From NCBI GenBank assembly GCA_009760855.2, contig WPIO01000115.1, positions 726,501 to 790,500 of the forward strand: a stretch of DNA of 64,000 bases, given 5' to 3'. Of the stretch, positions 1-64,000 are shown in pieces; within the stretch, counting starts at the first letter, position 1; each line of letters begins with the position of its first letter. The stretch is from Cristatella mucedo (taxonomy: Eukaryota; Bryozoa; Phylactolaemata; Cristatellidae). Position numbers and translations under genes: made by a program. A model generated the notes under the pieces. That model saw nothing but the letters and a program-made list of their open reading frames with translations. It was not told the DNA's origin and made no database searches.

Positions 1-1095
1 ACACTAGACCACCATCCCTGTTGCAGAGCAACTTATCCCAGCCATAACCAAGATTTTAAATTCTTCTTCAGAAAAAGGGGTCGTACCAAAGTCCTTCAAA
101 TCGGCAATCGCTGGACAGTTACTTAAAAACCCTTGATTAGATACAGAGGTCCGTGCAAACTATCGCTCAGTTTCCTTTCTTCCTTTGTTGTCAAAGATTG
201 TGGAAAGAATTGTCGCAAAGCAGTGGTAGAACATATTAAAAATAACCAGAAGTCAGAAACATTTCAATCGGGTTTCAAGAACTACCACTTGACTGAAAGT
301 GCTCTCCATTTTAACAATGACAATCTGTGCGGTGAGGATGATGGGTATGTCAATGCCCAAGCTTTGCTAAGTTTCTCAGCTGCTTTCGATACAATTAATC
401 ACGATGTCCTACTTGAAAGATTGAGAACAATGATCGGTGTTGCAGATGAGGCACTGGTGTGGTTTAAACCGTACTCTTCTGATCGCGATCAATCCGTGTG
501 ACGTGGGGGTAACGTCTCACCCAGGAGACAGGTCAACTGCTGAATCTCTCAAGAGTCCGTCCTCAGCTCCATACTGTACAACATTTATGCTCAACCTCTC
601 GGACAAGTGATTAAGGCTGGTGGATTAGGATATCGCTATTACGCTGGCGATACCCAGTGGTATTTGTCATTAAAACCGTTGTAATCTGTTACAGCACCTC
701 ATAAACTGAATGCTTGCTTTACCGACGACATTGAATCCTGGATGTGAGAAAATTTCTCGGAACTAAACGACGATAGAACTGAACTGCTTCGGATAGAGAA
801 CCCTAAGCATATGGCAGGATTAAAAGGCTTTTTTCATCTAAAAGAAGATGTGGTTGTGCTACCATGACCACGTGCTCGTAATTTAGGTGCCGTTTTCTAC
901 AGCTGGCTGGATTTTAAAAGCTTCACTTTGAAGACTGCTTCTACGTCAATAGGCTCTCACAAAACGTCAAAGCAGATGCAGAAGCTGTGTATCTCTCGTT
1001 CGATTCAAGTCAGCAAATTGACTTCCGAGATTGAACTTAATTGAGCTTGCATCCCAAACTCCTTCTACTACCAAAAGGAATGCAAATGCATGGAC
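1..1095 (+). mobile_element. LINE-B remnant, RT to C-terminal part
   Basis: Decayed internal piece of the LINE-B non-LTR retrotransposon, truncated by the window edge. In pieces it reads the RT core seen intact elsewhere: the NYRPVS-like block near 150-180, the AAFDTINHDVLLERL block (catalytic region A) at about 380-425, and a GDTQ remnant of the YADD box near 640-660 (YAGDTQ, so the second catalytic Asp is not preserved in this form). Similarity to the better copy at 24700-27000 runs to about position 1095 and then stops. Several stops and frame changes make it a pseudogene. It has no 3' tail here. Confidence 0.85.
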
Positions 1096-2129
1096 TTTGT
1101 ATTAGGTGGATGTAGCGAAAACGGAAACCGTGCTATAAATCTTGCTATGCAAGTCCATACAAACTTTAGTATCCTCAAAAGAAAAGGTTAAGAAATTATG
1201 TTTTAAGCATGTGCTAACGAGTCTACTTTAAATAGTTTGGCAGCGATAGTTCTGATTAGAAACTGCATCTTCATGATTTGATCAGTAATACACGTTCTAT
1301 AGGAATTTAATAAATAATATTATCAAGTTAAAATATATTTCAGTTTTTATTTCTTACACATAATAATGAATTCAACTTGTACAGTTATTAACTTTAAATG
1401 GATCCAGGCTATAAACTGGGCATTTCGCTCACGATTACGTAAAGATGTTGTGCATATTCTTTACAGGATTTGTGAACAGCTTGAGCGAGCTCAATTTCTA
1501 ATCAGGAAATGTCCAGATTTCTCATATTTATCTTTTGATTGTCCCGTTTTTTATAGCTCGTTCCCGTATACAAGTAGGTAATATTATTACAGCTCAAGGG
1601 CGAATCGCATAGAGCACAATTTTTGTAAGGCTCTCAATACCGCGTTAAACGTCATGAGATAATGCACTTTTGAAACATGCATTGGGCTTTCCATCAGAAT
1701 AATTAATAAAGAAGGCTAACCCAACGAGTCATCTTAACACAAAGGTCTTTAAATCAGGCTTACCAAACTACCAGTGATATCACGCTCAAAGATCAACCAC
1801 CAAACTACCTCACTAGCAGTGATTAAGTGCAGTATGATAACCCTTAGTACTGGCACATAAATGTCATTAGATTCTTAAAAAGTGAGAAGTATAGCTGAGT
1901 TGGGAGGGAATTCAAGATAATGAGTAGTTTGGAAATAACAGGACATATCGGCTGGAAAGGATGGGCTAGGGTCGGCAACAAGCGGAGAAATTTCTATTGA
2001 TCTTGGAAGTGAGTACCATAGTCGAGAATCTATATAACGAATGTTTCTACGCCAGTGGTCTTATTTGTAAGAAATGACACTGCATTAGTTCCGGAAGCAA
2101 ATTTAAATTCTTATGTCTGTTTTGCTTTT
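1096..2129. other. Unassigned sequence between LINE-B remnant and duplication
   Basis: AT-rich sequence with no match to LINE-A, LINE-B or the SINEs that I can see. The longest open frame (1366-1581, 71 codons) has no recognisable domain and no convincing splice context, so I do not call it a gene. Confidence 0.5.
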
Positions 2130-2211
2130 ACTGCATCCCAAAGATCGATCAACTCATACCCGGCTCCAAGCAATGATAACGTAGGATCTCTGAAATCGCA
2201 AATCTACAATC

Positions 2212-2212
<1 letters not shown>

Positions 2213-2244
<32 letters not shown>

Positions 2245-2318
2245 TCACTTGATAAAGCGCCCTCAGAGAACTTAATCTCTCTCTAGGTGCTTTACATTTG
2301 CTGTAAAGTGAATACAAT
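2213..2318 (-). mobile_element. LINE-A, 3' terminal ~100 bp
   Basis: An (AAT)9-like tract followed by the reverse complement of the LINE-A 3' end (CACTTGATAAAGCGCCCTC, then the AGAGA/TCTCT stem region and the TTTGCTG box). This is a strongly 5'-truncated insertion. The equivalent place in duplication copy 2 (about 46330-46380) lacks it, so it inserted after the duplication. Confidence 0.85.
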
Positions 2319-2389
2319 CTAATATATGTATACATTTATTTATATAAACATATAACTCATTTGCATAGTCTCCCAATAAAACCTATCCC

Positions 2390-2505
2390 TACTCCTGCGT
2401 TTCACATAACTATGTTATGTGGTTCAAGCGGGCGACCCAGTCCATCTAATACATTTACCTTGACCTATGTCGGGATAGCACCTCAACCACTGGCCAAAAC
2501 CAATG
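2390..2505 (-). mobile_element. SINE1 copy (tRNA-derived), old
   Basis: On the minus strand it has the SINE1 order: an A-box-like region (GGCCAGTGGTTGAGG, complement at 2484-2498), then a B-box-like GGTTCAAG-type region, then the CATAT/GTGAAGCGC-like junction. It contains an extra segment (TCTAATACATTTACCTTGA) shared with the copies at 46432 and 52601, which marks a subfamily. Present in both duplication copies, so it predates the duplication. Assignment rests on by-eye alignment and is less certain than for the young SINE1 copies. Confidence 0.6.
2403..2421. repeat. 19-bp palindrome inside SINE1
   Basis: CACATAACTATGTTATGTG: arms of 8 bp around TAT. The partner at 46437-46455 keeps the palindrome with a paired C-G to A-T change at the third base pair. 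Confidence 0.7.
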
Positions 2506-3003
2506 AGGCAATCTAGCTCACCGTAGTTTCAATATTTCAATGCACGTCATGATATGTCACTACACAAGTCTGGGCTACGTGACCGCTGCTTTTTATGAGT
2601 GGCATGTCAGGTTTAATTTCTCTGTACTTTTTCATCTCTTCGTGCATTGGCAGCCTCTGAAGTCGAACCTGTCTGTTGATGAAGTCACAGAAGGTTCCCT
2701 AAGACGTAAAGGTTAAATTCCACGAAGATACCGTCGACGTCGAGGTTTAATCACACGAAAATACACCAACCCTCATATTCTTGAGGGAGCCAAAAAATAT
2801 CCAGGCATTGCTGGGGTTGTTTTGAATGAGGGCTAAACGTCGGCTGCGATTCAACCGTTAATACTCGATGCTTTTGTGTACCTAACTTGCTGGAAAATTA
2901 GCAGGACTTGCCAGCGTTGGAATCACGCAGGGCCCACACAAGGCTTTTCAGCTATGAGGCACCTGGGAAACAAGCACCCGGCTAGTGATGGTGAGGTCAT
3001 TAC

Positions 3004-3487
3004 AGAGCCAAGTTCTTACGCTCACCCACAAGGCCCGCCACGGCTTGGCTCCTTCGTACCTAGCTGAACTGCTGCATCAGTTATAGCCTCTTTGCACCCT
3101 CAGGTCCTGTGAGAAAAAATAAATTAGCTGTTCTATTCCTCCGCTAACAGACCGTTGGCGACAGAAACTTTAGCTCTGCAGGTCCAAGTCTGTGGAACTC
3201 GCTTCCATAATTCTTACGCAACGACAACTACTTTCCTACTGCCGACTATGGCTCATCCTTTTCAGCGGTCCTGAGCTGCTATTTCCGTGCTACTCACTAC
3301 CTCAACTGCTCTCCTGACTCTGCTATGCTTCCCACTTTCTCTTTATAGCGTGAGACGAAGTCTGTTGGCTACCGAATGCGTACCGAAAGCCGCTTAGGTT
3401 CTGAGTGGGCTCTACAAAACTCTCCTGCGTAACCCCCGCATGGTCTTGATGACTTTGTGGAGTTACTGACGGAGATACACTACCTTA
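3004..3487 (+). mobile_element. LINE-B 3' fragment with target-site duplication
   Basis: Starts in the C-terminal coding part (AGTTCTTACGCTCACCCACA; AARHGLA-like coding region) and runs through the 3' UTR (CGCTTAGG...CTCTCCTGCGTAAC) to the tail ACACTACCTTACATT. It is flanked by CATTAC at 2998-3003 and 3488-3493. Part of the right CATTAC may be tail, because the tail itself repeats ACATT. The paralogous site in copy 2 (47031-47036, CAGTAC) is empty, which confirms the insertion borders and shows it is younger than the duplication. Confidence 0.92.
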
Positions 3488-3737
3488 CATTACTGGGAAA
3501 AGGATAGTCTCGGGTAGCTCCGGGGATTTGGTCTGAGAAAAGTATCCGGCTGCAGCGATATTGCGCACTAAAACTTGATGAAATGGATTCCCTTTGTCCA
3601 TTTGCTTGCTTGAAACTTGAAAGCTCCCTGCAGAGTCTGACAATTTAAGTGAGCTTGCAATCATTCAATCGAATGTCCTCTATACCTATCATATGCACGG
3701 GAAAGAATACCGGGCGAAGCTTTAAGCCAGGAGTTTA

Positions 3738-4202
3738 TCTCCGTCTGCAACCCCACGAAGTCAAAGAGTCTATGTCGGTCTTACGCTGGAGATTTTTGAA
3801 TAGCACACTGACAGCCTTAGCGGCTTTTGGCACGCATTCGGTAGCCAACAGGCTTTATCTCACGCCACAAAGAGAAAGTGGGAAGCATAGCAGAGTCAGG
3901 AGAGCAGTTGAGTCAGTGAGTAGCCTGGAAGTAGCAGCTCAGGACAGCTGAACAAGATGAGCCATAGTCGGCAGCAGGAGAGTAGTTGTCGTTGGGTTAG
4001 AACTGTGGAAGTGAGTCCCACTAGGTCATGCAGAGCTAAAGCTTCTGTCGCCCACGGTCTTTAAGTGGAGGAATAGAACAGCTAATTTGTTATCCACACA
4101 GGATCACAGGGAGAGAAGAAGCTGAAACTGGTGCAGCACTTCAGCTAGGTACGAAGGAGCCAAGCCGTGGCCGGCCTTGTGGTTCAGCGTAAGAACTTTG
4201 GA
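3738..4202 (-). mobile_element. LINE-B 3' fragment, shared by both duplication copies
   Basis: Reverse-complement LINE-B 3' end: begins at the 3' terminus (GTTTATCTCCGTCTGCAAC) and extends into the C-terminal coding region (GGCCTTGTGGTTCAGCGTAA). The same fragment with the same truncation point lies at 47283-47745, so it inserted before the duplication. Confidence 0.9.
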
Positions 4203-4409
4203 ATATAGCAAAAGTATGGGTGCCTCACACATGATATTTCGATATTAGTTATTACATTGATGAGATGTAGGCTATAAACTGTGTAACAAGGTATATTTAC
4301 AGTAGATTCCCTAAGCTCACTAACTGTCATAGGCTCTCTAAGTGATATTTTACGGTTGAAATCTGTGACACCCCACTGCAGGCCTCTAACCCATGAAATG
4401 GGTGAAAAC

Positions 4410-4588
4410 GTTTGTGAATTACAGAAGTAATAACGTGATATAAAAAATGCACGGTTGAAATTAAACGTGGTATCCCTGTCTAAGCAAGCCAGAATTGTAG
4501 CAATCGTACGAAGCTGAAAGTAGACAGACTTGATTGTGGATGTGATGTGTGCATCTAACGAAAGGTCACTTTGCAACATGACCTGTAT
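4410..4588 (-). mobile_element. LINE-A internal fragment (C-terminal coding)
   Basis: Antisense LINE-A. The open frame on the minus strand reads MLQSDLSLDAHITSTIKS followed by a YFQL-like block, matching the conserved LQSDLSLDDHISS block of other LINE-A copies. It is interrupted at about 4588 by a plus-strand LINE-A 3' end and probably resumes at 4800. The same arrangement is present at 48240-48445. Confidence 0.85.
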
Positions 4589-4797
4589 GGCCTTATCCCG
4601 CTGACACTGTGCATGCTGTCACTAACCACACTTGCATGCTGACCTTGTATATATCACCTCTAACCATGTTATTCTTGTCGATTAGCGAGCATGCTACCAC
4701 TAACCTTTCGATCGTGCTTCCTGTGCAGCAATTTTAAAACGCCAAGGAAGAGATTGATGTCTCTGAGGGTGCTTTAATAGGTGTTTTCTTATTGTTA
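4589..4797 (+). mobile_element. LINE-A 3' UTR inserted in an antisense LINE-A
   Basis: Plus-strand LINE-A 3' UTR: GCTGACACTGTGCATGCTGTC, repeated GCATGCT-type motifs, GAAGAGATTGATGTCTCTGAG (3' stem region), and an ATT-rich tail. It sits inside an older minus-strand LINE-A (4410-4588 and 4800-5215). The nested pair is conserved in duplication copy 2 (48447-48650). Confidence 0.82.
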
Positions 4798-4799
4798 TT

Positions 4800-5215
4800 A
4801 GTATAAGGTCAAATCGCAGAAACCTAATAAATGCCGCGATAAATAAAGGCTGTTGTAGTTTTCTTTTTGGAATGCAGACAAGTCAGCAGATGTCCCGATG
4901 CATATTGGAACGAGTTCCACTGTTTGAAATCATACACATTAAAGGCATGGTCTCCAAAGGATTCAAGGTTTCTGCAATGTGCTGGTAAACAATTAGATTA
5001 AGAAAAGTAAATGGTACGACGCTTAGCCTGGTGGGGAAGAGGATCCGATAGTTAGGCTGGAGCCAAAGGATAATGAGATATAGAAGTGAGTTACATAACC
5101 TTGAAGTCAATGTATTGTTTGACTGTGAGCCAGTGCAGATTGGCGAGAAGTGTTGTGATTTGGCAGCGGCTACGATCGCGACTGACGAGACTAGCTGGAC
5201 ATATATCCATGTTAA
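4800..5215 (-). mobile_element. LINE-A 3' coding fragment
   Basis: Antisense LINE-A C-terminal region. Minus-strand matches include the regions encoding the NSLPTCIRTSPDLTTFK-like end and the LLADLHWLPV block. Heavily mutated. The counterpart in copy 2 is 48655-49060. Confidence 0.82.
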
Positions 5216-5479
5216 GTTAACGTTCACTGTGATGAGACAAGTGAATAAAGCCCGTATATTAATGGAGGTGTTAAGGAGAAACATTTAAAGTGCTGTTAGT
5301 GATGTGCTACACTACCACTCATGGGCATACACTTTTTTGACTTTACTATTTTTTTTAGCCAAGCATTGTCAGGCACGAACTTGGGTGGTTTCTAAAACTA
5401 ATCATACTGTATTTATTTTGTCCCACTGCAGACTTTCTCTTTTACTGGCAGGTAGACGTCTTTTCTATCTGTGAAGTAT

Positions 5480-5488
5480 GCTAACACG
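5480..5488. other. Empty target site of the LINE-B at 49335
   Basis: GCTAACACG here is the unoccupied paralogue of the 9-bp target duplicated around the LINE-B insertion in copy 2 (GCTAACATG 49326-49334 and GCTGACATG 49985-49993). Confidence 0.85.
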
Positions 5489-6138
5489 GCTAACCATTTG
5501 GTACTTCTTTCAATGTCAGAATTTTAAATTATGCACGGATATTTGATAAAGAAAGAAAGAGTAAATGCAATTGAAGACATGTGGTTTAGGTATCATATTT
5601 CACATCCTTCTTCATTACTTTGCTCTAGGAAATTGCATCATAAAATTAAAAATACCAATTAAAAAAAACGAACGGTAAGTTATGAGAATCTCATAATAAC
5701 ATTGAGGAAATTAATTTTTCAAATATAAGCAAATTAATTACAAACCGATCCCAAAGCGTCGTATTTATAGCAAAAAATATTGTGAATATTTTTGGGAACA
5801 CTACACTATAAAACAAATTACTGAATCCAGTACGGGAATTTATTGTTTAAGGAACGGTAATAGCCTTTGGGTACCGAATGATAGCTGCTGTAATAAAAAT
5901 CTGCTGAACACTAATGCATCTATTTGGCTGTACGATAAAGTTTATAGTAGTTATTCAAGTATTTTGGGCATCGTAAAACCGACGATTGTACTTAACAAGC
6001 TGCCTTTGGAATCGTTAAAAGCGGCGTAGAAAGCGAAGTAAACCCAAGGTCAGCCTTTCTGCTACCCACATTTATATAGAAACACATTATATTTTATTAC
6101 ATTTATATTCCATTATTTAGCAACGTACATTATGTAAC

Positions 6139-6160
6139 ATATATATATATATATATATTA
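6139..6160. repeat. (TA)n microsatellite
   Basis: About 11 AT dinucleotides. The paralogous tract at 50588-50628 is about twice as long. Confidence 0.95.
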
Positions 6161-7054
6161 TATTGTCTCCACATTTATATAGCTACATCAGACGATTGGC
6201 TGCTATTACTAAACTGTAACCTTGCCGTAAAGAACTAGCGGCTACAGGCACCTCACAGGCAACGAGATTCAGACACATCGAGCACCTATTCTGTCGAGAG
6301 AGCTTTTTTCACTCCCGCTAGCTGTAGGCAATAGCAATACAGAATTGCCGACAGCATGACTCAAGCCTACGACTTTGTCGTGTATTGGGTTGCTTCGGAC
6401 CTGACTCGGACCCGGCTTACAAGCAGAGATACTTCTTCGTGTCTTTCAGATATCGTGTTTTCACAAAGGCAGCTAGCTAGATGCTAAAGAAAAAGGAGAA
6501 ACTTGCAGAAGTTAGTGCATACCCTAATAAAGTTTCAGAGTAGCCGTTGAATTCAAGCACTTGTGCGATAAAGAGTAATGATAAAGTTCTGAGACGACAC
6601 GATTGACACCACTGGTAACGTCCGGATGTCGTAAAACACGAATTCAGTTAGTCTGCCCATCACGTTATAAAGTAGCACGTCCTTTACTTCTAATTAAACA
6701 GAGCCTCGCCACCCTTGATTATTATATCTCCGGTGTGTCTATCTCAAAGCCTAGCCACTTTGCACCAGCTGTATGCGCCTGAATGAAAGGGCCAATTGAC
6801 CAGCAAGCAGTGAGTTACGAAAGTAGAGGCGGGATGTCACAGATCCATGAACCAATTTAGACGTGAAATTTCTGTCTAAAACAGCCCGAATTGCAGCGAT
6901 GTTACGTTGCTGAAAGTATTCAGACTAGATTGTAAAGCTGATGCGTTCTTCTAACGAAAGATCACTTCAGAGCGTTACACCTAGATTTCTTACACATTCA
7001 ACAGGAGATATGCTTTCAAAGGCGATTTTGAGTGTCAGTCTTTCCAATTTCTGA

Positions 7055-7206
7055 ATATAAATAAAAAAAATTCCTTTGTGTACCGCCCTAATAGAACTAT
7101 AACTCTATTCATGTGCTTCACATATGCCTCAGCGCTCGAGCCGACGACCTCAGCCAGACCTTATTCGATGGCAAGCACCTTAACCACTGGACCAACCCAG
7201 CTCGGC
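7055..7206 (-). mobile_element. SINE1 copy
   Basis: On the minus strand: CTGGGTTGGTCCAGTGGTTAA (A-box region), then GGCTCGAG (B-box region), the GGCATATGTGAAGC junction, and a LINE-A-like tail (AGTTATAGTTCTATTAGGGCGG). It splits the LINE-A fragment; the copy 2 site (about 53292-53305) is empty. A GAACAC-rich tandem repeat abuts its head. Confidence 0.88.
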
Positions 7207-7317
7207 AGAACACTTGAAGAAACACAGAACGCAGAACACTCTCTAGAAAAACTCTGAAGAAACACTCTGAAACACTCAGAAGAAACACAAAACGCAGAAC
7301 ACTCTGAAGAACACTTG
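7207..7317. repeat. Imperfect GAACACTCTGAAGAAACAC minisatellite
   Basis: About six imperfect units built from AGAACACT, CTGAAGAAACAC and AAACGCAGAACACT. It lies exactly between the SINE1 head and the resumed LINE-A (CTTGGTTTACCC) and is absent from copy 2, where the single AGTACACTTGG is found instead. It probably expanded from the target sequence at insertion. Confidence 0.85.
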
Positions 7318-7611
7318 GTTTACCCAAAACTAGCAAGTTTCTTTCATCATCATTCAATATAAGGAATTCGGCTGCCAACCATGTTCGGATGTCATCTATA
7401 TAAAAAGCAAGAGAGTTAAGAGAGTTTGAGGTGCGGTTGGGCTGGAGGATCAAGGTAAAAGTACAACTTAGTGTCATCTGCATAGAAGTGAAAGCCTAGA
7501 TTGTGCTCGGCAATCACAGTTGCAAGAAAGGGAGTATACACCACGAGAAGAACGAAACTAAGTACAGATCCTTGATGTACCCCATATTTAAGAGATGCGG
7601 CAGATTATCTT

Positions 7612-8744
7612 GCCTTGGCCTTCAGCAGGAACATGATCTTTATGACTGGATCATCTAATCTTTGGGTTTCAAAGCTCAAAATGATGCTACCCTGCTTTTG
7701 GTGCACCTATACTTGAATTATCTACACAGGGCAACAAGGGCTACTGCCTTTTTCGGAAATATGTTTCATGGAAGCGTTCCTAGATCTTTTTCAAGATACG
7801 TACTCTCAGAAAAATTGAAAGCCCGCACGCGTTTTCTAAGACGTTGTTATACGAGCAGTTGAAAGGCGACGAATAAGCAAGGAACTGAATGCACCTAAAG
7901 ACTAGGATCGCAATCGTAGTGCTTCCCAATTATCCCTCAGTTGATGCAACTTGGCTATATTTGCTTACGAATAAAATGAGGGCTTTTTGTCACAGCTCTT
8001 ACAAAGGCGCCGTACCTGCTTCTCAAATAATATTGAAAATTGCAATACATTTGAGATAGCACCTTCAGAGAACTCAAACTATTTCTAGGCACTTTGCATT
8101 TGCTGCAGAAGAAGCACGATAAAATGGTTAAGGGGTTTATGCTCAGTGAAACATGAGGAACATGGTTAGGGGTGACTTGCACAGACCTTCCATGCTACTA
8201 AGGTTAGTAAAGTCTCTATGATTTAAAATCAGCAATTGCATCGGGGCTAGTCTCCGCCGAAGTGGGAAAGCTACTGAGAAAGCCACAGCCATGATGCTGG
8301 TTTACAGAGTCCCCGAGTCACTAATCAAGGAGTGCCGGCCTCAAGATGATGGTACGGGAAATAATGTCAATAGCCTAAGGCCATATTTGTCTGCCACATG
8401 CACAGTATCCTTTCTGCCAACACAAACGAGTATCATTATCAAGCAAGCAGCAGACAACGCGACACCCAGATTCAACTCCTGTAGCGTCTGCATGAGATCT
8501 AGGTGTATTGTTTGAATATGACGCTTCACTAGACAATCACTTCCCTCATTATCTAATTACGACATAACGCGTTTTGTATTTCCGACAAACAGGTTGTCTA
8601 GACAAACGTTTCGATTATTTCTTCTATTGAGTTGTCCACTGAGCTTTCCAGAGAAAGGAACATGTCACCTCAAAAATGCAATGGTCAGACGTGTGTAATA
8701 GCATAGTAGTAGTATGTAGTAATGACCTGACTAGAGTCTTTTTA
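7612..8744. repeat. Tandem-duplicated subunit, first member
   Basis: Matches 9163-10090 plus 10750-10925, and 54226-55375 of copy 2. It starts with TGGCCTT..GGAACATGATC just at the end of the LINE-A similarity, contains an old LINE-A 3' end (-) at about 8045-8195, and ends with CATTATCTAATT...GAGTTGTCCACTGAGCTTT. Copy 2 has one member only, so the doubling occurred in copy 1 after the large duplication, or one member was lost from copy 2. Confidence 0.85.
8045..8195 (-). mobile_element. Old LINE-A 3' end
   Basis: GATAGCACCTTCAGAGAACTC followed by TTCTAGGCACTTTGCATTTGC is the complement of the LINE-A 3' stem region and upstream 3' UTR. Also present at 9610-9770 and 54675-54830, so it is part of the repeated subunit. 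Confidence 0.8.
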
Positions 8745-9162
8745 GAGAGGTCCTGGGACATGATCTAAATTGAATATCACTTTAATGATCTTAGTTATTC
8801 GTGGCAGCAGCAGATCTATGCTTCGTAGAAATAAGATAGTGGGAATAGGGTCCAAAAGACTAGTTGTCTTCTTTGATTGGGATATGAACTTCAGGACGAG
8901 GTCTCTAGTGCCCTTCTTGAATGTAGACGTTGGATGCTGCATTGAATTGTGGGACAGCATACAAGGGGGCGCTGCTATCGTATGGGTGGACCTCATGTAT
9001 ATCTTCTGGACAAAGAAGCTAGACAAGCGATTGGCTAGATAATCGCAGGGATGATTAGGTACGGAGATAACATGAGGGTGGTCAAGAAAATGGTTGATCG
9101 TCGAAATCAGTATTTTTGGATTGTGCATCTTTGATTCAACAATGTTTTCATAGAAGCTAGAT
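8745..9162 (-). mobile_element. LINE-A RT N-terminal fragment
   Basis: Antisense LINE-A. The minus-strand frame 8742-9182 encodes FKKGTRDLVLKFISQSKKTT and LLDPIPTILFLRSIDLLLPRI, matching the segment that precedes the RT fingers in the full-length copies. It stops where the second tandem subunit begins. Confidence 0.88.
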
Positions 9163-10087
9163 ATGGCCTTTGATAGGAGCACGATTTTTACGACCAGAGC
9201 GTCCCATCTTTACGTTACAAAGCCTTCTCTGATGCCAGAGTGCTTTTCGTGGGTGACCCGATCTATACTTGAAATATCTAAATAGAGCCGCAAGGGGTGC
9301 TGACTTTTTCAGAAATATGTTTTGTGAAAGCGAGCTTGAATCAATGTCAAGATACGTGCTCTAAGCTTAACAAAAGCTGGCAGGAGTCTCTTAAGAGGCT
9401 TTTCTATCAGCAGTTTAAAGACGACGAATAAGCCTGGAATGGAGTGCACCTGATGACTGCCATCATAATCATAGAGCTTCCCATATATCAATCAGTCGAA
9501 GACACTTGGCGTCGGACATATATTTGCATTCGAATAATTCACGGCTTTTTTAAAGCTCATAGGGAAGCTCTGTACCTGTCTTTTAAGGAATAAAAAGTAG
9601 CAATACATTTGAAACGGCATCCTCAGAGAGCTCAGTCTCTTTCTAGGCACTTAATATTTGCTGCAAAGGAAGCACGGTAGAATAGTTAGCAGTTGCAAGC
9701 TCAATGACAAGCATACATGGTTGAGGATTATATGCACTGACCCTTGCATGCAAATAAGGTTAGTAATGTATCTCTGATTTAAAATCAGCAATTGCATTGG
9801 GGCTAGTCCCTGCCGAACTTGGAAAGCTACTGAGAAAGCCAAAGCCGTTATGCTGGTTTAAAGAGTTCCCGAGTCACTAATCAAGGTCTGCCGGCCTAAA
9901 GATGAAAGTAAGACAAATTAAGTCAATAGCTTAAGGTTTGCCACATGCACAGTGTCACTTCTGCCAAAACAAAAGAGTATTATTATTAAGCAAGCAGCAG
10001 ACAACAAGACACCCAGATTCAACTCCTTTAGCATCTGCATGATATCTAGGTGTATTGTTCGAATGTGACCTTTCACTACACAATCAC

Positions 10088-10490
10088 CTCAGCTCCACAG
10101 TCCAGTCTACCTCTTTTCAGCATGTAGCATCGCAAGGTTGAGGAACAAGGCTTAGGACTTTCGTACGTTTCATGTTTTGGCACCATTGATGGAGCATTAT
10201 TTAGGGCTACGTAGACCTTGTGGCAGCCCTCTCACCCTATTTGTAAAGCGGTGTTCATACAGTGAGTCGGGCTTCTGTAAAATGCAGTCCTGCTGCTGGT
10301 CTTCCTTCTTGTAATGCGTTTACATAGTCAGTTTTTTCTCAGCCTCACTTTCTTCATTTTTGAACCCAGTAGCAATTTGGGGCGAATCTGGTCGGTTCGA
10401 TCGGTTTTCTTTGCAGCAAATGTAAAGCACCTAGAAATAGAATGAGTTCTGTGAGGGACCTTTATCAAGCCTAATATTATGATTACTAAT
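10088..10490 (+). mobile_element. LINE-A pieces, internally deleted
   Basis: Begins with CAGCTCCACAGTC, the LINE-A segment after the SDLSLDDHIS block, and ends with a clear LINE-A 3' terminus at about 10410-10490 (GCAGCAAATGTAAAGCACC, AGAATGAGTTCTGTGAGGG, TTTATCAAG). The middle (10140-10400) does not align, so this is either a rearranged LINE-A or two separate pieces. Confidence 0.65.
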
Positions 10491-10504
10491 ACAACAGGAA
10501 AATT

Positions 10505-10695
10505 GCATTTCTTTTGAGGTATGAAATGCTAACTGATCTAACAGCTTCTTTTGTATGGCAAAAGAAGAGCCTTTGCGGCTATCACCACCGCTTGCAGTGG
10601 CGATAAAGAATCGCCCACCGCAGGATTCAAATCCACGACCTCAGCCCCGAGGTCGTGATAAGCAACCGCCTTATCCTAGTGAGCCATTTCTGCTC
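10505..10695 (-). mobile_element. SINE2 copy (tRNA-derived)
   Basis: Reading the minus strand: GGCTCACTAGGATAAGG (A-box-like), then a 9-bp stem CACGACCTC / GAGGTCGTG, then GGATTTGAATCC (B-box-like, complement 10623-10634), then a body with CGCCACTGCAAGCGGTGGTG, and a 3' part with a 9-bp hairpin (CTTCTTTTG / CAAAAGAAG). A second copy is at 35433-35602. Absent from duplication copy 2. Confidence 0.85.
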
Positions 10696-10971
10696 ACCAT
10701 AGCACTCCACCGTGCACCTTTCCATGAACGTTAACCATCCACCACAACCTTTATCTCCAGCTGTCTCATTATCTAATTCTGACACGACGAGTTTGTTATT
10801 TCCCACAAATTGGGATTTCTTGAGGAACGCTTCAGTGATTTCACATGTTGAGTCGTCCACTAAGCTTTACAGAGTAAGGTAGATGTCACCTTATAGGTTC
10901 AATGGTCAGCCGTGTGTTCCATTTCGCTCAGGATTTTTCAATACTAGAATACTGTCGGAATAAATAAATAA

Positions 10972-11122
10972 ACAACATTATTTTATGTAGTACTCTAAAA
11001 GAACTTAATCTGTGTCAGGCACTTCACATATGCAAAGATGCTAGCCATCGTCGCGGGGCACCAAGTACTTCACCTCGACCTCAGTCGTTTGAGGTGAGTA
11101 TCTTTACTGGTGGGCCAATGTT
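10972..11122 (-). mobile_element. SINE1 copy, diverged
   Basis: Complement of the SINE1 tail (CTAAAAGAACTTAATCTG), then GCACTTCACATATGC, then a degraded B-box and tRNA-like head ending near GGTGGGCCAATG. Matches the young copies across the body but with many changes in the head. The corresponding stretch is missing from copy 2. Confidence 0.75.
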
Positions 11123-12535
11123 TAGCTTCATGATCTTCGCTAAGCCTTCCCTACGTCATGAACGATTCCAGTAATGTAAAATATGGACGTAATACTCATA
11201 AAGAACAGAAGCATAAAGGAAGTAAGGCTTTCTACCCTGGTGAATTTTAGGAATATAAAATATAACGGAGGTTTCAACGGGTAAAACCTTTCACACATTG
11301 ATCGGCATCAACAGTTCATAAAAACGTTTTCCTGAATACGGTCGATTATTTCGTTCATGCGAACATTCCTTGCAGAAAGACTCAAAGATAAGACTGTCAT
11401 ATTCAAAATTATAATACACCTGGAGATTTTAAGCTGGAATTATCACTTTAGGTCCGGTTTAACACACTCATTTGTGTTTAAATAATCTACTTCATTTCCG
11501 CCAAGAATATCACCTTGGGATACTTTTGATACTTGTGGGAAAGCTGGTTTTGTAGGTCTGGTGACTGTGCTTCACTGACCTGAAATGAAGACATTATTAC
11601 GACAGTATATGAAGGCACCTAACTATTTCGGGTCTCTGCAGACTCGTGCTGCTTGATTCGAAATGTGTTAACGATGTTTTTATTGGAAGGTCTCTAACTG
11701 CATAGTCAGGGTAACTTTATTCCAAGGTTGTAGCAACGCTGGTATCCTTAATAAGTTACTTCTCACTCGAACTACAAATATTTTACGTGATTCCCTAGCG
11801 GCAGATGCTCAAAGTATTCAGAGACTGAGATTCAATCCGAATCGATCCTTAACGATGGCCGTGAGACGGAATCCAAATCATACATGTGATGGCTAGCTTG
11901 GAAAAGTATTCAGTCTATTGTCAAGATTCGATTCGGCATAGAAATAAATCTTCCACAACTTTTATGAAGAATGCATAGAAGTATGACAAATCAGTAAAAT
12001 TTCTGACGTGAAAGTCGCAAATGAAATAAATCTTCAGAAGAGTACGAAATTAACTATTTGGACTGAAGTTAACATATTACATTAAGTCATGGGAGAACCA
12101 GAAAATATGTGGCTTGCAAGACTTTATGTGATGATGCACAATTTTTCAAATAGATTCTAGTATTGTGCTCTCTCCATCTCACAAAAAAGATTTAATTGAA
12201 TGTCAAGTGTGACCAAGATAAAACTAAATATCACCTGCACAACCACAGCTTTCACAACCATCTAAGCGTTAAGGTCTTCAAAGGGTTTGGATGTCTCACA
12301 CTAACACGTTTTTAGCAACACGGCTTCACCAGTGTAGCCATCAGAAACGGCTTCCTAAAGCTCTAAAGTGTTAATGGTCCAAATGTTCTAGCTTACCTGG
12401 ATAGGTTAAAACTGGCAGCCACAAAACTTAATATGTCTTAATGTCTAGCTTTAGGTAAATCTACTTTCTCAAAAAGTATCTTGGGTATGATTACGCACGT
12501 AAAGTTATATCAGATTTATTCTGTAGGCATAGACG
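11123..12535. other. Right part of duplication unit, unassigned
   Basis: 11480-12530 aligns with 55390-56650, and 12290-12530 also has a weaker third relative at 52180-52425. No open frame of note. LINE-A inserts at the right border. Confidence 0.7.
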
Positions 12536-12958
12536 TCGTATACAGAAACGATACAGCAAAGACCTAATTAAAGTTATTCTGATTGTTATTTGACAGTAGT
12601 GCATAAGAAATTACTTGCCTATGGACATCCAAACGATTTCCCTTCAGGTTGCTGGGTCTCCCACGCTGGCGGCTGCCTTAGCTATGCCAAAGGCTGGTAA
12701 CCTGCATATCAGTTCTCATCGTCGGCACCTGTTATCGGTTGGTCATCTTAGATCGAATGCATTCATAGATATTAATGCTGCTGGTAAGATTCGTGAACTA
12801 TAAATTAACAGAACTGCCAGCTCAGATACCTATCGTTGGGCTGGAACTGTGAGCTGAGTACATGCTCGTTTGGTATTCCTAGCATTGTCTCGAACCGCTC
12901 AGCACACTCCCCCATATAAATCACTGCGAATCTCTGTAACTATTCAATATCTCTCTTA

Positions 12959-13201
12959 GTGGTAATCGAGCCTGTTATAACACCATCAGCAAGACTTAAC
13001 GCTTTCCTTTGGAATCCCAGTTCTTTGTTCAATAAGCCTCTAGTGATAATTCACCTTATTTCTGAAAATAGTATCGACCAGCTCGCCCCAAATGAAACTT
13101 GGCTAAATTTGCTAAACTGCCCAACGATTAAAGACGTCAGCATAACGGGTTTTTTCACTCTTATACATCCCAAGATCAATAAAAACTGGAGTTGGAGTTG
13201 A
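12959..13201 (+). pseudogene. LINE-A endonuclease, N-terminal part (broken)
   Basis: About 80 codons of an APE-type endonuclease. It contains LNAFLWNPSSLFNKPL (the catalytic Asn strand; LNACLWN in better copies) and QLAPNETWLNL (the catalytic Glu box, ALTETWL in better copies). A frameshift follows at about 13200. Known role in the family: nicks target DNA to prime reverse transcription. Here it is a relic. Confidence 0.85.
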
Positions 13202-14364
13202 TGTTATTCTGCGCTCAAAATTCAACTGCAAGTCATTTGCAGAAACCTCGAAGAAGTCTTTTGAATCAGTTGTCTTGGTCTCACCCGAAAACAAGCTACC
13301 ACTAGTGGAGTCTATCAGCCACCAGGTACCAAATACTCCTTAAATCTCGGAGATCTCATTTCAAATCTGTTTGCGATAAATAGATCCTCCCTTGTTACGG
13401 ATTAATTCAACGTTCATTTTGATTACTTATCTGGCGCCTTCAGCACTAAATTTCGTGCATTGACTGACTCATTGTCCCTTGAGGCTCATGTGCACGGCCC
13501 CACTCACATAAAGGGTCACACACTCGACCAGATTTCCTCATATCCCTGTACTTTGCCATTACCAATTACGACCAAATCCTGCTTATCAGAAAACATGCGA
13601 ATCTCATTCAATCTACAGTGTGTTCCCACCTCCTCCTTTGAAATTACATATGAATTGCTCAACAAAACTCTTGACATCGATGCTGTGCGTGCGAGAAAAT
13701 CTGCTTCGCTTCTAGTACTCAGTCCTCCCTCCGATCTGTCATCATTGGTAGATAGATGCAACAAGACACTAGCTGACAAGCTCGACGGGTTTTCACCTCT
13801 GACTAAGTACACTGTGAGCCCTTGCCCAGACGGCCTATGGTTTACCAGAGGCATCAAACTAGTTGGGTCTACTAAACCCAATCTTAAAAAAGCCTGCAAT
13901 ACATCTGGACTGATTTGCCATCGACAGGCATACGAAGAGTGCTGTGGGTCGTACCAATCAATCCTAGCAAAGGCTAAATCTAGCTTCTATAAAAAACATT
14001 GTTGAATCACAGATGCACACTAAAAATATCTTGATGTCGACGATCAACCAACTCCTTAACAGGTCCCATATTGGCTCTTTATCTAATAGTCTTTGTCATT
14101 ACCAAGCCGGTTGCTTCTCTCGATTAATTGTGCAGAAGATAGACAATATCAGGGAGTCCTTCCTTGCGATTACAACATCCCCTGTATAATGCTATTCAGC
14201 CATTCCTGGCCGCACCTCGATGTCTATACATTTTAGCACTAGTGATCTTGTCCTGAAGTTCTTATCCCAATAGAAGGAGACAACAAGTCCTCTGGACCCT
14301 ATTCACAATGTCCTTCACCTACGTTGCAATGATCTGCTGGTTCCATGCATAAGTAACCATTAAT

Positions 14365-15239
14365 ATGTCATTAGGCTCGTGCCATGACCAGTACCTTTCA
14401 AAAAAACCAGTGGCCAGCCCACTTCTCAAGAATGCAAACCCAAACTGTGAGAAATTGACCAACTACTGCCCAGTCTTCCTTCTACCGTTCCTATCCAAGA
14501 CAATGGAAGCGGTCGTGGCGGACCGGCTGAACTCATACATTGAACTTTTAAACCTCGCTAGTAAGGTCAAGCGTAGCTTTAGAGCTAATCACTCAACATT
14601 CAGCATTGCTTAGGGTGTACAACGACCTACTTAATAATGCATATTTGCTTGATCTTTCGGCAGCTTTTGATACCATCGATCACAAAGTTCTTCTAGAGTG
14701 ACTCTTATCTCGTCTGGGCATCACTGGCAATGCTCTGCAATGGTTTAGGTCATATCTCAATAAAAAACTTCAGAGTATTAACTTGAACGGACCAAGATCA
14801 TCCGAGGTATCTCTGAAATATGAGTGAACCTCAGGATTCCGTTCTAATGCCGGTTCTTTTCACAGTTTATACTCTCCCTCTTGCTGATGTGATTGCCAAG
14901 CACAATCTAGGCATTCACTTCTATGGGGATGACACTCAGTTGTACCTTTACGTTGATTGCTCCCATTGTTCGAGCGCCTCGAATTCTCTTCACTCACTTG
15001 CTGCGTGTATTGATGACACCCCCGCAAGAATGGCAGCACATTTTCTAAAACTAAACGATAGTAAAATTCACTTACTAGTTATGGGCAAAGCCAGTGTGAT
15101 TCTGAACTTGGAAAAGCGGAAGCACGGCTCTGCCAGCGTACCTCGTGTTGAATCATCTCGAAATCCAGGTGTCATGTTTCAAAGTGACCTATTCTTAGAC
15201 GACTACTTCAGCTCAACAACCAGTGCGATCTACATTTAG
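14365..15239 (+). pseudogene. LINE-A reverse transcriptase (broken)
   Basis: Open pieces at 14365-14613 and 14820-15239 with a frame break and stops between them. Blocks: LTNYCPVFLLPFLSKTMEAV, HSTFS, the FDTIDHKVLLE region (about 14670-14700), [20 protein letters not shown], then FYGDDTQLYLY and FLKLND. The YxDD box reads YGDD instead of YADD. Non-functional copy of the CR1/L2-group RT. Confidence 0.88.
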
Positions 15240-16007
15240 CTATAGAAAATTGTTAAAATTCGTTCTCGGAAACAAAGCCTCAGTTGGTCCATGCATTTGT
15301 GACATTCCGTCTTGACTTCTGTAATGCACTGCTTGCTGGCCTACCGGCATGTGAAATCAGGTGATTACAGCTGGTGTAGAACTCCGCAGCTAACATTGTC
15401 TGTCTTTAGCGTCCCAGTTGCCATATCACACCACTTCTTGCCGACCTGCACTGGATGCTAGTCAAGCAACGGACTGACTTGAAGGTTTTGTCGCTCTCTT
15501 TTAAGTCACTTCATTCTTTGGCTCCAGCCTATCTCTCAGATCTACTCTACTCCAGGCCAACCATTGTACCACCCGCTTTTCGGAATCCAACCGTTTACCA
15601 ATACTCGTACAAACCTCAAATCCTTTGAGACCGTGCATATAGTTCTTATTTCCAAAGCCTTGAACTCCCTCCCGACCTGCGTCAGAATATCCCCTGACTT
15701 GACCACATTTAAAAAGAACTTTAAAACATCTATTTAGGACAGCCTTTAGTGGTTCTCAGTAATTCTTCATGTATGTGCTAATGGGTGCTGACAGTGTGCA
15801 TGCTGCCACTAACCACATTTGCATGCTGACCCTGTGCTTGTAATCCTCTAACCACGTTGTTTATATGGTTTGTCAAGCATGATATTACTCACGATTCAAT
15901 CGTGGTTCCCTTTGCAGCCAATTTAATGGGCCTAGTAAGAGATTGGGGTCTCTTAGGTCATTATATCATGTGAATTACTATTATTTGTAGTAGTATTAGT
16001 ATTATCT

Positions 16008-17303
16008 AGCTTCTGGACAAATAATAGAGAGAGGGGGTGACCAGCTGGACGATTACGGAGGTCATCAGGTAAAGAGCCAATCTGGGAGCGAGTGTGCAGA
16101 AGGTTAATCGTCATCAGCATTTTTTGATTGTACATCTGCGATACAACAATGTTCTTAACAATCTAGTATTGGCATTTGCTAAGATCGATTAGTACGATTT
16201 ACAGTAGTCCTCGATACCTCTCGACGGACAGTCAGGCCTGATCTTGTGTACGCGTTTTCATGCTTGAGCTTAGTAGAACCTAGCTAGTTTCATGTCTGTG
16301 GTAAACCATAGGCCCTCTGGGAGTGGGTGCACAGAGGGCACAATTTTAGTCAGAGCCGCAAACTCATCGAGCATGTCAGCTAGCCTCGTGTTGTAGCTGT
16401 CTACCAATTATGAAAAATTGGAGAGGGGACTGAGTAGCAGAGACAAGGCAGATATTCTTGCACGGAAAGGATCGATGTCAAGGGCCTTGAGGTTTCGCGA
16501 TTCACATGTGAGTTTAGAGGAGGAGGAGACGGGAACAGGCTGTTGAAAGAGATCTGCATGTGGTCAGTTAAGAAGAATTTGATGTCTGTTATGAAAAGTG
16601 CAGTTTTACAAGAAAAATTGGTCGAATGTGAGACCCTTGATATGAATAGGGCCATGCCCATGAGCCAAAAGAGACCACGAGTCAGTCAATGCAATAAATT
16701 AAGTGCTGAAGACGTCAAAAGGGTTATCAAAGGGAATTTTAAAATTACCTATAACGAGGAAGGATTTATTTATTGCAAACAGAATTGCAATGAGATTGGA
16801 TATATCTGATAGGAAATGGGATTTGTTACCTGGTGGGCAGTAGACTAGTGCCACCATAGGTTGCTTGTTTTCGGATGAAATCAAGACAATCTATTCAAAA
16901 GACTGCTTTGAGAGTACTGCAAATGGCTCGAATTAAATTTTCAAGCGCCATATAGCAACAACTTCACCTCCATTTGAGATCTATGGGTATAAATATAGGT
17001 ATCTAGGGGTATAAAAAATGTGAAACCAGTCAGGGTATCGTTCTTAAGTGTCAAGCAATTTAACGATTGTAGCCAAGTTTCAGGTAAGATGGGCAGGTAG
17101 AGACCACTTTAAGGGTGTAATAAGGTTGCTTATTACCAGACGTTTATGGAACATCGAGAATGGATTCTAAAGGCAATAGTTGAGTTGGGCCATGGGAACT
17201 ATAACAGGCCTGATGACTACTAAGTTAGAGAGATTTACACTGAAACATGTGGGGGAGCTTGCTGAGTTGTTTGAGACAAAGCTAGGAATACCAAACGAGT
17301 GGA
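16008..17303 (-). mobile_element. LINE-A 5' half (N-terminal region and endonuclease)
   Basis: Antisense LINE-A from about CTAGCTTCTGGAC at 16008 (equivalent to about 60290 in the full-length minus copy) to GCTAGGAATACCAAACGAG at about 17303 (N-terminal region). Minus-strand pieces include VALVYCPPGNKSHFLSDISN (VVYRPPGTKSFFISD in better copies), VIGNFKIPFDN (GDFNVHFD motif changed to GNFKIPF), and TDHMQISFNSL (the SDH box). It abuts the tail of the preceding LINE-A with no spacer. Confidence 0.9.
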
Positions 17304-18059
17304 ACGTCTGCTAATGCCTAAACTTAACCTTTTTTGTAATAATTTTAGCCCTATATCTAAACTTTAGTTTCAAAATTTCAAAACGGTGAACGATAACTAA
17401 ACGTTACGAGTTGCCTTTAGACCTCCGAAAGGGGTGTTGCGCAACTAAGAACTAAGTCGGATTGCCTATAACTTTACTTAGGGCTAAGAAGAATGCAAGA
17501 CCTTCAAACAGCGAGCAGCATTTTTCTTTCTGAAATATATAGATCGCACAGTCTCCTTGTACAGTCAATTTAAACAATAATCCTTATCGTCTCTTGTTCT
17601 CCCCGCATCCTTCCATGGGTCGTTAGCTCGCTTAATCAAAGCATGTCGGGATACGGGAACAGCAACGCTCACGACAGAAAAGCCTAGCTGTAGATTTCTG
17701 GATCAACTGCAAGTTCCCAAATGCATTGGCAATTCCATCAGCCAGCACTGTGTTATGCCATTTGAGATGTGATTTAACAAATGTATTGACCTATGTAGAT
17801 GTGGTATCGCTTTTAAAGTGAGCTCAAATTTCAGCAATTTAACAAAGTAGAAAGTAGGTTGTCTCTACCATCGACCTGCTACGGTCGTATAATAAAAAGG
17901 CTATTTTGTAACACGACCCCTTATTTCCGTGCCGATACAAAATAAAATATGCAGGCAGAGCTGACTTTCAGCAGTTGCTTTTTCAGCTTCAGATTCACAC
18001 TTAGTTATCCTGTAACTCTATGGTCTCTTTTATCGTCGTTCGCTAACGAGGTTTGCTGT
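17304..18059. other. Unassigned intergenic sequence
   Basis: No recognised repeat family and no ORF with domain features. Confidence 0.5.
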
Positions 18060-18495
18060 CGGTCATGTGGGGATGTCAATAATACATGCAGCAATGGATT
18101 TGAGAGAATTCGATGTTATAGAGGGCTGGCTGGGATTGGAACAAACAGGCAAATGCGTGTCAAATGCTTTGAGGTAAAAGCATTGAATTTGCCTGGTTAC
18201 AACATCAGGAGATGATCTATGATCTCTTCAATGCTCTAGTGCCTCCAACTGATATTAGATATTTACTGTTGCAGTGCCGTGCCAGTGATGCTAAGGCCCA
18301 ACTGCTGCCTTAAACAAAGAACTTGGTAATCCACGGTATTACAAGCTTCCTAATGATCAAGCTAAAGAAATACAGATAATCTACCTAAACCTGCATTCTT
18401 AGTAAGGTCGTTATACACCTGAAGAAATGTTGAGCCTGTGGACGTATTAGCTCTAAAGCCTGACTGGAACTCACTAACTATCTTACAAGTTTAAA
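18060..18495 (-). mobile_element. LINE-A RT relic, strongly decayed
   Basis: Short matches in order to the antisense full-length copy: GATGTCAATAATACATGCAG at 18073 (versus about 59378), GTGCCAGTGATGC at 18275, AAGCTAAAGAAATACAGATAA at 18360, and CTAAACCTGCATTCTTAGTAAGGTCGTTATACACC-like sequence at 18390-18420. The middle (between 18115 and 18260) is deleted. Confidence 0.75.
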
Positions 18496-19959
18496 ATTTC
18501 ATTTCATTTTACCGAGAACATTAACAATTATTTTTCAATATCCAATTTCTTTTTATAAATTTAGATGCCTTCATTTGAAATATTTCCTGACACAATTTTA
18601 AACAATCACATTTATTATAGAATTAGGTACCACTTAACATTTCTTTAAGGGCATATTGTGAAATCTAAAATAGTCGCGACTCTTGAACTACCTATCATTT
18701 CTCTTTTCCCAGCATTCCGTATTTTTCCTAAACTGAGATTTTTGAATTGAACTTCTAATTATGAAAAGTTGATAAAAACTAAAATAGCTAAACTCCACAG
18801 GCATACAGAGGCACGGGATAGCCATGTAGGTTTTGCGGTTATAAAATGAGTACTTGGACCTCTTCGATTATATCAACCCTCAGAGTCGTTCTTAGGATGA
18901 ATATAATAACGTTCTATCCAAATCTATCTTATTCGACTCGCAGCTATTTAAGCCCTAACTCGGTCCCGAGGTCAGTTTTAAAAGCTCTTTTTGACCCCAA
19001 GAGCTGGCGTTTACCTTGATCGGCGATCGAGTCACCATAGTAACTCCTTACCTTCGTGTTCAGTGGCCTGACGCCCAATACCACTGTTCTGCTTTTATTT
19101 TGTACAAAAAACCTATTTAAGAACAAGGCGATCCTCACTCTAAATTGTAGTAGCCACAGCCACCACCCATCTGACAGTAACAGTAATTGGTCCAATTCAT
19201 ACCAGGAAGATTAAATGGCACTCACTGAGTAGGGGGTACCCGTCTCATTTGAGCAGGCTGACATCGGAGTTGTTTTCGTTTGATGTTATTACTCACACCT
19301 TCGAGTTGAACGAGACCTCTTTATTAAATGCAGAAAAATAGGTTCCTAACCATAAAAATTAGCAATGAGGAATTACAACTATAAGTCTCGCATTTTCTGA
19401 TTTAGCTTGCCACCATTTTGACGGTTGAAGTGGTTATCTGTAAATCTCTGTTTCTGCCTAGGCCCACAGTAGTGCAGTTATTACTGGGTCTTTTGACAAA
19501 GATAAAATATATAAATGCCGAGGCGGTGTGTGCAAAGACTATATATCTAGAACTGTGAAGCGCGAGTGAGGGCAAGTTTTAAATTAACCTTTAAGGCATT
19601 CCTAGACCTGCCGTTTGTGCTGGAGAGTTCGGTCGGGTGCGTTTCGTTGTGGCGAGCTTTTAGGGCTACAATCCTCACAGCTATTGTAAAGCAGCTAAAA
19701 TAATTTACTAATAATGATCACAGATACATTTTATCTGACTAAATCGATTTCATGAAGTTTTGTCAAACAATCAAGTCGTTGAGAGATTTCCACTCAGGGC
19801 CAAGCTGAACGTCAGGCTACAGCTTTCGCCTTACAAAGAGTGAAGTCCTTTATCCCACATATTTGTACGGAGATGCAAGGCAGCCTCAAATTGTTCCGTG
19901 GTTTATGCTGAGAGTCAAAATGCAACGCTTAGTGGCTAGAAATTCAGTGATAGAGAGCT
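18496..19959. other. Unassigned intergenic sequence
   Basis: No family match seen. An 83-codon open frame on the minus strand (18944-19195) has no recognisable domain; its basic half (RTVVLGVRPLNTKVRSYYGD) is not enough to name it. Confidence 0.5.
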
Positions 19960-20175
19960 ACGCGAGCACCAAGAGCGACAAATGCGACAACACGGATGAG
20001 AGCTAATTGTTCAACAAGGGAACCATTAGTAATGAGAGAAATGAGCAACGATAGCGCAAAGAGCACTTAAAGCGACGGTAGAAAAAAGAGTAACTAGAGC
20101 AGCAGAGCAATGAGAGAAATGACACAACGAAGAGCACCATGAGCAACGAGAGCAACGTGAGCAAAAAATGGAATC
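19960..20175. repeat. Degenerate GAGCAACGA tandem repeat
   Basis: About 200 bases made of imperfect 9-12 bp units such as GAGCGACAAATGCGACAA, GAGCAACGATAGCGCAAAGAG, GAGAGAAATGA and GAGCAACGAGAGCAACGTGAG. Strong purine bias on the plus strand. The units are too degenerate for an open reading frame. Confidence 0.8.
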
Positions 20176-20210
20176 GACACCAATCTCCAGCTCTCAGCCA
20201 GCAGATTTGT

Positions 20211-21050
20211 TATAATAATAATAATAAAGCACTTGATAAAGCGCCCTCAGGTAACTCAATCTCTTTCTAGGCGCTTTACATTTTCCGCAAAGGGAAAGTG
20301 ATTGAATGGTGAGTAATATCATGCTTGATTAACGATACGAATTACGCGGTTATTGGTGAAATACACAGGGTCAGCATTGAAATGTGGTTAGTGGCAGCAT
20401 GCAAAGTGTCAGCACACATAACCACACGAATTTCAAATCACAGGGACCCACTGAATGCTGTCCTAAATAAGTGTGTTTTTAAGCTCTTTTTAAATTTGGA
20501 CAAGTCTGGGGATGCTTCGATGCAAGTCGAAAGTGACTTCCAGGCTTTGGGAGCATACGAACTAAATGGAAGGTCTCTAATTGATTTAAGGATTTTTACG
20601 AGGTATTGCTAAACTGTTGGATTCGGAAAAGCGGGTGGTGCGAAGCTTGGCCTGGTACGGGAGTAGATCTGACACAAAGGCTCGAGCCAAAGAATGCAGT
20701 GACCTAAAAGTGAGCGACGAAACTTTAAAGTTGATCCGTCGCTTGAATGGTCGCCAGTGCAGGTCGGCAAAAAGTGTTGTGATGTGGCAACTGCGAAGCT
20801 CCCAACAGACAAGCCAGCTGCCGAGTTTTGCACCAGCTGTAGTTGCCTGATTGCACACGCCGTTAGGCCAGCAAGCAATAATAATAATAATATTCACGCA
20901 CTTGAAGTTATGAGTTACAGAAGTCGAGACGGGATGTCACAAATGCACGGAAAAACTAAGACGGGGTCTCCTTATCTAGCTAAACAAGCCTGACATTTAG
21001 CAATGTTATGTAGCTGAAAGTAGGCAGACTTGACTGTGCAGCTGATTCAT
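20211..21050 (-). mobile_element. LINE-A 3' third
   Basis: (AAT)n tail at 20211, then CACTTGATAAAGCGCCCTCAG, the 3' UTR with GTGCATGCT-type motifs, and the C-terminal coding part (minus strand reads LLPYQAKLRTTRFSESNSLAIP and LFADLHWRPFKRRI). It ends at GACTTGACTGTGCAGCTGATT (about 21047). It carries a very short foreign insertion at 20874-20910. Confidence 0.9.
20874..20910 (-). mobile_element. Minute LINE-A insertion, tail plus ~17 nt
   Basis: (AAT)5 followed by ATTCACGCACTTGAAG, resembling only the terminal ATTGCACTTGATAAAG of LINE-A. It is placed inside the C-terminal coding region of an antisense LINE-A, where other copies read straight from GCCAGTAAGCAGTGAG onward. Interpreted as an extremely 5'-truncated insertion. 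Confidence 0.6.
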
Positions 21051-21795
21051 TGCCGATGTCTATTAGGAATCTGTGGTGAGACCTAGTGTACCTGTATTGA
21101 ATAGGACCTTTTGCACGAGAGATAATCAGCTCTGAGTGTTGATCAATTTCTAGGCCTTGCTTCAATGGCAGCCGAGTGGTTAGTGTGGATGGGAGGCTTC
21201 CAGAGGAAATGAAGAACCCTATGCGGCAGAAAAACACAAACTAAATTTGTCCGAAGACAGTGCTGTAGCTGTCTATGATGGCCTAACAGAATGATATATC
21301 GCGTTGATAAGCCAGATTACCGCTGAGGACACGTTAGGAAGGATTCCGGAACCGTTATTTCTCGGTACCGGATATGTGCTAAGCTACTGCTTGGCTGCAC
21401 ACAAGTTACTGTAGTGGAATTGGCACAGTACCGAGCGTCGGCAATCGAGCTGGGTTTGATTCGAAGCTATTTGCTTTGCAGCAGTTTAAATCGCTCTTTA
21501 CAGACAGAAAATATACCGACTAATATTTTGGCACGTGGCAGGCTCTCTGGGAGCCGTAGGAGAGTAAGTAAATATCAATGCAGCTACTAAATGCCTGTAG
21601 CTCTCCCGTGCTGGCAAATAGGCTCGCCTAAGCCAAGGGTTGCGATCTATCTTTTTAAATTCTTACTTATTGCACTCTTCGTTTCTGCCTTGGTCCAGTC
21701 ATGTCGGTGTGTCGCTATGGTATTAAGCCACAGATGCAAGTCAGGTTATGTGATTCCTAGGCTCACTGATTGAACCTGGTACATGCAATCTAAAT
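21051..21795. other. Unassigned, with tRNA-like motifs
   Basis: Separates two antisense LINE-A blocks. Contains TGGCAGCCGAGTGGTTAGTG at 21166-21185 (A-box-like) and GGGTTTGATTCGAAGC at 21453-21468 (B-box-like), but the two are ~290 bp apart and do not form one tRNA-like unit. No family assignment. Confidence 0.4.
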
Positions 21796-22505
21796 TGTGC
21801 CCAAGAGCGATGATAGACCGCTCAAGAAGGGGTAGGTAATCGCTAGAAACATAACCTGCTGAACGATCGAGCAAAACAAGCAGTGAGACTCTACCTAAAT
21901 CTGCATTAGTAAGTAAGTTGTTATGCGTTAGAAAAAATGCCGACTGGAGATATTCACTCGAAAAAACAGGATGGAACTTACTACCGTGGGTTGAAGTTTC
22001 AATATATGAGTTCAGCTAGTCTGCCACGATTGTTCCTGTGTCTTTGATAGAAATTTTAGAAAGGAGACTGGACAGAAGTTTCTTAAGCACTCTTTGTCTG
22101 GGTTGCTTGCTTGGGTAGTGGCCTGACTACAACTTTATTGAAAGGTCCTAGTTATGACCTGAGGCTGATGAAAGATTTATGATAAATCTTATCCCCGTCA
22201 GCAGCAGGTCTCTGCATCGTAGAGGCAGTACTGTGGGATTGGGGACTAGAGGAATGGTATTCTCTGATTTAGATATTGACTTCAGGATGAGGTCACTAGT
22301 GGCCTCCTGGAATTTAGACATTGAAGTGCTGCATAAATTGAGTGACATGACTCTATGGGAGATGCTGCCATACTAGTAATGGACTCGCTAGTCGTTGCAA
22401 TGTCGCTGACGAAGAAGCTAGAGAAGCGATTAGCTAGATCATTGCAAGGATTACTAGGTATGCAACTAACCTGGTAGTGGTTAAGAAGATTACTGGCCTG
22501 TGACA
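21796..22505 (-). mobile_element. LINE-A RT N-terminal fragment
   Basis: Antisense LINE-A: GATCGAGCAAAACAAGCAGTG (complement of the LLVLLDLS region) at 21870, the SLASG region at 22150-22180, and the minus-strand frame 22148-22348 with FQEATSDLILKSISKSEN (FKQVTSDLVLKLVSQSKK in the best copy). It ends with a piece equivalent to about 60350 of the full-length copy. Several stops. Confidence 0.87.
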
Positions 22506-22589
22506 TGTGAGAATTCAGTCAAATGTAGGCCTGGCCGTACATTATGCTAATGTCTCTTCCTATAATCTCAGTTCTTTTGAAATCCATAT

Positions 22590-23168
22590 TCAGAAACTGA
22601 TACAGCTAACACAAACGGGCTTATTTGCTTTTTCTCTGACCCTTGAGCACAAGAAACTAAGTACCTATGGATATCTAAACGCTTAAAATGTTTGGCTACT
22701 TTAACCTCCACTACACAGGCGACTGCTTTAGACGGGCCGGCTAACTGCATGTTAGTTTTGGTTTCGCATTCCTATTATTGTTTCGTTAATGTCATTCAAA
22801 TTCATTCATAGATGTTATTATTGTTGCTAAGGTAGGCGAGTTAAGCATTAAGAAAAGAACCGTACCCTGGTACCAAAATGTGAAGCAAGAGCTGGAACCA
22901 GCTCCTTTGGTATTGCCAGCATTGCCTCGAACCCTCTCCTTTGGTATTTCCAGTATTGCGTCGAGCCGCTCGTTGTAATTTCCCTTAAGCTTTTTTGCAA
23001 ATATCTCTACTTTAGTCATCGTCAAGCCTGCTAAATCATCGACAGCCCAACTTACGGCTTGTCATTTTGACCCGTTATTCCATTAATGTGGGAGAAACCC
23101 TTTATTATGAGGACTCTATTTCTGAAAAGAGCCTAGACCTGCTAGATTTGAATGAAACCAATCTAATG
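22590..23168 (+). mobile_element. Old LINE-A, 5' segment (outermost element of the nest)
   Basis: Plus-strand LINE-A 5' region: CAGAAACTGATACAGC, CTATGGATATCTAAACGCTTA, ATTCATAGATGTTATTATTG, then ATTGCCTCGAACC and the endonuclease start, breaking off at AATGAAACCAATCTAATG. The same element appears to resume at 27447 (GGCTAAACTTTG, next in order) after ~4.3 kb of nested insertions, and again at 34376. Confidence 0.82.
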
Positions 23169-23340
23169 TAAGGTAATGTAATTTATCTCCTTCTGTAACT
23201 CAAAAAAGTCATAAAGACCATGTGGGTGTTTGGCAGGAGAGTTTTGCATAGCACACTCACAGCCTTAGCAGCTTTCAGTATGCATTCAGTAGCCATCTAG
23301 CTTCGTCATTCTTAACAAAGAGAAAGTGGGCAGCATAGCA
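23169..23340 (-). mobile_element. LINE-B 3' end inserted in LINE-A, itself split
   Basis: Complement of the LINE-B tail (AAGGTAATGTAATTTATCTCC) and 3' UTR up to CAGCATAGCA. The next bases expected in LINE-B (GAGTCAGGA-AGC) occur at 27432-27446, on the other side of the full LINE-B inserted here. The host LINE-A is cut near CTAATG (23163) / CTTATG (about 27446). Confidence 0.85.
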
Positions 23341-23431
23341 TCGCCGTTGCCCAGTTGTTGGACAACCTCTTAAATTTCACCTACTATATTTCCGCTCACT
23401 AAAAACCAAAGGGTTACTTATCTGCGATCAG

Positions 23432-24121
23432 GTGGTCCACGAGAAGCTAGATGCATTTCTGCTTACCGAAACCTGGATGACGCCTTGCTCCAGTAGCTGT
23501 ATTTTCGAGACCACCCCACCCGGGTTCTCATTCTGTCAGTCCATGCGTTCTGACAAGATTGGTGGCGGGGTTGTATTTGTTGTTCGCGAATCGTTTGGCT
23601 TTACAATGTGCAGTTTCTTGCATGGATCATCGTTTGAATCGGTTGCTATCAGGTCTTCATCAAAGACAATGCCTCTCACTGTTGTGATATACCGGCCTTC
23701 TTCTGGCTGTCTAAACTTGTTTATAGAGGAGTTTTCAGAGTTCCTAGCTAAAATATTTGTGTGTGACAGGCCTTTACAGATTGTAGGAGACTTCAATATT
23801 CACGTTGGAAACCCTAGCAACAGCCAGGTCCGCTCATTTCTGGACTGTCTGGAGAATTTTGGTTTGGCTCAACACGTTAATCATAGCACCCACGTCGGTG
23901 TCAACATTACAGATCTCGTGATCACTTATGATGTCCTCCCCACTGACTTTGTAATGTGTCCGATGACCCTCTCAGATCATTGTTTGGTCTCGTTTACTGT
24001 TCCTGCTCCCTCGTACGTACAGGGCAATGTCGAATTTTCCAAGCGACGTAACTTACAAAGTATTGACGTGGACAAGTTTTTGAAACCTGTTTGTGATGTA
24101 GGTCTTCTTGATCTGCATTGA
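23432..24121 (+). pseudogene. LINE-B APE-type endonuclease, nearly intact domain
   Basis: A 229-codon open frame, the best endonuclease in the window. Motifs: AFLLTETWM (catalytic Glu, residues about 7-15), GGGVVFVVRESF, TVVIYRPSSG (about 87-96), IVGDFNIHVG (Asp and Asn, about 117-126), a TDLVIT strand (about 156-161), and LSDHCLVSFTV (Ser-Asp-His, about 177-187). In this family the domain nicks one DNA strand to start target-primed reverse transcription. The frame ends at a TGA (24119-24121) before the RT, and the usual N-terminal Asn strand lies upstream of the first ATG. The annotated Met is only the first in frame, not a proven start. Confidence 0.88.
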
Positions 24122-24464
24122 GACTCGACCGGCAGCCTCGATACCCTCACTGATGCAATAAGCATGACACTCCGGAGTGATCTTGACAAGCATGCTTCCG
24201 CTCGCTCTATCCGTGTTCAAAGTCGTCGAGATTCCTTTCAATTTACAAAAAAATCCTTCAGATGCTCTGCGTTAAGCACAGGCTAATACGTCGTTTCAAA
24301 AATCGGGGTCTGAGGCAGATCTAGTCAATCTTAAAGACTTCCTTCAAGTTTAAACCCGAAAGCTTAAAAAAACCAGGGCTTCTTTTTTCATTAGAAAGCT
24401 GAATTCCTGCCAGTCGGACACTAAACAGATTTATAAGACAGTAAACCATTTACTGGCGTATGCT

Positions 24465-25417
24465 GTGAGGTTGGACTCCCCAGATATTAAGGGCTCAGCC
24501 GAAAAATTTTCAGCCTTCTTTACTGAAAAAATTGTGCACATTCGTGCCTCCTTTAAGCCCCCTCCGACCAAAGCAAACGCCGTTCCTCAACCTGTGACCT
24601 TCCTTAAAATAATCTCCGACGTTTCTGCCTGTGATGTGGCTGCCTTAATAATATCTAGCAAAAAGAGCTCGTCTCCTAAATACCATATACCTTCATCTCT
24701 GTGGTCTTCACTGGCAGACCAACTTAGCCCTGCCATAACCAAGATTTGTAATGCTTCTTTGGCAAAAGGGGTCGTCCCCAAGTCCTTCAAATCGGCAATC
24801 GTTAGACCAATTCTTAAAAAGCCTGGATTAGACACAGAGGTCCTAGCAAACTATCGTCCAGTTTCCCTTCTTCAGTTCTTATAAAAGATTCTTGAAAAAA
24901 TTGTTGCTAAGCAGCTAGCTGAACATATTGAAAATAATGGAATGTCAGAAAAATTTCAATAAGGTTTCGAGAGGCAGCACTCTACTGACACTGCTCTCCT
25001 CCTTGTTAACAATGACATTCTAAGTGGTAACGACGACGGGAATGTCACTGCCCAATCTCTGCTAGATCGGTCTGCTGCCTTCGACACTATTGATCACGAA
25101 GTTATGCTTGAATGATTAAGAACAACTATCGGTCAGTCAGACGAAGCACTGGCGTGGTTTAAAACCTACTTGTCTGATCGTGTTCAATCCGTGTCGTGTG
25201 GGGTCAGGTCTCAGAGACGAGAAGGGTCACCTGTGGAGTCCCTCAAGGGTCTGTACTCTGTCCCTTGCTGTTCTCCATTTATACAAAACCTTTGGGAAAA
25301 TTGATTGAGGCCCATGGAATAGAATATAACTTCGAAGCTGACGGAACTCAGTTGTATTTGTCATTGAAACCGTGGTTTGGTCTAGCGGTTAAGGTGCTCG
25401 CCCCGACCAAGGCCTGA
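24465..25417 (+). pseudogene. LINE-B reverse transcriptase (broken)
   Basis: Open pieces 24465-24884 and 25196-25417. Blocks: SSLWSSLADQLSPAITKICN, VPKSFKSAIVRPILKK, LANYRPVSLLQFL followed by a TAA, FQ(stop)GF, an AAFDTIDHEVML-like block (about 25075-25110), and [20 protein letters not shown]. The YADD box reads FEADG here, which would abolish polymerase activity. The paralogue at 33170-33622 keeps [10 protein letters not shown]. The frame is then terminated by SINE1. Confidence 0.88.
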
Positions 25418-25506
25418 CTGGGGTCGTGGGCTCGAGCCCCGAGGCATACGTGAAGCGCCTGAATTGAGATTTAGTTATCTTTGGGCGCTATATAAGTGAA
25501 TTCTTT
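25373..25506 (+). mobile_element. SINE1 copy, inserted in LINE-B RT
   Basis: Head: TGGTTTGGTCTAGCGGTTAAG (A-box region), CCCCGACC, then TCGTGGGCTCGAGCCCCGAG (B-box region). Body GGCATACGTGAAGCGCCTGA. Tail GAGATTTAGTTATCTTTGGG-CGCTATATAAGTG, which resembles the LINE-A 3' end. It sits between AAACCG and TCGGAATCTGC of the LINE-B RT, and the uninterrupted sequence AAACCGTCGGAATCTGC is found at 33369-33385. No clear target duplication. Confidence 0.93.
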
Positions 25507-25527
25507 TCGGAATCTGCTGCGGCAACT

Positions 25528-26439
25528 GTAATAATTATTATAATAATAATATTGCACTTGATAAAGCGCCCTCAGAGAACTTAATCTCTTTCTAGGTGCT
25601 TTACATTTGCTGCAAAGTGATACGCAACAGAATAGTAAGTAAAATCATGCTTGAAAAACAAACAAAATGAATAACATGGTTAGGGGTTACATGCACTGGG
25701 TCAGCATGCAAATGTGGTTAGTGGCAGCATGCACAGTGTCAGCACGCATAAGCACATCGAGGACGAATCACAAGGACCCACTAAATGCTGTCCTAAATAG
25801 GTGTGTTTTTAAGTTTCTTTTAAATGTGGTCAGGTCAGGGGATGTTCTGATGCAGGTCGGGAGGGAGTTCCAGGCTGTGGGAGCATACGAGCTAAATGCA
25901 CGGTCTCCAAAGGATTTAAGGTTTGTATGAGGTATTTCTAGACTGTTGGATTCCGAAAAGCGAGTGGTACAATGCTTTGCCTGATGGGGTAGTATCTCTG
26001 AAAGATAGGCTGGAGCCATAGAATGAAGAGACCTAAAAGTGAGCGACAAAACCTTGAAGTCAATCCGTTGCTTGACTGGTAGCCAGTGCAGGTCGGCGAG
26101 AAGTGGAGTAATGTGGCAACTGTGAAGCTCACGACAGACAAGCCTAGCTGCAGAGTTTTGCACCAGCTGCAATCGCCTGATCGCACATGCTGGTAGGCCA
26201 GTAAGCAGTGAGTTGCATAAGTCGAGACGAGATGTCACGAATGCATCGACCAACTTGGACGTGGTATCCTTATCTAAACAAGCCCTAATTTTAGCAATGT
26301 TATGAAGCTAAAAATAGGCTGATTTGACTGTGGAGCTGATGGGGTCGTCTAACGAGAGGTCGCTTTGGAATATGACACCTAGATTTCGAGCTGATTCAAC
26401 TGGAGATATGCTGGCAGAGCCAATTTTGAAAGTCAGCCT
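25528..26439 (-). mobile_element. LINE-A 3' quarter inserted in LINE-B
   Basis: Tail TAATAATTATTATAATAAT, then CACTTGATAAAGCGCCCTC and onward to GGCAGAGCCAATTTTGAAAG. The minus-strand frame 25768-26253 encodes 161 residues of the LINE-A C-terminal domain (DAFVTSRLDLCNSLLTGLPA, RRLQLVQNSAARLVCREL, LLADLHWLPVKQRIDFKVL, NSLPTCIRTSPDLTTFKRN), one of the best-kept versions. LINE-B sequence continues on both sides (GCGGCAACT on the left, CTTAATGCTTGCC on the right). Confidence 0.93.
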
Positions 26440-27431
26440 GAAACTTAATGCTTGCCTAGCCGATATTCGATCCTGGAAGTAGGAAAACTTCCTAATTAAA
26501 TGACGATAAAACCGAACTGCTGCTCATAGGACACCTTAAGCGTATGGCAGGATTAAAACCCTTTGCTTTTCTAATAGGTACTTCTATTGTGTGACATTCA
26601 CCACGTGCTCGTAATTTAGGTGTCGTGTTTGACAGCTGCCTCGATTTCAAAAGCTTCATTCAGAAGACTGCCTCTACAGCTAGCCATCACATGGGATCCC
26701 TATCCAAGATTTGGAGCTGTCTCCCACAGTGGCCTGTAAACAAATTAACTAGCTCTTTAGTTATGTTTGGCTTGATTATTGTAATTCCCTTTTGGCTGGG
26801 CTGCCAAAGAAAGCAATTATGCCACTACAGCGGACTATGAATATGGCGGCAATTCTGGTCTTCAAGTCCCAGCGGTATGAGCACGTGTCACCTCTGCTGA
26901 AAGAGCTAGGATGGTTGCCGGTTGAGCAAAGGATACAGAGCAAAGTTCTTACGCTGACCCACAAGGCCCGCCACGGCTTGGCTGCTTCGTACCTAGCCGA
27001 ACTGCTGCACCAGTTTTAGCCTGTCCGTGCCCGCAGGTCCTGTGTGGACAACAAATTAGCTGTCCCGTTTCTCTGCTTAAAGACCTTTGGCAACAGAAGC
27101 TTTAGCTCTGCAGGTCCTAGGCTGTGGAACCCGCTTCCACAATTCTTGGGCAATGACAACTACTCTCCTACTGCCGACTATGGCACATCTTTTTCAGCGG
27201 TCCTGAGCTGCTACTTCTATGCTACTCACTACCTGAATTTCTCTCCTGAGTCAGCTATGCTTCCCATTTTCTCTATGTTAAGTATGATGAAGTTTGTTTG
27301 CTACTGAATGCATACCAAAAGCCGCTTAGGCTGCGAGTGGGCTATGTAAAACTCTCTTGCGTAACACCCACATGGCCTTTATGACTTCGTGTAGTTACTG
27401 ACGGAGATAAATTACACTACATTACATAGCA

Positions 27432-29426
27432 GAGTCAGGATAGCACTTATGGTGGCTAAACTTTGTTGATTACTAACCATTAACCAAAAAAATCCGACAT
27501 GCTTCTTCATTTACACTACTAGATCAATCGAAACAGGATGATGAGTCAAAGTTATAGCCCACTGATTCTTCTATCTCAAGCCTTTTGCAATCCTCATCGA
27601 AGCAGTTTTTTAAATCTATTGGTTTAAGTTAAACAAACTACAAGCCACCGATAGCTGCAATAGTGTATCGCCTCCAGGCACTAAGCCCTCCTTTATCACA
27701 GATTACTCTTATTTTCATTATTTTTGTAAGAAATTGATCCTTTCAAGTTATTTGTAGTTTTTACGCTTTTTCGGTAACTGATCTGAGGTCTTCAGCTCAG
27801 AAATGTATGCCCTAACTGACTCATTTTCTATTTTAGTTAATGCATGACCCCACTCACATGAAAAGTTACACACTCACCCAAGTTTTCTCATACAGCTGCA
27901 AGTTATCGTCACCAGCTGTAACCAAATTCTCCTAATATGACTGCATGCACGTATCATTCAGTCTACAATGTCTGCCCTCGTCCTCCTCATCCAAAATAAC
28001 TTGTGAATCACGTAACATCAAGACTTTTCAATGTGTCCTTGCGAGAGTATCTGCTTCGCCTCTGCTACTTACTCAATCTCCCTTTTGACTTGTAATCACT
28101 GGTAGATTGCTGGAACAAAAGACTTACTAATTTATTCGACCAGTTTGCACCTCTGACCAAGGGCACTGAGCAATATCGCCTAGACAGACTGGTTTACTGC
28201 AGAGAGATTAAACTGGCTAGGTCTACAAAGCGCAACTACGAAAAAAAACACAAAAGGTTAAGACTGAACGTTCACCAGCAGGCATGCGGGAACTACTTAA
28301 GATCGTGCCAATCGAAACCTGTAATACACAATTCTAGCTTCTATAAAAACGTTGAATCGCAGATCCACAATCCAAATTGCAAATTTCGACGATTGACAGT
28401 CTTCCTACATGCTCCTTGCATAGATTCTTACCTAGTGATCCATGTGATGATATAGTTAACCATTTCTCTAGCTTCTTTATCAGCAATAGATATGGCAGCG
28501 TCCCATTATAAATACTATCCCTCTATTCCGTGCAGCAACTCAATGCTTTTGTTCAAGGAGGCCAACAGCGACCTGGGCCTGCAGTTCATATCCCACTCAG
28601 AGAAGACAACTATTTATCTTGATTCTATTTATATTGTCCTTCTAAGGTTCATTGATTAGTAGCTGCCATAAATAATTAGCAAGATAAATCTGCATTTAGC
28701 CTCAAGTCATGTCTCGGCACCTTTGTTAAAGGCTGTAGTCAGGCCAATACTCACGAAAGCAACAATAGACAAAGAGAACTTAGGCAATTTCCGACCTGTC
28801 TTCTTTCTACCAATCCAGTAAAGGTTGGTTGAACCTGTCGTGGCAGACCGGCTCAACTCACCTACAGTAACTTTGAACCTGACTACAAAGTCCCATATCA
28901 GTTTGTGAGGTAATAGGCCCACACAGTCAGCATTGCGTCAGGTTTCTAAAGACCTAATGAGGAATATTAGGGTCTAGTATCTCTGCTTTTTATGCTAGAT
29001 CACTTGGCAGCTTTTGGTACCATCGATCACTATGTCCTCCTCTAGCGCCCCTTATCTAGCCTAGGAATCAGTGGTACTGCACTAAAATGATTCCAGTAGT
29101 ATCTTAGTGAGAGACTCCTGAGTATTGATCTGAACAAAGGAGTTTCATTTGTAGAACTACTGAAGCACGGGGTAGCTCAGGCTCTGTGCTTGGCCGTGTT
29201 TTTCTGTGGTGTATACTCTTCCTCTTACATAACTGATTGATAGGACCAGTCTTAGGTTTTACTTGAACGCAGATGACAATTAGTTGTACCTTTGATTATT
29301 TGATTATTCTTAGGTCTTAAAATCAAATTGTCTAACTCCCATGCTGCTGGCATTGGTGACATCCGCTCATGGATGGCAGCAAGCTTTCTTACGTTGAAAG
29401 ATGATTAAACAGACCTACTTCTACGT
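27432..29426 (+). mobile_element. Old LINE-A, middle segment of the nest
   Basis: After a 15-bp LINE-B remnant (27432-27446) it continues the LINE-A at 22590-23168. Degraded endonuclease at 27447-28020 (AGTGTATCGCCTCCAGGCAC resembles the VVYRPPGT codons), a linker 28020-28700, then an RT relic with a TTTTGGTACCATCGATCAC block at 29010 and a GTGTATACTCTTCC region at 29208-29221. It breaks off near CTACTTCTACGTGG (29427), and its continuation is at 34376. It is the most mutated of the long LINE-A copies, as expected for the oldest layer. Confidence 0.85.
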
Positions 29427-29427
29427 G

Positions 29428-29498
29428 GCAACGACGACGGGAATGTCACTGCCCTAGCTCTGCTAGATCTGTCTGCTGCCTTTGACACCATTGATCAT
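29428..29498 (+). mobile_element. LINE-B, left segment (split by full-length LINE-A)
   Basis: CAACGACGACGGGAATGTCAC through TTTGACACCATTGATCAT: the LINE-B RT region that reads on at 33090. It is 5'-truncated and inserted in the old LINE-A. Confidence 0.9.
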
Positions 29499-29723
29499 TC
29501 TCGCCTCCTGACATAGAGCGCTCTAACGTGCATTCATGTTCGTTGCAGAATTCTTCCGAAAAACGAAGTTCTTACGAACATCGTATACGAAAACGATACA
29601 GCTAAGACCTGTTTAAAGTTATTCTGATTGTTATTTGACCGTAGCACGTAAGAAATTGCGTGCCTATAGACATCTAAACGCTTATCGCTTCGGGCTGCTG
29701 GGTCTCCCACGCCCTCGGCTGCC

Positions 29724-30296
29724 TTGGCTATGCCGGCAGTTAGTAACGTACTTGTTAGTTATGATCGTCAGCAGCTGGTATCGCTTCGTCATCGTATATC
29801 AAATGCATTCCTAGATATTAATGTTGTTGCTAAGATTCATGAACTATGCATTAACAAAAGGAAAACACCCAGTAGCCGCCACGGTGGCCAGAACCGCCAG
29901 CTCAGACGCCGCTCGTTTGGTATTCCTAGCATTGTCTCGAACCGCTCAGCACGCTCCCCGGCATGAATCACTGTTAATCTTTCTAACTTAGTGGTCATCA
30001 GGCCTGTTGTAACCCAATCGGCCAGACTTAACGCCTGCCTTTGGAATCCTCGCTCAATGTGCAATAAACCTCTGGTAATAAACGACCTTATTTCTGAAAA
30101 TCGTATCGACCTGCTCGCCCTAACTGAAACTTGGCTGAAATCGATAAACTGCCAGACAATTAAAGACGCTACTCCATCTGGTTTCACGTTCTTTCATACC
30201 CCTAGATCAATCAAAACTGGAGGTGGAGTTGCTATTATCGTAAGCTCAAAATTCAACTTCAAGCCATTTGCTGTACTCTCGAAACAGTCTATTTAA
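29724..30296 (+). pseudogene. LINE-A N-terminal region and start of endonuclease
   Basis: Frame shared with the downstream RT pieces. The N-terminal region includes DRQQLVSLRHRISNAFLDIN and a KIHELCINKRK segment. In a second piece of the frame: RLNACLWNPRSMCNKPLVIN (catalytic Asn), DLLALTETWLKS (catalytic Glu), and RSIKTGGGVAIIVSSKF. It stops at TAA (30294-30296), where the sister copy reads on with ESIVLVSPENKLPI. The first ATG is only a formal start. Confidence 0.85.
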
Positions 30297-30334
30297 TCAA
30301 TTGTCCTGGTCTACCCGAAAACAAGCTACCGATA

Positions 30335-31082
30335 GTGGCAGTAGTCTATCGCCCACTAGATACCAAATCCTCCTTTATCTCAGATTTATCCGATCTCATT
30401 TCGATTGTGTGTGCAAGAAATCGATCCTTCCTTGTTATGAGGGATTTCAACGTTCACTTTGATTACTTATCTGACGCTTTAAGCACAGAATTTCATGCAT
30501 TAACAGACTCATTATCTCTTGTGGCTCATGTGAATGGCCCTACCCACATCAAGGGTCACAAACTCAACCAAATTTTTTTCAAATAACTGCACTTTGTCAT
30601 CACCAATTATCACCAAATCCTGCTTATCTGACCACATGCAGATCTCATTCAATCTACAGTGTGTGCCCACATTCTCCTCTAAAATAACCTGTGAATCGCG
30701 AAACCTCAAGACCCTTGACATCGATGCTGTCCATGCGAGAATATATGCTTCCCCTTTGCTGCTCAGTCCTCCCTTGGATCTGTCATCATTTGTAGATGGC
30801 TACAACACGAAACTAGCTGGCTCGCTCGACGAGTTTGCACCTCTCACAAAGCGCACTGTGAGCCCCCGCCGAGACGGCCTATGGTTTACCACAGACATTA
30901 AACTAGCCAAGTCTACTAAACGAAAGCTTGAAAAAGCATACAAAAGATCCGGACTAACTGTCCATCAACAAGCATATGAAGACTACTGTAGGTCGTACCA
31001 ATCGATCCTAGCAAAGGCCAAGTCTAGCTTCTATAGAAACAATGTTGAATCACAGATGCATAATCCGAAAATGCTGATGTAG
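30335..31082 (+). pseudogene. LINE-A endonuclease C-terminal part and linker
   Basis: Two overlapping frames (30335-30586 and 30534-31082) joined by a frameshift near 30585. Motifs: VVYRPLDTKSSFISDLSDLI; FLVMRDFNVHFD (the usual GDFN with Gly changed to Arg); LSDHMQISFNLQ (Ser-Asp-His box). The linker holds a conserved WFTTDIKLAKSTKRK block and ends at a TAG (31080-31082) in an M-x-T-I-N-H context. Confidence 0.87.
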
Positions 31083-31172
31083 ACAATAAACCATTTCTTC
31101 AACCGTTCCCAGATTGGCTCCTTACCTGATGATCCTTGTGATGATCTAGCCGATCGCTTCTCTCGATTCTTT

Positions 31173-32123
31173 GTGCAGAAGATAGACAAGATCAGGGAAT
31201 CCAACCCTGCGATGACAATCTTCCCACTAGAATACTGTTCCTCGGTTCCTGGCTGCGCCTCAATGTCTGCATTTAAGCAGGTCACTAGTGATCTAGTCCT
31301 AAAGCTCGTATCACAATCAAAGAAGACAACAAGTCCACTGGACCCTATTCCGAATGTCCTGCTCCTATGCTGCGTTGATATGCTGCTGTCATGCATAACC
31401 AACATCATTAATATGTCATTAGCCTCAGGTCAGGTCCCAGCACCTTTCAAAAAAGCTGTAGTCGGGCCACTTCTCAAGAAAGCTACACTAGACCAAGAGA
31501 ACTTAAGCAACTACCGCCCAGTCTCCCTTCTACCATTCCTATCAAAGACACTCGAACGGGTCGTGGCAGACCAGCTGAACTCGTATATCGAAACCTCACA
31601 CCTTGCTAGTAAGTTCCAGTCTGGCTTTAGAGCTAATCACTCCACAGAGTCAGCATTGCTTCGGGTATACAACGACCTACTTAGGAATGCAGACATGGGT
31701 AGAGTGTCTCTTCTTGTTTAGCTTGATCTTTCGGCAGCTTTTGATACCATCGACCACAAAGTACTTCTAGAGCGCCTCTCATCTCGCCTGGGCATCACTG
31801 GCACTGCTCTGCAGTGGTTCAGGTCCTATCTCAGTGGGAGACTCCGGAGTGTTGACGTGAATGGACAAAGATCATCTGAAGTACCTCTAAAATATGGAGT
31901 ACCTCAGGGCTCTGTGCTAGGTCCGGTCCTTTTCACCGTTTATACTCTGCCTCTTGCTGATGTGATTGCCAAGCACAATCTAGGCTTTCACTACTATGCG
32001 GATGACACACAGTTGCACCTTTGCTTTGATCCCTCCCAGCCTTCAAGCACCTCAAATTCTCTCAACTCACTTGCTGCATGCATTGATGACATCCGCACAT
32101 GGATGGCAGCAAATTTTCTATAA
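31173..32123 (+). pseudogene. LINE-A reverse transcriptase, best copy
   Basis: One frame interrupted by only two point stops (31719-31721 TAG in the LLVLLDLS block; 32121-32123 TAA in FLKLNDD). Blocks in order: APFKKAVVGPLLKKATL, LSNYRPVSLLPFLSKTLER, FQSGFRANHSTESALLRVYN, AAFDTIDHKVLLERLSSRLG (first catalytic Asp), [20 protein letters not shown], and HYYADDTQLHL (catalytic YADD codons at 31995-32006). This places it in the CR1/L2 group of non-LTR RTs by motif pattern. Known family role: copies element RNA at the nicked target. Confidence 0.92.
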
Positions 32124-32153
32124 CTTAACGATGATAAAACTAACTTACTAGTC

Positions 32154-32858
32154 ATGGGCGAACCCAGTGTGATTCAGAAATTGGAAAGGCTGACTTTCAA
32201 AATTGACTCTGCCAGCATATCTCTGGTTGAATCAGCTCGAAATCTAGGTGTCATACTCCAAAGCGACCTCTCGTTAGACGACCACATCAGCTCCACAGTC
32301 AAATCAGCCTATTTTCAGCTTCATAACATTGCGAAAATTAGGGCTTGTTTAGATAAGGATACCACGTCCAAGTTGGTCAATGCATTCGTTACATCCCGTC
32401 TCGACTTCTGCAACTCACTGCTTTCTGGCCTACCAGCATGTGTGATCAGGCGATTGCAGCTGGTGCAAAACTCTGCAGCTAGGCTTGTCTGTCATGAGTG
32501 TCGCAGTTGCCACATTACTCCACTTCTCGCCGACCTGCACTGGCTACCAGTGAGGCAACGGATTGACTTCAAGTTTTTGTCGCTCACTTTTAGGTCTCTT
32601 CATTCTATGGCTCTAGAATATCATTCAGATATACTACCCCATCAGGTTAAGCATCGTACCACCCGCTTCTCGGAATCCAACAGTCTGGAAATACCTCGTA
32701 CAAACCTTAAATCCTTTGGAGACCGTGCATTTGGCTCGTATGCTCCCACAGCCTGGAACTCCCTCCCGACCTGCATCAGAACATCCCCTGACCTGACCAC
32801 ATTTAAAAGAAACTTAAAAACATACCTATTTAGGACAGCATTTAGTGGGTCCCTGTGA
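32154..32858 (+). pseudogene. LINE-A C-terminal domain
   Basis: A 234-codon open frame in the same frame as the RT. Conserved blocks: SARNLGVILQSDLSLDDHIS, KIRACLDKDTTSKLVNAFVT, SRLDFCNSLLSGLP, IRRLQLVQNSAARLVCHECR, SCHITPLLADLHWLPVRQRI, NSLPTCIRTSPDLTTFKRNL, and YLFRTAFSG before the stop. This RT-linked thumb/C-terminal domain is shared by CR1/L2/Jockey-type elements; no RNase H motif is evident. The same blocks recur in at least eight other fragments here. Confidence 0.9.
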
Positions 32859-32879
32859 TTCGTCCTTGATGTGCTTCTG

Positions 32880-33089
32880 CTTGCTGACACTGTGCATGCT
32901 GCCAGTAACCACATTTGCATGCTGACCCAGTGCATGTCAACCCTAAACATATTATTCATTTCGTTTGTTTTTCAAGCATGATTTTACTTACTATTCTATT
33001 ACATATGACTTTGCTGCAAATGAAAGCACCTAGAAAGAGATTAAATTCTCTGAGGGCGCTATATCAAGTGTAATATTATTATTATTAAA
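32880..33089 (+). other. LINE-A 3' UTR, terminal hairpin and (ATT)n tail
   Basis: Contains GTGCATGCTGCCAGTAACCAC and related GCATGCTG/CTAACC repeats, then AGAGATTAAATTCTCT (33036-33051), a short inverted repeat, then GAGGGCGCTATATCAAGTG and ATTATTATTATT. The last ~50 bases match the SINE1 tail. In L2-group LINEs the terminal hairpin is the known RT recognition site; that role here is inferred. Confidence 0.85.
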
Positions 33090-34374
33090 ATCATCACGAA
33101 GTAATGCTTGAACGATTGAGAACAACGATCGGTCTGGCAGACGAAGCACTGGCGTGGTTTAAATCATAGTTGTTTGATCGTGCTCAATCCGTGTCGTGTA
33201 GGGGTCAGGTCTCAGACAGGAGAAGTGTCACCTGTGGAGTCCCTCAAGGGTCTGTACTCGGTCCCTTGCTGTTCTCCATTTATACACAAGCTCTGGGAAA
33301 AGTGATTAATGCCCATGGAATAGGATATCACTTCTATGCTGACGATACTCAGTTGTATTTGTCATTTAAACCGTCGGAATCTGCTGCAGCAACTAAGAAA
33401 TTGAATGCTTGCCTTGCCGATATTCGATCCTGGATTTCGGTAAACTTCCTGAAATTAGATGACGATAAAACCGAACTACTGCTCATAGGACACCCTAAAC
33501 GCGTGGCTGGATTAAAAGGTTTTGCTGTTCTAATAGGTGATGCTATTGTGCGACCTTCACCACGTGCTCGTAATTTAGGTGTCGTGTTCGACAGCTGCCT
33601 CGATTTCAAAAGCTTCATTTAGAAGACTGCCTCTATGGCTAGCCATCACATCCAATCCCTATCCAAGATTAGGAGCTGTCTCCCACTGTGGCTAATAAAA
33701 AATTTAACTAGCCCTTTAGTTCTGTTTGGCTTGATTATTGTAATTCCCTTTTGGCTGGGCTGCCAAAGAAAGCTATTATGCCACTACAGCGAACTATGAA
33801 TATGGCTGCAAGGCTGGTATTTAAGTCCCAGCGGTTTGAGCACGTGTCACCATTGCTGAAAGAGCTAGGATGGTTGCCGGTTGAGCAAAGGATACAGAGC
33901 AAAGTTCTTACGCTGACCCACAAGGCCCGCCACGGCTTGGCTGCTTCGCACCTAGCCAAACTGCTGCACCAGTTTTAGCCTGTCCGTGCCCGCAGGTCCT
34001 GTGCGGACAATAAATTAGTTGTCCCATTCTCCGCTTAAAGACAGTTGGCGACACAAGCTATAGCTCTGCAGGTCCTAGTCTGTGGAACTTGCTTCCACAA
34101 TTCTTGCGCAACGACAACTACTCTCTCGTACAGCCGACTATGACGCATCCTTTTCAGCGGTCCTGAGCTGCTACTTCTATGCGACTCACTACCTCAACTG
34201 CTCTCCTGACTCTGCTATGCTTCCCACTTTCTCCTTGTTGCGTGAGACGAAGTCTGTTGGCTACCGAATGCGTACCGAAAGCCGCTTAGGCTGTGAGTTC
34301 GCTATGCAAAACTCTCCTGCGTAACACCCACATAGTCTGTATGACTTTTTGGAGTTACAGACGGAGATACATTC
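33090..34374 (+). mobile_element. LINE-B, right segment with intact YADD box
   Basis: Continues the LINE-B cut at 29498. The open frame 33170-33622 encodes [55 protein letters not shown] and [18 protein letters not shown], then a stop (TAG) followed by the C-terminal part (33751-33978, LQRTMNMAARLVFKSQRFEH, LTHKARHGLAA) and the 3' UTR (CGCTTAGGCTGTGAGTTCGC, CTCTCCTGCGTAACACCCAC). Tail ACGGAGATACATT at 34360-34374, after which the old LINE-A resumes. Confidence 0.92.
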
Positions 34375-34610
34375 TTGCAATGGATAAGCTCAATTCGATT
34401 CAGCAATCTAAAAAAATCAAAATCGGCTCTGCCAGCATACCTCCAATTGAATTTGCTTGAAAAATGTGTCTTGCTCCAAAGTGACCGTTTATTAAACGAC
34501 CACATCAGCTGCTCAATCATGTCTTACCATTTTTATGTGAATTGCATAGCTAAAACTCTGGCTAGTTTTAGACGGAAATACAACCCCTTGCTGCCGACCT
34601 CATTCTATTT
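34375..34610 (+). mobile_element. Old LINE-A, third segment of the nest
   Basis: ATTCAGCAATCTAAAAAAATC, then CGGCTCTGCCAGCATACCTCC and CAAAGTGACCGTTTATTAAACGACCACATCAGC-like codons (QSDLSLDDHIS). It follows in order from the segment that stopped at 29426. The remaining 3' portion is deleted. Confidence 0.85.
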
Positions 34611-34649
34611 TACCAGACAATATGTCCTGTTTGTTCTAAGCTACTAATT

Positions 34650-34802
34650 TCCACGACTGCCCTTCTAACTCAGCAATACTTCTCACGAATGCGTACTGAA
34701 AGCCGCTTAGGCTGTGAGTTCGCTATACAAAACGCTCCTGCGTAACACGCACGTTGTCTTTATGACTTTTTGGAGTTACTGACTTAGATACATTACATTG
34801 TA
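34650..34802 (+). mobile_element. LINE-B 3' end fragment
   Basis: GTACTGAAAGCCGCTTAGGCT, GAGTTCGCTATACAAAACGC, TGACTTTTTGGAGTTACTGAC and the tail GATACATTACATT. Confidence 0.88.
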
Positions 34803-35014
34803 TTGGTTTCGTGCAATAAAGTATTCGGTGTTCGTTCTTGAATCGACAGTAAACAGGCTTTGAGTCTGTCAGAAAAAATTCTCCTGCTAAACACCTACTA
34901 AATCTCTGTGGATTTGTTTACTGAAATCCATTGCAGCACATTACTTATCTCGAAGTGACCTAATATTAGACTAATGGATCGGCTCCACAATAATTTATTT
35001 ATTTTGCATATTCA
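34803..35014. other. Short spacer with LINE-A scrap
   Basis: Mostly unassigned. TCGAAGTGACCTAATATTAGAC near 34951-34972, followed by GGCTCCACAATA, resembles the LINE-A SDLSLDDHISST codons (+) and may be another remnant of the old LINE-A. Confidence 0.5.
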
Positions 35015-35835
35015 TTAATATTAATATTATAACTTTTATATAGCACCTTCAGAGAACTCAGTCTCTTTCCAAGTGCTTTACCTTTTCCTCTAAGGAAGCT
35101 AGTTCAAATGGATTGTTGTAGCGTGCTCAATAAAAAACAAGAATAGCGTGGTCATTGGTGGAGTGCACAGGATCAGCATGCAAGAATGGTTAGTGGCAGG
35201 ATGCCCAATGCCAGCACCCATAAGCAAATAAATGATGAGTCACACGGGCTCACTCGTTGCTGAGATGGATAGGCTTTGCTTAGTTTTTTAAATGTTTTTA
35301 ACTCAGGAGAGGTTTGACTAAGATAACAGTGACTTCTAGGCTTTGGGATCATACGAACAAACTGCAGTGTCTCCTAAATCTTTTAAATTTGTAGGAGATA
35401 TGGGTAAACAGTTAGATTTTGAAAAGCGGATGGTTTCCACGACCTCGGAGTCGAGGTGGTGGGTTCGAATCCTGCAGTGGACGAACCTGTATCGCCACTG
35501 CAAGCTGTGGTGATAGCCGTAAAGGCTCTTCTTCCGCTATACATAAAGAGGCTGTTTAATTAGCTAGTATTTATTTATTTATTTATTAGATCTGATAGCT
35601 GTTATATTTTGAAAAGCGGATGGTTCCAAGCTAAGCCTACCAGAGGGGTAGATCAGACAGGCAGGCTGAAGCCAAAGCATGAACGGATGTAAAAGAGAGT
35701 TTTAAAATCTTGAAGTCGACGCCTTGTTGACCGGAAGATAGTGCAGGTCGGCGAGAAGTAGTAGGACGGTGCAACTGCTATGCTCTCGACAAACAAATCC
35801 AGCTGCAAAGTTTTTACACCGTGTGTAAGCTCATG
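35015..35835 (-). mobile_element. LINE-A 3' third, split by SINE2
   Basis: Tail TTAATATTAATATTATAAC, then TATATAGCACCTTCAGAGAAC and the 3' UTR, then the C-terminal coding part. It is interrupted at 35433 by SINE2 and resumes at 35603, ending near CACCGTGTGTAAGC. Confidence 0.88.
35433..35602 (+). mobile_element. SINE2 copy with ~24-bp target duplication
   Basis: Starts inside the tRNA-like head (CCACGACCTCGGAGTCGAGG, stem region), then GGGTTCGAATCCTGCAGTGG (B box), a body with CGCCACTGCAAGCTGTGGTG, AGCCGTAAAGGCTCTTC and a (TTTA)n tail. The flanks repeat GTTAGATTTTGAAAAGCGGA (from 35411) and GTTATATTTTGAAAAGCGGA (from 35601), each followed by TGGTT, one mismatch. This is a typical LINE-mobilised insertion into an antisense LINE-A. 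Confidence 0.9.
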
Positions 35836-35999
35836 GATTTTTTCTAGATAATTAAAATTTTAAGGAACGCATTGGTCAACTCGACGGAACATTTTTATAT
35901 GAAAGTACTCGCCAATTATTCGGGATTCTTTAAAGGATGGTGCCTTTAACTCAAAATGCCTAAGTTGGTATTGCAGTCCTCTTAAGATCAAGAACGCCG

Positions 36000-36115
36000 A
36001 CTACTGTAAACCTAATGAAAGCCTCACAGGCTTTGAGTTTGCAGTTGAAAACTGTTTTGCATAGCACCCATATATTCTGCTTTTTGTATGAAGTTATAGA
36101 CAACGATACATTACA
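36000..36115 (+). mobile_element. LINE-B 3' end fragment
   Basis: AAGCCTCACAGGCTTTGAGTT, TTGCATAGCACCCATATA and GACAACGATACATTACACG match the LINE-B 3' UTR and tail, with many changes. Confidence 0.75.
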
Positions 36116-36615
36116 CGTGCACATTCAATTTCTTGCAAATCACACGGAATTCTCTTGTAAGTGGTAGTGCCTATTGCTGTAGCATTTAAAAGTTTCTTCT
36201 AAAAAAACTCAACCTAATAAGCAGTATATTGTTTTTAATGGTAACTTGAAGGCACATAGGGGTGTTAAAAAAATTGCTTAATTAGAGTTTATTTATTTTG
36301 CCTACCGTGTTTGGTACTTTCAGACAAAAACGCCTTTACTTCTAATTATTATCATCCCTGGTTTCTGCCTAAAAATGTCACCAAAATGTAAGCAATAAGT
36401 TGTTCAAAGTGCTACGCAAACATCATGACGAATAAAATACTGGTTAACTATTGCTTTATGTATCTTATCTGGCTAGTTTTAAGTTGGAAGTGTATATCTT
36501 ACTACGCTGACACTGACTGAAGGGTATCTTGCTAATCCTTGTCTGGGGCCTAAAAAGATAAGAAATAATTAGTACCTGTAGTAAGGTTGTAATGAGCTAC
36601 TTTAATCGTGACATA
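36116..36615. other. Unassigned intergenic sequence
   Basis: No family match or meaningful ORF seen. Confidence 0.5.
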
Positions 36616-37372
36616 ATAATATTAATAATGCAAGTGTCATAGCGCCCTCAGAGAACTCCATTTAATCGTAGGCACTTCGAATTAGCGGCAAAAGAAACGC
36701 GATCTAATATTTGGCAGTAGCATGCTCAATGCGCATAAGGAATAACACGGTTAGAGGTGGTATGCAGAGGGTCAGCTTTCAAGTTCGAATAGAGGCACTG
36801 TGCATAGTATCAGCACCCATAGCACAATAAGAACGTATCACCCGTACCTACTAAATGCTGTCGTAAATGGATATGTTTCTAGTTTGTTTTTAAATTTGGA
36901 CAAGTCAGGTCATGTAGCGATGTATGCCGGGATTGAGTCCCACGCTTTGGGATTATCAAACTAAATGCATGGTCTGCGAACAAATTTAGATTTATAGGCG
37001 ATATGGGTAAGCAGTTAGTATAAAAAGCGGGTGTTACGATGCTTAGCCTGGTGGTGTACTAGAACTGATAGGTAGGCTGGAGTTAAAGAATGAAGGGAAC
37101 TAAAAGCGAGTGACAAAAACCTTGAAGGCGATGAATTGCATAACCAGGAGCTAGTGCAGGTCAGCGAGAAAAGTTTTAATGTGGCAATAGCCCAGCTTAC
37201 GACAGACAAGGCTAGCTGCTGAATTCTGCTCCAACTTGAAGCGCCTGAGTGCACAGACTGGTAGTCCAGCAAGCAGTGAGTTACAGAAGTCAAGACCGGT
37301 CGTCACAAATGCATGGAAAAATTTAAATGGGGTATCCCTGTCTAAATTAGCCAAATCTTTAGCAATATTACA
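36616..37372 (-). mobile_element. LINE-A 3' third
   Basis: ATAATATTAATAATGCAAGTG tail, GCGCCCTCAGAGAACTC, 3' UTR, and C-terminal coding to TTAGCAATATTAC. The minus-strand pieces 37015-37354 keep HAFVTTGLDFCNSLLAGLPV and ALRRFKLEQNSAASLVCRKL. Confidence 0.88.
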
Positions 37373-37614
37373 TATGCAAAGTTGACATAGTTTAGTTTGC
37401 CTGATAGTAGGCCCTTTGTGGATGATAACTTATTGGCTCGGCCGTCCCAGGTGAATATTTTACCTAAAAGCCCAATGCATATAAAAGTACAATCTCATAC
37501 TGACTTATCCCGTATCAATAGTGCAATCCAAAAATTGTGAAGCAAGCAAAGAGAACTATTTAATTTGAGATAACTTTTCCGGTAATGAGCTTTAAAGAAT
37601 TGTGAAACAGTCAA
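37373..37614. other. Short unassigned spacer
   Basis: Unassigned sequence between two LINE-A copies of opposite orientation. No feature seen. Confidence 0.5.
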
Positions 37615-40600
37615 AATGGTCGAATCAAACCGCTCGGCACGTTCTCTCTCAATCGTCACTATTTCTCTTCCCCCAGTTTTTGTTAGGTATTTTTCCAGCT
37701 TAGAGGTGATCGGGCTGGTTAAAAATCTGGAAGAGCCACTTGTCTATGGAGTCCTCCTTGAATGTGCAATAAGCCCCAGTAATAAAAGACCTTATTTCTT
37801 AAAAAGGTCCGGACCTGCTCGCCCTGACTGTAACTCCGCTAAAATCAGTAAAATATCCGTCAAATAAAGGCGCTGCCCCGGCTGGTTTCTTCATCTTTCA
37901 CAGCCATAGATTGATCATATCTGGAGTTGGAGTTTCTACTATCACTTCCTCCAAATTCGAGTTCAAGCGATTTGCAGTTCACTCAAAGCAGTCTTTTGAA
38001 TCGATCGTTTTCACCAGACAATAAGCTACCAATGGGGGCTGTAGTCTATCGCTCACCCGGTATCAAGTCGACTTTTATCTCAGACTTCTCTTACTCATTT
38101 TAATTATCTGTGCAAAACATTGATATTTCCTTATTATTGTGACACAAACATTGATTTTGAAAACTTATCTGACGCTTCAGCACTGAATTCCGTGCAATGA
38201 CTGACTCATTGTTTCTTGTGGCTCTTGTGCATAGCCCTACTCACATGAAGGTACACATTCTCGACCAAATTTCCTCATACAAACGCACTTGGTCATCACC
38301 TAGTATTACCGAATCCTGCATATCTGACCACATGCAAGTCTCATTCAGTCTCAAATGTGTGCACTCCTCCTCATATAAAATAACGTTTGAATTACGAAAC
38401 ATCAAGACCGTTGACATCACTACTGTCCCTGAGAAAATATCTGCTTCGCCCCTGCCACTCAATCCTCCGTCTGACCAGTCATCACTGGTAGTTTACTACA
38501 ACCCGAAACGAGCTGACATGCTGGACAAGTTTGCACCTCTGACTGAGCCCACAGTGCGCCCTCATCCAGGCGGCCTATGGTTTACCTCAGAATTAAACTA
38601 AGTGCCAGCTCGAAAAAAGCATTCAAAACATCACTACTGTCTGTCCATTGACACGCATAAATGAACTACTCTAGATCCTACCAATAGATCCTAGCAAAGG
38701 CCAAGTCCAGCATGTTTAAAATAATTGTTTGATAGCAAATGTGAAATCCATAAAAACTGACGTCGACGGTCAACTGTCTCTTGAACCAATTCCACGGTAG
38801 CTCCATACCTAAGGATCCCTGAGATTATCAAACTAATCGCTTCTCAATATTCTTTGCCGAAAAAGATAGAAAAGATCCTGGAGTCTATCCCTAAGGTGGC
38901 AGCAATCTACCCTACCATGCTGTCCCTCAACTTAATGCAGCGCCTAAATGTCTACATTCAAGGGGGTCACTAGTGACCTTGTCCTGAAGTTCCAATCATA
39001 ATCAAGGAAGCAAACAAATCCTTAGGATCTTATGCCCACTGCCTTTCTTCTACGGTGCATTGATCTGCTGTTGACATGCATAAATAACATCGTAAATATG
39101 TTCTTAGCCTCAGGGAATTTCCCAGGACCTTTTTAAAAATGTTGTAACCAGGCCATTACTGAAGAAAGTAGCACTACATTAAGAGAACTTAAGCAACTTC
39201 CGCTCCTCATCCATTCTAAAGTGGCTGTCAAAGACACCAGAACGAGTCACTGCAGACTAGCTGGACGCATATGCTGAATCTTTAAAACTTGATAGTAAGT
39301 TCCAGTCAGATTTAAGGGCTAATCGCTCCACAAAGTTAGCACTGCTTTGGGTGTACAACGGCCTACTTGTTTTACTATATCTTTCAGCAGCTTTTAATAC
39401 AATCGATCAACCAGCCCTTCTTGAGCTTATCTCATCTCCCCTGGGCATTACTGGCACTGCCCAGCAATGGTTCAGGTCCTTCCTCTCACTGTGGAAAACT
39501 CCATAGTTTTGATGTGAATGGGACAAAAAATCATCCAAGGAGCCTCTGAAATATTGGATACCTCAAAGCGTGGTCACGTATTTTTTAAGGCTTATACTCT
39601 CACTCTTGCCGATGCGACTGCCAGGCACATTCTAGACTTTCATTTCTATGTAGATGACACTCAATCGTACTTCCGCTTTGATCCCTCGCAGCCCTCCAGC
39701 ACGTCAAATTTTTTAACTCACTCGCAGCATTTATTGATAACATCTGCACATGGATGGAAGAAAAACTTAAATTGAATAATAAAAACTAACTAGTTTCAAG
39801 CAAACAGAGTGTGATTCAGATACCGGAAGGCTAACCCTATAATCGGCTGTGCCAGCATATCTGCAGTGATAATCTTCATGAAATATAGGTGTCGTGTGCC
39901 GAAGTCACCTTTCATTAAAAGATCACATAAGCTCTGCAATCAAGTCTTTCTACTTTCAGCTACATTACATCGCTAATCTTCCGGCCGGTTTAGTTAGGGC
40001 TAGCCTATCTAAATTGGTCCATGTATTCATGATAGCCCGTCTGGACTTCAGTAAGTCACTGTTTGCTCGTCTACTGGCATGTGCAATCAGGGGCTTGCAA
40101 CTGGTACAAGATTCTGCAGGTGTGCTTATCTATCGTGAGCATCTCTGTTACTGCATATCACCACGTCTAGCCGACCTTTACTGGCTCCTAGTCAAGCAAC
40201 GCATCGACTTCAAGGCTTTGTCCCTCACGTTTAGGTCACCCCAATCTATGGCTCTAGCATACCTATCGGATCGACAGTTTTACCAGGCCAAGCATTCTAT
40301 CACCAGCTTTTCAAAGTCCAGCTCTTCACATGTACCTCGTACAAATCTCAAATTCTTTGGAGACCACGCCTTTAGTTCGTATAATCGTAAAGCCACGAAC
40401 TCACTCCCGGCTATCGCCAAGATATACCCTGATTTTTCTACTTTCGGAAAAATTAAAAATGCAGAAGTTTATCACAGCACTTATTGGGTTCTAGTGATCT
40501 TTATTAATGCGCTTATGCAAGGTGATACTGCACATGGTTACACTAACCACACATGCATACAGACACTGTGGATGTCACGCCTAGCCATGTTATTGGCATC

Positions 40601-40715
40601 GTTAATTGAGCATGCTACCACTAACCATTCGATCTTGTTAACTTTCGCTAATAATGGAAAGCATTTATAAAGGGGTTAAGTTCTCCGAGGCTCTTAAATA
40701 AATGCATCGTTGTTA
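37615..40715 (+). mobile_element. LINE-A, long decayed copy
   Basis: Begins in the N-terminal region (TCGAATCAAACCGCTCGGCAC) and ends after the 3' UTR (GGTTAAGTTCTCCGAGGCTC, about 40675-40694) with a short T/A-rich end but no clear (ATT)n. Endonuclease relic 37740-38400 (ISDHMQVSFSLK box at 38314-38349), linker with WFTSELN at 38578, RT relic 39180-39780 (FYVDDTQSYFRF: YADD changed to YVDD), and a C-terminal open frame 39894-40670 of 258 codons (SLKDHISSAIKSFYF, ARLDFSKSLFARLLACAIRG, LADLYWLLVKQRIDFKALSL). Multiple frameshifts. Confidence 0.9.
39894..40670 (+). pseudogene. LINE-A C-terminal domain, longest open frame
   Basis: 258 codons that stay open through the C-terminal domain and into the 3' UTR, because the normal stop after the LFRTAFSG position is altered. 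Residues about 1-185 match the domain. The rest (after KIKNAEVYHSTYW) is translated 3' UTR, including the GCATGCT/CTAACCA repeats. Openness is fortuitous, since the RT upstream is broken. Confidence 0.8.
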
Positions 40716-41460
40716 ATATTTTCATATCGCGCAAATATATTCAATCCGCAATCCCCGGTTATTCCTTTGGCTTCCATAAACATATCGTAAATCCGTTGTT
40801 AAGTTCACGAGATATTCACGTAATAATGAGCAGGATGCTCGAATTATAATCTGGCCTCCATTGAAGTTGAGAACTTCAAATTTTGAATGTGTCAAAATCT
40901 ATACAAAAAAACGGAATGTATATGAATACTTTATAGTCTTCATTAAATTCGTATATATACATTATTAGTCCTTAACTAACGCCAAAAATAATCAATTTTG
41001 AATCAGTATTATCTCTAAGAAGATAACTTAAGAAGGCAAGTCAGCACAAACCTGCTTTAAATAATGCATTCACCTATTGATTTATATTGATACTTTTGAA
41101 AAAAGGAGGTTTTACTAACTTTTGCGAACCGAGTTGTGGCATCTTTCTTTGGCTGGAAAATGGTTTTCGTTTCCACGACATTCACCAAATATAAAAATCT
41201 TGCATTCACATTCCTTGTGGTCGTAGAAAATGCTCGGGATGTACGCTCGACAAGGTCCAGTCTCGGAGGGCAGTTTGCATACTTGAAACGAGCAAGACTT
41301 ACTCAGTTGGTACGTTTGCTTGTCATTTTGCTAGAGTTATTCTCACTTATTAAAGTGAAAGTGAGAAACATTTGCAAATCGAGGAACCCAGCATTTGAAC
41401 ATCGTGTGTTTATCGTGAGCTAAAGTAACTTAGGCCATTCGTGGTAATTCCTCTATATTA
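40716..41460. other. Unassigned sequence with 95-codon open frame
   Basis: The open frame 41136-41423 (+) starts MASFFGWKMVFVSTTFTKY and includes a hydrophobic stretch (VRLLVILLELFSLI). It matches none of the repeat families and has no domain I recognise. Coding status is doubtful. Confidence 0.35.
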
Positions 41461-42063
41461 GCAATCAGTTGCCACGATATATGTGACCACATCACACCAC
41501 TTCTCGCCGCCGTCCACTGGCTACCAGTTGAAAAATGGATTGACTTCAAGGTCTTGTCGCTCACTTTTAGGTGAGTTCATTCTTTGGTACCAGCCTATCT
41601 CTCAGATCTACTCGCTCACTAGGCCAAGCATCGTACCACCCGCCTCAGGGAATCTTACAGTTTACCAATACCTCGTACAAACCTCAAATCCTTTGAAGAT
41701 CGTGCCTTTGGTTCGTATGCTTCCAAAGCCTGAAATACCTCCCGACTTGCGTCAGAACATCCCCTGACTCTAATTTATTTGAAAAGTCCTTGAAAACACA
41801 CCTATTTAGAACAACATTTAGTCCCGGTGATTCAGCCTTCATGTACTTATGAGTGTTGAAACTGTGCATGCTGGCACTAACCATATTTGCATGCTGACCC
41901 TGTGATTGACACCCTTAACCATGTTATTGGTTTTTTTGTTTATCAAGCATGATTTTAGTCATTATTTAATTGTTTTTCCCTTTGCAACAAATGCAAAGCC
42001 CCTAGACAGAGATTAAGTTCTCTAAGGGTACTTTATCAAGTTCATTATCATTATTATTATTAT
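41461..42063 (+). mobile_element. LINE-A 3' fragment
   Basis: Starts at the SCHITPLLADLHWLPV codons (GACCACATCACACCACTTCTC) and runs to the 3' terminus (TTAAGTTCTCTAAGGG) and the tail CATTATCATTATTATTATTAT. The next LINE-A copy begins immediately after this tail. Confidence 0.92.
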
Positions 42064-43067
42064 CCCCACATGAATGGCAGCACATTTTCTAAAACTTAAC
42101 AATGATAAAACTAACTTACTAGTTGCTGGCAAACCCAATGTGATTCAGAAATTGGAAAGGCTGACGCTCAAAATGGGCTCTGCCAGCATATTTCCCGTTG
42201 AATCAGCTCGAAATCTAGGTGTCATGTTTCAAAGTGACCTCTCATTAGACGACCACTTCAGCTCCATGGTCAAGTCGTCCAACTTTCAGCTGCATAAAGT
42301 TGCTAGAATTCAGGCTTGTTTAGATAAGGATACCACATCCACGTTGGTTCGTGCATTTGTGAAATCTCGTCTGGATTACTGTATCTCACTGCTTGCTGGC
42401 CTACTGGCATGTGCAATCGGGCGATTGCTGTTGGTGCGAAAATCGGCAGTAATGTTCGTCTATAGTGAGCGACTCAGTTGCCATATGACGCCACTTCTCA
42501 CCGACCTGCAATGGCTACCAGTCAAGCAACTGATTGACTTCAAAGTTTTGTTGCTCACTTTTAGGTCACTTCATTATTTCCCCCAGCCTATCACTCAGCT
42601 GTACTGCTCCACATGGCCACGCATTATACCAACCGCTCTTCGGAAACCAACAGTTTACCTATACTTCATACAAATCTCAATCCCTTTGGAGACCGTGCAT
42701 TTAGTTCGTATGCTCCCAAAGCCTGAAAATCCCTCCCTAATTGCGTCAGAACAACCCCCGGCCGTAACCAAAGTTAAAAAGAACTTAAAGAACACCTATT
42801 TTTGGACAGCATTTAGTGAATCCATGTGATTCATCCTATATCTGCTTATCAGCACTGACACTGTGCATGCTGCCACTAACCACCTTTGTAAGCTGTCCCT
42901 GTGCACTTCACCCCTAACCATGTTATTCATGCTTGTCAAGTATGCTATTGCTCACCATTCTATCGTGTTTCTCTTCGCAGCAAATGTAAAGTGCCTAGAA
43001 AGTTATTGATTTCTCTGTGGGTGCTTTATCAAGTGCACTATTATTATTATTATTATTATATTCTGTT
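42064..43067 (+). mobile_element. LINE-A 3' third, head-to-tail with previous copy
   Basis: Starts at the MAAHFLKLNND codons and keeps a 251-codon open frame (42074-42829): KTNLLVAGKPNVIQKLERL, SARNLGVMFQSDLSLDDHFS, SRLDYCISLLAGLL, LLTDLQWLPVKQLIDFKVLL. Then 3' UTR and (ATT)7 at 43038-43060. Its 5' truncation point abuts the tail of the copy at 41461-42063. Confidence 0.92.
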
Positions 43068-45397
43068 CAGGATTTTCCACACATAATCACTCGAATAATC
43101 GCAAGAGAGTTTTCGATAATCAAAATACCTTCGCGTCCCAGGTTCGCTTCAGCCATAGCCTGAAGAGGAAAACAGGCGTGAAAGAACCACTTAAGAGTTC
43201 TCTAAAGCTTTGACTTAGCGTATGCAAAGTATTCAAGACATCTATATTCTGCACTGACATATGCCGAAGAATATTTCAACGAAGACTTTATTGTAATATA
43301 GAATTGCACATACCACAAAGAATGAGACAAGAACAAGTGTCATAGTTGACTTCATTTTGACTGATCTAGCCTAAATATTGACCAGTTTGCATATTCATTC
43401 TAACATAAAGGTAACCATATGCTTTTGGATCGAGTATTGCATCAACTTTACCGTTTGACAAATAGCGACTGGAAGTGTTCTGCTCATTCAGATTGCATAT
43501 ATTCGAATAGCCGACAACAGGCGCGATACTGATGCTCGGTTTACAGAAAAAATCCTGCAGTTTCGGTTAATTATAATTAATAAAGTTATCTTATAGCCCA
43601 TATCTTCTGGAAATAATGTATTTTGAAAGAATAATTGAACAATTTTTTAACATTCGAATTTAAAAATGCGTTACTTGTATTAGTGGAAAAATCAGCATCG
43701 GAGGCTAGAGATTTGGGTGACATGAGAGTTTCAGCACTGGAAAATGTATCATTGATCTTTTTGAATCTAGTGTCTTACCAAAAATCTTAGTTGATTCCAC
43801 AACCTAATTTATAAATCAACGGATAAGACTGAACAGTAAGCCCCATTGATTGGACCATTCAGGATTACAAAAGAATGGTTCTTAGTGGTAGAGAGAAATT
43901 TTCAGAAATGATTTGGCTCAGCTATTAAATTGGCTAACCCCCTCAGATAGATAGCAATAAGATAGAATGTTCAATCGCACATTCATTCTCACTGCTTTTG
44001 AAATGATATGACCCCACAAAGAGGACGAAATATTTACCTTAAAGTGTTGAGATTTAGCTGTAGTGTTTGAGCTAGCAGTACCACAAATTATTCTTTTGGA
44101 AGACTTAGTCGCGATCGGTTTAATTAGACTGTTACACTGGCAACTCGTCATAAACCAGCTTCCCTCTTTCATTCAGGTTTAACATGCCTACTTTTGATGA
44201 CCAAGGTAAATTGCTTGAGTCAGGCAGCACAATCAAGTAAATCAACTATTTTGATAGTGAGTTCTTATCTGAGGCTATCTTAGGTATTTTATTATATTTA
44301 AGCATTTCTAAACCTACAAGTGCTGAATAAGGCACCTCATGAAGATATTAGTACTTAACTAAAAAATTTCTATTTTAAAATTGGTGGCAAACAGCTAAGG
44401 ATTAATCCGAGAATGCCAATGAATATGGTTCAATCATAAGTAAGCACAAATTTCAAAACCCATTCGATTGAAATGCATCAAAAAATCAATGGAACCATGT
44501 GGATTTTCAGTTCCTAGTAAATCTAACTACATCAAGGAAATTTAAGTTTCTGATATGGAAACTGAATATATCTTCCCTACCCAGTGCTTGGACATTCACC
44601 ATTGGCTACTAGCATTCGGATGAGCGGAATGGCACTGAAAGCTAAAGAAACCGGGCCGATAGAATCAGTGAAGACTCGCTGGCTGGTCTGTCCAACCCGT
44701 TCTCCACCAGTTCAAGCAGAGCCTGTACAATATACATTATTTTCAAACTCTACTAAGAGTTATCTGTCCATACTTTGACCCTATGGACTCATTACTTACG
44801 CCTATGACCGATCAGAACACCAGCTTCCCATTAAGCTAACAGAGGCACTCAATGAGTAGGTAAGGAGATATCCAGCAAGCTTTTATGGATCTACACTAAA
44901 TCTGGTACATAATTCCTTGTCAATCTGTTAGTGAAACCAGACCTGAGGTACGTATATATAGCAGATCATATATCTAAAATGTATTCCAAGAAATTTGCGG
45001 TCTTCATTTTTTTAACATATGTGCATTGTCAGTAGTTCAGGCTACTCAAAGATTTTTCAACCCAGGAAAATTAGGATAACAACATTATCTTTCATCTTTT
45101 TGGTATCTCATTTGAGAACTCAGCCTCTATTTTTCATGAGGTGTAAAACTCTCTGTCTGATAATCGGTAACAAAGGACAAGCGAAAAGCAAAAATAAAGT
45201 TGACAAGTAGCAACTAAGTATATTGAATAGGCGCAGCATACTAAAGCAAACATAAACACTCACACCTCACGGCACTCTAATAGTACGATCTCTGAGCGGA
45301 ACGCTCAAAACAATTGACAGAAATCTACATTCCGGATTTCAAATGGGATGGCTGTCAAATTTATAAAACTAACCGACAATAACAGTGACACGTTGAT
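43068..45397. other. Largest unique block, no gene recognised
   Basis: AT-rich. Small open frames at 43918-44172 (-) and 44584-44778 (+) have no domain I can name. The second is noticeably richer in GC than its surroundings and follows a splice-acceptor-like TTCCCTACCCAG (44572-44583), but I see no matching donor. Confidence 0.45.
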
Positions 45398-45691
45398 ATA
45401 ATAATGATAACAACAATGCACTTGATAAAGCGCCCTCGGAGAGCTAAATCTCCTTCTAGGCACTTTACATTTGCTGCTAAGGGATATAAAATAATTCTGC
45501 TCTAAAAATATAAAATAAAATGCTGCAATTAAATATGCAAGAATGTCTCCTATAGCGTCTGCACGAAATCCAAAGTACGCTCCAATATGGCTTTCAATGA
45601 TTGCACCACGTTTTCTGCTCAATCGAGTATGATTGTTTCCAAAATATAAGAGACAATGCATTCCATCTTTGAGAAAGCTTAATTCTGCCAA
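45305..45691 (-). other. 128-codon open frame containing a LINE-A tail
   Basis: Unrecognised. Residues 1-69 come from non-repeat DNA and look protein-like (HTRLSRKRGAIIESHIGAYF, then a hydrophobic DILAYLIAAFYFIFL). Residues about 70-102 are antisense LINE-A 3' end read in frame, and the last part (VSLLLSVSFINLTAI) is again unique. It could be a decayed exon of a membrane protein or chance. No codon-level evidence of function. Confidence 0.3.
45398..45482 (-). mobile_element. LINE-A 3' terminal ~85 bp
   Basis: ATAATGATAACAACAATGCAC, TTGATAAAGCGCCCTCGG, CTCCTTCTAGGCACTTTAC and TTTGCTG: tail plus the last ~70 bases of LINE-A. Confidence 0.9.
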
Positions 45692-46254
45692 GTAAATCTG
45701 GAAGCCCTGATTAGCTATACTTCAAGCTTCTTACTCAGCTAGTTGGGTAAAAATTCGAGAAATTCTCGGCATTGGTAGGACCCTCTATGGACATGCAATT
45801 TGCTGCTCGTTTCGCGTTAACATTAGACTTCACATCTGCTTGGGTGTTTTAATTTGGTTTTGCAATGGTCAGGATACCTTGTGCCGATGCGATCTATTTA
45901 TTCTATAAAACAATAATAGACTTGTAGTTTATTTCTATCTTTTTCTCCTGAAATCTTTAATATGACTAAAATAGGCATTGATGTCTTTGGCATGAAACTG
46001 CCACACAATAACGAATTAATGCAGGATTTCACGTGATAGACATTAGCAATGAAGGAGCTGGGATTTTTATTAAGGGTACCACTTTCAACTGGGCCCCAAC
46101 AGCCACTCTCACAGGGTATCACAGTAGCAAAACAATAAGCCTAGTCTGGGTTCTACGGCCTAACTCATGCCAGGGTGATGGCTCGCGATGGACTGCTGCT
46201 AAGCTAAAAGCTCAAGAACGGGCTCACAGCTCTGCCAACTCACACGGCGGCTTT
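45483..46254. other. Unassigned sequence left of duplication copy 2
   Basis: Apart from the N-terminal half of the open frame noted above, nothing recognised. Confidence 0.45.
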
Positions 46255-46431
46255 GGTTTAAATGCATCCCAGAGATCAATAAACTCATACCCGGCTCCAA
46301 GCATTGATAATGTAGGATCCCCGTAATCGTAAATATCTGAATAATCCGATCGAAGATATATAGACATATTTCTTTACATATACATACAATTAACTTTTTT
46401 AGCGTCCCAATAAAAACTATCGCTATTTCTG

Positions 46432-46545
46432 CGTTTCAAATAACTATTTTATTTGGCTCAAGTACGCGACCCAGTCCATCAAATATATTTACCGTCACCA
46501 ATGTCGGAATATCACCTTAATCACTGGCCTAAACCAATGAGGCCA
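46432..46545 (-). mobile_element. SINE1 copy, old, paralogue of 2390
   Basis: Same structure and position in the duplication as 2390-2505, including the TCAAATATATTTACC insert. Contains the palindrome CAAATAACTATTTTATTTG at 46437-46455. Confidence 0.6.
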
Positions 46546-47282
46546 TCTACCTTAATGTAGTTTCAATATTTCAATACACCGTCACGATATGCCACAAAAC
46601 ACGTCTGAGCTACATGATACTTTTTACGAGTGACACGTCTGGTTTAATTTCTGTGGACTTGTCCATCTCTTCGTGCATAGGCTGCCTCTGAAGCCAAACC
46701 AGGCTGCTGATGAAGTCGCAGAAGGTTCCCTTCGACATCAAGGTTCAATTTCACGAAGGATAACGTCGATGTCGAAGTTTAATTCCATGAAGATACATAA
46801 GCCCCCATATTCTCGAGGGAGCCTAAAAAATATCCAGACGATGCTCGGGTTGTTTTCAATGAGGGCTAAACGTCGGTGGTGATTCAGCCGTTAGAACTCA
46901 CTGCTTTTGTGTGCCTAACTTCCTGGAAAATTATCACAAATTTCCAGTGTTGGAATCCCGCATTGACCACACGAGGCTTTTCAGCTATGAAGACTCTGGG
47001 AAACAAGCACCCGGCCAGTAATGCTGAGGTCAGTACTGGGAAAAGGGTAGTCTCGGGTAGCTCCGGCTACGGGCTGAAACAAACATCCGTCTACAGTGAT
47101 ATTGCACATTGCAACATTGCAACTTGATTAAATTGATTCCGTTTGTCCTTTTGCTTGCTTGAAACTTGAAAGCTCCCTGCACAGTCTGGCAACTTCAGAG
47201 AGCTTGCAATCATTAGATCGAATGTCCTCCATACCTATCGCTTGCATGCTAACGAATAGCAGGCGATACTGGAAGCCAGGAA

Positions 47283-47745
47283 TGTATCTCTGTCCGTAAC
47301 TCCACAAGTTATAAAGGCTATGTGGGTGCTTAGGTGACTTTTGTATGGCACACTGACAGCCTAAGCGGCTTTGGTGCGAACTTGGTAGCCAACAGACTTC
47401 GTCTAACGCAACAAAGAGAAAGTAGGAAGCATTTCAGAGTCAGCAGAGTGGTTGAGATAGTGAGTATCGTGGACGTAGCAGCTCAAGACAGCTGAGAAAG
47501 ATGAGCCACATTCTACAGCAGAAGAGTAGTTGTCGTTGTGTTAGAACTGTGGAAGTGAGTCCCACTAGGTCATGCAGAGTTAAGGATTCTGCCGCCAACG
47601 GTCGTTAAGTGGAGGAATGGAACGGCTAATTTATTATGCACACAGCACCTGAGGGCGTGAAAAGGCTCAAACTGGTGCAGCAGTTCAGCTAGGTACGAAG
47701 GAGCCAAGCCGTGGCAGGCCTTGTGGTTCAGCGTAAGAACTTTAG
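47283..47745 (-). mobile_element. LINE-B 3' fragment, paralogue of 3738
   Basis: TGTATCTCTGTCCGTAACTCC at the 3' terminus to GGCCTTGTGGTTCAGCGTAAG. Same truncation as copy 1. Confidence 0.9.
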
Positions 47746-48239
47746 TTATAGTGAAAGGATGGATTCTTCTTATCTCGTTTTCAGTCATAGTTATTACATT
47801 AAGGAGATTAAGGTTATAAACTGTGTACCAAGGTATATTTGTTGTAGATTCCCTAAGCAGATTAAGTCTCTGAGGCTCTCCTGATGATATTTAACTGCTG
47901 AAATCCATTGTATTGAATCTTTAAGCATAATGAATAAAGTTATCGACATACCGGTCTTTTGCCTACGTTGCATAATGAGCCGGCAGGTACCCAAGACTGA
48001 GTTTGTGACCAAGGTCATTAACATCAATCAAACTAGCGAGGCGATTTTATCTAATTCAGCATTAATGAACAGCTGGGTCTAGCCTCGAAGCGACACTTCT
48101 TCATAAAAGTGCTCGTAATTGTGCATAGCTGAGCCGATTTAACAGCATTACATTTATAGTGGCAGAAGAGCAATAAAGGCTATCATCAACGCTTTTACTG
48201 GGCCAGATATGACAGCTCACGGCGTCTCTAACCCATGAC

Positions 48240-49060
48240 CTGGGTCAAGATGCAAAGACGTTTATGAATTACAGAAGTAAAGGCGTGATATGAAAAATGC
48301 CTGGATAAAATTAAATGTGGTATCCCTGTCGAAACGAGCCCAATATTTAGCAATTTTATGAAGCTGAAGGTAGCCACACTTGATTGCTATTGCGATGTGG
48401 TCATCTAACGAAAGGTCACGTTGGAACATGACCTGTATGCTCGTATGCCTGCTGACACTGTGCATGCTGTCACTAAACACACTTGCATGCTCAACTTGTT
48501 CATATCGCCTCTAACCATGTTATCATTGTCGTTTGGCGAGCATGCTATCACTAACCATTCGTTCGTGCTTCCTGTGCAGTAATTGTAAAACGCCTAGGAA
48601 GAGATCGATTTCTCCGAGGGTCTTTTAGCAGGTGTTTTTTTAATATTATTATTATAAGGTCAAATCTCAGGAACCTACTAAATGCTGTATTAAATAAATA
48701 AATGCTGGTTTAATTTCATTTTGAATGCTGGCAAGTCAGAAGATGTCCTGATGAGTATTGAAAACGAGTTCTGCTGTTTGGAATCATACAAACTAAAGGC
48801 ATGATTTCCAAAGCATTCATAGCTTAAGCGAAGTGTAGTTAAACAATTAGATTCCGAAAACTGGCTAGTACGATGCTTATTCTGGTGGGGAAGTAGATTT
48901 GATAGTTAGGCTGTGGCCATAGGATAAAGGGTTATCAAATTGAGTTAAAAAACCTTAAAGTCGATGAGTTGTTTGACTGTGAGCCAGTGCGGGTCGGCAT
49001 AAAGTGGTGGGATTTGGAAGCTTCTACAATCACGAAAGACAAGCCTTGCTGGACAGTTTT
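48240..49060 (-). mobile_element. LINE-A C-terminal fragment with nested LINE-A 3' end
   Basis: Antisense LINE-A 48240-48445 (minus strand: VMFQRDLSLDDHIAIAIKCG, RDTTFNFIQAFFISRLYFCN) and 48655-49060, split by a plus-strand LINE-A 3' UTR at 48447-48650 (GCTGACACTGTGCATGCTGTC, CTAGGAAGAGATCGATTTCTC, ATATTATTATTAT). Paralogue of 4410-5215. Confidence 0.85.
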
Positions 49061-49334
49061 CCATAAAAGTTGACAGTAACTGTAATGAGACAAGTGAGTA
49101 AAGCCCGTATAATCATGAAGATGTTTAGGACAAACATTTAAAATCCTGTTAGTGACGTGCTACACTTACACTCATGCCTTTTTGACTTCAATATTTCAGC
49201 TAAACATTCTCAGATAAGAACTTTGGTGTTTCATTAGGCTAATAATGCTGCACTGCATTGCCTTTGGCCCCTGCAGGCTTTACCGTTTGCTGGCTGGTAG
49301 ACCTTAGTTTCCATCTGTGCAGTATGCTAACATG

Positions 49335-49984
49335 TCCATGTCCATGTATCTCCGCCCGTACCTCCACAAAGTCATACGGACAATGTGGGTGTTACGCTGG
49401 AAAGTTTAGTATAGCCCACTCACAGCATAAGCGTCTTTCGGTACCCATTCAGTCGCCAACAGACTTCGTCTCACGCAACAAAAAGAAAGTGCGAAGCATA
49501 GCACAGTCAGGTGAGCAGTTGAGGTAGTGAGTAGCATGGAAGTAGCAGCTTAGGACCGCTGAAAAGAATGAGCCATAGACGGCTATGGGAGATTAGTTGT
49601 CGTTGCATAAGAATTGTGGAAGTGAGTTACACAGTCTAGGACCTGCAGAGCTATAGCTTCTGTCACCAACGGTCTTTAAGCGGAGGAATGGGACAGCTAA
49701 TTTATTGTCCACACAGGACCTGAGGGCGAGGACAGACTGAAACTGATGCAGCAGTTCATCTAGGTACGAAGGAGCCAAGCAGCGGTGGGCCTTGTGGGTC
49801 AGCGTACGAACTTTTCTCTGTATCCATTGATCAATCGGCATCCATCCTAGCTATTTTAGCAAAGGTGACACGTGCTCAAATTGCTGGGACTTGAAGACTA
49901 GCCTTGCAGCCATATTCATTGTTGGCTACAGTGGCCTAATAGCTTTCTTTGGCAGCCACGCCTAAAGGGAATTACAATAATCAA
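49335..49984 (-). mobile_element. LINE-B 3' fragment with 9-bp target duplication
   Basis: Complement of the LINE-B 3' UTR and C-terminal coding (minus-strand frame 49593-49841: LTHKAHRCLAPSYLDELLHQ, DNKLAVPFLRLKTVGDRSYS), ending at GGGAATTACAATAATCAA. Flanks GCTAACATG (49326-49334) and GCTGACATG (49985-49993); the empty site GCTAACACG is at 5480-5488. The tail at the left border is TCCATGTCCATG rather than the usual AATGT repeats. Confidence 0.93.
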
Positions 49985-50583
49985 GCTGACATGGCTTACC
50001 ATTTGGTACTTCTAATAATGTCTGAATTTTAAATTCAGCATGGATAGTTGATAGAAAAAGAAAGAGCATATGCAATTGAAGAAATAAGGTTTGAGTATTA
50101 AATTCCACATCTTTCTTCATTGCTTTGCTCTAGGAAATTGCATCATACAATTAAAATATCAATTCAAAAACACAAACCTTTAGTTATGAGAATCGCTTAA
50201 CTGCATTGACGATATGCATTTTAAAATTTTTTAAAAATTAATTATCAAACTATCTCGAAGCGTCGTTTTCATAGCCACAAACTGGGAATACTACTTTATA
50301 AAGCAAATTACTGAATCAAGTATGGGCAAGTATGGATTAAGAAACGGTAATTTTGTTTGAGTACAGCGTGATGGCTGCTGTAACATTAATCTGCCGGACA
50401 GTAATGAATCTATTGGCTGTATGATACAATTTAAAGTTGTTATTCAAGTACTTAGGGCTTCCTAAAAAAGACGAGTTTATTTAACAAGCTACCCGTGGAA
50501 ACATTTAAATCGGTAAAGTAAGCAAAGTAAACTATAGGCATACATAGCATATATAACTGTATATAACAATATATACTAATATG

Positions 50584-50587
<4 letters not shown>

Positions 50588-50628
<41 letters not shown>
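50588..50628. repeat. (TA)n microsatellite, ~20 units
   Basis: Pure alternating TA, longer than the paralogous tract at 6139-6160. Confidence 0.97.
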
Positions 50629-50629
<1 letters not shown>

Positions 50630-51116
50630 CATTATTCAGCAACATAAGTTATATAATACACACATACATCTATACATATTATCTTGTATCCACATTTTAA
50701 TGGCTACACCAGACAATCGTCTCCTATTAAAATACTGTAAGCTTGCAGTAAAGGATCATCTGTCGCAGGTGCCCCACGCTCAGTGAGAGGAATTCAGATC
50801 GAGCCCATTGTCCGTCGAGAGAGCTTTTTATCTTCCGCTAGCTCGTAGGCACTACAAATTGCCCACGGCATGACTCAAACCTACGACTTTCGTGTATTGG
50901 GCTGCTTCGGATCTGACTTGGACCCGGCTTTCAAATAGAGATACTTCTCCGTGTCTTTCAGATATCGTGTTGCAACGACAGCTAGCTGTATACTAAAGAA
51001 AAAGGAGGAACTTGCAGAGGTTAATGCATACCTAATTAAATTTACAGAGTAGGCTTTGAATTCCACCACTTGGTATTGAAGAATAATGATAAAGTCCTGA
51101 GATAACATGATTGACT

Positions 51117-52846
51117 AACCCGATGAAATACTGCCCTTGGACACGTGCTACGAGTTAACATTCAACGAATATTTCCGCTGTATGCAATCTCTATTCAATT
51201 AGAATTAACTAAAACTGCTTGGATTAATATTTAACTTTACCTAATCATGAATACCTGTTTACGAGATTTTTTACTGATTTTGATATCATGGTACAAGTAT
51301 AGGAGCACGCCTGACCACTCAACTTAAAAATTGTGTTCTCCCATTTAAATTTTCTTAACGCCCTATAAGCCGTAACATAGATATCATGCTGAGCATGTTT
51401 GCAGAATTTTTTTGCACATATGGCAGATTTCTCAGAGTAAACCGTTTTTTACGTGGATTGGCATCCGTAGTTAGTAGCAGCTATACGCCGAATTTAGCTT
51501 AACAATCTGTTCCATCAGAAAGCCCAATCAACAAATCTCAACGAATAGATTACTGACTAAAGTATACTAAACTGTTAGATCTTAATTCCCCTCCCCCGCG
51601 CTAAAGAGTGGCCTCAGGTGACTCCTAGCTTGTTGTGGACCTTCACTGGATTTCTCCGTAATACCTTCGGGTATTCCGCTGCTTTATTTGCAGTGACTAT
51701 TTATGAGCTATCCTCGGATATGCTACACAAAACAGGACCTACTAAGCATAAGGTGCGATGTCGCCATTAGTCGATACCTACCGGCGGGCCTTCCCCAGTG
51801 GGTCAGTGAGAACCTTCCTGCATCCTGCATTCGCCTTATCAACAGTTCGTCTATCAAACCTACGACTCGTAAGTTTAAAATGCTGAATAGTACTTGTTGC
51901 GTTAGTAGCCCATCCGCCATAGCCCAGCACGTTGCGAAACATCGTCAGCCGTAGTTACCAGCTTACATAAAGTCAGTTCAGAATAGTCGAAGCAAGTAGC
52001 TGGATGAGACTGTATGGGACAGTCTAGCATTGAGCTTGGTCAGGGAGCTTGTTTTACTTCCACCAAGTTTGTCTGTCCGCAATGATTAAGTCTGAGTATA
52101 CGTAGCTTGACTAAGAGAAAGCTAGGTGTCACCGGAAAGTTCACACAATTCGCATCCCTTTAAACATGGAGTTTTAACTTAATTCACACGTCTTACTCGA
52201 ACTCATTTTTAGCAAGACGACTTGTGGATACCATCAGCTACTAAGTGTCGATTTCATGCGAGCTCAGGATTATCTTCATAGGTTCTAACGGGCAGTTTAA
52301 AAACTCATTTAGTCTTAATGTCTAACTTTGAAAAGCTATGTATCTTATCAACTCTTTGGGCTTTGAATATCCTCATAGAACTACAGAATATTGTTTTATC
52401 TGACCATAGATATGCAAAAGGGCAGTGAGAATTCACTGCGAATCAAAATGAACAGTCCATAGATTAGCTTTTAAAGCTAGTTTATCTTCATTGGTGGCCG
52501 TGTTGCAGCAGCATCAGTTTGGCCGACAAAAGAAAGCGCAATGGAAATGTAATACAATTTACTGGTATAGCACCAAAATAAAAAACAATCTATATTCAAG
52601 CAATCACGTATGCCACGAGCTCGGGCACACGATCTTGACTATCAAATACATTTACCTTGATCGTGGTCGGTGCTAGCATCTTAACTACTGAGTCAACCAG
52701 CTCGTTGAATTGCTAAGACTGTAAGCATAGTATTTAACTGGCATAAGATAATCCAATACAACTTAATGACCTGGTCGTTGTCCGTTAAGATGTGGACTTC
52801 AATGCAGCATCACATCTGTATTGCTGGCTTACCTTTCACGACAACC
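51117..52846. other. Copy-2-specific ~1.7 kb block
   Basis: Copy 1 reads directly from CACGATTGAC to ACCACTGGTAACG (about 6598-6620), whereas copy 2 has this block between the same anchors. It holds a SINE1 (52601-52705), and its part 52180-52425 weakly but collinearly matches 12290-12530 (shared GTCTTAATGTCTA, TTTTTAGCAA, CCATCAG). No terminal inverted repeats or target duplication seen. Insertion or copy-1 deletion unresolved. Confidence 0.65.
52601..52705 (-). mobile_element. SINE1 copy, old subfamily
   Basis: CACGTATGCCACGAGCTCGGG, CACACGATCTTGACTATCAAA, then TACATTTACCTTGATCGTGG and a degraded A-box (complement of TTAACTACTGAGTCAACCAGC). It shares the extra TACATTTACCTTGA segment with the copies at 2390 and 46432. 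Confidence 0.7.
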
Positions 52847-52989
52847 ACTGGTAACGTTCGGATGTCGTAAAACACGACAGCAGTCAGTCTGCCCGTCATT
52901 TTCTAAAGTTGCACATCGTTTACTTCTATTTAAAAGAAGCCTCGACATCCTGGGTTATAACATTTTCGGTATGTCAATCTCAAAGCCAA

Positions 52990-54235
52990 GCTGCTGAAGT
53001 TTGCACCAGCTGTGGGAGCCTGAGTGGCAGGGCCAATAGACCAGCAAGCAGTGAGTTATGGAAGTCATGACCGGATGTCACAGATCCATGAACTAATTTA
53101 GATCTGGAATCGCTGTCTAAAATCCCCAAAATTCACCAATGTTATTCTGCTGAACGTATTCAGACTAAATTGTGAAGCTGATGTGGTCTTCTAACGAAAT
53201 ATCACTTCGGAGCATTACACCTAGATTTCTTACAGATTCAAAAGGAGATAAGTTTTTTTCAAAGCCGATTTTGAGTATTAGCCTTTTCGATTTCAGAAGT
53301 ACACTTGGTTTGCCCCAAACTAGTAAGTTTCTTTTATCATCATTCAAATTAAAACGGTATGCTGGCAACTATGCTCGAATGCCATCAATACAAAAAGCAA
53401 AATATTTAACAGATTTTGACGTACCGGATGGCTTGGAGGAATCAAATTTAAATTACAACTGAAAGTCATCTGCATAGAAGTGAAATACATAGATTATAGA
53501 CGGCAATAACTGAGGCAAGATGGGGAGTATAAACCCTAAGTAGAACGGGACCAAGTACAGATCCTTGAATTACCCCATATTTCAGAGGTTTGGAAGATGA
53601 TCTAGGCCAGTCGCATCAAAACTCTGGAGTCTCTTTTTGAGATAGGAACTGAATCATTGCAGAGCTGGTTTGGTCTAGTGGTTAAGGTGCTCGCCCCGAC
53701 CAAGGTCTGACTGAGGTCGTGGGCTCGAGCCCCTAGGCATATGTGAAGCGCCTGAATAGAGATTAAGTTCTCTTGGGTGCTATATAAATGAATTATATTT
53801 TTTTATATATGCAGTGCCAGTGATTCCCAGGCGAGATGAGAGGCTTTCAAAAGGACTTGGCGATTGCTAATAATATTATTTGCCGAAAGATCAAGCGAAA
53901 AAACAGACGTACTCTACACCAGTCTGCATTCAAAGCTTATACACACGAAGCAATGCTAACTGTGTGGAGTGATTAGCTCTAAAATCAGAGTGGATCTCCG
54001 TGGCAAGGCTTGAAGCTTCAATATATGAGTTTAGCTGGTTTGCCATGACTCGTTCCAGTGTCTTTTATAGCAATATTAGAAGAGAGACCATGCGGTATTT
54101 GTTTAAGTTTTTTTGGCTAGTGTTGCTTTTTTATTACTGGCCTGCCTAAGAAAATGATTGATCGTCGACATCAAGGTTTTGGGATTGAGCATCTGTGATT
54201 TAACAATGCTTTTATAGAAGCTGGACATGGCCTTT
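52990..54235 (-). mobile_element. LINE-A RT and C-terminal fragment, split by SINE1
   Basis: Antisense LINE-A from TTTGCACCAGCTGTGGGAGCC through the C-terminal and RT coding to GAAGCTGGACATGGCCTTT. Minus-strand pieces: AYRFNLNDDKRNLLVWGKPS, SVRNLGVMLRSDISLEDHIS. Interrupted at 53664-53805 by SINE1. Paralogue of 6755-7611 but longer. Confidence 0.88.
53664..53805 (+). mobile_element. SINE1 copy, best preserved
   Basis: Head TGGTTTGGTCTAGTGGTTAAG (A-box region), GCTCGCCCCGACC, then GGTCGTGGGCTCGAGCCCC (B-box region); GGCATATGTGAAGCGCCTGA; tail AGAGATTAAGTTCTCTTGGG-TGCTATATAAATG; then an AT-rich end. It interrupts the LINE-A RT, with LINE-A TGCAGAGCTG on the left and TATGCAGTGCCAG on the right (short TGCAG repeat). 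Confidence 0.94.
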
Positions 54236-54674
54236 GGTAGAAGCATGATCTTCGTGACCGGATCATCCTATTTTAAGGTTCCAAAGTTTGAATTGATGCC
54301 TCCCTGCTTTTTGTCTGCAATCTGATCTATACTTGAAATATATAAACAGGGCATTATTGGCTGCGGACATTTGGAGAATTGTGTTTCATGACAGCCAACC
54401 TGGATCTATTTCAAGATACGTACTCTCGGCAAAATCGAAAGCCTACACACTTTTCCTATGACACTGTTTTATAAGCAGATGAAAGGCAACGAATAAGCAA
54501 GGAAAGGAGTGCACCAGCCGACTACCATCATAATCGCAGTGTTTTCCATTTATCCCTCAGTTGATGCAACTTGGCTTCCAACCTATATTAGCCTACAGGT
54601 AAATTGCCAGCTTTGGTTACAGCTGTTATGATAGCGCGGTACCTACTTGTGATGTGATATTAAAAATAGTAATA

Positions 54675-54830
54675 CGTTTGAAATAGCCCAGTAAAAGAAC
54701 TCAATCTCCTTCTAGGCACTTTACATTAGCTGGAAAAGAACAAAGAAACCACGTTAGTGGTATTGGGCTCTATGACAACAATCGTAGCATGGTTAGTGCT
54801 GACACCCTCTGACCCTGCATGCAAATAATA
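54675..54830 (-). mobile_element. Old LINE-A 3' end in the repeated subunit
   Basis: AATAGCCCAGTAAAAGAACTC and TCTAGGCACTTTACATTAGC: paralogue of 8045-8195 and 9610-9770. Confidence 0.8.
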
Positions 54831-54847
54831 TTCGTAAAGTATCTATG

Positions 54848-55018
54848 ATTTAAACTGAACAATGTAATTTAATGTATCTCTGTGTGTGACTCTACAACGT
54901 CACAACGACCATGTGGGTGTTATGCAGGAAAGTGTTGTATAGCTTGCTCACAGCCTTAAAGGCTTTTGGTAGGCATTCAGTAGCCAACGGGCTTCATATC
55001 ACACAGCAAAGAGCTCTT
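54848..55018 (-). mobile_element. LINE-B 3' terminal ~170 bp
   Basis: AATGTAATTTAATGTATCTC tail, ACCATGTGGGTGTTATGCAG and GGTAGGCATTCAGTAGCCAAC. Both copy-1 subunits (8225-8260 and 9780-9810) lack it, reading AATCAGCAATTGCAT straight to GGGGCTAGTC. Confidence 0.9.
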
Positions 55019-56658
55019 GAAAAATGGCTGGCCCCTGCCGATGTGCAAAAGCTATTTAGAAAGCCAAAGCCATGATGCTTGTTAAAATAGACCCCGAGTC
55101 ACATGTCAAGGTCCGCCGGCCTCTGGATGACAGCACCGGAACTAACGTCAATAGCACAAGTTAAGCCACACGCACAGTATCACTTACGCCAAAATTAACG
55201 AGTAACGTTGTGATGCAAGCAGCAGGCAACAAGGCAACCATATTAAACTCTTGTAGCTTCAGCGTGATATCCAGGTATAGTGTTGGAATGCGACCTTTCA
55301 CTAGACAATCACTTGCCTCATTATCTAATTCCGATGGGACGAATTTGAAAATTCCCACAGACTAGGTTCTCGACGAACCCTACGATTATTCGATAATCTA
55401 CCTCATTTTCTGCCAAGCATATCACCTTGGGATACATTTGATGCTAACGGGGAAGCTAATTTTGTAAGTCTGGTAGCTGCGTTTAACTGTCCTTAAATGA
55501 AGACCTTATTACAACAGTATATGAAGGCAGCTCTCCCTTTCGGTTTTCAGAAGAATCGTGCTGCTTGATTCAAAGAGTTCAAACGTTTATTTTACGGGAA
55601 GGCCTCTAAGTGCACAGTCACAGTAACCTTAGTGTAACGTGGTAGCAAGCAGGCATCCATAACAAGTTACTTCTCTCACGAACTATGAAGATTTAGCAGC
55701 TATACCCCAGTTTGAAATGCTCAAGCTATCTAATCACAGCAGCAATCCGAATCGATCCTTAACGATCGCCGTGAGACGGAGGCCACATTGGCCTCGTGGC
55801 GGCTAGCTTAAAAAAATATTCGGTCTAACATCAAAAATTGATTCGGCCTAGAAATAAACCGTACACTGCTTGTATGAAGAATTTATACAATTTAGAAAAA
55901 TCAGTAAACATTTCTCACATGAAAGATGCTAATTAAAGATATCGTAATTAGAATACCAAACTAAGGATTTGGCAGATTACTGACTAGAGTTGATAAAACT
56001 AGACAGATAGCCGAAACGGTCATATTTATTCTTTATCAGCCATGATTTAAATTTACAGTTTCCAAATGAGCCGACGTGGTAAACCGACTTTGCTTCGATT
56101 TCTTGGAGTTGGGCACTCCACTCTTATTTGATGCATTGATTATTAGATAAAACTACGGAAAATATACCACTCAACGGAAGTTAACATATTACGTAAAGTC
56201 AGTCGGGAGACAAAAAGCATGTGGCTATCTGGACTTTACGTTATGGTGCAATCGTTTTCATGTGGCTCGCACTATTGTTATTTCTCCATCTCGCAACAAA
56301 GATTTAATCGAATGTCAAGTGTGACGAAGATAAAACTAGATATTGCCTGCACAACCACATCTTTCACCACCATCTGAGCGTGGAGGTCTTTACCGAGTTT
56401 GTAAGTCTCGCCCTAACACATTTTTAGCAACCAAGCTGCACCAGTGGTGCCATCGGAAACAGTTTCCTAAAGCTCTCAAGTACTGATGGTCCGAAGGTAT
56501 TAGCTTGCTTGAATAGGTTAAAGCTGGCATCTAAAGAACATAATTTGTCTTGAGGTCTAGCTTTGGATAATTTTTCTTTTTCATAAAGTATCTCGGCTAC
56601 GATTACTGATGTAAAGGTATATCAGTTCTATTCTATAGGCATAGACCTACCGAATTGG

Positions 56659-58360
56659 GTTCAAAATGCACTGACAATCAAAGTACTATATCGATACATT
56701 TGCTTGAAAAGCAAGCTAATCTGTGAAGGTATCTTCGTCGCAACTATACAAGTTTGGCTTACAAACAGAATGGAGAAGGCTATGCACATTGCTATCCGAG
56801 GCTATGAAAAGCCGTTTCAACCTATGACCCTTGCATTGTATGTGTAGATATGGAGTCGAATACAGCATCACTCGAGCAACGACGGCCTACCTCACCTAAC
56901 AACTGCTGATTACAGCCAGATCTAGGTAGCGTGACTGTCATTAGTCTGCAGGACCAAGTAGTAAATGGAAGTCGCACAACTTTAGGTAACAAATGAGTAG
57001 AATGAGGATGACCCTGATCTTAATATTTCTGGGGTGTCGATCTCTATAGCCTAATTGATGTCACATACATACTAGCCTGACTTGCAACGTGCTTAGAGCT
57101 AGGCTACCACAGGCCACCAGCATCAAAACCTACATCCATGTGCACCCAGTCATGAGTTCACTTTCTCCGAACATCGATGTGGATATGGATGAGTCAGCGA
57201 ATTCTGCAATATAAAAGCGACTGCCCACCCTAGCTTTCAAGTGACAGCTTTAGTGGAGAAACCTCCTGCTCCTTCATTGAAGAATCGAGTTTAAGGTATG
57301 TCAAGCTAAACGGCAGTGGTGCCATTGACTTGCTCACTAATTCCAGAGCTATAAATGTAACTGTTGTTAGAGGAAATTGTATGTACTAGCATTAAAATAA
57401 TCTGTTCACAACGTTTAAGCGTCCTCGTTATCTCTAACGAGGCAAAGCTATAGCTGCCTCGCCCAGGTACACAAAGAGGTGACCTGGGCTCTATGCAGAC
57501 TGGGTTGTCTCTTCACGAATGTTGAACATGAAAAATTCTGCCAGTATTCGGGACGTGATGCGGATGATAGAAAACATAGCAGTCCCAAACTGTCGATGAA
57601 TCTAAAAAATGCTAATTCCCCTAGGCCATCATTGATGTCCCACAAATCTTGCTAAAATTTTCAATATCAGCTAGTCACGTTGAAGCCTTACAAGAGTTAC
57701 ACTGGACTAAATCAATTGCACTGTAAAATCTGCCTCTAGACGATATGAAATTAGACAATTCATTGTTTTTAATGCCATTTAAGTCAGGTCATAGCGTCAA
57801 AGTTAGCCTAAGAATATATGGCAACCGATTTCAACCTCTGCAACTAAGAGCTGGCAGTGCCTCTAAACTTTATATTAAAATTCGATCGGCCAACTTGAAA
57901 ATCGGGGGCTAAGCGTCGTGCTTTAAATCGTATAGTAATCACCAAATTACACAGCTTCTCTACTACATTCCTTTGATCGAGTAGTGCATCGAAACAAGCG
58001 AAGTTATCGTCACTCATTTTTAGGTCCTCACAAGCACTCGCTCTGCAAACCTGATTGGGAGTTACTGTCAATTAGGTTCGATATCATACGACTCGCTAGT
58101 TTACTCAGCCTTTTAGATTTACGTCTGAAGACACGATCTCTAACCCTGTACAAATTGCGCGAGCTTAGCTCTAGTGCTCCATTAGCCTAGAAATCAGCTC
58201 GACAGACGTGGGTGTGCCGTTAGACTTATCGAGATATACAAATACGGAACATGTTTGAAATACCCCAACATAATTGGCAGGTTTCAAGCAATTCATCTTC
58301 AGCATTTCTATGCAAACTGCAGTAACGTCTTGTCTGCTAAACAAAACGTAAGCTACCTTT

Positions 58361-58362
<2 letters not shown>
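56659..58362. other. Unique sequence right of duplication copy 2
   Basis: No repeat family seen. Contains a TATA-box candidate (57210) and a splice-donor candidate (57296), and a perfect short stem-loop CCTCGTTATCTCTAACGAGG at 57422-57441. Minus-strand open frame 57448-57645 is without recognisable domains. Confidence 0.5.
57210..57295 (+). promoter_or_regulatory. Candidate core promoter and 5' UTR exon
   Basis: TATAAAAG at 57210-57217, with an expected start site about 57240, then a short leader to TTTAAG followed by GTATGTCAAG (donor at 57296). A possible non-coding first exon; the acceptor could be TTTGCTTTAG at 63538-63547 just before the secreted-protein ATG. Speculative: no transcript evidence. 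Confidence 0.3.
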
Positions 58363-58399
<37 letters not shown>

Positions 58400-58612
58400 C
58401 ACTTGATAGAGCACCCTCAGAAAACTTAATCACTTTTTAGGTGCTTTACATTTGCAGCAATGTGAAATGCAATTGAGTGGTAAGTAAAATCATGCCTGAA
58501 AAACAATCAAAGTAAAAAATATGGTAAGGGGCGACATGCACAGGGTCAGCATGCAAATGTGCTAAGTGGCAGCATGCACAGTGTCAGCACGCATAAACAC
58601 ATCAAGGGCGAA

Positions 58613-58918
58613 TCACAGGGACCCACTAAATACTGTCCTAAATAAGTGTGTTTTTAAGTATCTTTTAAATGTGGTCAGGTCAGGGGATATACTGATGCAG
58701 GTCGGGAGGGAGTTCCACGCTTTGGGAGCATACGAACTAAATGCACGTTCTCCAAAGGATTTAAGGTTTGTACGAGGTATTTCTAGACTGACGGATTCCA
58801 AAAAGTGGGTGGTACGATGCTTGGCCTGATGGGGGAGTACATCTGAGAGATAGGCTGGAGCCGTAGAATGAAGGGACCTAAAAGTGAGTGACAAAACCTG
58901 GAAGTCAATCCGTTGCAT
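58613..58918 (-). pseudogene. LINE-A C-terminal end (minus copy)
   Basis: 101 codons: RIDFQVLSLTFRSLHSTAPA, YLSDVLPHQAKHRTTHFLES, RTNLKSFGERAFSSYAPKAW, NSLPTCISISPDLTTFKRYL, then LFRTVFSGSL and the stop. It is the natural C-terminus of the LINE-A protein. Confidence 0.88.
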
Positions 58919-59098
58919 GACTGGTAGCCAGTGCAGGTCGGCGAAAAGTGGAGTAACGTTGCAACTGTGACACTAACGACAGACAAGCCTAGCTGCAGAG
59001 TTTTGCATCAGCTGCAATCACCTGATTGCACATGCTGGTAGGCCAGTAAGCAGTGAGTTGCAGGAGTCGAGACGGAATGTCACGAATGCGTGGACCAA

Positions 59099-60208
59099 CT
59101 AGGACGCGGTATCCTTATCGAAACAAGACCGAATTTTAGCAATGTTATGAAGCTGAAAATAGCCAGATTTGACTGTGGAGCTGATGTGGTCGTCAAACGA
59201 GAGGTCGCTTTGGAATATGACACCTAGATTTCGAGCTGATTCAACTGGAGATATGCTTGCAGAGCCAGTTTTGAGAGTCGACCTTTCCAATCTCTGAATC
59301 ACACCGGGTTTGCCCATAGCTAGTAACTTAGTTTTATCATCGTTTAGTTTTAGATAATTTGCTGGCATCCATGTGTGGATGTCATCAATGCATGCAGTGA
59401 GTGAGTTGAGAGAATTTGTGGTGCTCAAAGGCTAGGAGGGATCAAAGCAAAGGTACAACTGAGTGTCATCCGCATAGAAGTGAAAGCCTGGATTGTGCTT
59501 GGCGATCACATCAGCAAGAGGGAGAGTATAAACCGTGAAAAGAACCGGACCTAGAACAAAGCCCTGAGGTACTCCATATTTCAGAGGTACTTCAGATGAT
59601 CTTTTTCAAATCAAGTCAATACTCTGAAGTCTCCCACTGAGATAGGACCTTAACCACTGCAGAGCTGTGCCAGTGATGCCCAGGCAAGATGAGAGGCGCT
59701 CTAGAAGAACTTTGTGATCGATGGTATCAAAAGCTACCGAAAGATCGAGCAAAACAAGCAGAGACACTCTACCCATTTCTGCATTCGTAAGTAGGTCGTT
59801 GTATACCCTAAGCAATGCTGACTCTGTGAAGTGATTAGCTCTAAAGCAAGATTGGAACTTACTAGCAAGGTGTGAGGTTTCGATATAGGAGTTCGGCTGC
59901 TCTGCCGTGACCCATTCCAGTGTCTTTGATAGGAGCGGTAGAAGGAAGACAGGGCAGTAGTCGCTTAAGTTCTCTTGGTTTAGTGTAGCATTCTTGAAAA
60001 ACGGCCTGTCTACAGCTTTTTTGAAAAGTGCTGGGACCTGACCTGAGGCTAACGACATATTAATGATGTTAGTTATGCATGGCAGCAGCAGATCAATGCA
60101 ACGTAGGGGCAGGACTCTGAGAATAGTGTCCAGAGGACTTGTTGTCTTCTTTGATTGAGATACGAACTTTAGGATTAGATCACTAGTGACCTGCTTAAAT
60201 GCAGACAT
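59099..60208 (-). pseudogene. LINE-A reverse transcriptase (minus copy)
   Basis: Frame 59606-60208 (200 codons): SAFKQVTSDLILKFVSQSKK, CLTNIIN-type strand, FKKAVDRPFFKNATL, LSDYCPVFLLPLLSKTLEW, FQSCFRANHFTESALLRVYN, VAFDTIDHKVLLERL (catalytic Asp). The [10 protein letters not shown] codons are intact between the frames (complement GTCATCCGCATAGAAGTG at about 59464-59481). Frame 59099-59428: FLKLNDDKT-like and SARNLGVIFQSDLSFDDHIS. Confidence 0.9.
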
Positions 60209-60313
60209 TAAGGTGCAGCCTGGAACAGCATTCTAGAGTGGAGGTTGTCATCTCAGGAATGGATTCCCTGATCTTGTCTATCTTCAGCACGAAGAATTAA
60301 GAGAAGCAATCGC

Positions 60314-60941
60314 CTAGATCATCACAAGGATTATCCGATCATGAGCTAATCTGGGAACGGTTAAGAGATGGTTTATTGTCGACATCAGCATTTTTGGATT
60401 GTGCATCTGTGATTCAACAATGTTTCTATAGAAGCTAGACTTGGCCTTTGCTAGGATCGATTGGTAGGATATACAGTATTCGTCATATGCTTGTCGATGG
60501 ACAGTTAGTCCGGATCTTTTATATGCTTTTTGAAGCTTTCTTTTAGTAGACTTGGCTAGTTTAATGTCTGTGGTAAACCATAGGCCGTTTGGGCGGGGGG
60601 CGTACAGTGTGCTTTGTGAGAGGTGCAAACTCGTCGAGCGTGTCAGCTAGTGTCGTGTTGCAGCTATCTACCGATGATGACAGATCGGAGGGAGGCCTGA
60701 GCAGGAGAGGTAAAGGAGATATTCTCGCACGGACAGCATCGATGTCAAGGGTCTTGAGGTTTCGCGATTCACAGGTTATTTTAAAGGAGGATGTCGGCAC
60801 ACACTGTAAATTGAATGAGATCTGCATGTGGTCAGATAAGCAGGATTTAGTAAGATTTTGCGATGACAAAGTGCAGTTGCATGAGAAAATCTGGTTGAGT
60901 GTGTGACCCTTCATGTGGGTAGGGCCATGCACGTGAGCCAC
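60314..60941 (-). pseudogene. LINE-A endonuclease end and linker (minus copy)
   Basis: Frames 60561-60941 and 60314-60628. LSDHMQISFNLQCVPTSSFK carries the Ser-Asp-His box. The linker carries LWFTTDIKLAKSTKRKLQKA and YQSILAKAKSSFYRNIVESQ, a basic segment conserved in every LINE-A copy that reaches this region. Confidence 0.87.
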
Positions 60942-61852
60942 AAGAGAAATGAGTCTGGCAATGCACGGAATTCGGTGCTGAAAGCGTCAGATAACTTATC
61001 AAAGTGAACGTTGAAATCACCCATAACGAGGAAGGAGCGATTTCTCGCACACAGAATCGAAATGAGATCGGAGAAATCTGAGATAAAGAAGGATTTGGTA
61101 CCTGGTGGGCGATAGACTACTGCCACTATCGGTAGTTTGTTTTCGGGTGAGACCAAGACAATTGATTCAAAAGACTGCTTCGAGGGTACTGCAAATGGCT
61201 TGAAGTTGAATTTCGAGGGCAAGATAACAGCAACTCTACCTCCAGTTTTGATTGATCTAGGGGTGTGAAAGAACGAGTAACCAGATGGAGTAGAGTCTTT
61301 AATTTTCGGGCAGTTTATTGATTTCAGCTATATTTCACTAAGGGCGAGCAGCTCGAAGCTATTTTCTGAAATAAGGTCGTTTATTACCAGAGGTTTATTG
61401 CACATTGAGCTAGGATTCCAAAGGCAAGCGTTAAGTCTGGCCGATAGAGTTACAACAGGCCTGATGACCGCTAAGTCAGAAAGATTTACAGTGATGCATG
61501 TGGGGGAGTGTGCTGAGCAGTTAGAGACAATGCTAGGAATTTTAAGCGAGCAGGTACTCAGCTCCCAGTTCCAGCCCAATGCGTAGTGTCTCAGCTGGCT
61601 GTTCCGGCCACCATGGCGGCTACAGGTTGCTTTTCTTTTGTTAATGCATTGTTCATGAATCTTAGCAACAGCATTCATATCTAGGAATGCATTTGATATG
61701 CGATGACGAAGAGATAACAGCCGCCGACGATCAAAACTAACAAGCAGGTTACTAGATGCTGGCCCAGCTAAAGGCAGCAGCCGGCTTGGGAGTCCCAGCA
61801 GCCCGAAGCAATAAGCGTTTAGATGTCCATAGGCACGTAATTTCTTACGCAC
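60911..61852 (-). pseudogene. LINE-A N-terminal region and endonuclease (minus copy)
   Basis: Piece 61328-61852 (174 codons): basic start RKKLRAYGHLNAY, LLSLRHRISNAFLDMNAVAK, KIHEQCINKRK, SARLNACLWNPSSMCNKPLV and LLALSEI followed by a stop where ETWL is expected. Piece 60911-61222: SFESIVLVSPENKLPIVAVV, YRPPGTKSFFISDFSDLI and FLVMGDFNVHFDKLSDAF with the catalytic GDFN intact. A frameshift follows. No separate ORF1 or zinc-knuckle was found upstream. Confidence 0.88.
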
Positions 61853-62005
61853 TACGGTAAAATAACAATCAGAATAACTTTAAACAGATTTTTGCTGTAT
61901 AGTTTCCGTATACGATGTTCGCATGTTCGCAAGAACTTCGGTTTTCGGCAGATTTCTGCAACGAACACGAATGCACGTTAGAGTGCTCTATGTCCAGAGG
62001 CGAGA

Positions 62006-63547
62006 AGGAGAAAGCACACTTAGAAAAGATTAGTAGCATATGTTGTGCTTGATTTAAAAATTATTATGTAGTTCTACGAATCATCAAATGTAGAAGCATT
62101 ACCTTTACCTATTACACTAATTGCTAACAACCAATTAGCCAAGCAGTTAGCTGATATGACAGAATCTTTAATAAGCTTAACGTATTACCTCCAAGCAGAC
62201 GTGGAACAGCTATTTTTCAGGCAAGAAGTTCCCCGCAATATCTCAAACAGTAATTAGCCTGTGACGTTGACTGATCTTAAATGAGTACTCGATGATAAGT
62301 TAACGTGTTTTGTAATCATTGCTACTTTAAATCCCTACCAAATTCACCAACTTATTACTAAGAGTGAACTATGCTAACTCAGACACGTAGAAAAAAATAT
62401 AACTAATAGCTGACTAATGGCTTAAGTATATTCTATTGGAATCTACACAATGATTTTAATGCTTTTAATATTCTTTTCAAGATAATAATCATTATGTTTT
62501 TAATTTAGAAACAATTAGAGATCTAAGAGATTGAAATGGAGTAGATAGCTTTCATAATTTATATTGTTAGAATTTTAGTTTTTGAACCATTGTTACATAT
62601 TTTAGTAAAGGGCTCTAAAAGTAAGTTACAGAAACCCAAGTGCTGACGTGTTATTTTATTTCGATTCAAATCAGACCCCCGAGAAGTGATTTTATAAAAC
62701 CGTTGGGATATTTACAATACTCTATGCATGTCTGGCAGCAGAGGCTCGCTGCAAAGGTAAATTTTTTTCCTTACCTAGTTTAACATTCGTACACTAGTTT
62801 TCTGCTCTTCTTCTGCAGAGCGAGAATAAATTTACTAATAAATAATATTAGTCCATAGATTGAAAATACACCGTGTAGCTTGTCTCCGGATTCTTATCTA
62901 AGCAAAGTGCAATTTTCTATGTATTAGACAGAAACTCGGGATGATTTACTGTAAAACTGGTAACATTTTAGTAGTAGAAACAAGAATACGCACGAAGTTA
63001 AACAGTACCACAGTAGAACTAAAATTACTTTATACACATTTACCAAGTAAAAAATGTATGAATCTAACGGTAAAGCTCGTTGCAATCTCCTTACCATAAT
63101 TTTGTATCAATGCCAATAAGAATCTATCACGATAAGTACTAAGGTTTCAGGGGAGCCTGTTATATTTACACATCACAGTATTACAATTCGACATTATGTT
63201 CCAAGAAGCCCCGAATCCTCGTGGAATCAGCCGACTCCAACCTAACTACGACAGTTTTACACTTCATTTGATGGATCACGATTTATTAAGGCAATGTGAC
63301 CTTGATCACTAACGGGAGATCAAAGTGGCATCTCTAGGAGGAGCGAAATCACGAAATCAATCCGTGGGAATTATTTAAAATGTATTCACCTTCAGCACTG
63401 TAGTTAAATAGCAGGTTCTAATTCTAATGACGATTCTTATCTTCGTAAGACAAAAATGCCTCACATTGCCTTTTGACAACTAATAGAGTTTCGTGTTACT
63501 GTAAAATGGAATGTACAAGCATAGCAAGGTGTCACACTTTGCTTTAG
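62006..63547. other. AT-rich intergenic or intronic DNA
   Basis: No repeat family or ORF recognised. The last bases (TTTGCTTTAG, 63538-63547) look like a 3' splice site placed 10 bases upstream of the ATG, so a spliced 5' UTR is possible. Confidence 0.45.
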
Positions 63548-63557
63548 GTCAATCAAC

Positions 63558-64000
63558 ATGAAGTCGGCACTGGCAATTATTCTTGTCTTATGCTTTTCTG
63601 TAAGTAATTCGTGGCCTTAAAAGTATATGATAGTTGCTGCATTCCTTGAGATTCATAAAACTCTAGGCAAAGAGTTTTCTGGATCAGGCCGTTTGCTGTG
63701 TTTGTGGTTGAAATATTTCCACGTTCAGTAAATGTTCCGAATTTTTCTCTTTAGGTCACGGCTGAGGCAATATCAGGTATGTCAAAATTCCAGATAGCCA
63801 AAAAATCTTGGCGAGCTGATATATGCAGAGTAATTACGAGAATAAAATCAACCGGCGACTGGCACGTGCTCTCCTAAATCATTAAATTTTAAAGGCCAAC
63901 CATATTTATTACATAGAGCCAACTGGATAACTTTTTTCTTCTAGCTTTGAAAGACCAGCTAGAACTTTGATGCGATTGAAATTCCCTTTTTCAGCTTGCA
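63558..64000 (+). CDS. 5' exons of a small secreted-protein gene (partial)
   Basis: Exon 1 coding 63558-63599 (MKSALAIILVLCFS), donor GTAAGTAAT at 63600; exon 2 63755-63776 (VTAEAIS plus one base), bounded by TTTTTCTCTTTAG and GTATGT. Together they form a classic signal peptide: Lys2, a hydrophobic core (residues 4-15), and an AEA site at 17-19 with predicted cleavage before Ile20. Exon 3 could start at 63945 (after CTTTTTTCTTCTAG; adds ALKDQLEL then TGA at 63968) or at 63995 (after CCCTTTTTCAG; adds Ala-Cys and runs off the window). Exons this short, with a signal peptide and possibly a Cys-starting mature part, suggest a small secreted peptide. The product cannot be identified. The ATG is the first in frame and follows a possible acceptor at 63547. 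Confidence 0.6.

Follow-up and report, generated by a model that had tools for sequence, protein, structure and literature searches.

In a SINE/LINE pair a short RNA exploits the enzyme that another element encodes. Such pairs are known in animals, fungi and plants, with LINEs of the CR1 and RTE clades predominating, and the table in the available part of one survey includes partners with L2 names from fish, sea urchin and sea anemone (PMC3747384). In the eel pair UnaL2/UnaSINE1, according to the available parts of two sources, the SINE has its tail in common with an L2-type LINE, and the 3′ hairpin is needed by the LINE enzyme (PMC3747384, PMC4176376). For the zebrafish L2 LINEs, the published sections on tail recognition place hairpin binding in the region between the endonuclease and the reverse transcriptase; the stem, which serves general recognition, is read by a conserved part of this region (cTBR), and the loop, which decides specificity, by a variable one (PMC4176376). 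Partner tails that are alike in the recognised loop and unlike elsewhere are a pointer to what the enzyme reads. An arrangement of the same kind as in the eel appears in the 64-kb stretch of DNA analysed here (the window), between a short element, SINE1, and a LINE family, LINE-A. All comparisons are confined to this window, which looks eukaryotic and is rich in LINE fragments, and the sample consists of 18 LINE-A tails and seven SINE1 copies.

SINE1 is a short interspersed element with a common build in its several copies, every one of which has a tail of about 57 nt. The original prediction had counted at least six SINE1-like copies, a figure borne out by the seven found, and both sequences that it quoted, the SINE1 tail and the LINE-A 3′ end, are present in the window. 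Our main finding concerns the copy at 53666–53810 (+), which has a head with box A and box B, a LINE-type tail from 53737 and a T-rich end; its edges are uncertain by 2–4 nt, and it is flanked on both sides by the LINE-A copy that it interrupts. Two subgroups can be told apart. SINE1a comprises this copy, one within a LINE-B copy at 25374–25506 (+), and one within another LINE-A copy at 7057–7204 (−). SINE1b, with a longer head, comprises the copies at 52551–52705 (−), 2343–2504 (−; its 3′ end adjoins a LINE-A 3′ fragment, 2330–2229) and 46343–46538 (−; one 3′ bound is also given as 46385), and roughly also a degenerate copy at 10965–11119 (−), which is nearest to SINE1b. The seventh copy, at 46.4 kb, joins the family by an 80% match to the 2.4-kb copy and is also matched, at E 1.5e-6, by a SINE1-tail profile built from the six other tails. 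A head profile built from all seven copies recovers the same seven, while one built from the three SINE1a heads finds two other heads at E 1e-4 and two more only at E 0.11 and 0.16. A weak match to this SINE1a head profile at 10676–10621 (−; 10.3 bits, E 0.035) is possibly a decayed eighth head.

The notion that SINE1 is a truncated LINE-A lying beside an unrelated head was rejected, since head and tail occur together in seven copies; it is also ruled out by two copies that are cleanly bounded inside other elements. Searches outside the window gave no exact match, either to two tail patterns sought in viral contigs or to one sought in genome contigs, and a protein search of viral contigs yielded no confirmed relative. 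Because few animal sequences are expected in those contigs, these negatives are uninformative about the family.

The head of the 53.7-kb copy contains a Pol III box A, TGGTCTAGTGG, at 53671–53681 (+), which fits the box A consensus, and a box B, GGCTCGAGCCC, at 53722–53732 (+), which has one mismatch to the box B consensus; these two well-known motifs served for scoring. The same combination, with the boxes 51 nt apart, is found in two of the seven copies (53.7 and 25.4 kb), and the boxes at 25.4 kb differ from those at 53.7 kb by one change that still fits. The other five copies fail the scan at one mismatch per box. Such pairs number five in the window against 0–6 (mean 2.05) in shuffled windows; since a shuffled window holds about two, the pair counts only by virtue of its location inside the element. 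The head had been described as tRNA-like, a description that is upheld by the boxes of these two copies and not by the tRNA searches: no tRNA was found in it by ARAGORN, nor by the Rfam tRNA model at E up to 10. The head may nonetheless be of tRNA origin, as a decayed or partial cloverleaf. That it is unrelated to LINE-A, as also predicted, agrees with its best match to LINE-A being noise (6.5 bits, E 0.51). SINEs of the CORE-, V- and Deu-SINE superfamilies have a conserved central domain, of known size in each, between head and tail. SINE1 has no such domain: in the 53.7-kb copy box B ends at 53732 and the tail starts at 53737–53741, a spacing of 4–8 nt.

The LINE-A reference stretch, as searched, spans 29500–33090 (+). 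Its reverse transcriptase frame, 31083–32858, has two in-frame stops, and this copy is therefore dead; no intact LINE-A enzyme was seen, the longest listed frame in the window being of at most 262 residues. The reference 3′ hairpin lies at 33016–33075 (+) and is followed by (ATT)n. LINE-B, a second LINE family that served as a control, is represented at 33090–34373 (+), and nine further pieces of it share a common 3′ position (34371–34377) and have varied 5′ starts. Its 3′ end is unrelated to that of LINE-A; this end (34314–34373) can form a stem-loop of its own, also unrelated to the LINE-A hairpin (z −2.95 in one copy and 0.01 in another).

The 18 LINE-A tails are partly non-independent: those at 4729 and 48580 resemble copies of one rearranged insertion, and those at 8103, 9660 and 54730 are members of one composite unit. 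This unit is present in three copies, 8717–7303 (−), 10090–8718 (−) and 55390–53811 (−), and consists, in order, of a non-LINE-A stretch X (up to about 510 nt), a LINE-A 3′ end with hairpin, a second non-LINE-A stretch Y, and LINE-A interior. Stretch Y, of about 416 nt and 69–74% identical between copies, comes directly after the hairpin without (ATT)n. Two of the units lie head-to-tail, about 1.55 kb apart, and the hairpin is embedded in the unit, not terminal. As for the rearranged insertion, 4414–5197 and 48265–49063 have the same inverted arrangement, with a (+) tail between (−) LINE-A pieces; since it is present twice, it seems to have been duplicated.

The original prediction that the SINE1 tail aligns with the LINE-A 3′ end is confirmed by blastn, in which 53737–53795 matches 33016–33080 at 74.6% identity (E 3e-6); the tail is closer still to another LINE-A tail, 2301–2233 (79.7%, E 1e-9). 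A profile HMM trained on all 18 LINE-A tails and on no SINE1 sequence found the SINE1 tail 53741–53796 with 32.7 bits (E 2.8e-9), followed by those at 25450 (27.9 bits, E 8.7e-8), 11029 (16.0 bits, E 4.5e-4) and 7123 (7.2 bits, E 0.27); the three oldest, at 52612, 2410 and 46442, gave no match at E up to 5. The best score in 20 dinucleotide-shuffled windows, all from one seeded run, was 9.2 bits, and three of the seven SINE1 tails are thus clear of chance. A covariance model was built from 17 of the 18 LINE-A tails, leaving out the very decayed tail at 40652, which was kept in the 18-row HMM. With this model the same three tails, at 53737, 25444 and 10974, scored 44.6, 33.2 and 27.6 bits; the tail at 7068 was found at E 1.5, and the remaining three gave no match at E up to 10.

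The reverse search, with the SINE1-tail profile built from six of the seven tails, found nine of the 18 LINE-A tails at E < 0.01 (22.0 to 12.9 bits) and 15 at E up to 5, the best of 20 shuffled windows scoring 11.6 bits. The same profile had no sense-strand match to the LINE-B 3′ ends, and its two antisense LINE-B matches (8.9 bits at 36071 and 5.1 bits at 27370) fall below that shuffle best. Judged from these comparisons, the SINE 3′ end qualifies as homologous to a LINE 3′ end, and they support the proposal that the SINE1 tail is either LINE-A-derived or descended from a common ancestor of both.

The LINE-A tail can be folded into two tiers. A basal stem, GCA/UGC, and a middle stem, UGUAAAGYGCCU/GGGYGCUUUAUCA, are surmounted by an asymmetric internal loop, an apical stem, AGAGA/UCUCU, and the hexaloop UURAGU, and a similar hairpin is predicted to be possible in SINE1 tails, as at 53737–53795 (+). 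Folding of seven of the 18 LINE-A tails against 200 shuffles each gave z of −3.48, −4.36, −3.66, −4.99, −1.77, −0.98 and −3.38; for the seven SINE1 tails, treated likewise, z was −4.45, −2.88, −1.46, −1.82, +0.95, +0.80 and +0.36. The SINE1 tails at 53737 (z −4.45) and 25444 beat all 200 shuffles, while the other five do not fold clearly, among them the third SINE1a copy, at 7.1 kb (z −1.46), which has no strong hairpin. The loop of the SINE1 tails at 53737 and 10974, UUAAGU, is the commonest LINE-A loop (4/17); that of the tail at 25444 is UUUAGU.

The covariation signal is equivocal. The LINE-A structure fits 82.6% of cells in the 17 LINE-A tails, against at most 53.8% when it is slid along the alignment, a comparison in which the structure was derived from the same sequences. 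Changes on both sides of a pair affect five pairs in the 17 LINE-A rows, against a shuffled mean of 2.8 (58 of 500 shuffles as high), and seven pairs in 20 structure-fitted rows, against a shuffled mean of 3.1 (5 of 500), where slid controls give 7 and 8. RNAalifold predicted six pairs from the 17 LINE-A rows and no common structure from the 25-row alignment of LINE-A and SINE1. Because the copies are decaying, broken pairs say little. What supports the predicted hairpin, then, is the folding energy of the better-preserved copies in each family; covariation lends it no support. Rfam has a UnaL2 family in its collection, but at E up to 10 no part of the window matched it, and the scan for a known hairpin returned nothing relevant. 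Its MIR2606 match at 25454–25600 (33.7 bits against a gathering score of 139.7) was rejected, as it is actually a SINE1 and a LINE-A hairpin facing each other as an inverted repeat.

The agreement between the two tails is uneven. In the covariance-model alignment of the 17 LINE-A tails and the three SINE1 tails that reached E 0.001, SINE1 agrees with the LINE-A consensus in the apical stem (0.87), the hexaloop (0.83) and the middle stem (0.82) about as the LINE-A copies agree with their own consensus (0.89, 0.80 and 0.83), and diverges in the internal loop (0.28 vs 0.87 for LINE-A) and in the base (0.67 vs 0.83). When all seven SINE1 rows are taken, in a sequence-only alignment, the values are 0.79 for the apical stem, 0.67 for the hexaloop, 0.70 for the middle stem, 0.21 for the internal loop and 0.46 for the base, against 0.88, 0.81, 0.81, 0.87 and 0.79 for the 18 LINE-A rows; the order of the regions is unchanged and the SINE1 agreement is weaker. 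About ten alignment columns separate the two sets of tails completely or nearly so: column 5 has A in 18/18 LINE-A and T in 7/7 SINE1 tails, and column 10 has A in 16/18 LINE-A and G in 7/7 SINE1 tails. Some of the differences near the 3′ end may come from an offset by a single base that was aligned as substitutions, and identity between the tail consensuses is 0.66–0.68 in the fixed-column alignment and about 80% for the best pair in gap-aware local alignment.

All seven SINE1 tails thus have in common states that are rare in, or absent from, the 18 LINE-A tails, and none of those 18 is SINE-like. In an unrooted tree of the 64-nt tails, the SINE1 tails form one group (support 0.968) on a long stem. 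Its neighbours are two odd LINE-A tails, 35085 and 40652, with a support of 0.912 for the neighbourhood and of only 0.251 for the grouping of these two with each other. The tail at 35085 has some of the SINE1 states (GCTATATAA) and is without a long ATT run.

A SINE1 that ended in a different simple repeat had been named beforehand as a result that would tell against the LINE-A partnership, and here the outcome does go against it: a run of at least three ATT units is found in 8 of 18 LINE-A tails and in none of the seven SINE1 tails (one-sided hypergeometric chance about 0.04, worked by hand), the frequency at random window positions being 0.3%. The mismatch is a weak refutation, since the L2-partnered Squam3 SINE varies in its terminal repeat, according to the available part of its description (PMC7983390). 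In the three SINE1a copies, the first run of at least four T falls at +56 to +61 from the start of the tail, close to the end of the hairpin; one of the four terminal T's of the 25.4-kb copy may belong to the target DNA, and the four other SINE1 copies have no such run at the hairpin end. As a Pol III stop at the end of the hairpin, the SINE1a run is suggestive only, since four T in a row are frequent in the window (23% of random 45-nt stretches and 6 of 18 LINE-A ends). The tails at 52612, 2410 and 46444 (SINE1b) and 11034 (SINE1b-like) have a run of 4–6 T in or near the hairpin loop, at +27 to +34, and in these four copies this loop-side run could stop Pol III early.

An empty site can be read at the three SINE1 copies that are nested in other repeats, and such natural empty sites show the insertion mode of the elements. 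At 25.4 kb SINE1 25374–25506 breaks into a LINE-B copy with at most 1 nt repeated; 22 nt further on, the same LINE-B copy is interrupted by a LINE-A copy, 25529–26439 (−), with no target duplication seen. At 53.7 kb, where SINE1 is nested in a LINE-A copy, 0–2 nt are repeated, and at 7.1 kb, where it is nested in another, about 6 nt (TTCAGA) are repeated. Since the 53.7- and 7.1-kb copies lie inside LINE-A copies, they were inserted later than those copies. On the 5′ side of the 7.1-kb copy there are short imperfect repeats extending over some 80–100 nt; the segment 7209–7288, about 80 nt of imperfect repeats of 7–23 nt, has apparently grown from target sequence. Two of the seven SINE1 3′ ends are within about 25 nt of a LINE-A piece, one facing a LINE-A 3′ end across 25507–25528 and one in line with it across 2330–2343, a proximity that by a rough hand estimate is commoner than the density of LINE-A suggests.

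Does LINE-A encode a protein that could recognise such a tail? In ZfL2-2 numbering, the cTBR residues considered are W325, E341 and basic residues at 331, 334, 338, 342, 345 and 346, with four of these positions obtained through the alignment of TBR1 369 with TBR2 324 in the relevant part of the zebrafish paper (PMC4176376). The LINE-A codons at 30882–30947 (+) read WFTTDIKLAKSTKRKLEKAYKR, in which W325 and E341 are matched and each of the six basic positions has a basic residue, W344 being replaced by Y and P324 by L. A strict pattern, drawn up once this match was known, has one match in the six frames of the window, in LINE-A, and none in 20 shuffles; a loose pattern has two matches, both in LINE-A, and 8 of 20 shuffles contain it as well. 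In the three further LINE-A copies that align here, fewer of these residues are present. Outside LINE-A no cTBR-like pattern was found in the window, where few LINE-B copies extend into that region. A reverse transcriptase domain (Pfam RVT_1) lies downstream of the match, and LINE-A has the matching residues, in register, upstream of it. The upstream LINE-A piece 30206–30586 had no Pfam match, and an endonuclease would be expected on this side. LINE-A is probably L2-type, an assignment that draws on the cTBR match together with LINE-A motifs which we take to be those of L2 elements.

We consider it probable that SINE1 depends on an L2-type enzyme from the LINE-A lineage, encoded by LINE-A or by a close sister, and is recognised by way of the shared hairpin. 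As a non-autonomous retroposon, SINE1 would be transcribed from its internal Pol III-type promoter (box A and box B) into an RNA of about 130–145 nt that would stop at the T-run just past the 3′ hairpin. An L2-type LINE belonging to the LINE-A lineage would have been the source of the hairpin, and the tail-binding region of an ORF2 protein from this lineage would attach to it. The RNA would then be mobilised in trans, target-primed reverse transcription copying it into DNA at a nick and leaving few target duplications or none. The original prediction had been more specific in stating that LINE-A mobilises SINE1. In its favor are the homology of the tails, the similar hairpin, the match of apical stem and loop in SINE1a, the putative RNA-binding residues of LINE-A, and the insertion of SINE1, with little target duplication, into LINE-A and LINE-B copies that are older than itself; what these data do not carry is LINE-A itself as sampled, given the diagnostic columns and the lack of (ATT)n in seven SINE1 copies. 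The partner may be LINE-A itself or a close L2-type sister, the sister being nearly as likely.

A sister L2-type LINE family absent from the window deserves to be taken seriously as the true partner, at a little under an even chance; SINE1 would then have its tail from that family, with which LINE-A shares only an older ancestor. The proposal overlaps our preferred explanation, because a close sister is allowed by both. The single tree group of SINE1 tails (0.968) beside the odd LINE-A tails would be explained in this way, as would tail 35085, with its SINE1 states and no long ATT run, and the difference in terminal repeat between SINE1 and the younger LINE-A copies. On the other hand, apical stem and hexaloop match LINE-A in SINE1a, the loop being what decides ZfL2 specificity, and no such sister is found among the 18 tails, for which the 64-nt tree has little power. 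A different possibility is that the shared tail is a relic and that the younger SINE1 copies were moved by a LINE of relaxed recognition using the T-rich end. We regard this as improbable: SINE1a does have T-rich ends in place of (ATT)n, and one copy has a target duplication of about 6 nt, but two of the three readable insertions have 0–2 nt, the SINE1 stems are still close to LINE-A, and a strong hairpin is kept in the 53.7- and 25.4-kb copies of SINE1a, though not at 7.1 kb (z −1.46).

That LINE-B mobilises SINE1 is very unlikely. Nine further LINE-B pieces do end at one 3′ position, and one of the two copies folded has a stem-loop in its last 60 nt (z −2.95 and 0.01); against this, the LINE-B 3′ end has no sense-strand match to the SINE1 tail, its antisense matches score below the best shuffle, and the cTBR-like pattern occurs only in LINE-A, few LINE-B copies extending that far. 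As a donor of the tail, LINE-B is disfavoured by the same want of a sense-strand match. Finally, chance or convergence as the source of the common tail can be given hardly any weight: the common words are short and partly AT-rich, but the LINE-only profile reaches 32.7 bits (E 2.8e-9) where 20 shuffled windows reach at most 9.2, and chance similarity was rejected on these scores.

It is tempting to see in SINE1 a natural dissection of L2 tail recognition, in which the apical stem, hexaloop and middle stem are kept alongside the coexisting LINE-A, whereas the internal loop and base differ, (ATT)n is missing and the end is a Pol III-type T-run. We offer this as a speculative reading, which may well prove wrong. 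Should LINE-A be the source of the enzyme, only the apical hairpin would be needed, and slippage on the simple repeat would be dispensable.

How does the locus compare, then, with the systems already described? The original prediction had likened it to eel UnaL2, a comparison that holds in principle and not for the hairpin itself, the loop being UURAGU here and GGAUA in the published portion on UnaL2 (PMC2653535); UnaL2 moreover ends in TGTAA repeats in the survey's account (PMC3747384), unlike SINE1a with its T-run. With zebrafish ZfL2-1 and ZfL2-2, LINE-A has in common the cTBR-like residues upstream of the reverse transcriptase and the 3′ hairpin, and the ZfL2 experiments, as the available sections present them, dealt with LINE tails and not with a SINE tail (PMC4176376). 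Carp HAmo SINE and HAmoL2 are likewise a tRNA-type SINE and an L2-type LINE with tail and hairpin in common; as reported in the accessible part of that work, their tails are almost identical, with TAAATG repeats, the loop GGAUA and obvious target duplications in most copies (PMC2653535). SINE1 and LINE-A, unlike these, have tails that differ in the internal loop, the base and the terminal repeat, and the target duplication is of 0–2 nt at two of the three readable sites. In this respect SINE1 resembles Squam3 of scaled reptiles, for which the pertinent section describes an L2-type 3′ end, simple-repeat tails that vary among (TAAA)n, (CTT)n, (GTT)n, (ATT)n and poly(A), and very few target duplications (PMC7983390). 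The Squam3 consensus is longer (218–239 nt, with a CORE-like part, in the same section of PMC7983390), the 53.7-kb SINE1 having 145 nt and 4–8 nt between box B and tail. Among invertebrates, the SINEs of sea urchin and sea anemone that are paired with CR1- or L2-named LINEs, such as SINE2-8_SP with L2-1_SP/CR1-3_SP, are of the same kind, as judged from the entries in the survey's table and not from sequence (PMC3747384). SINE1 and the LINE-A lineage are a further example of this known type of SINE/LINE pair, ordinary in kind and useful in detail.
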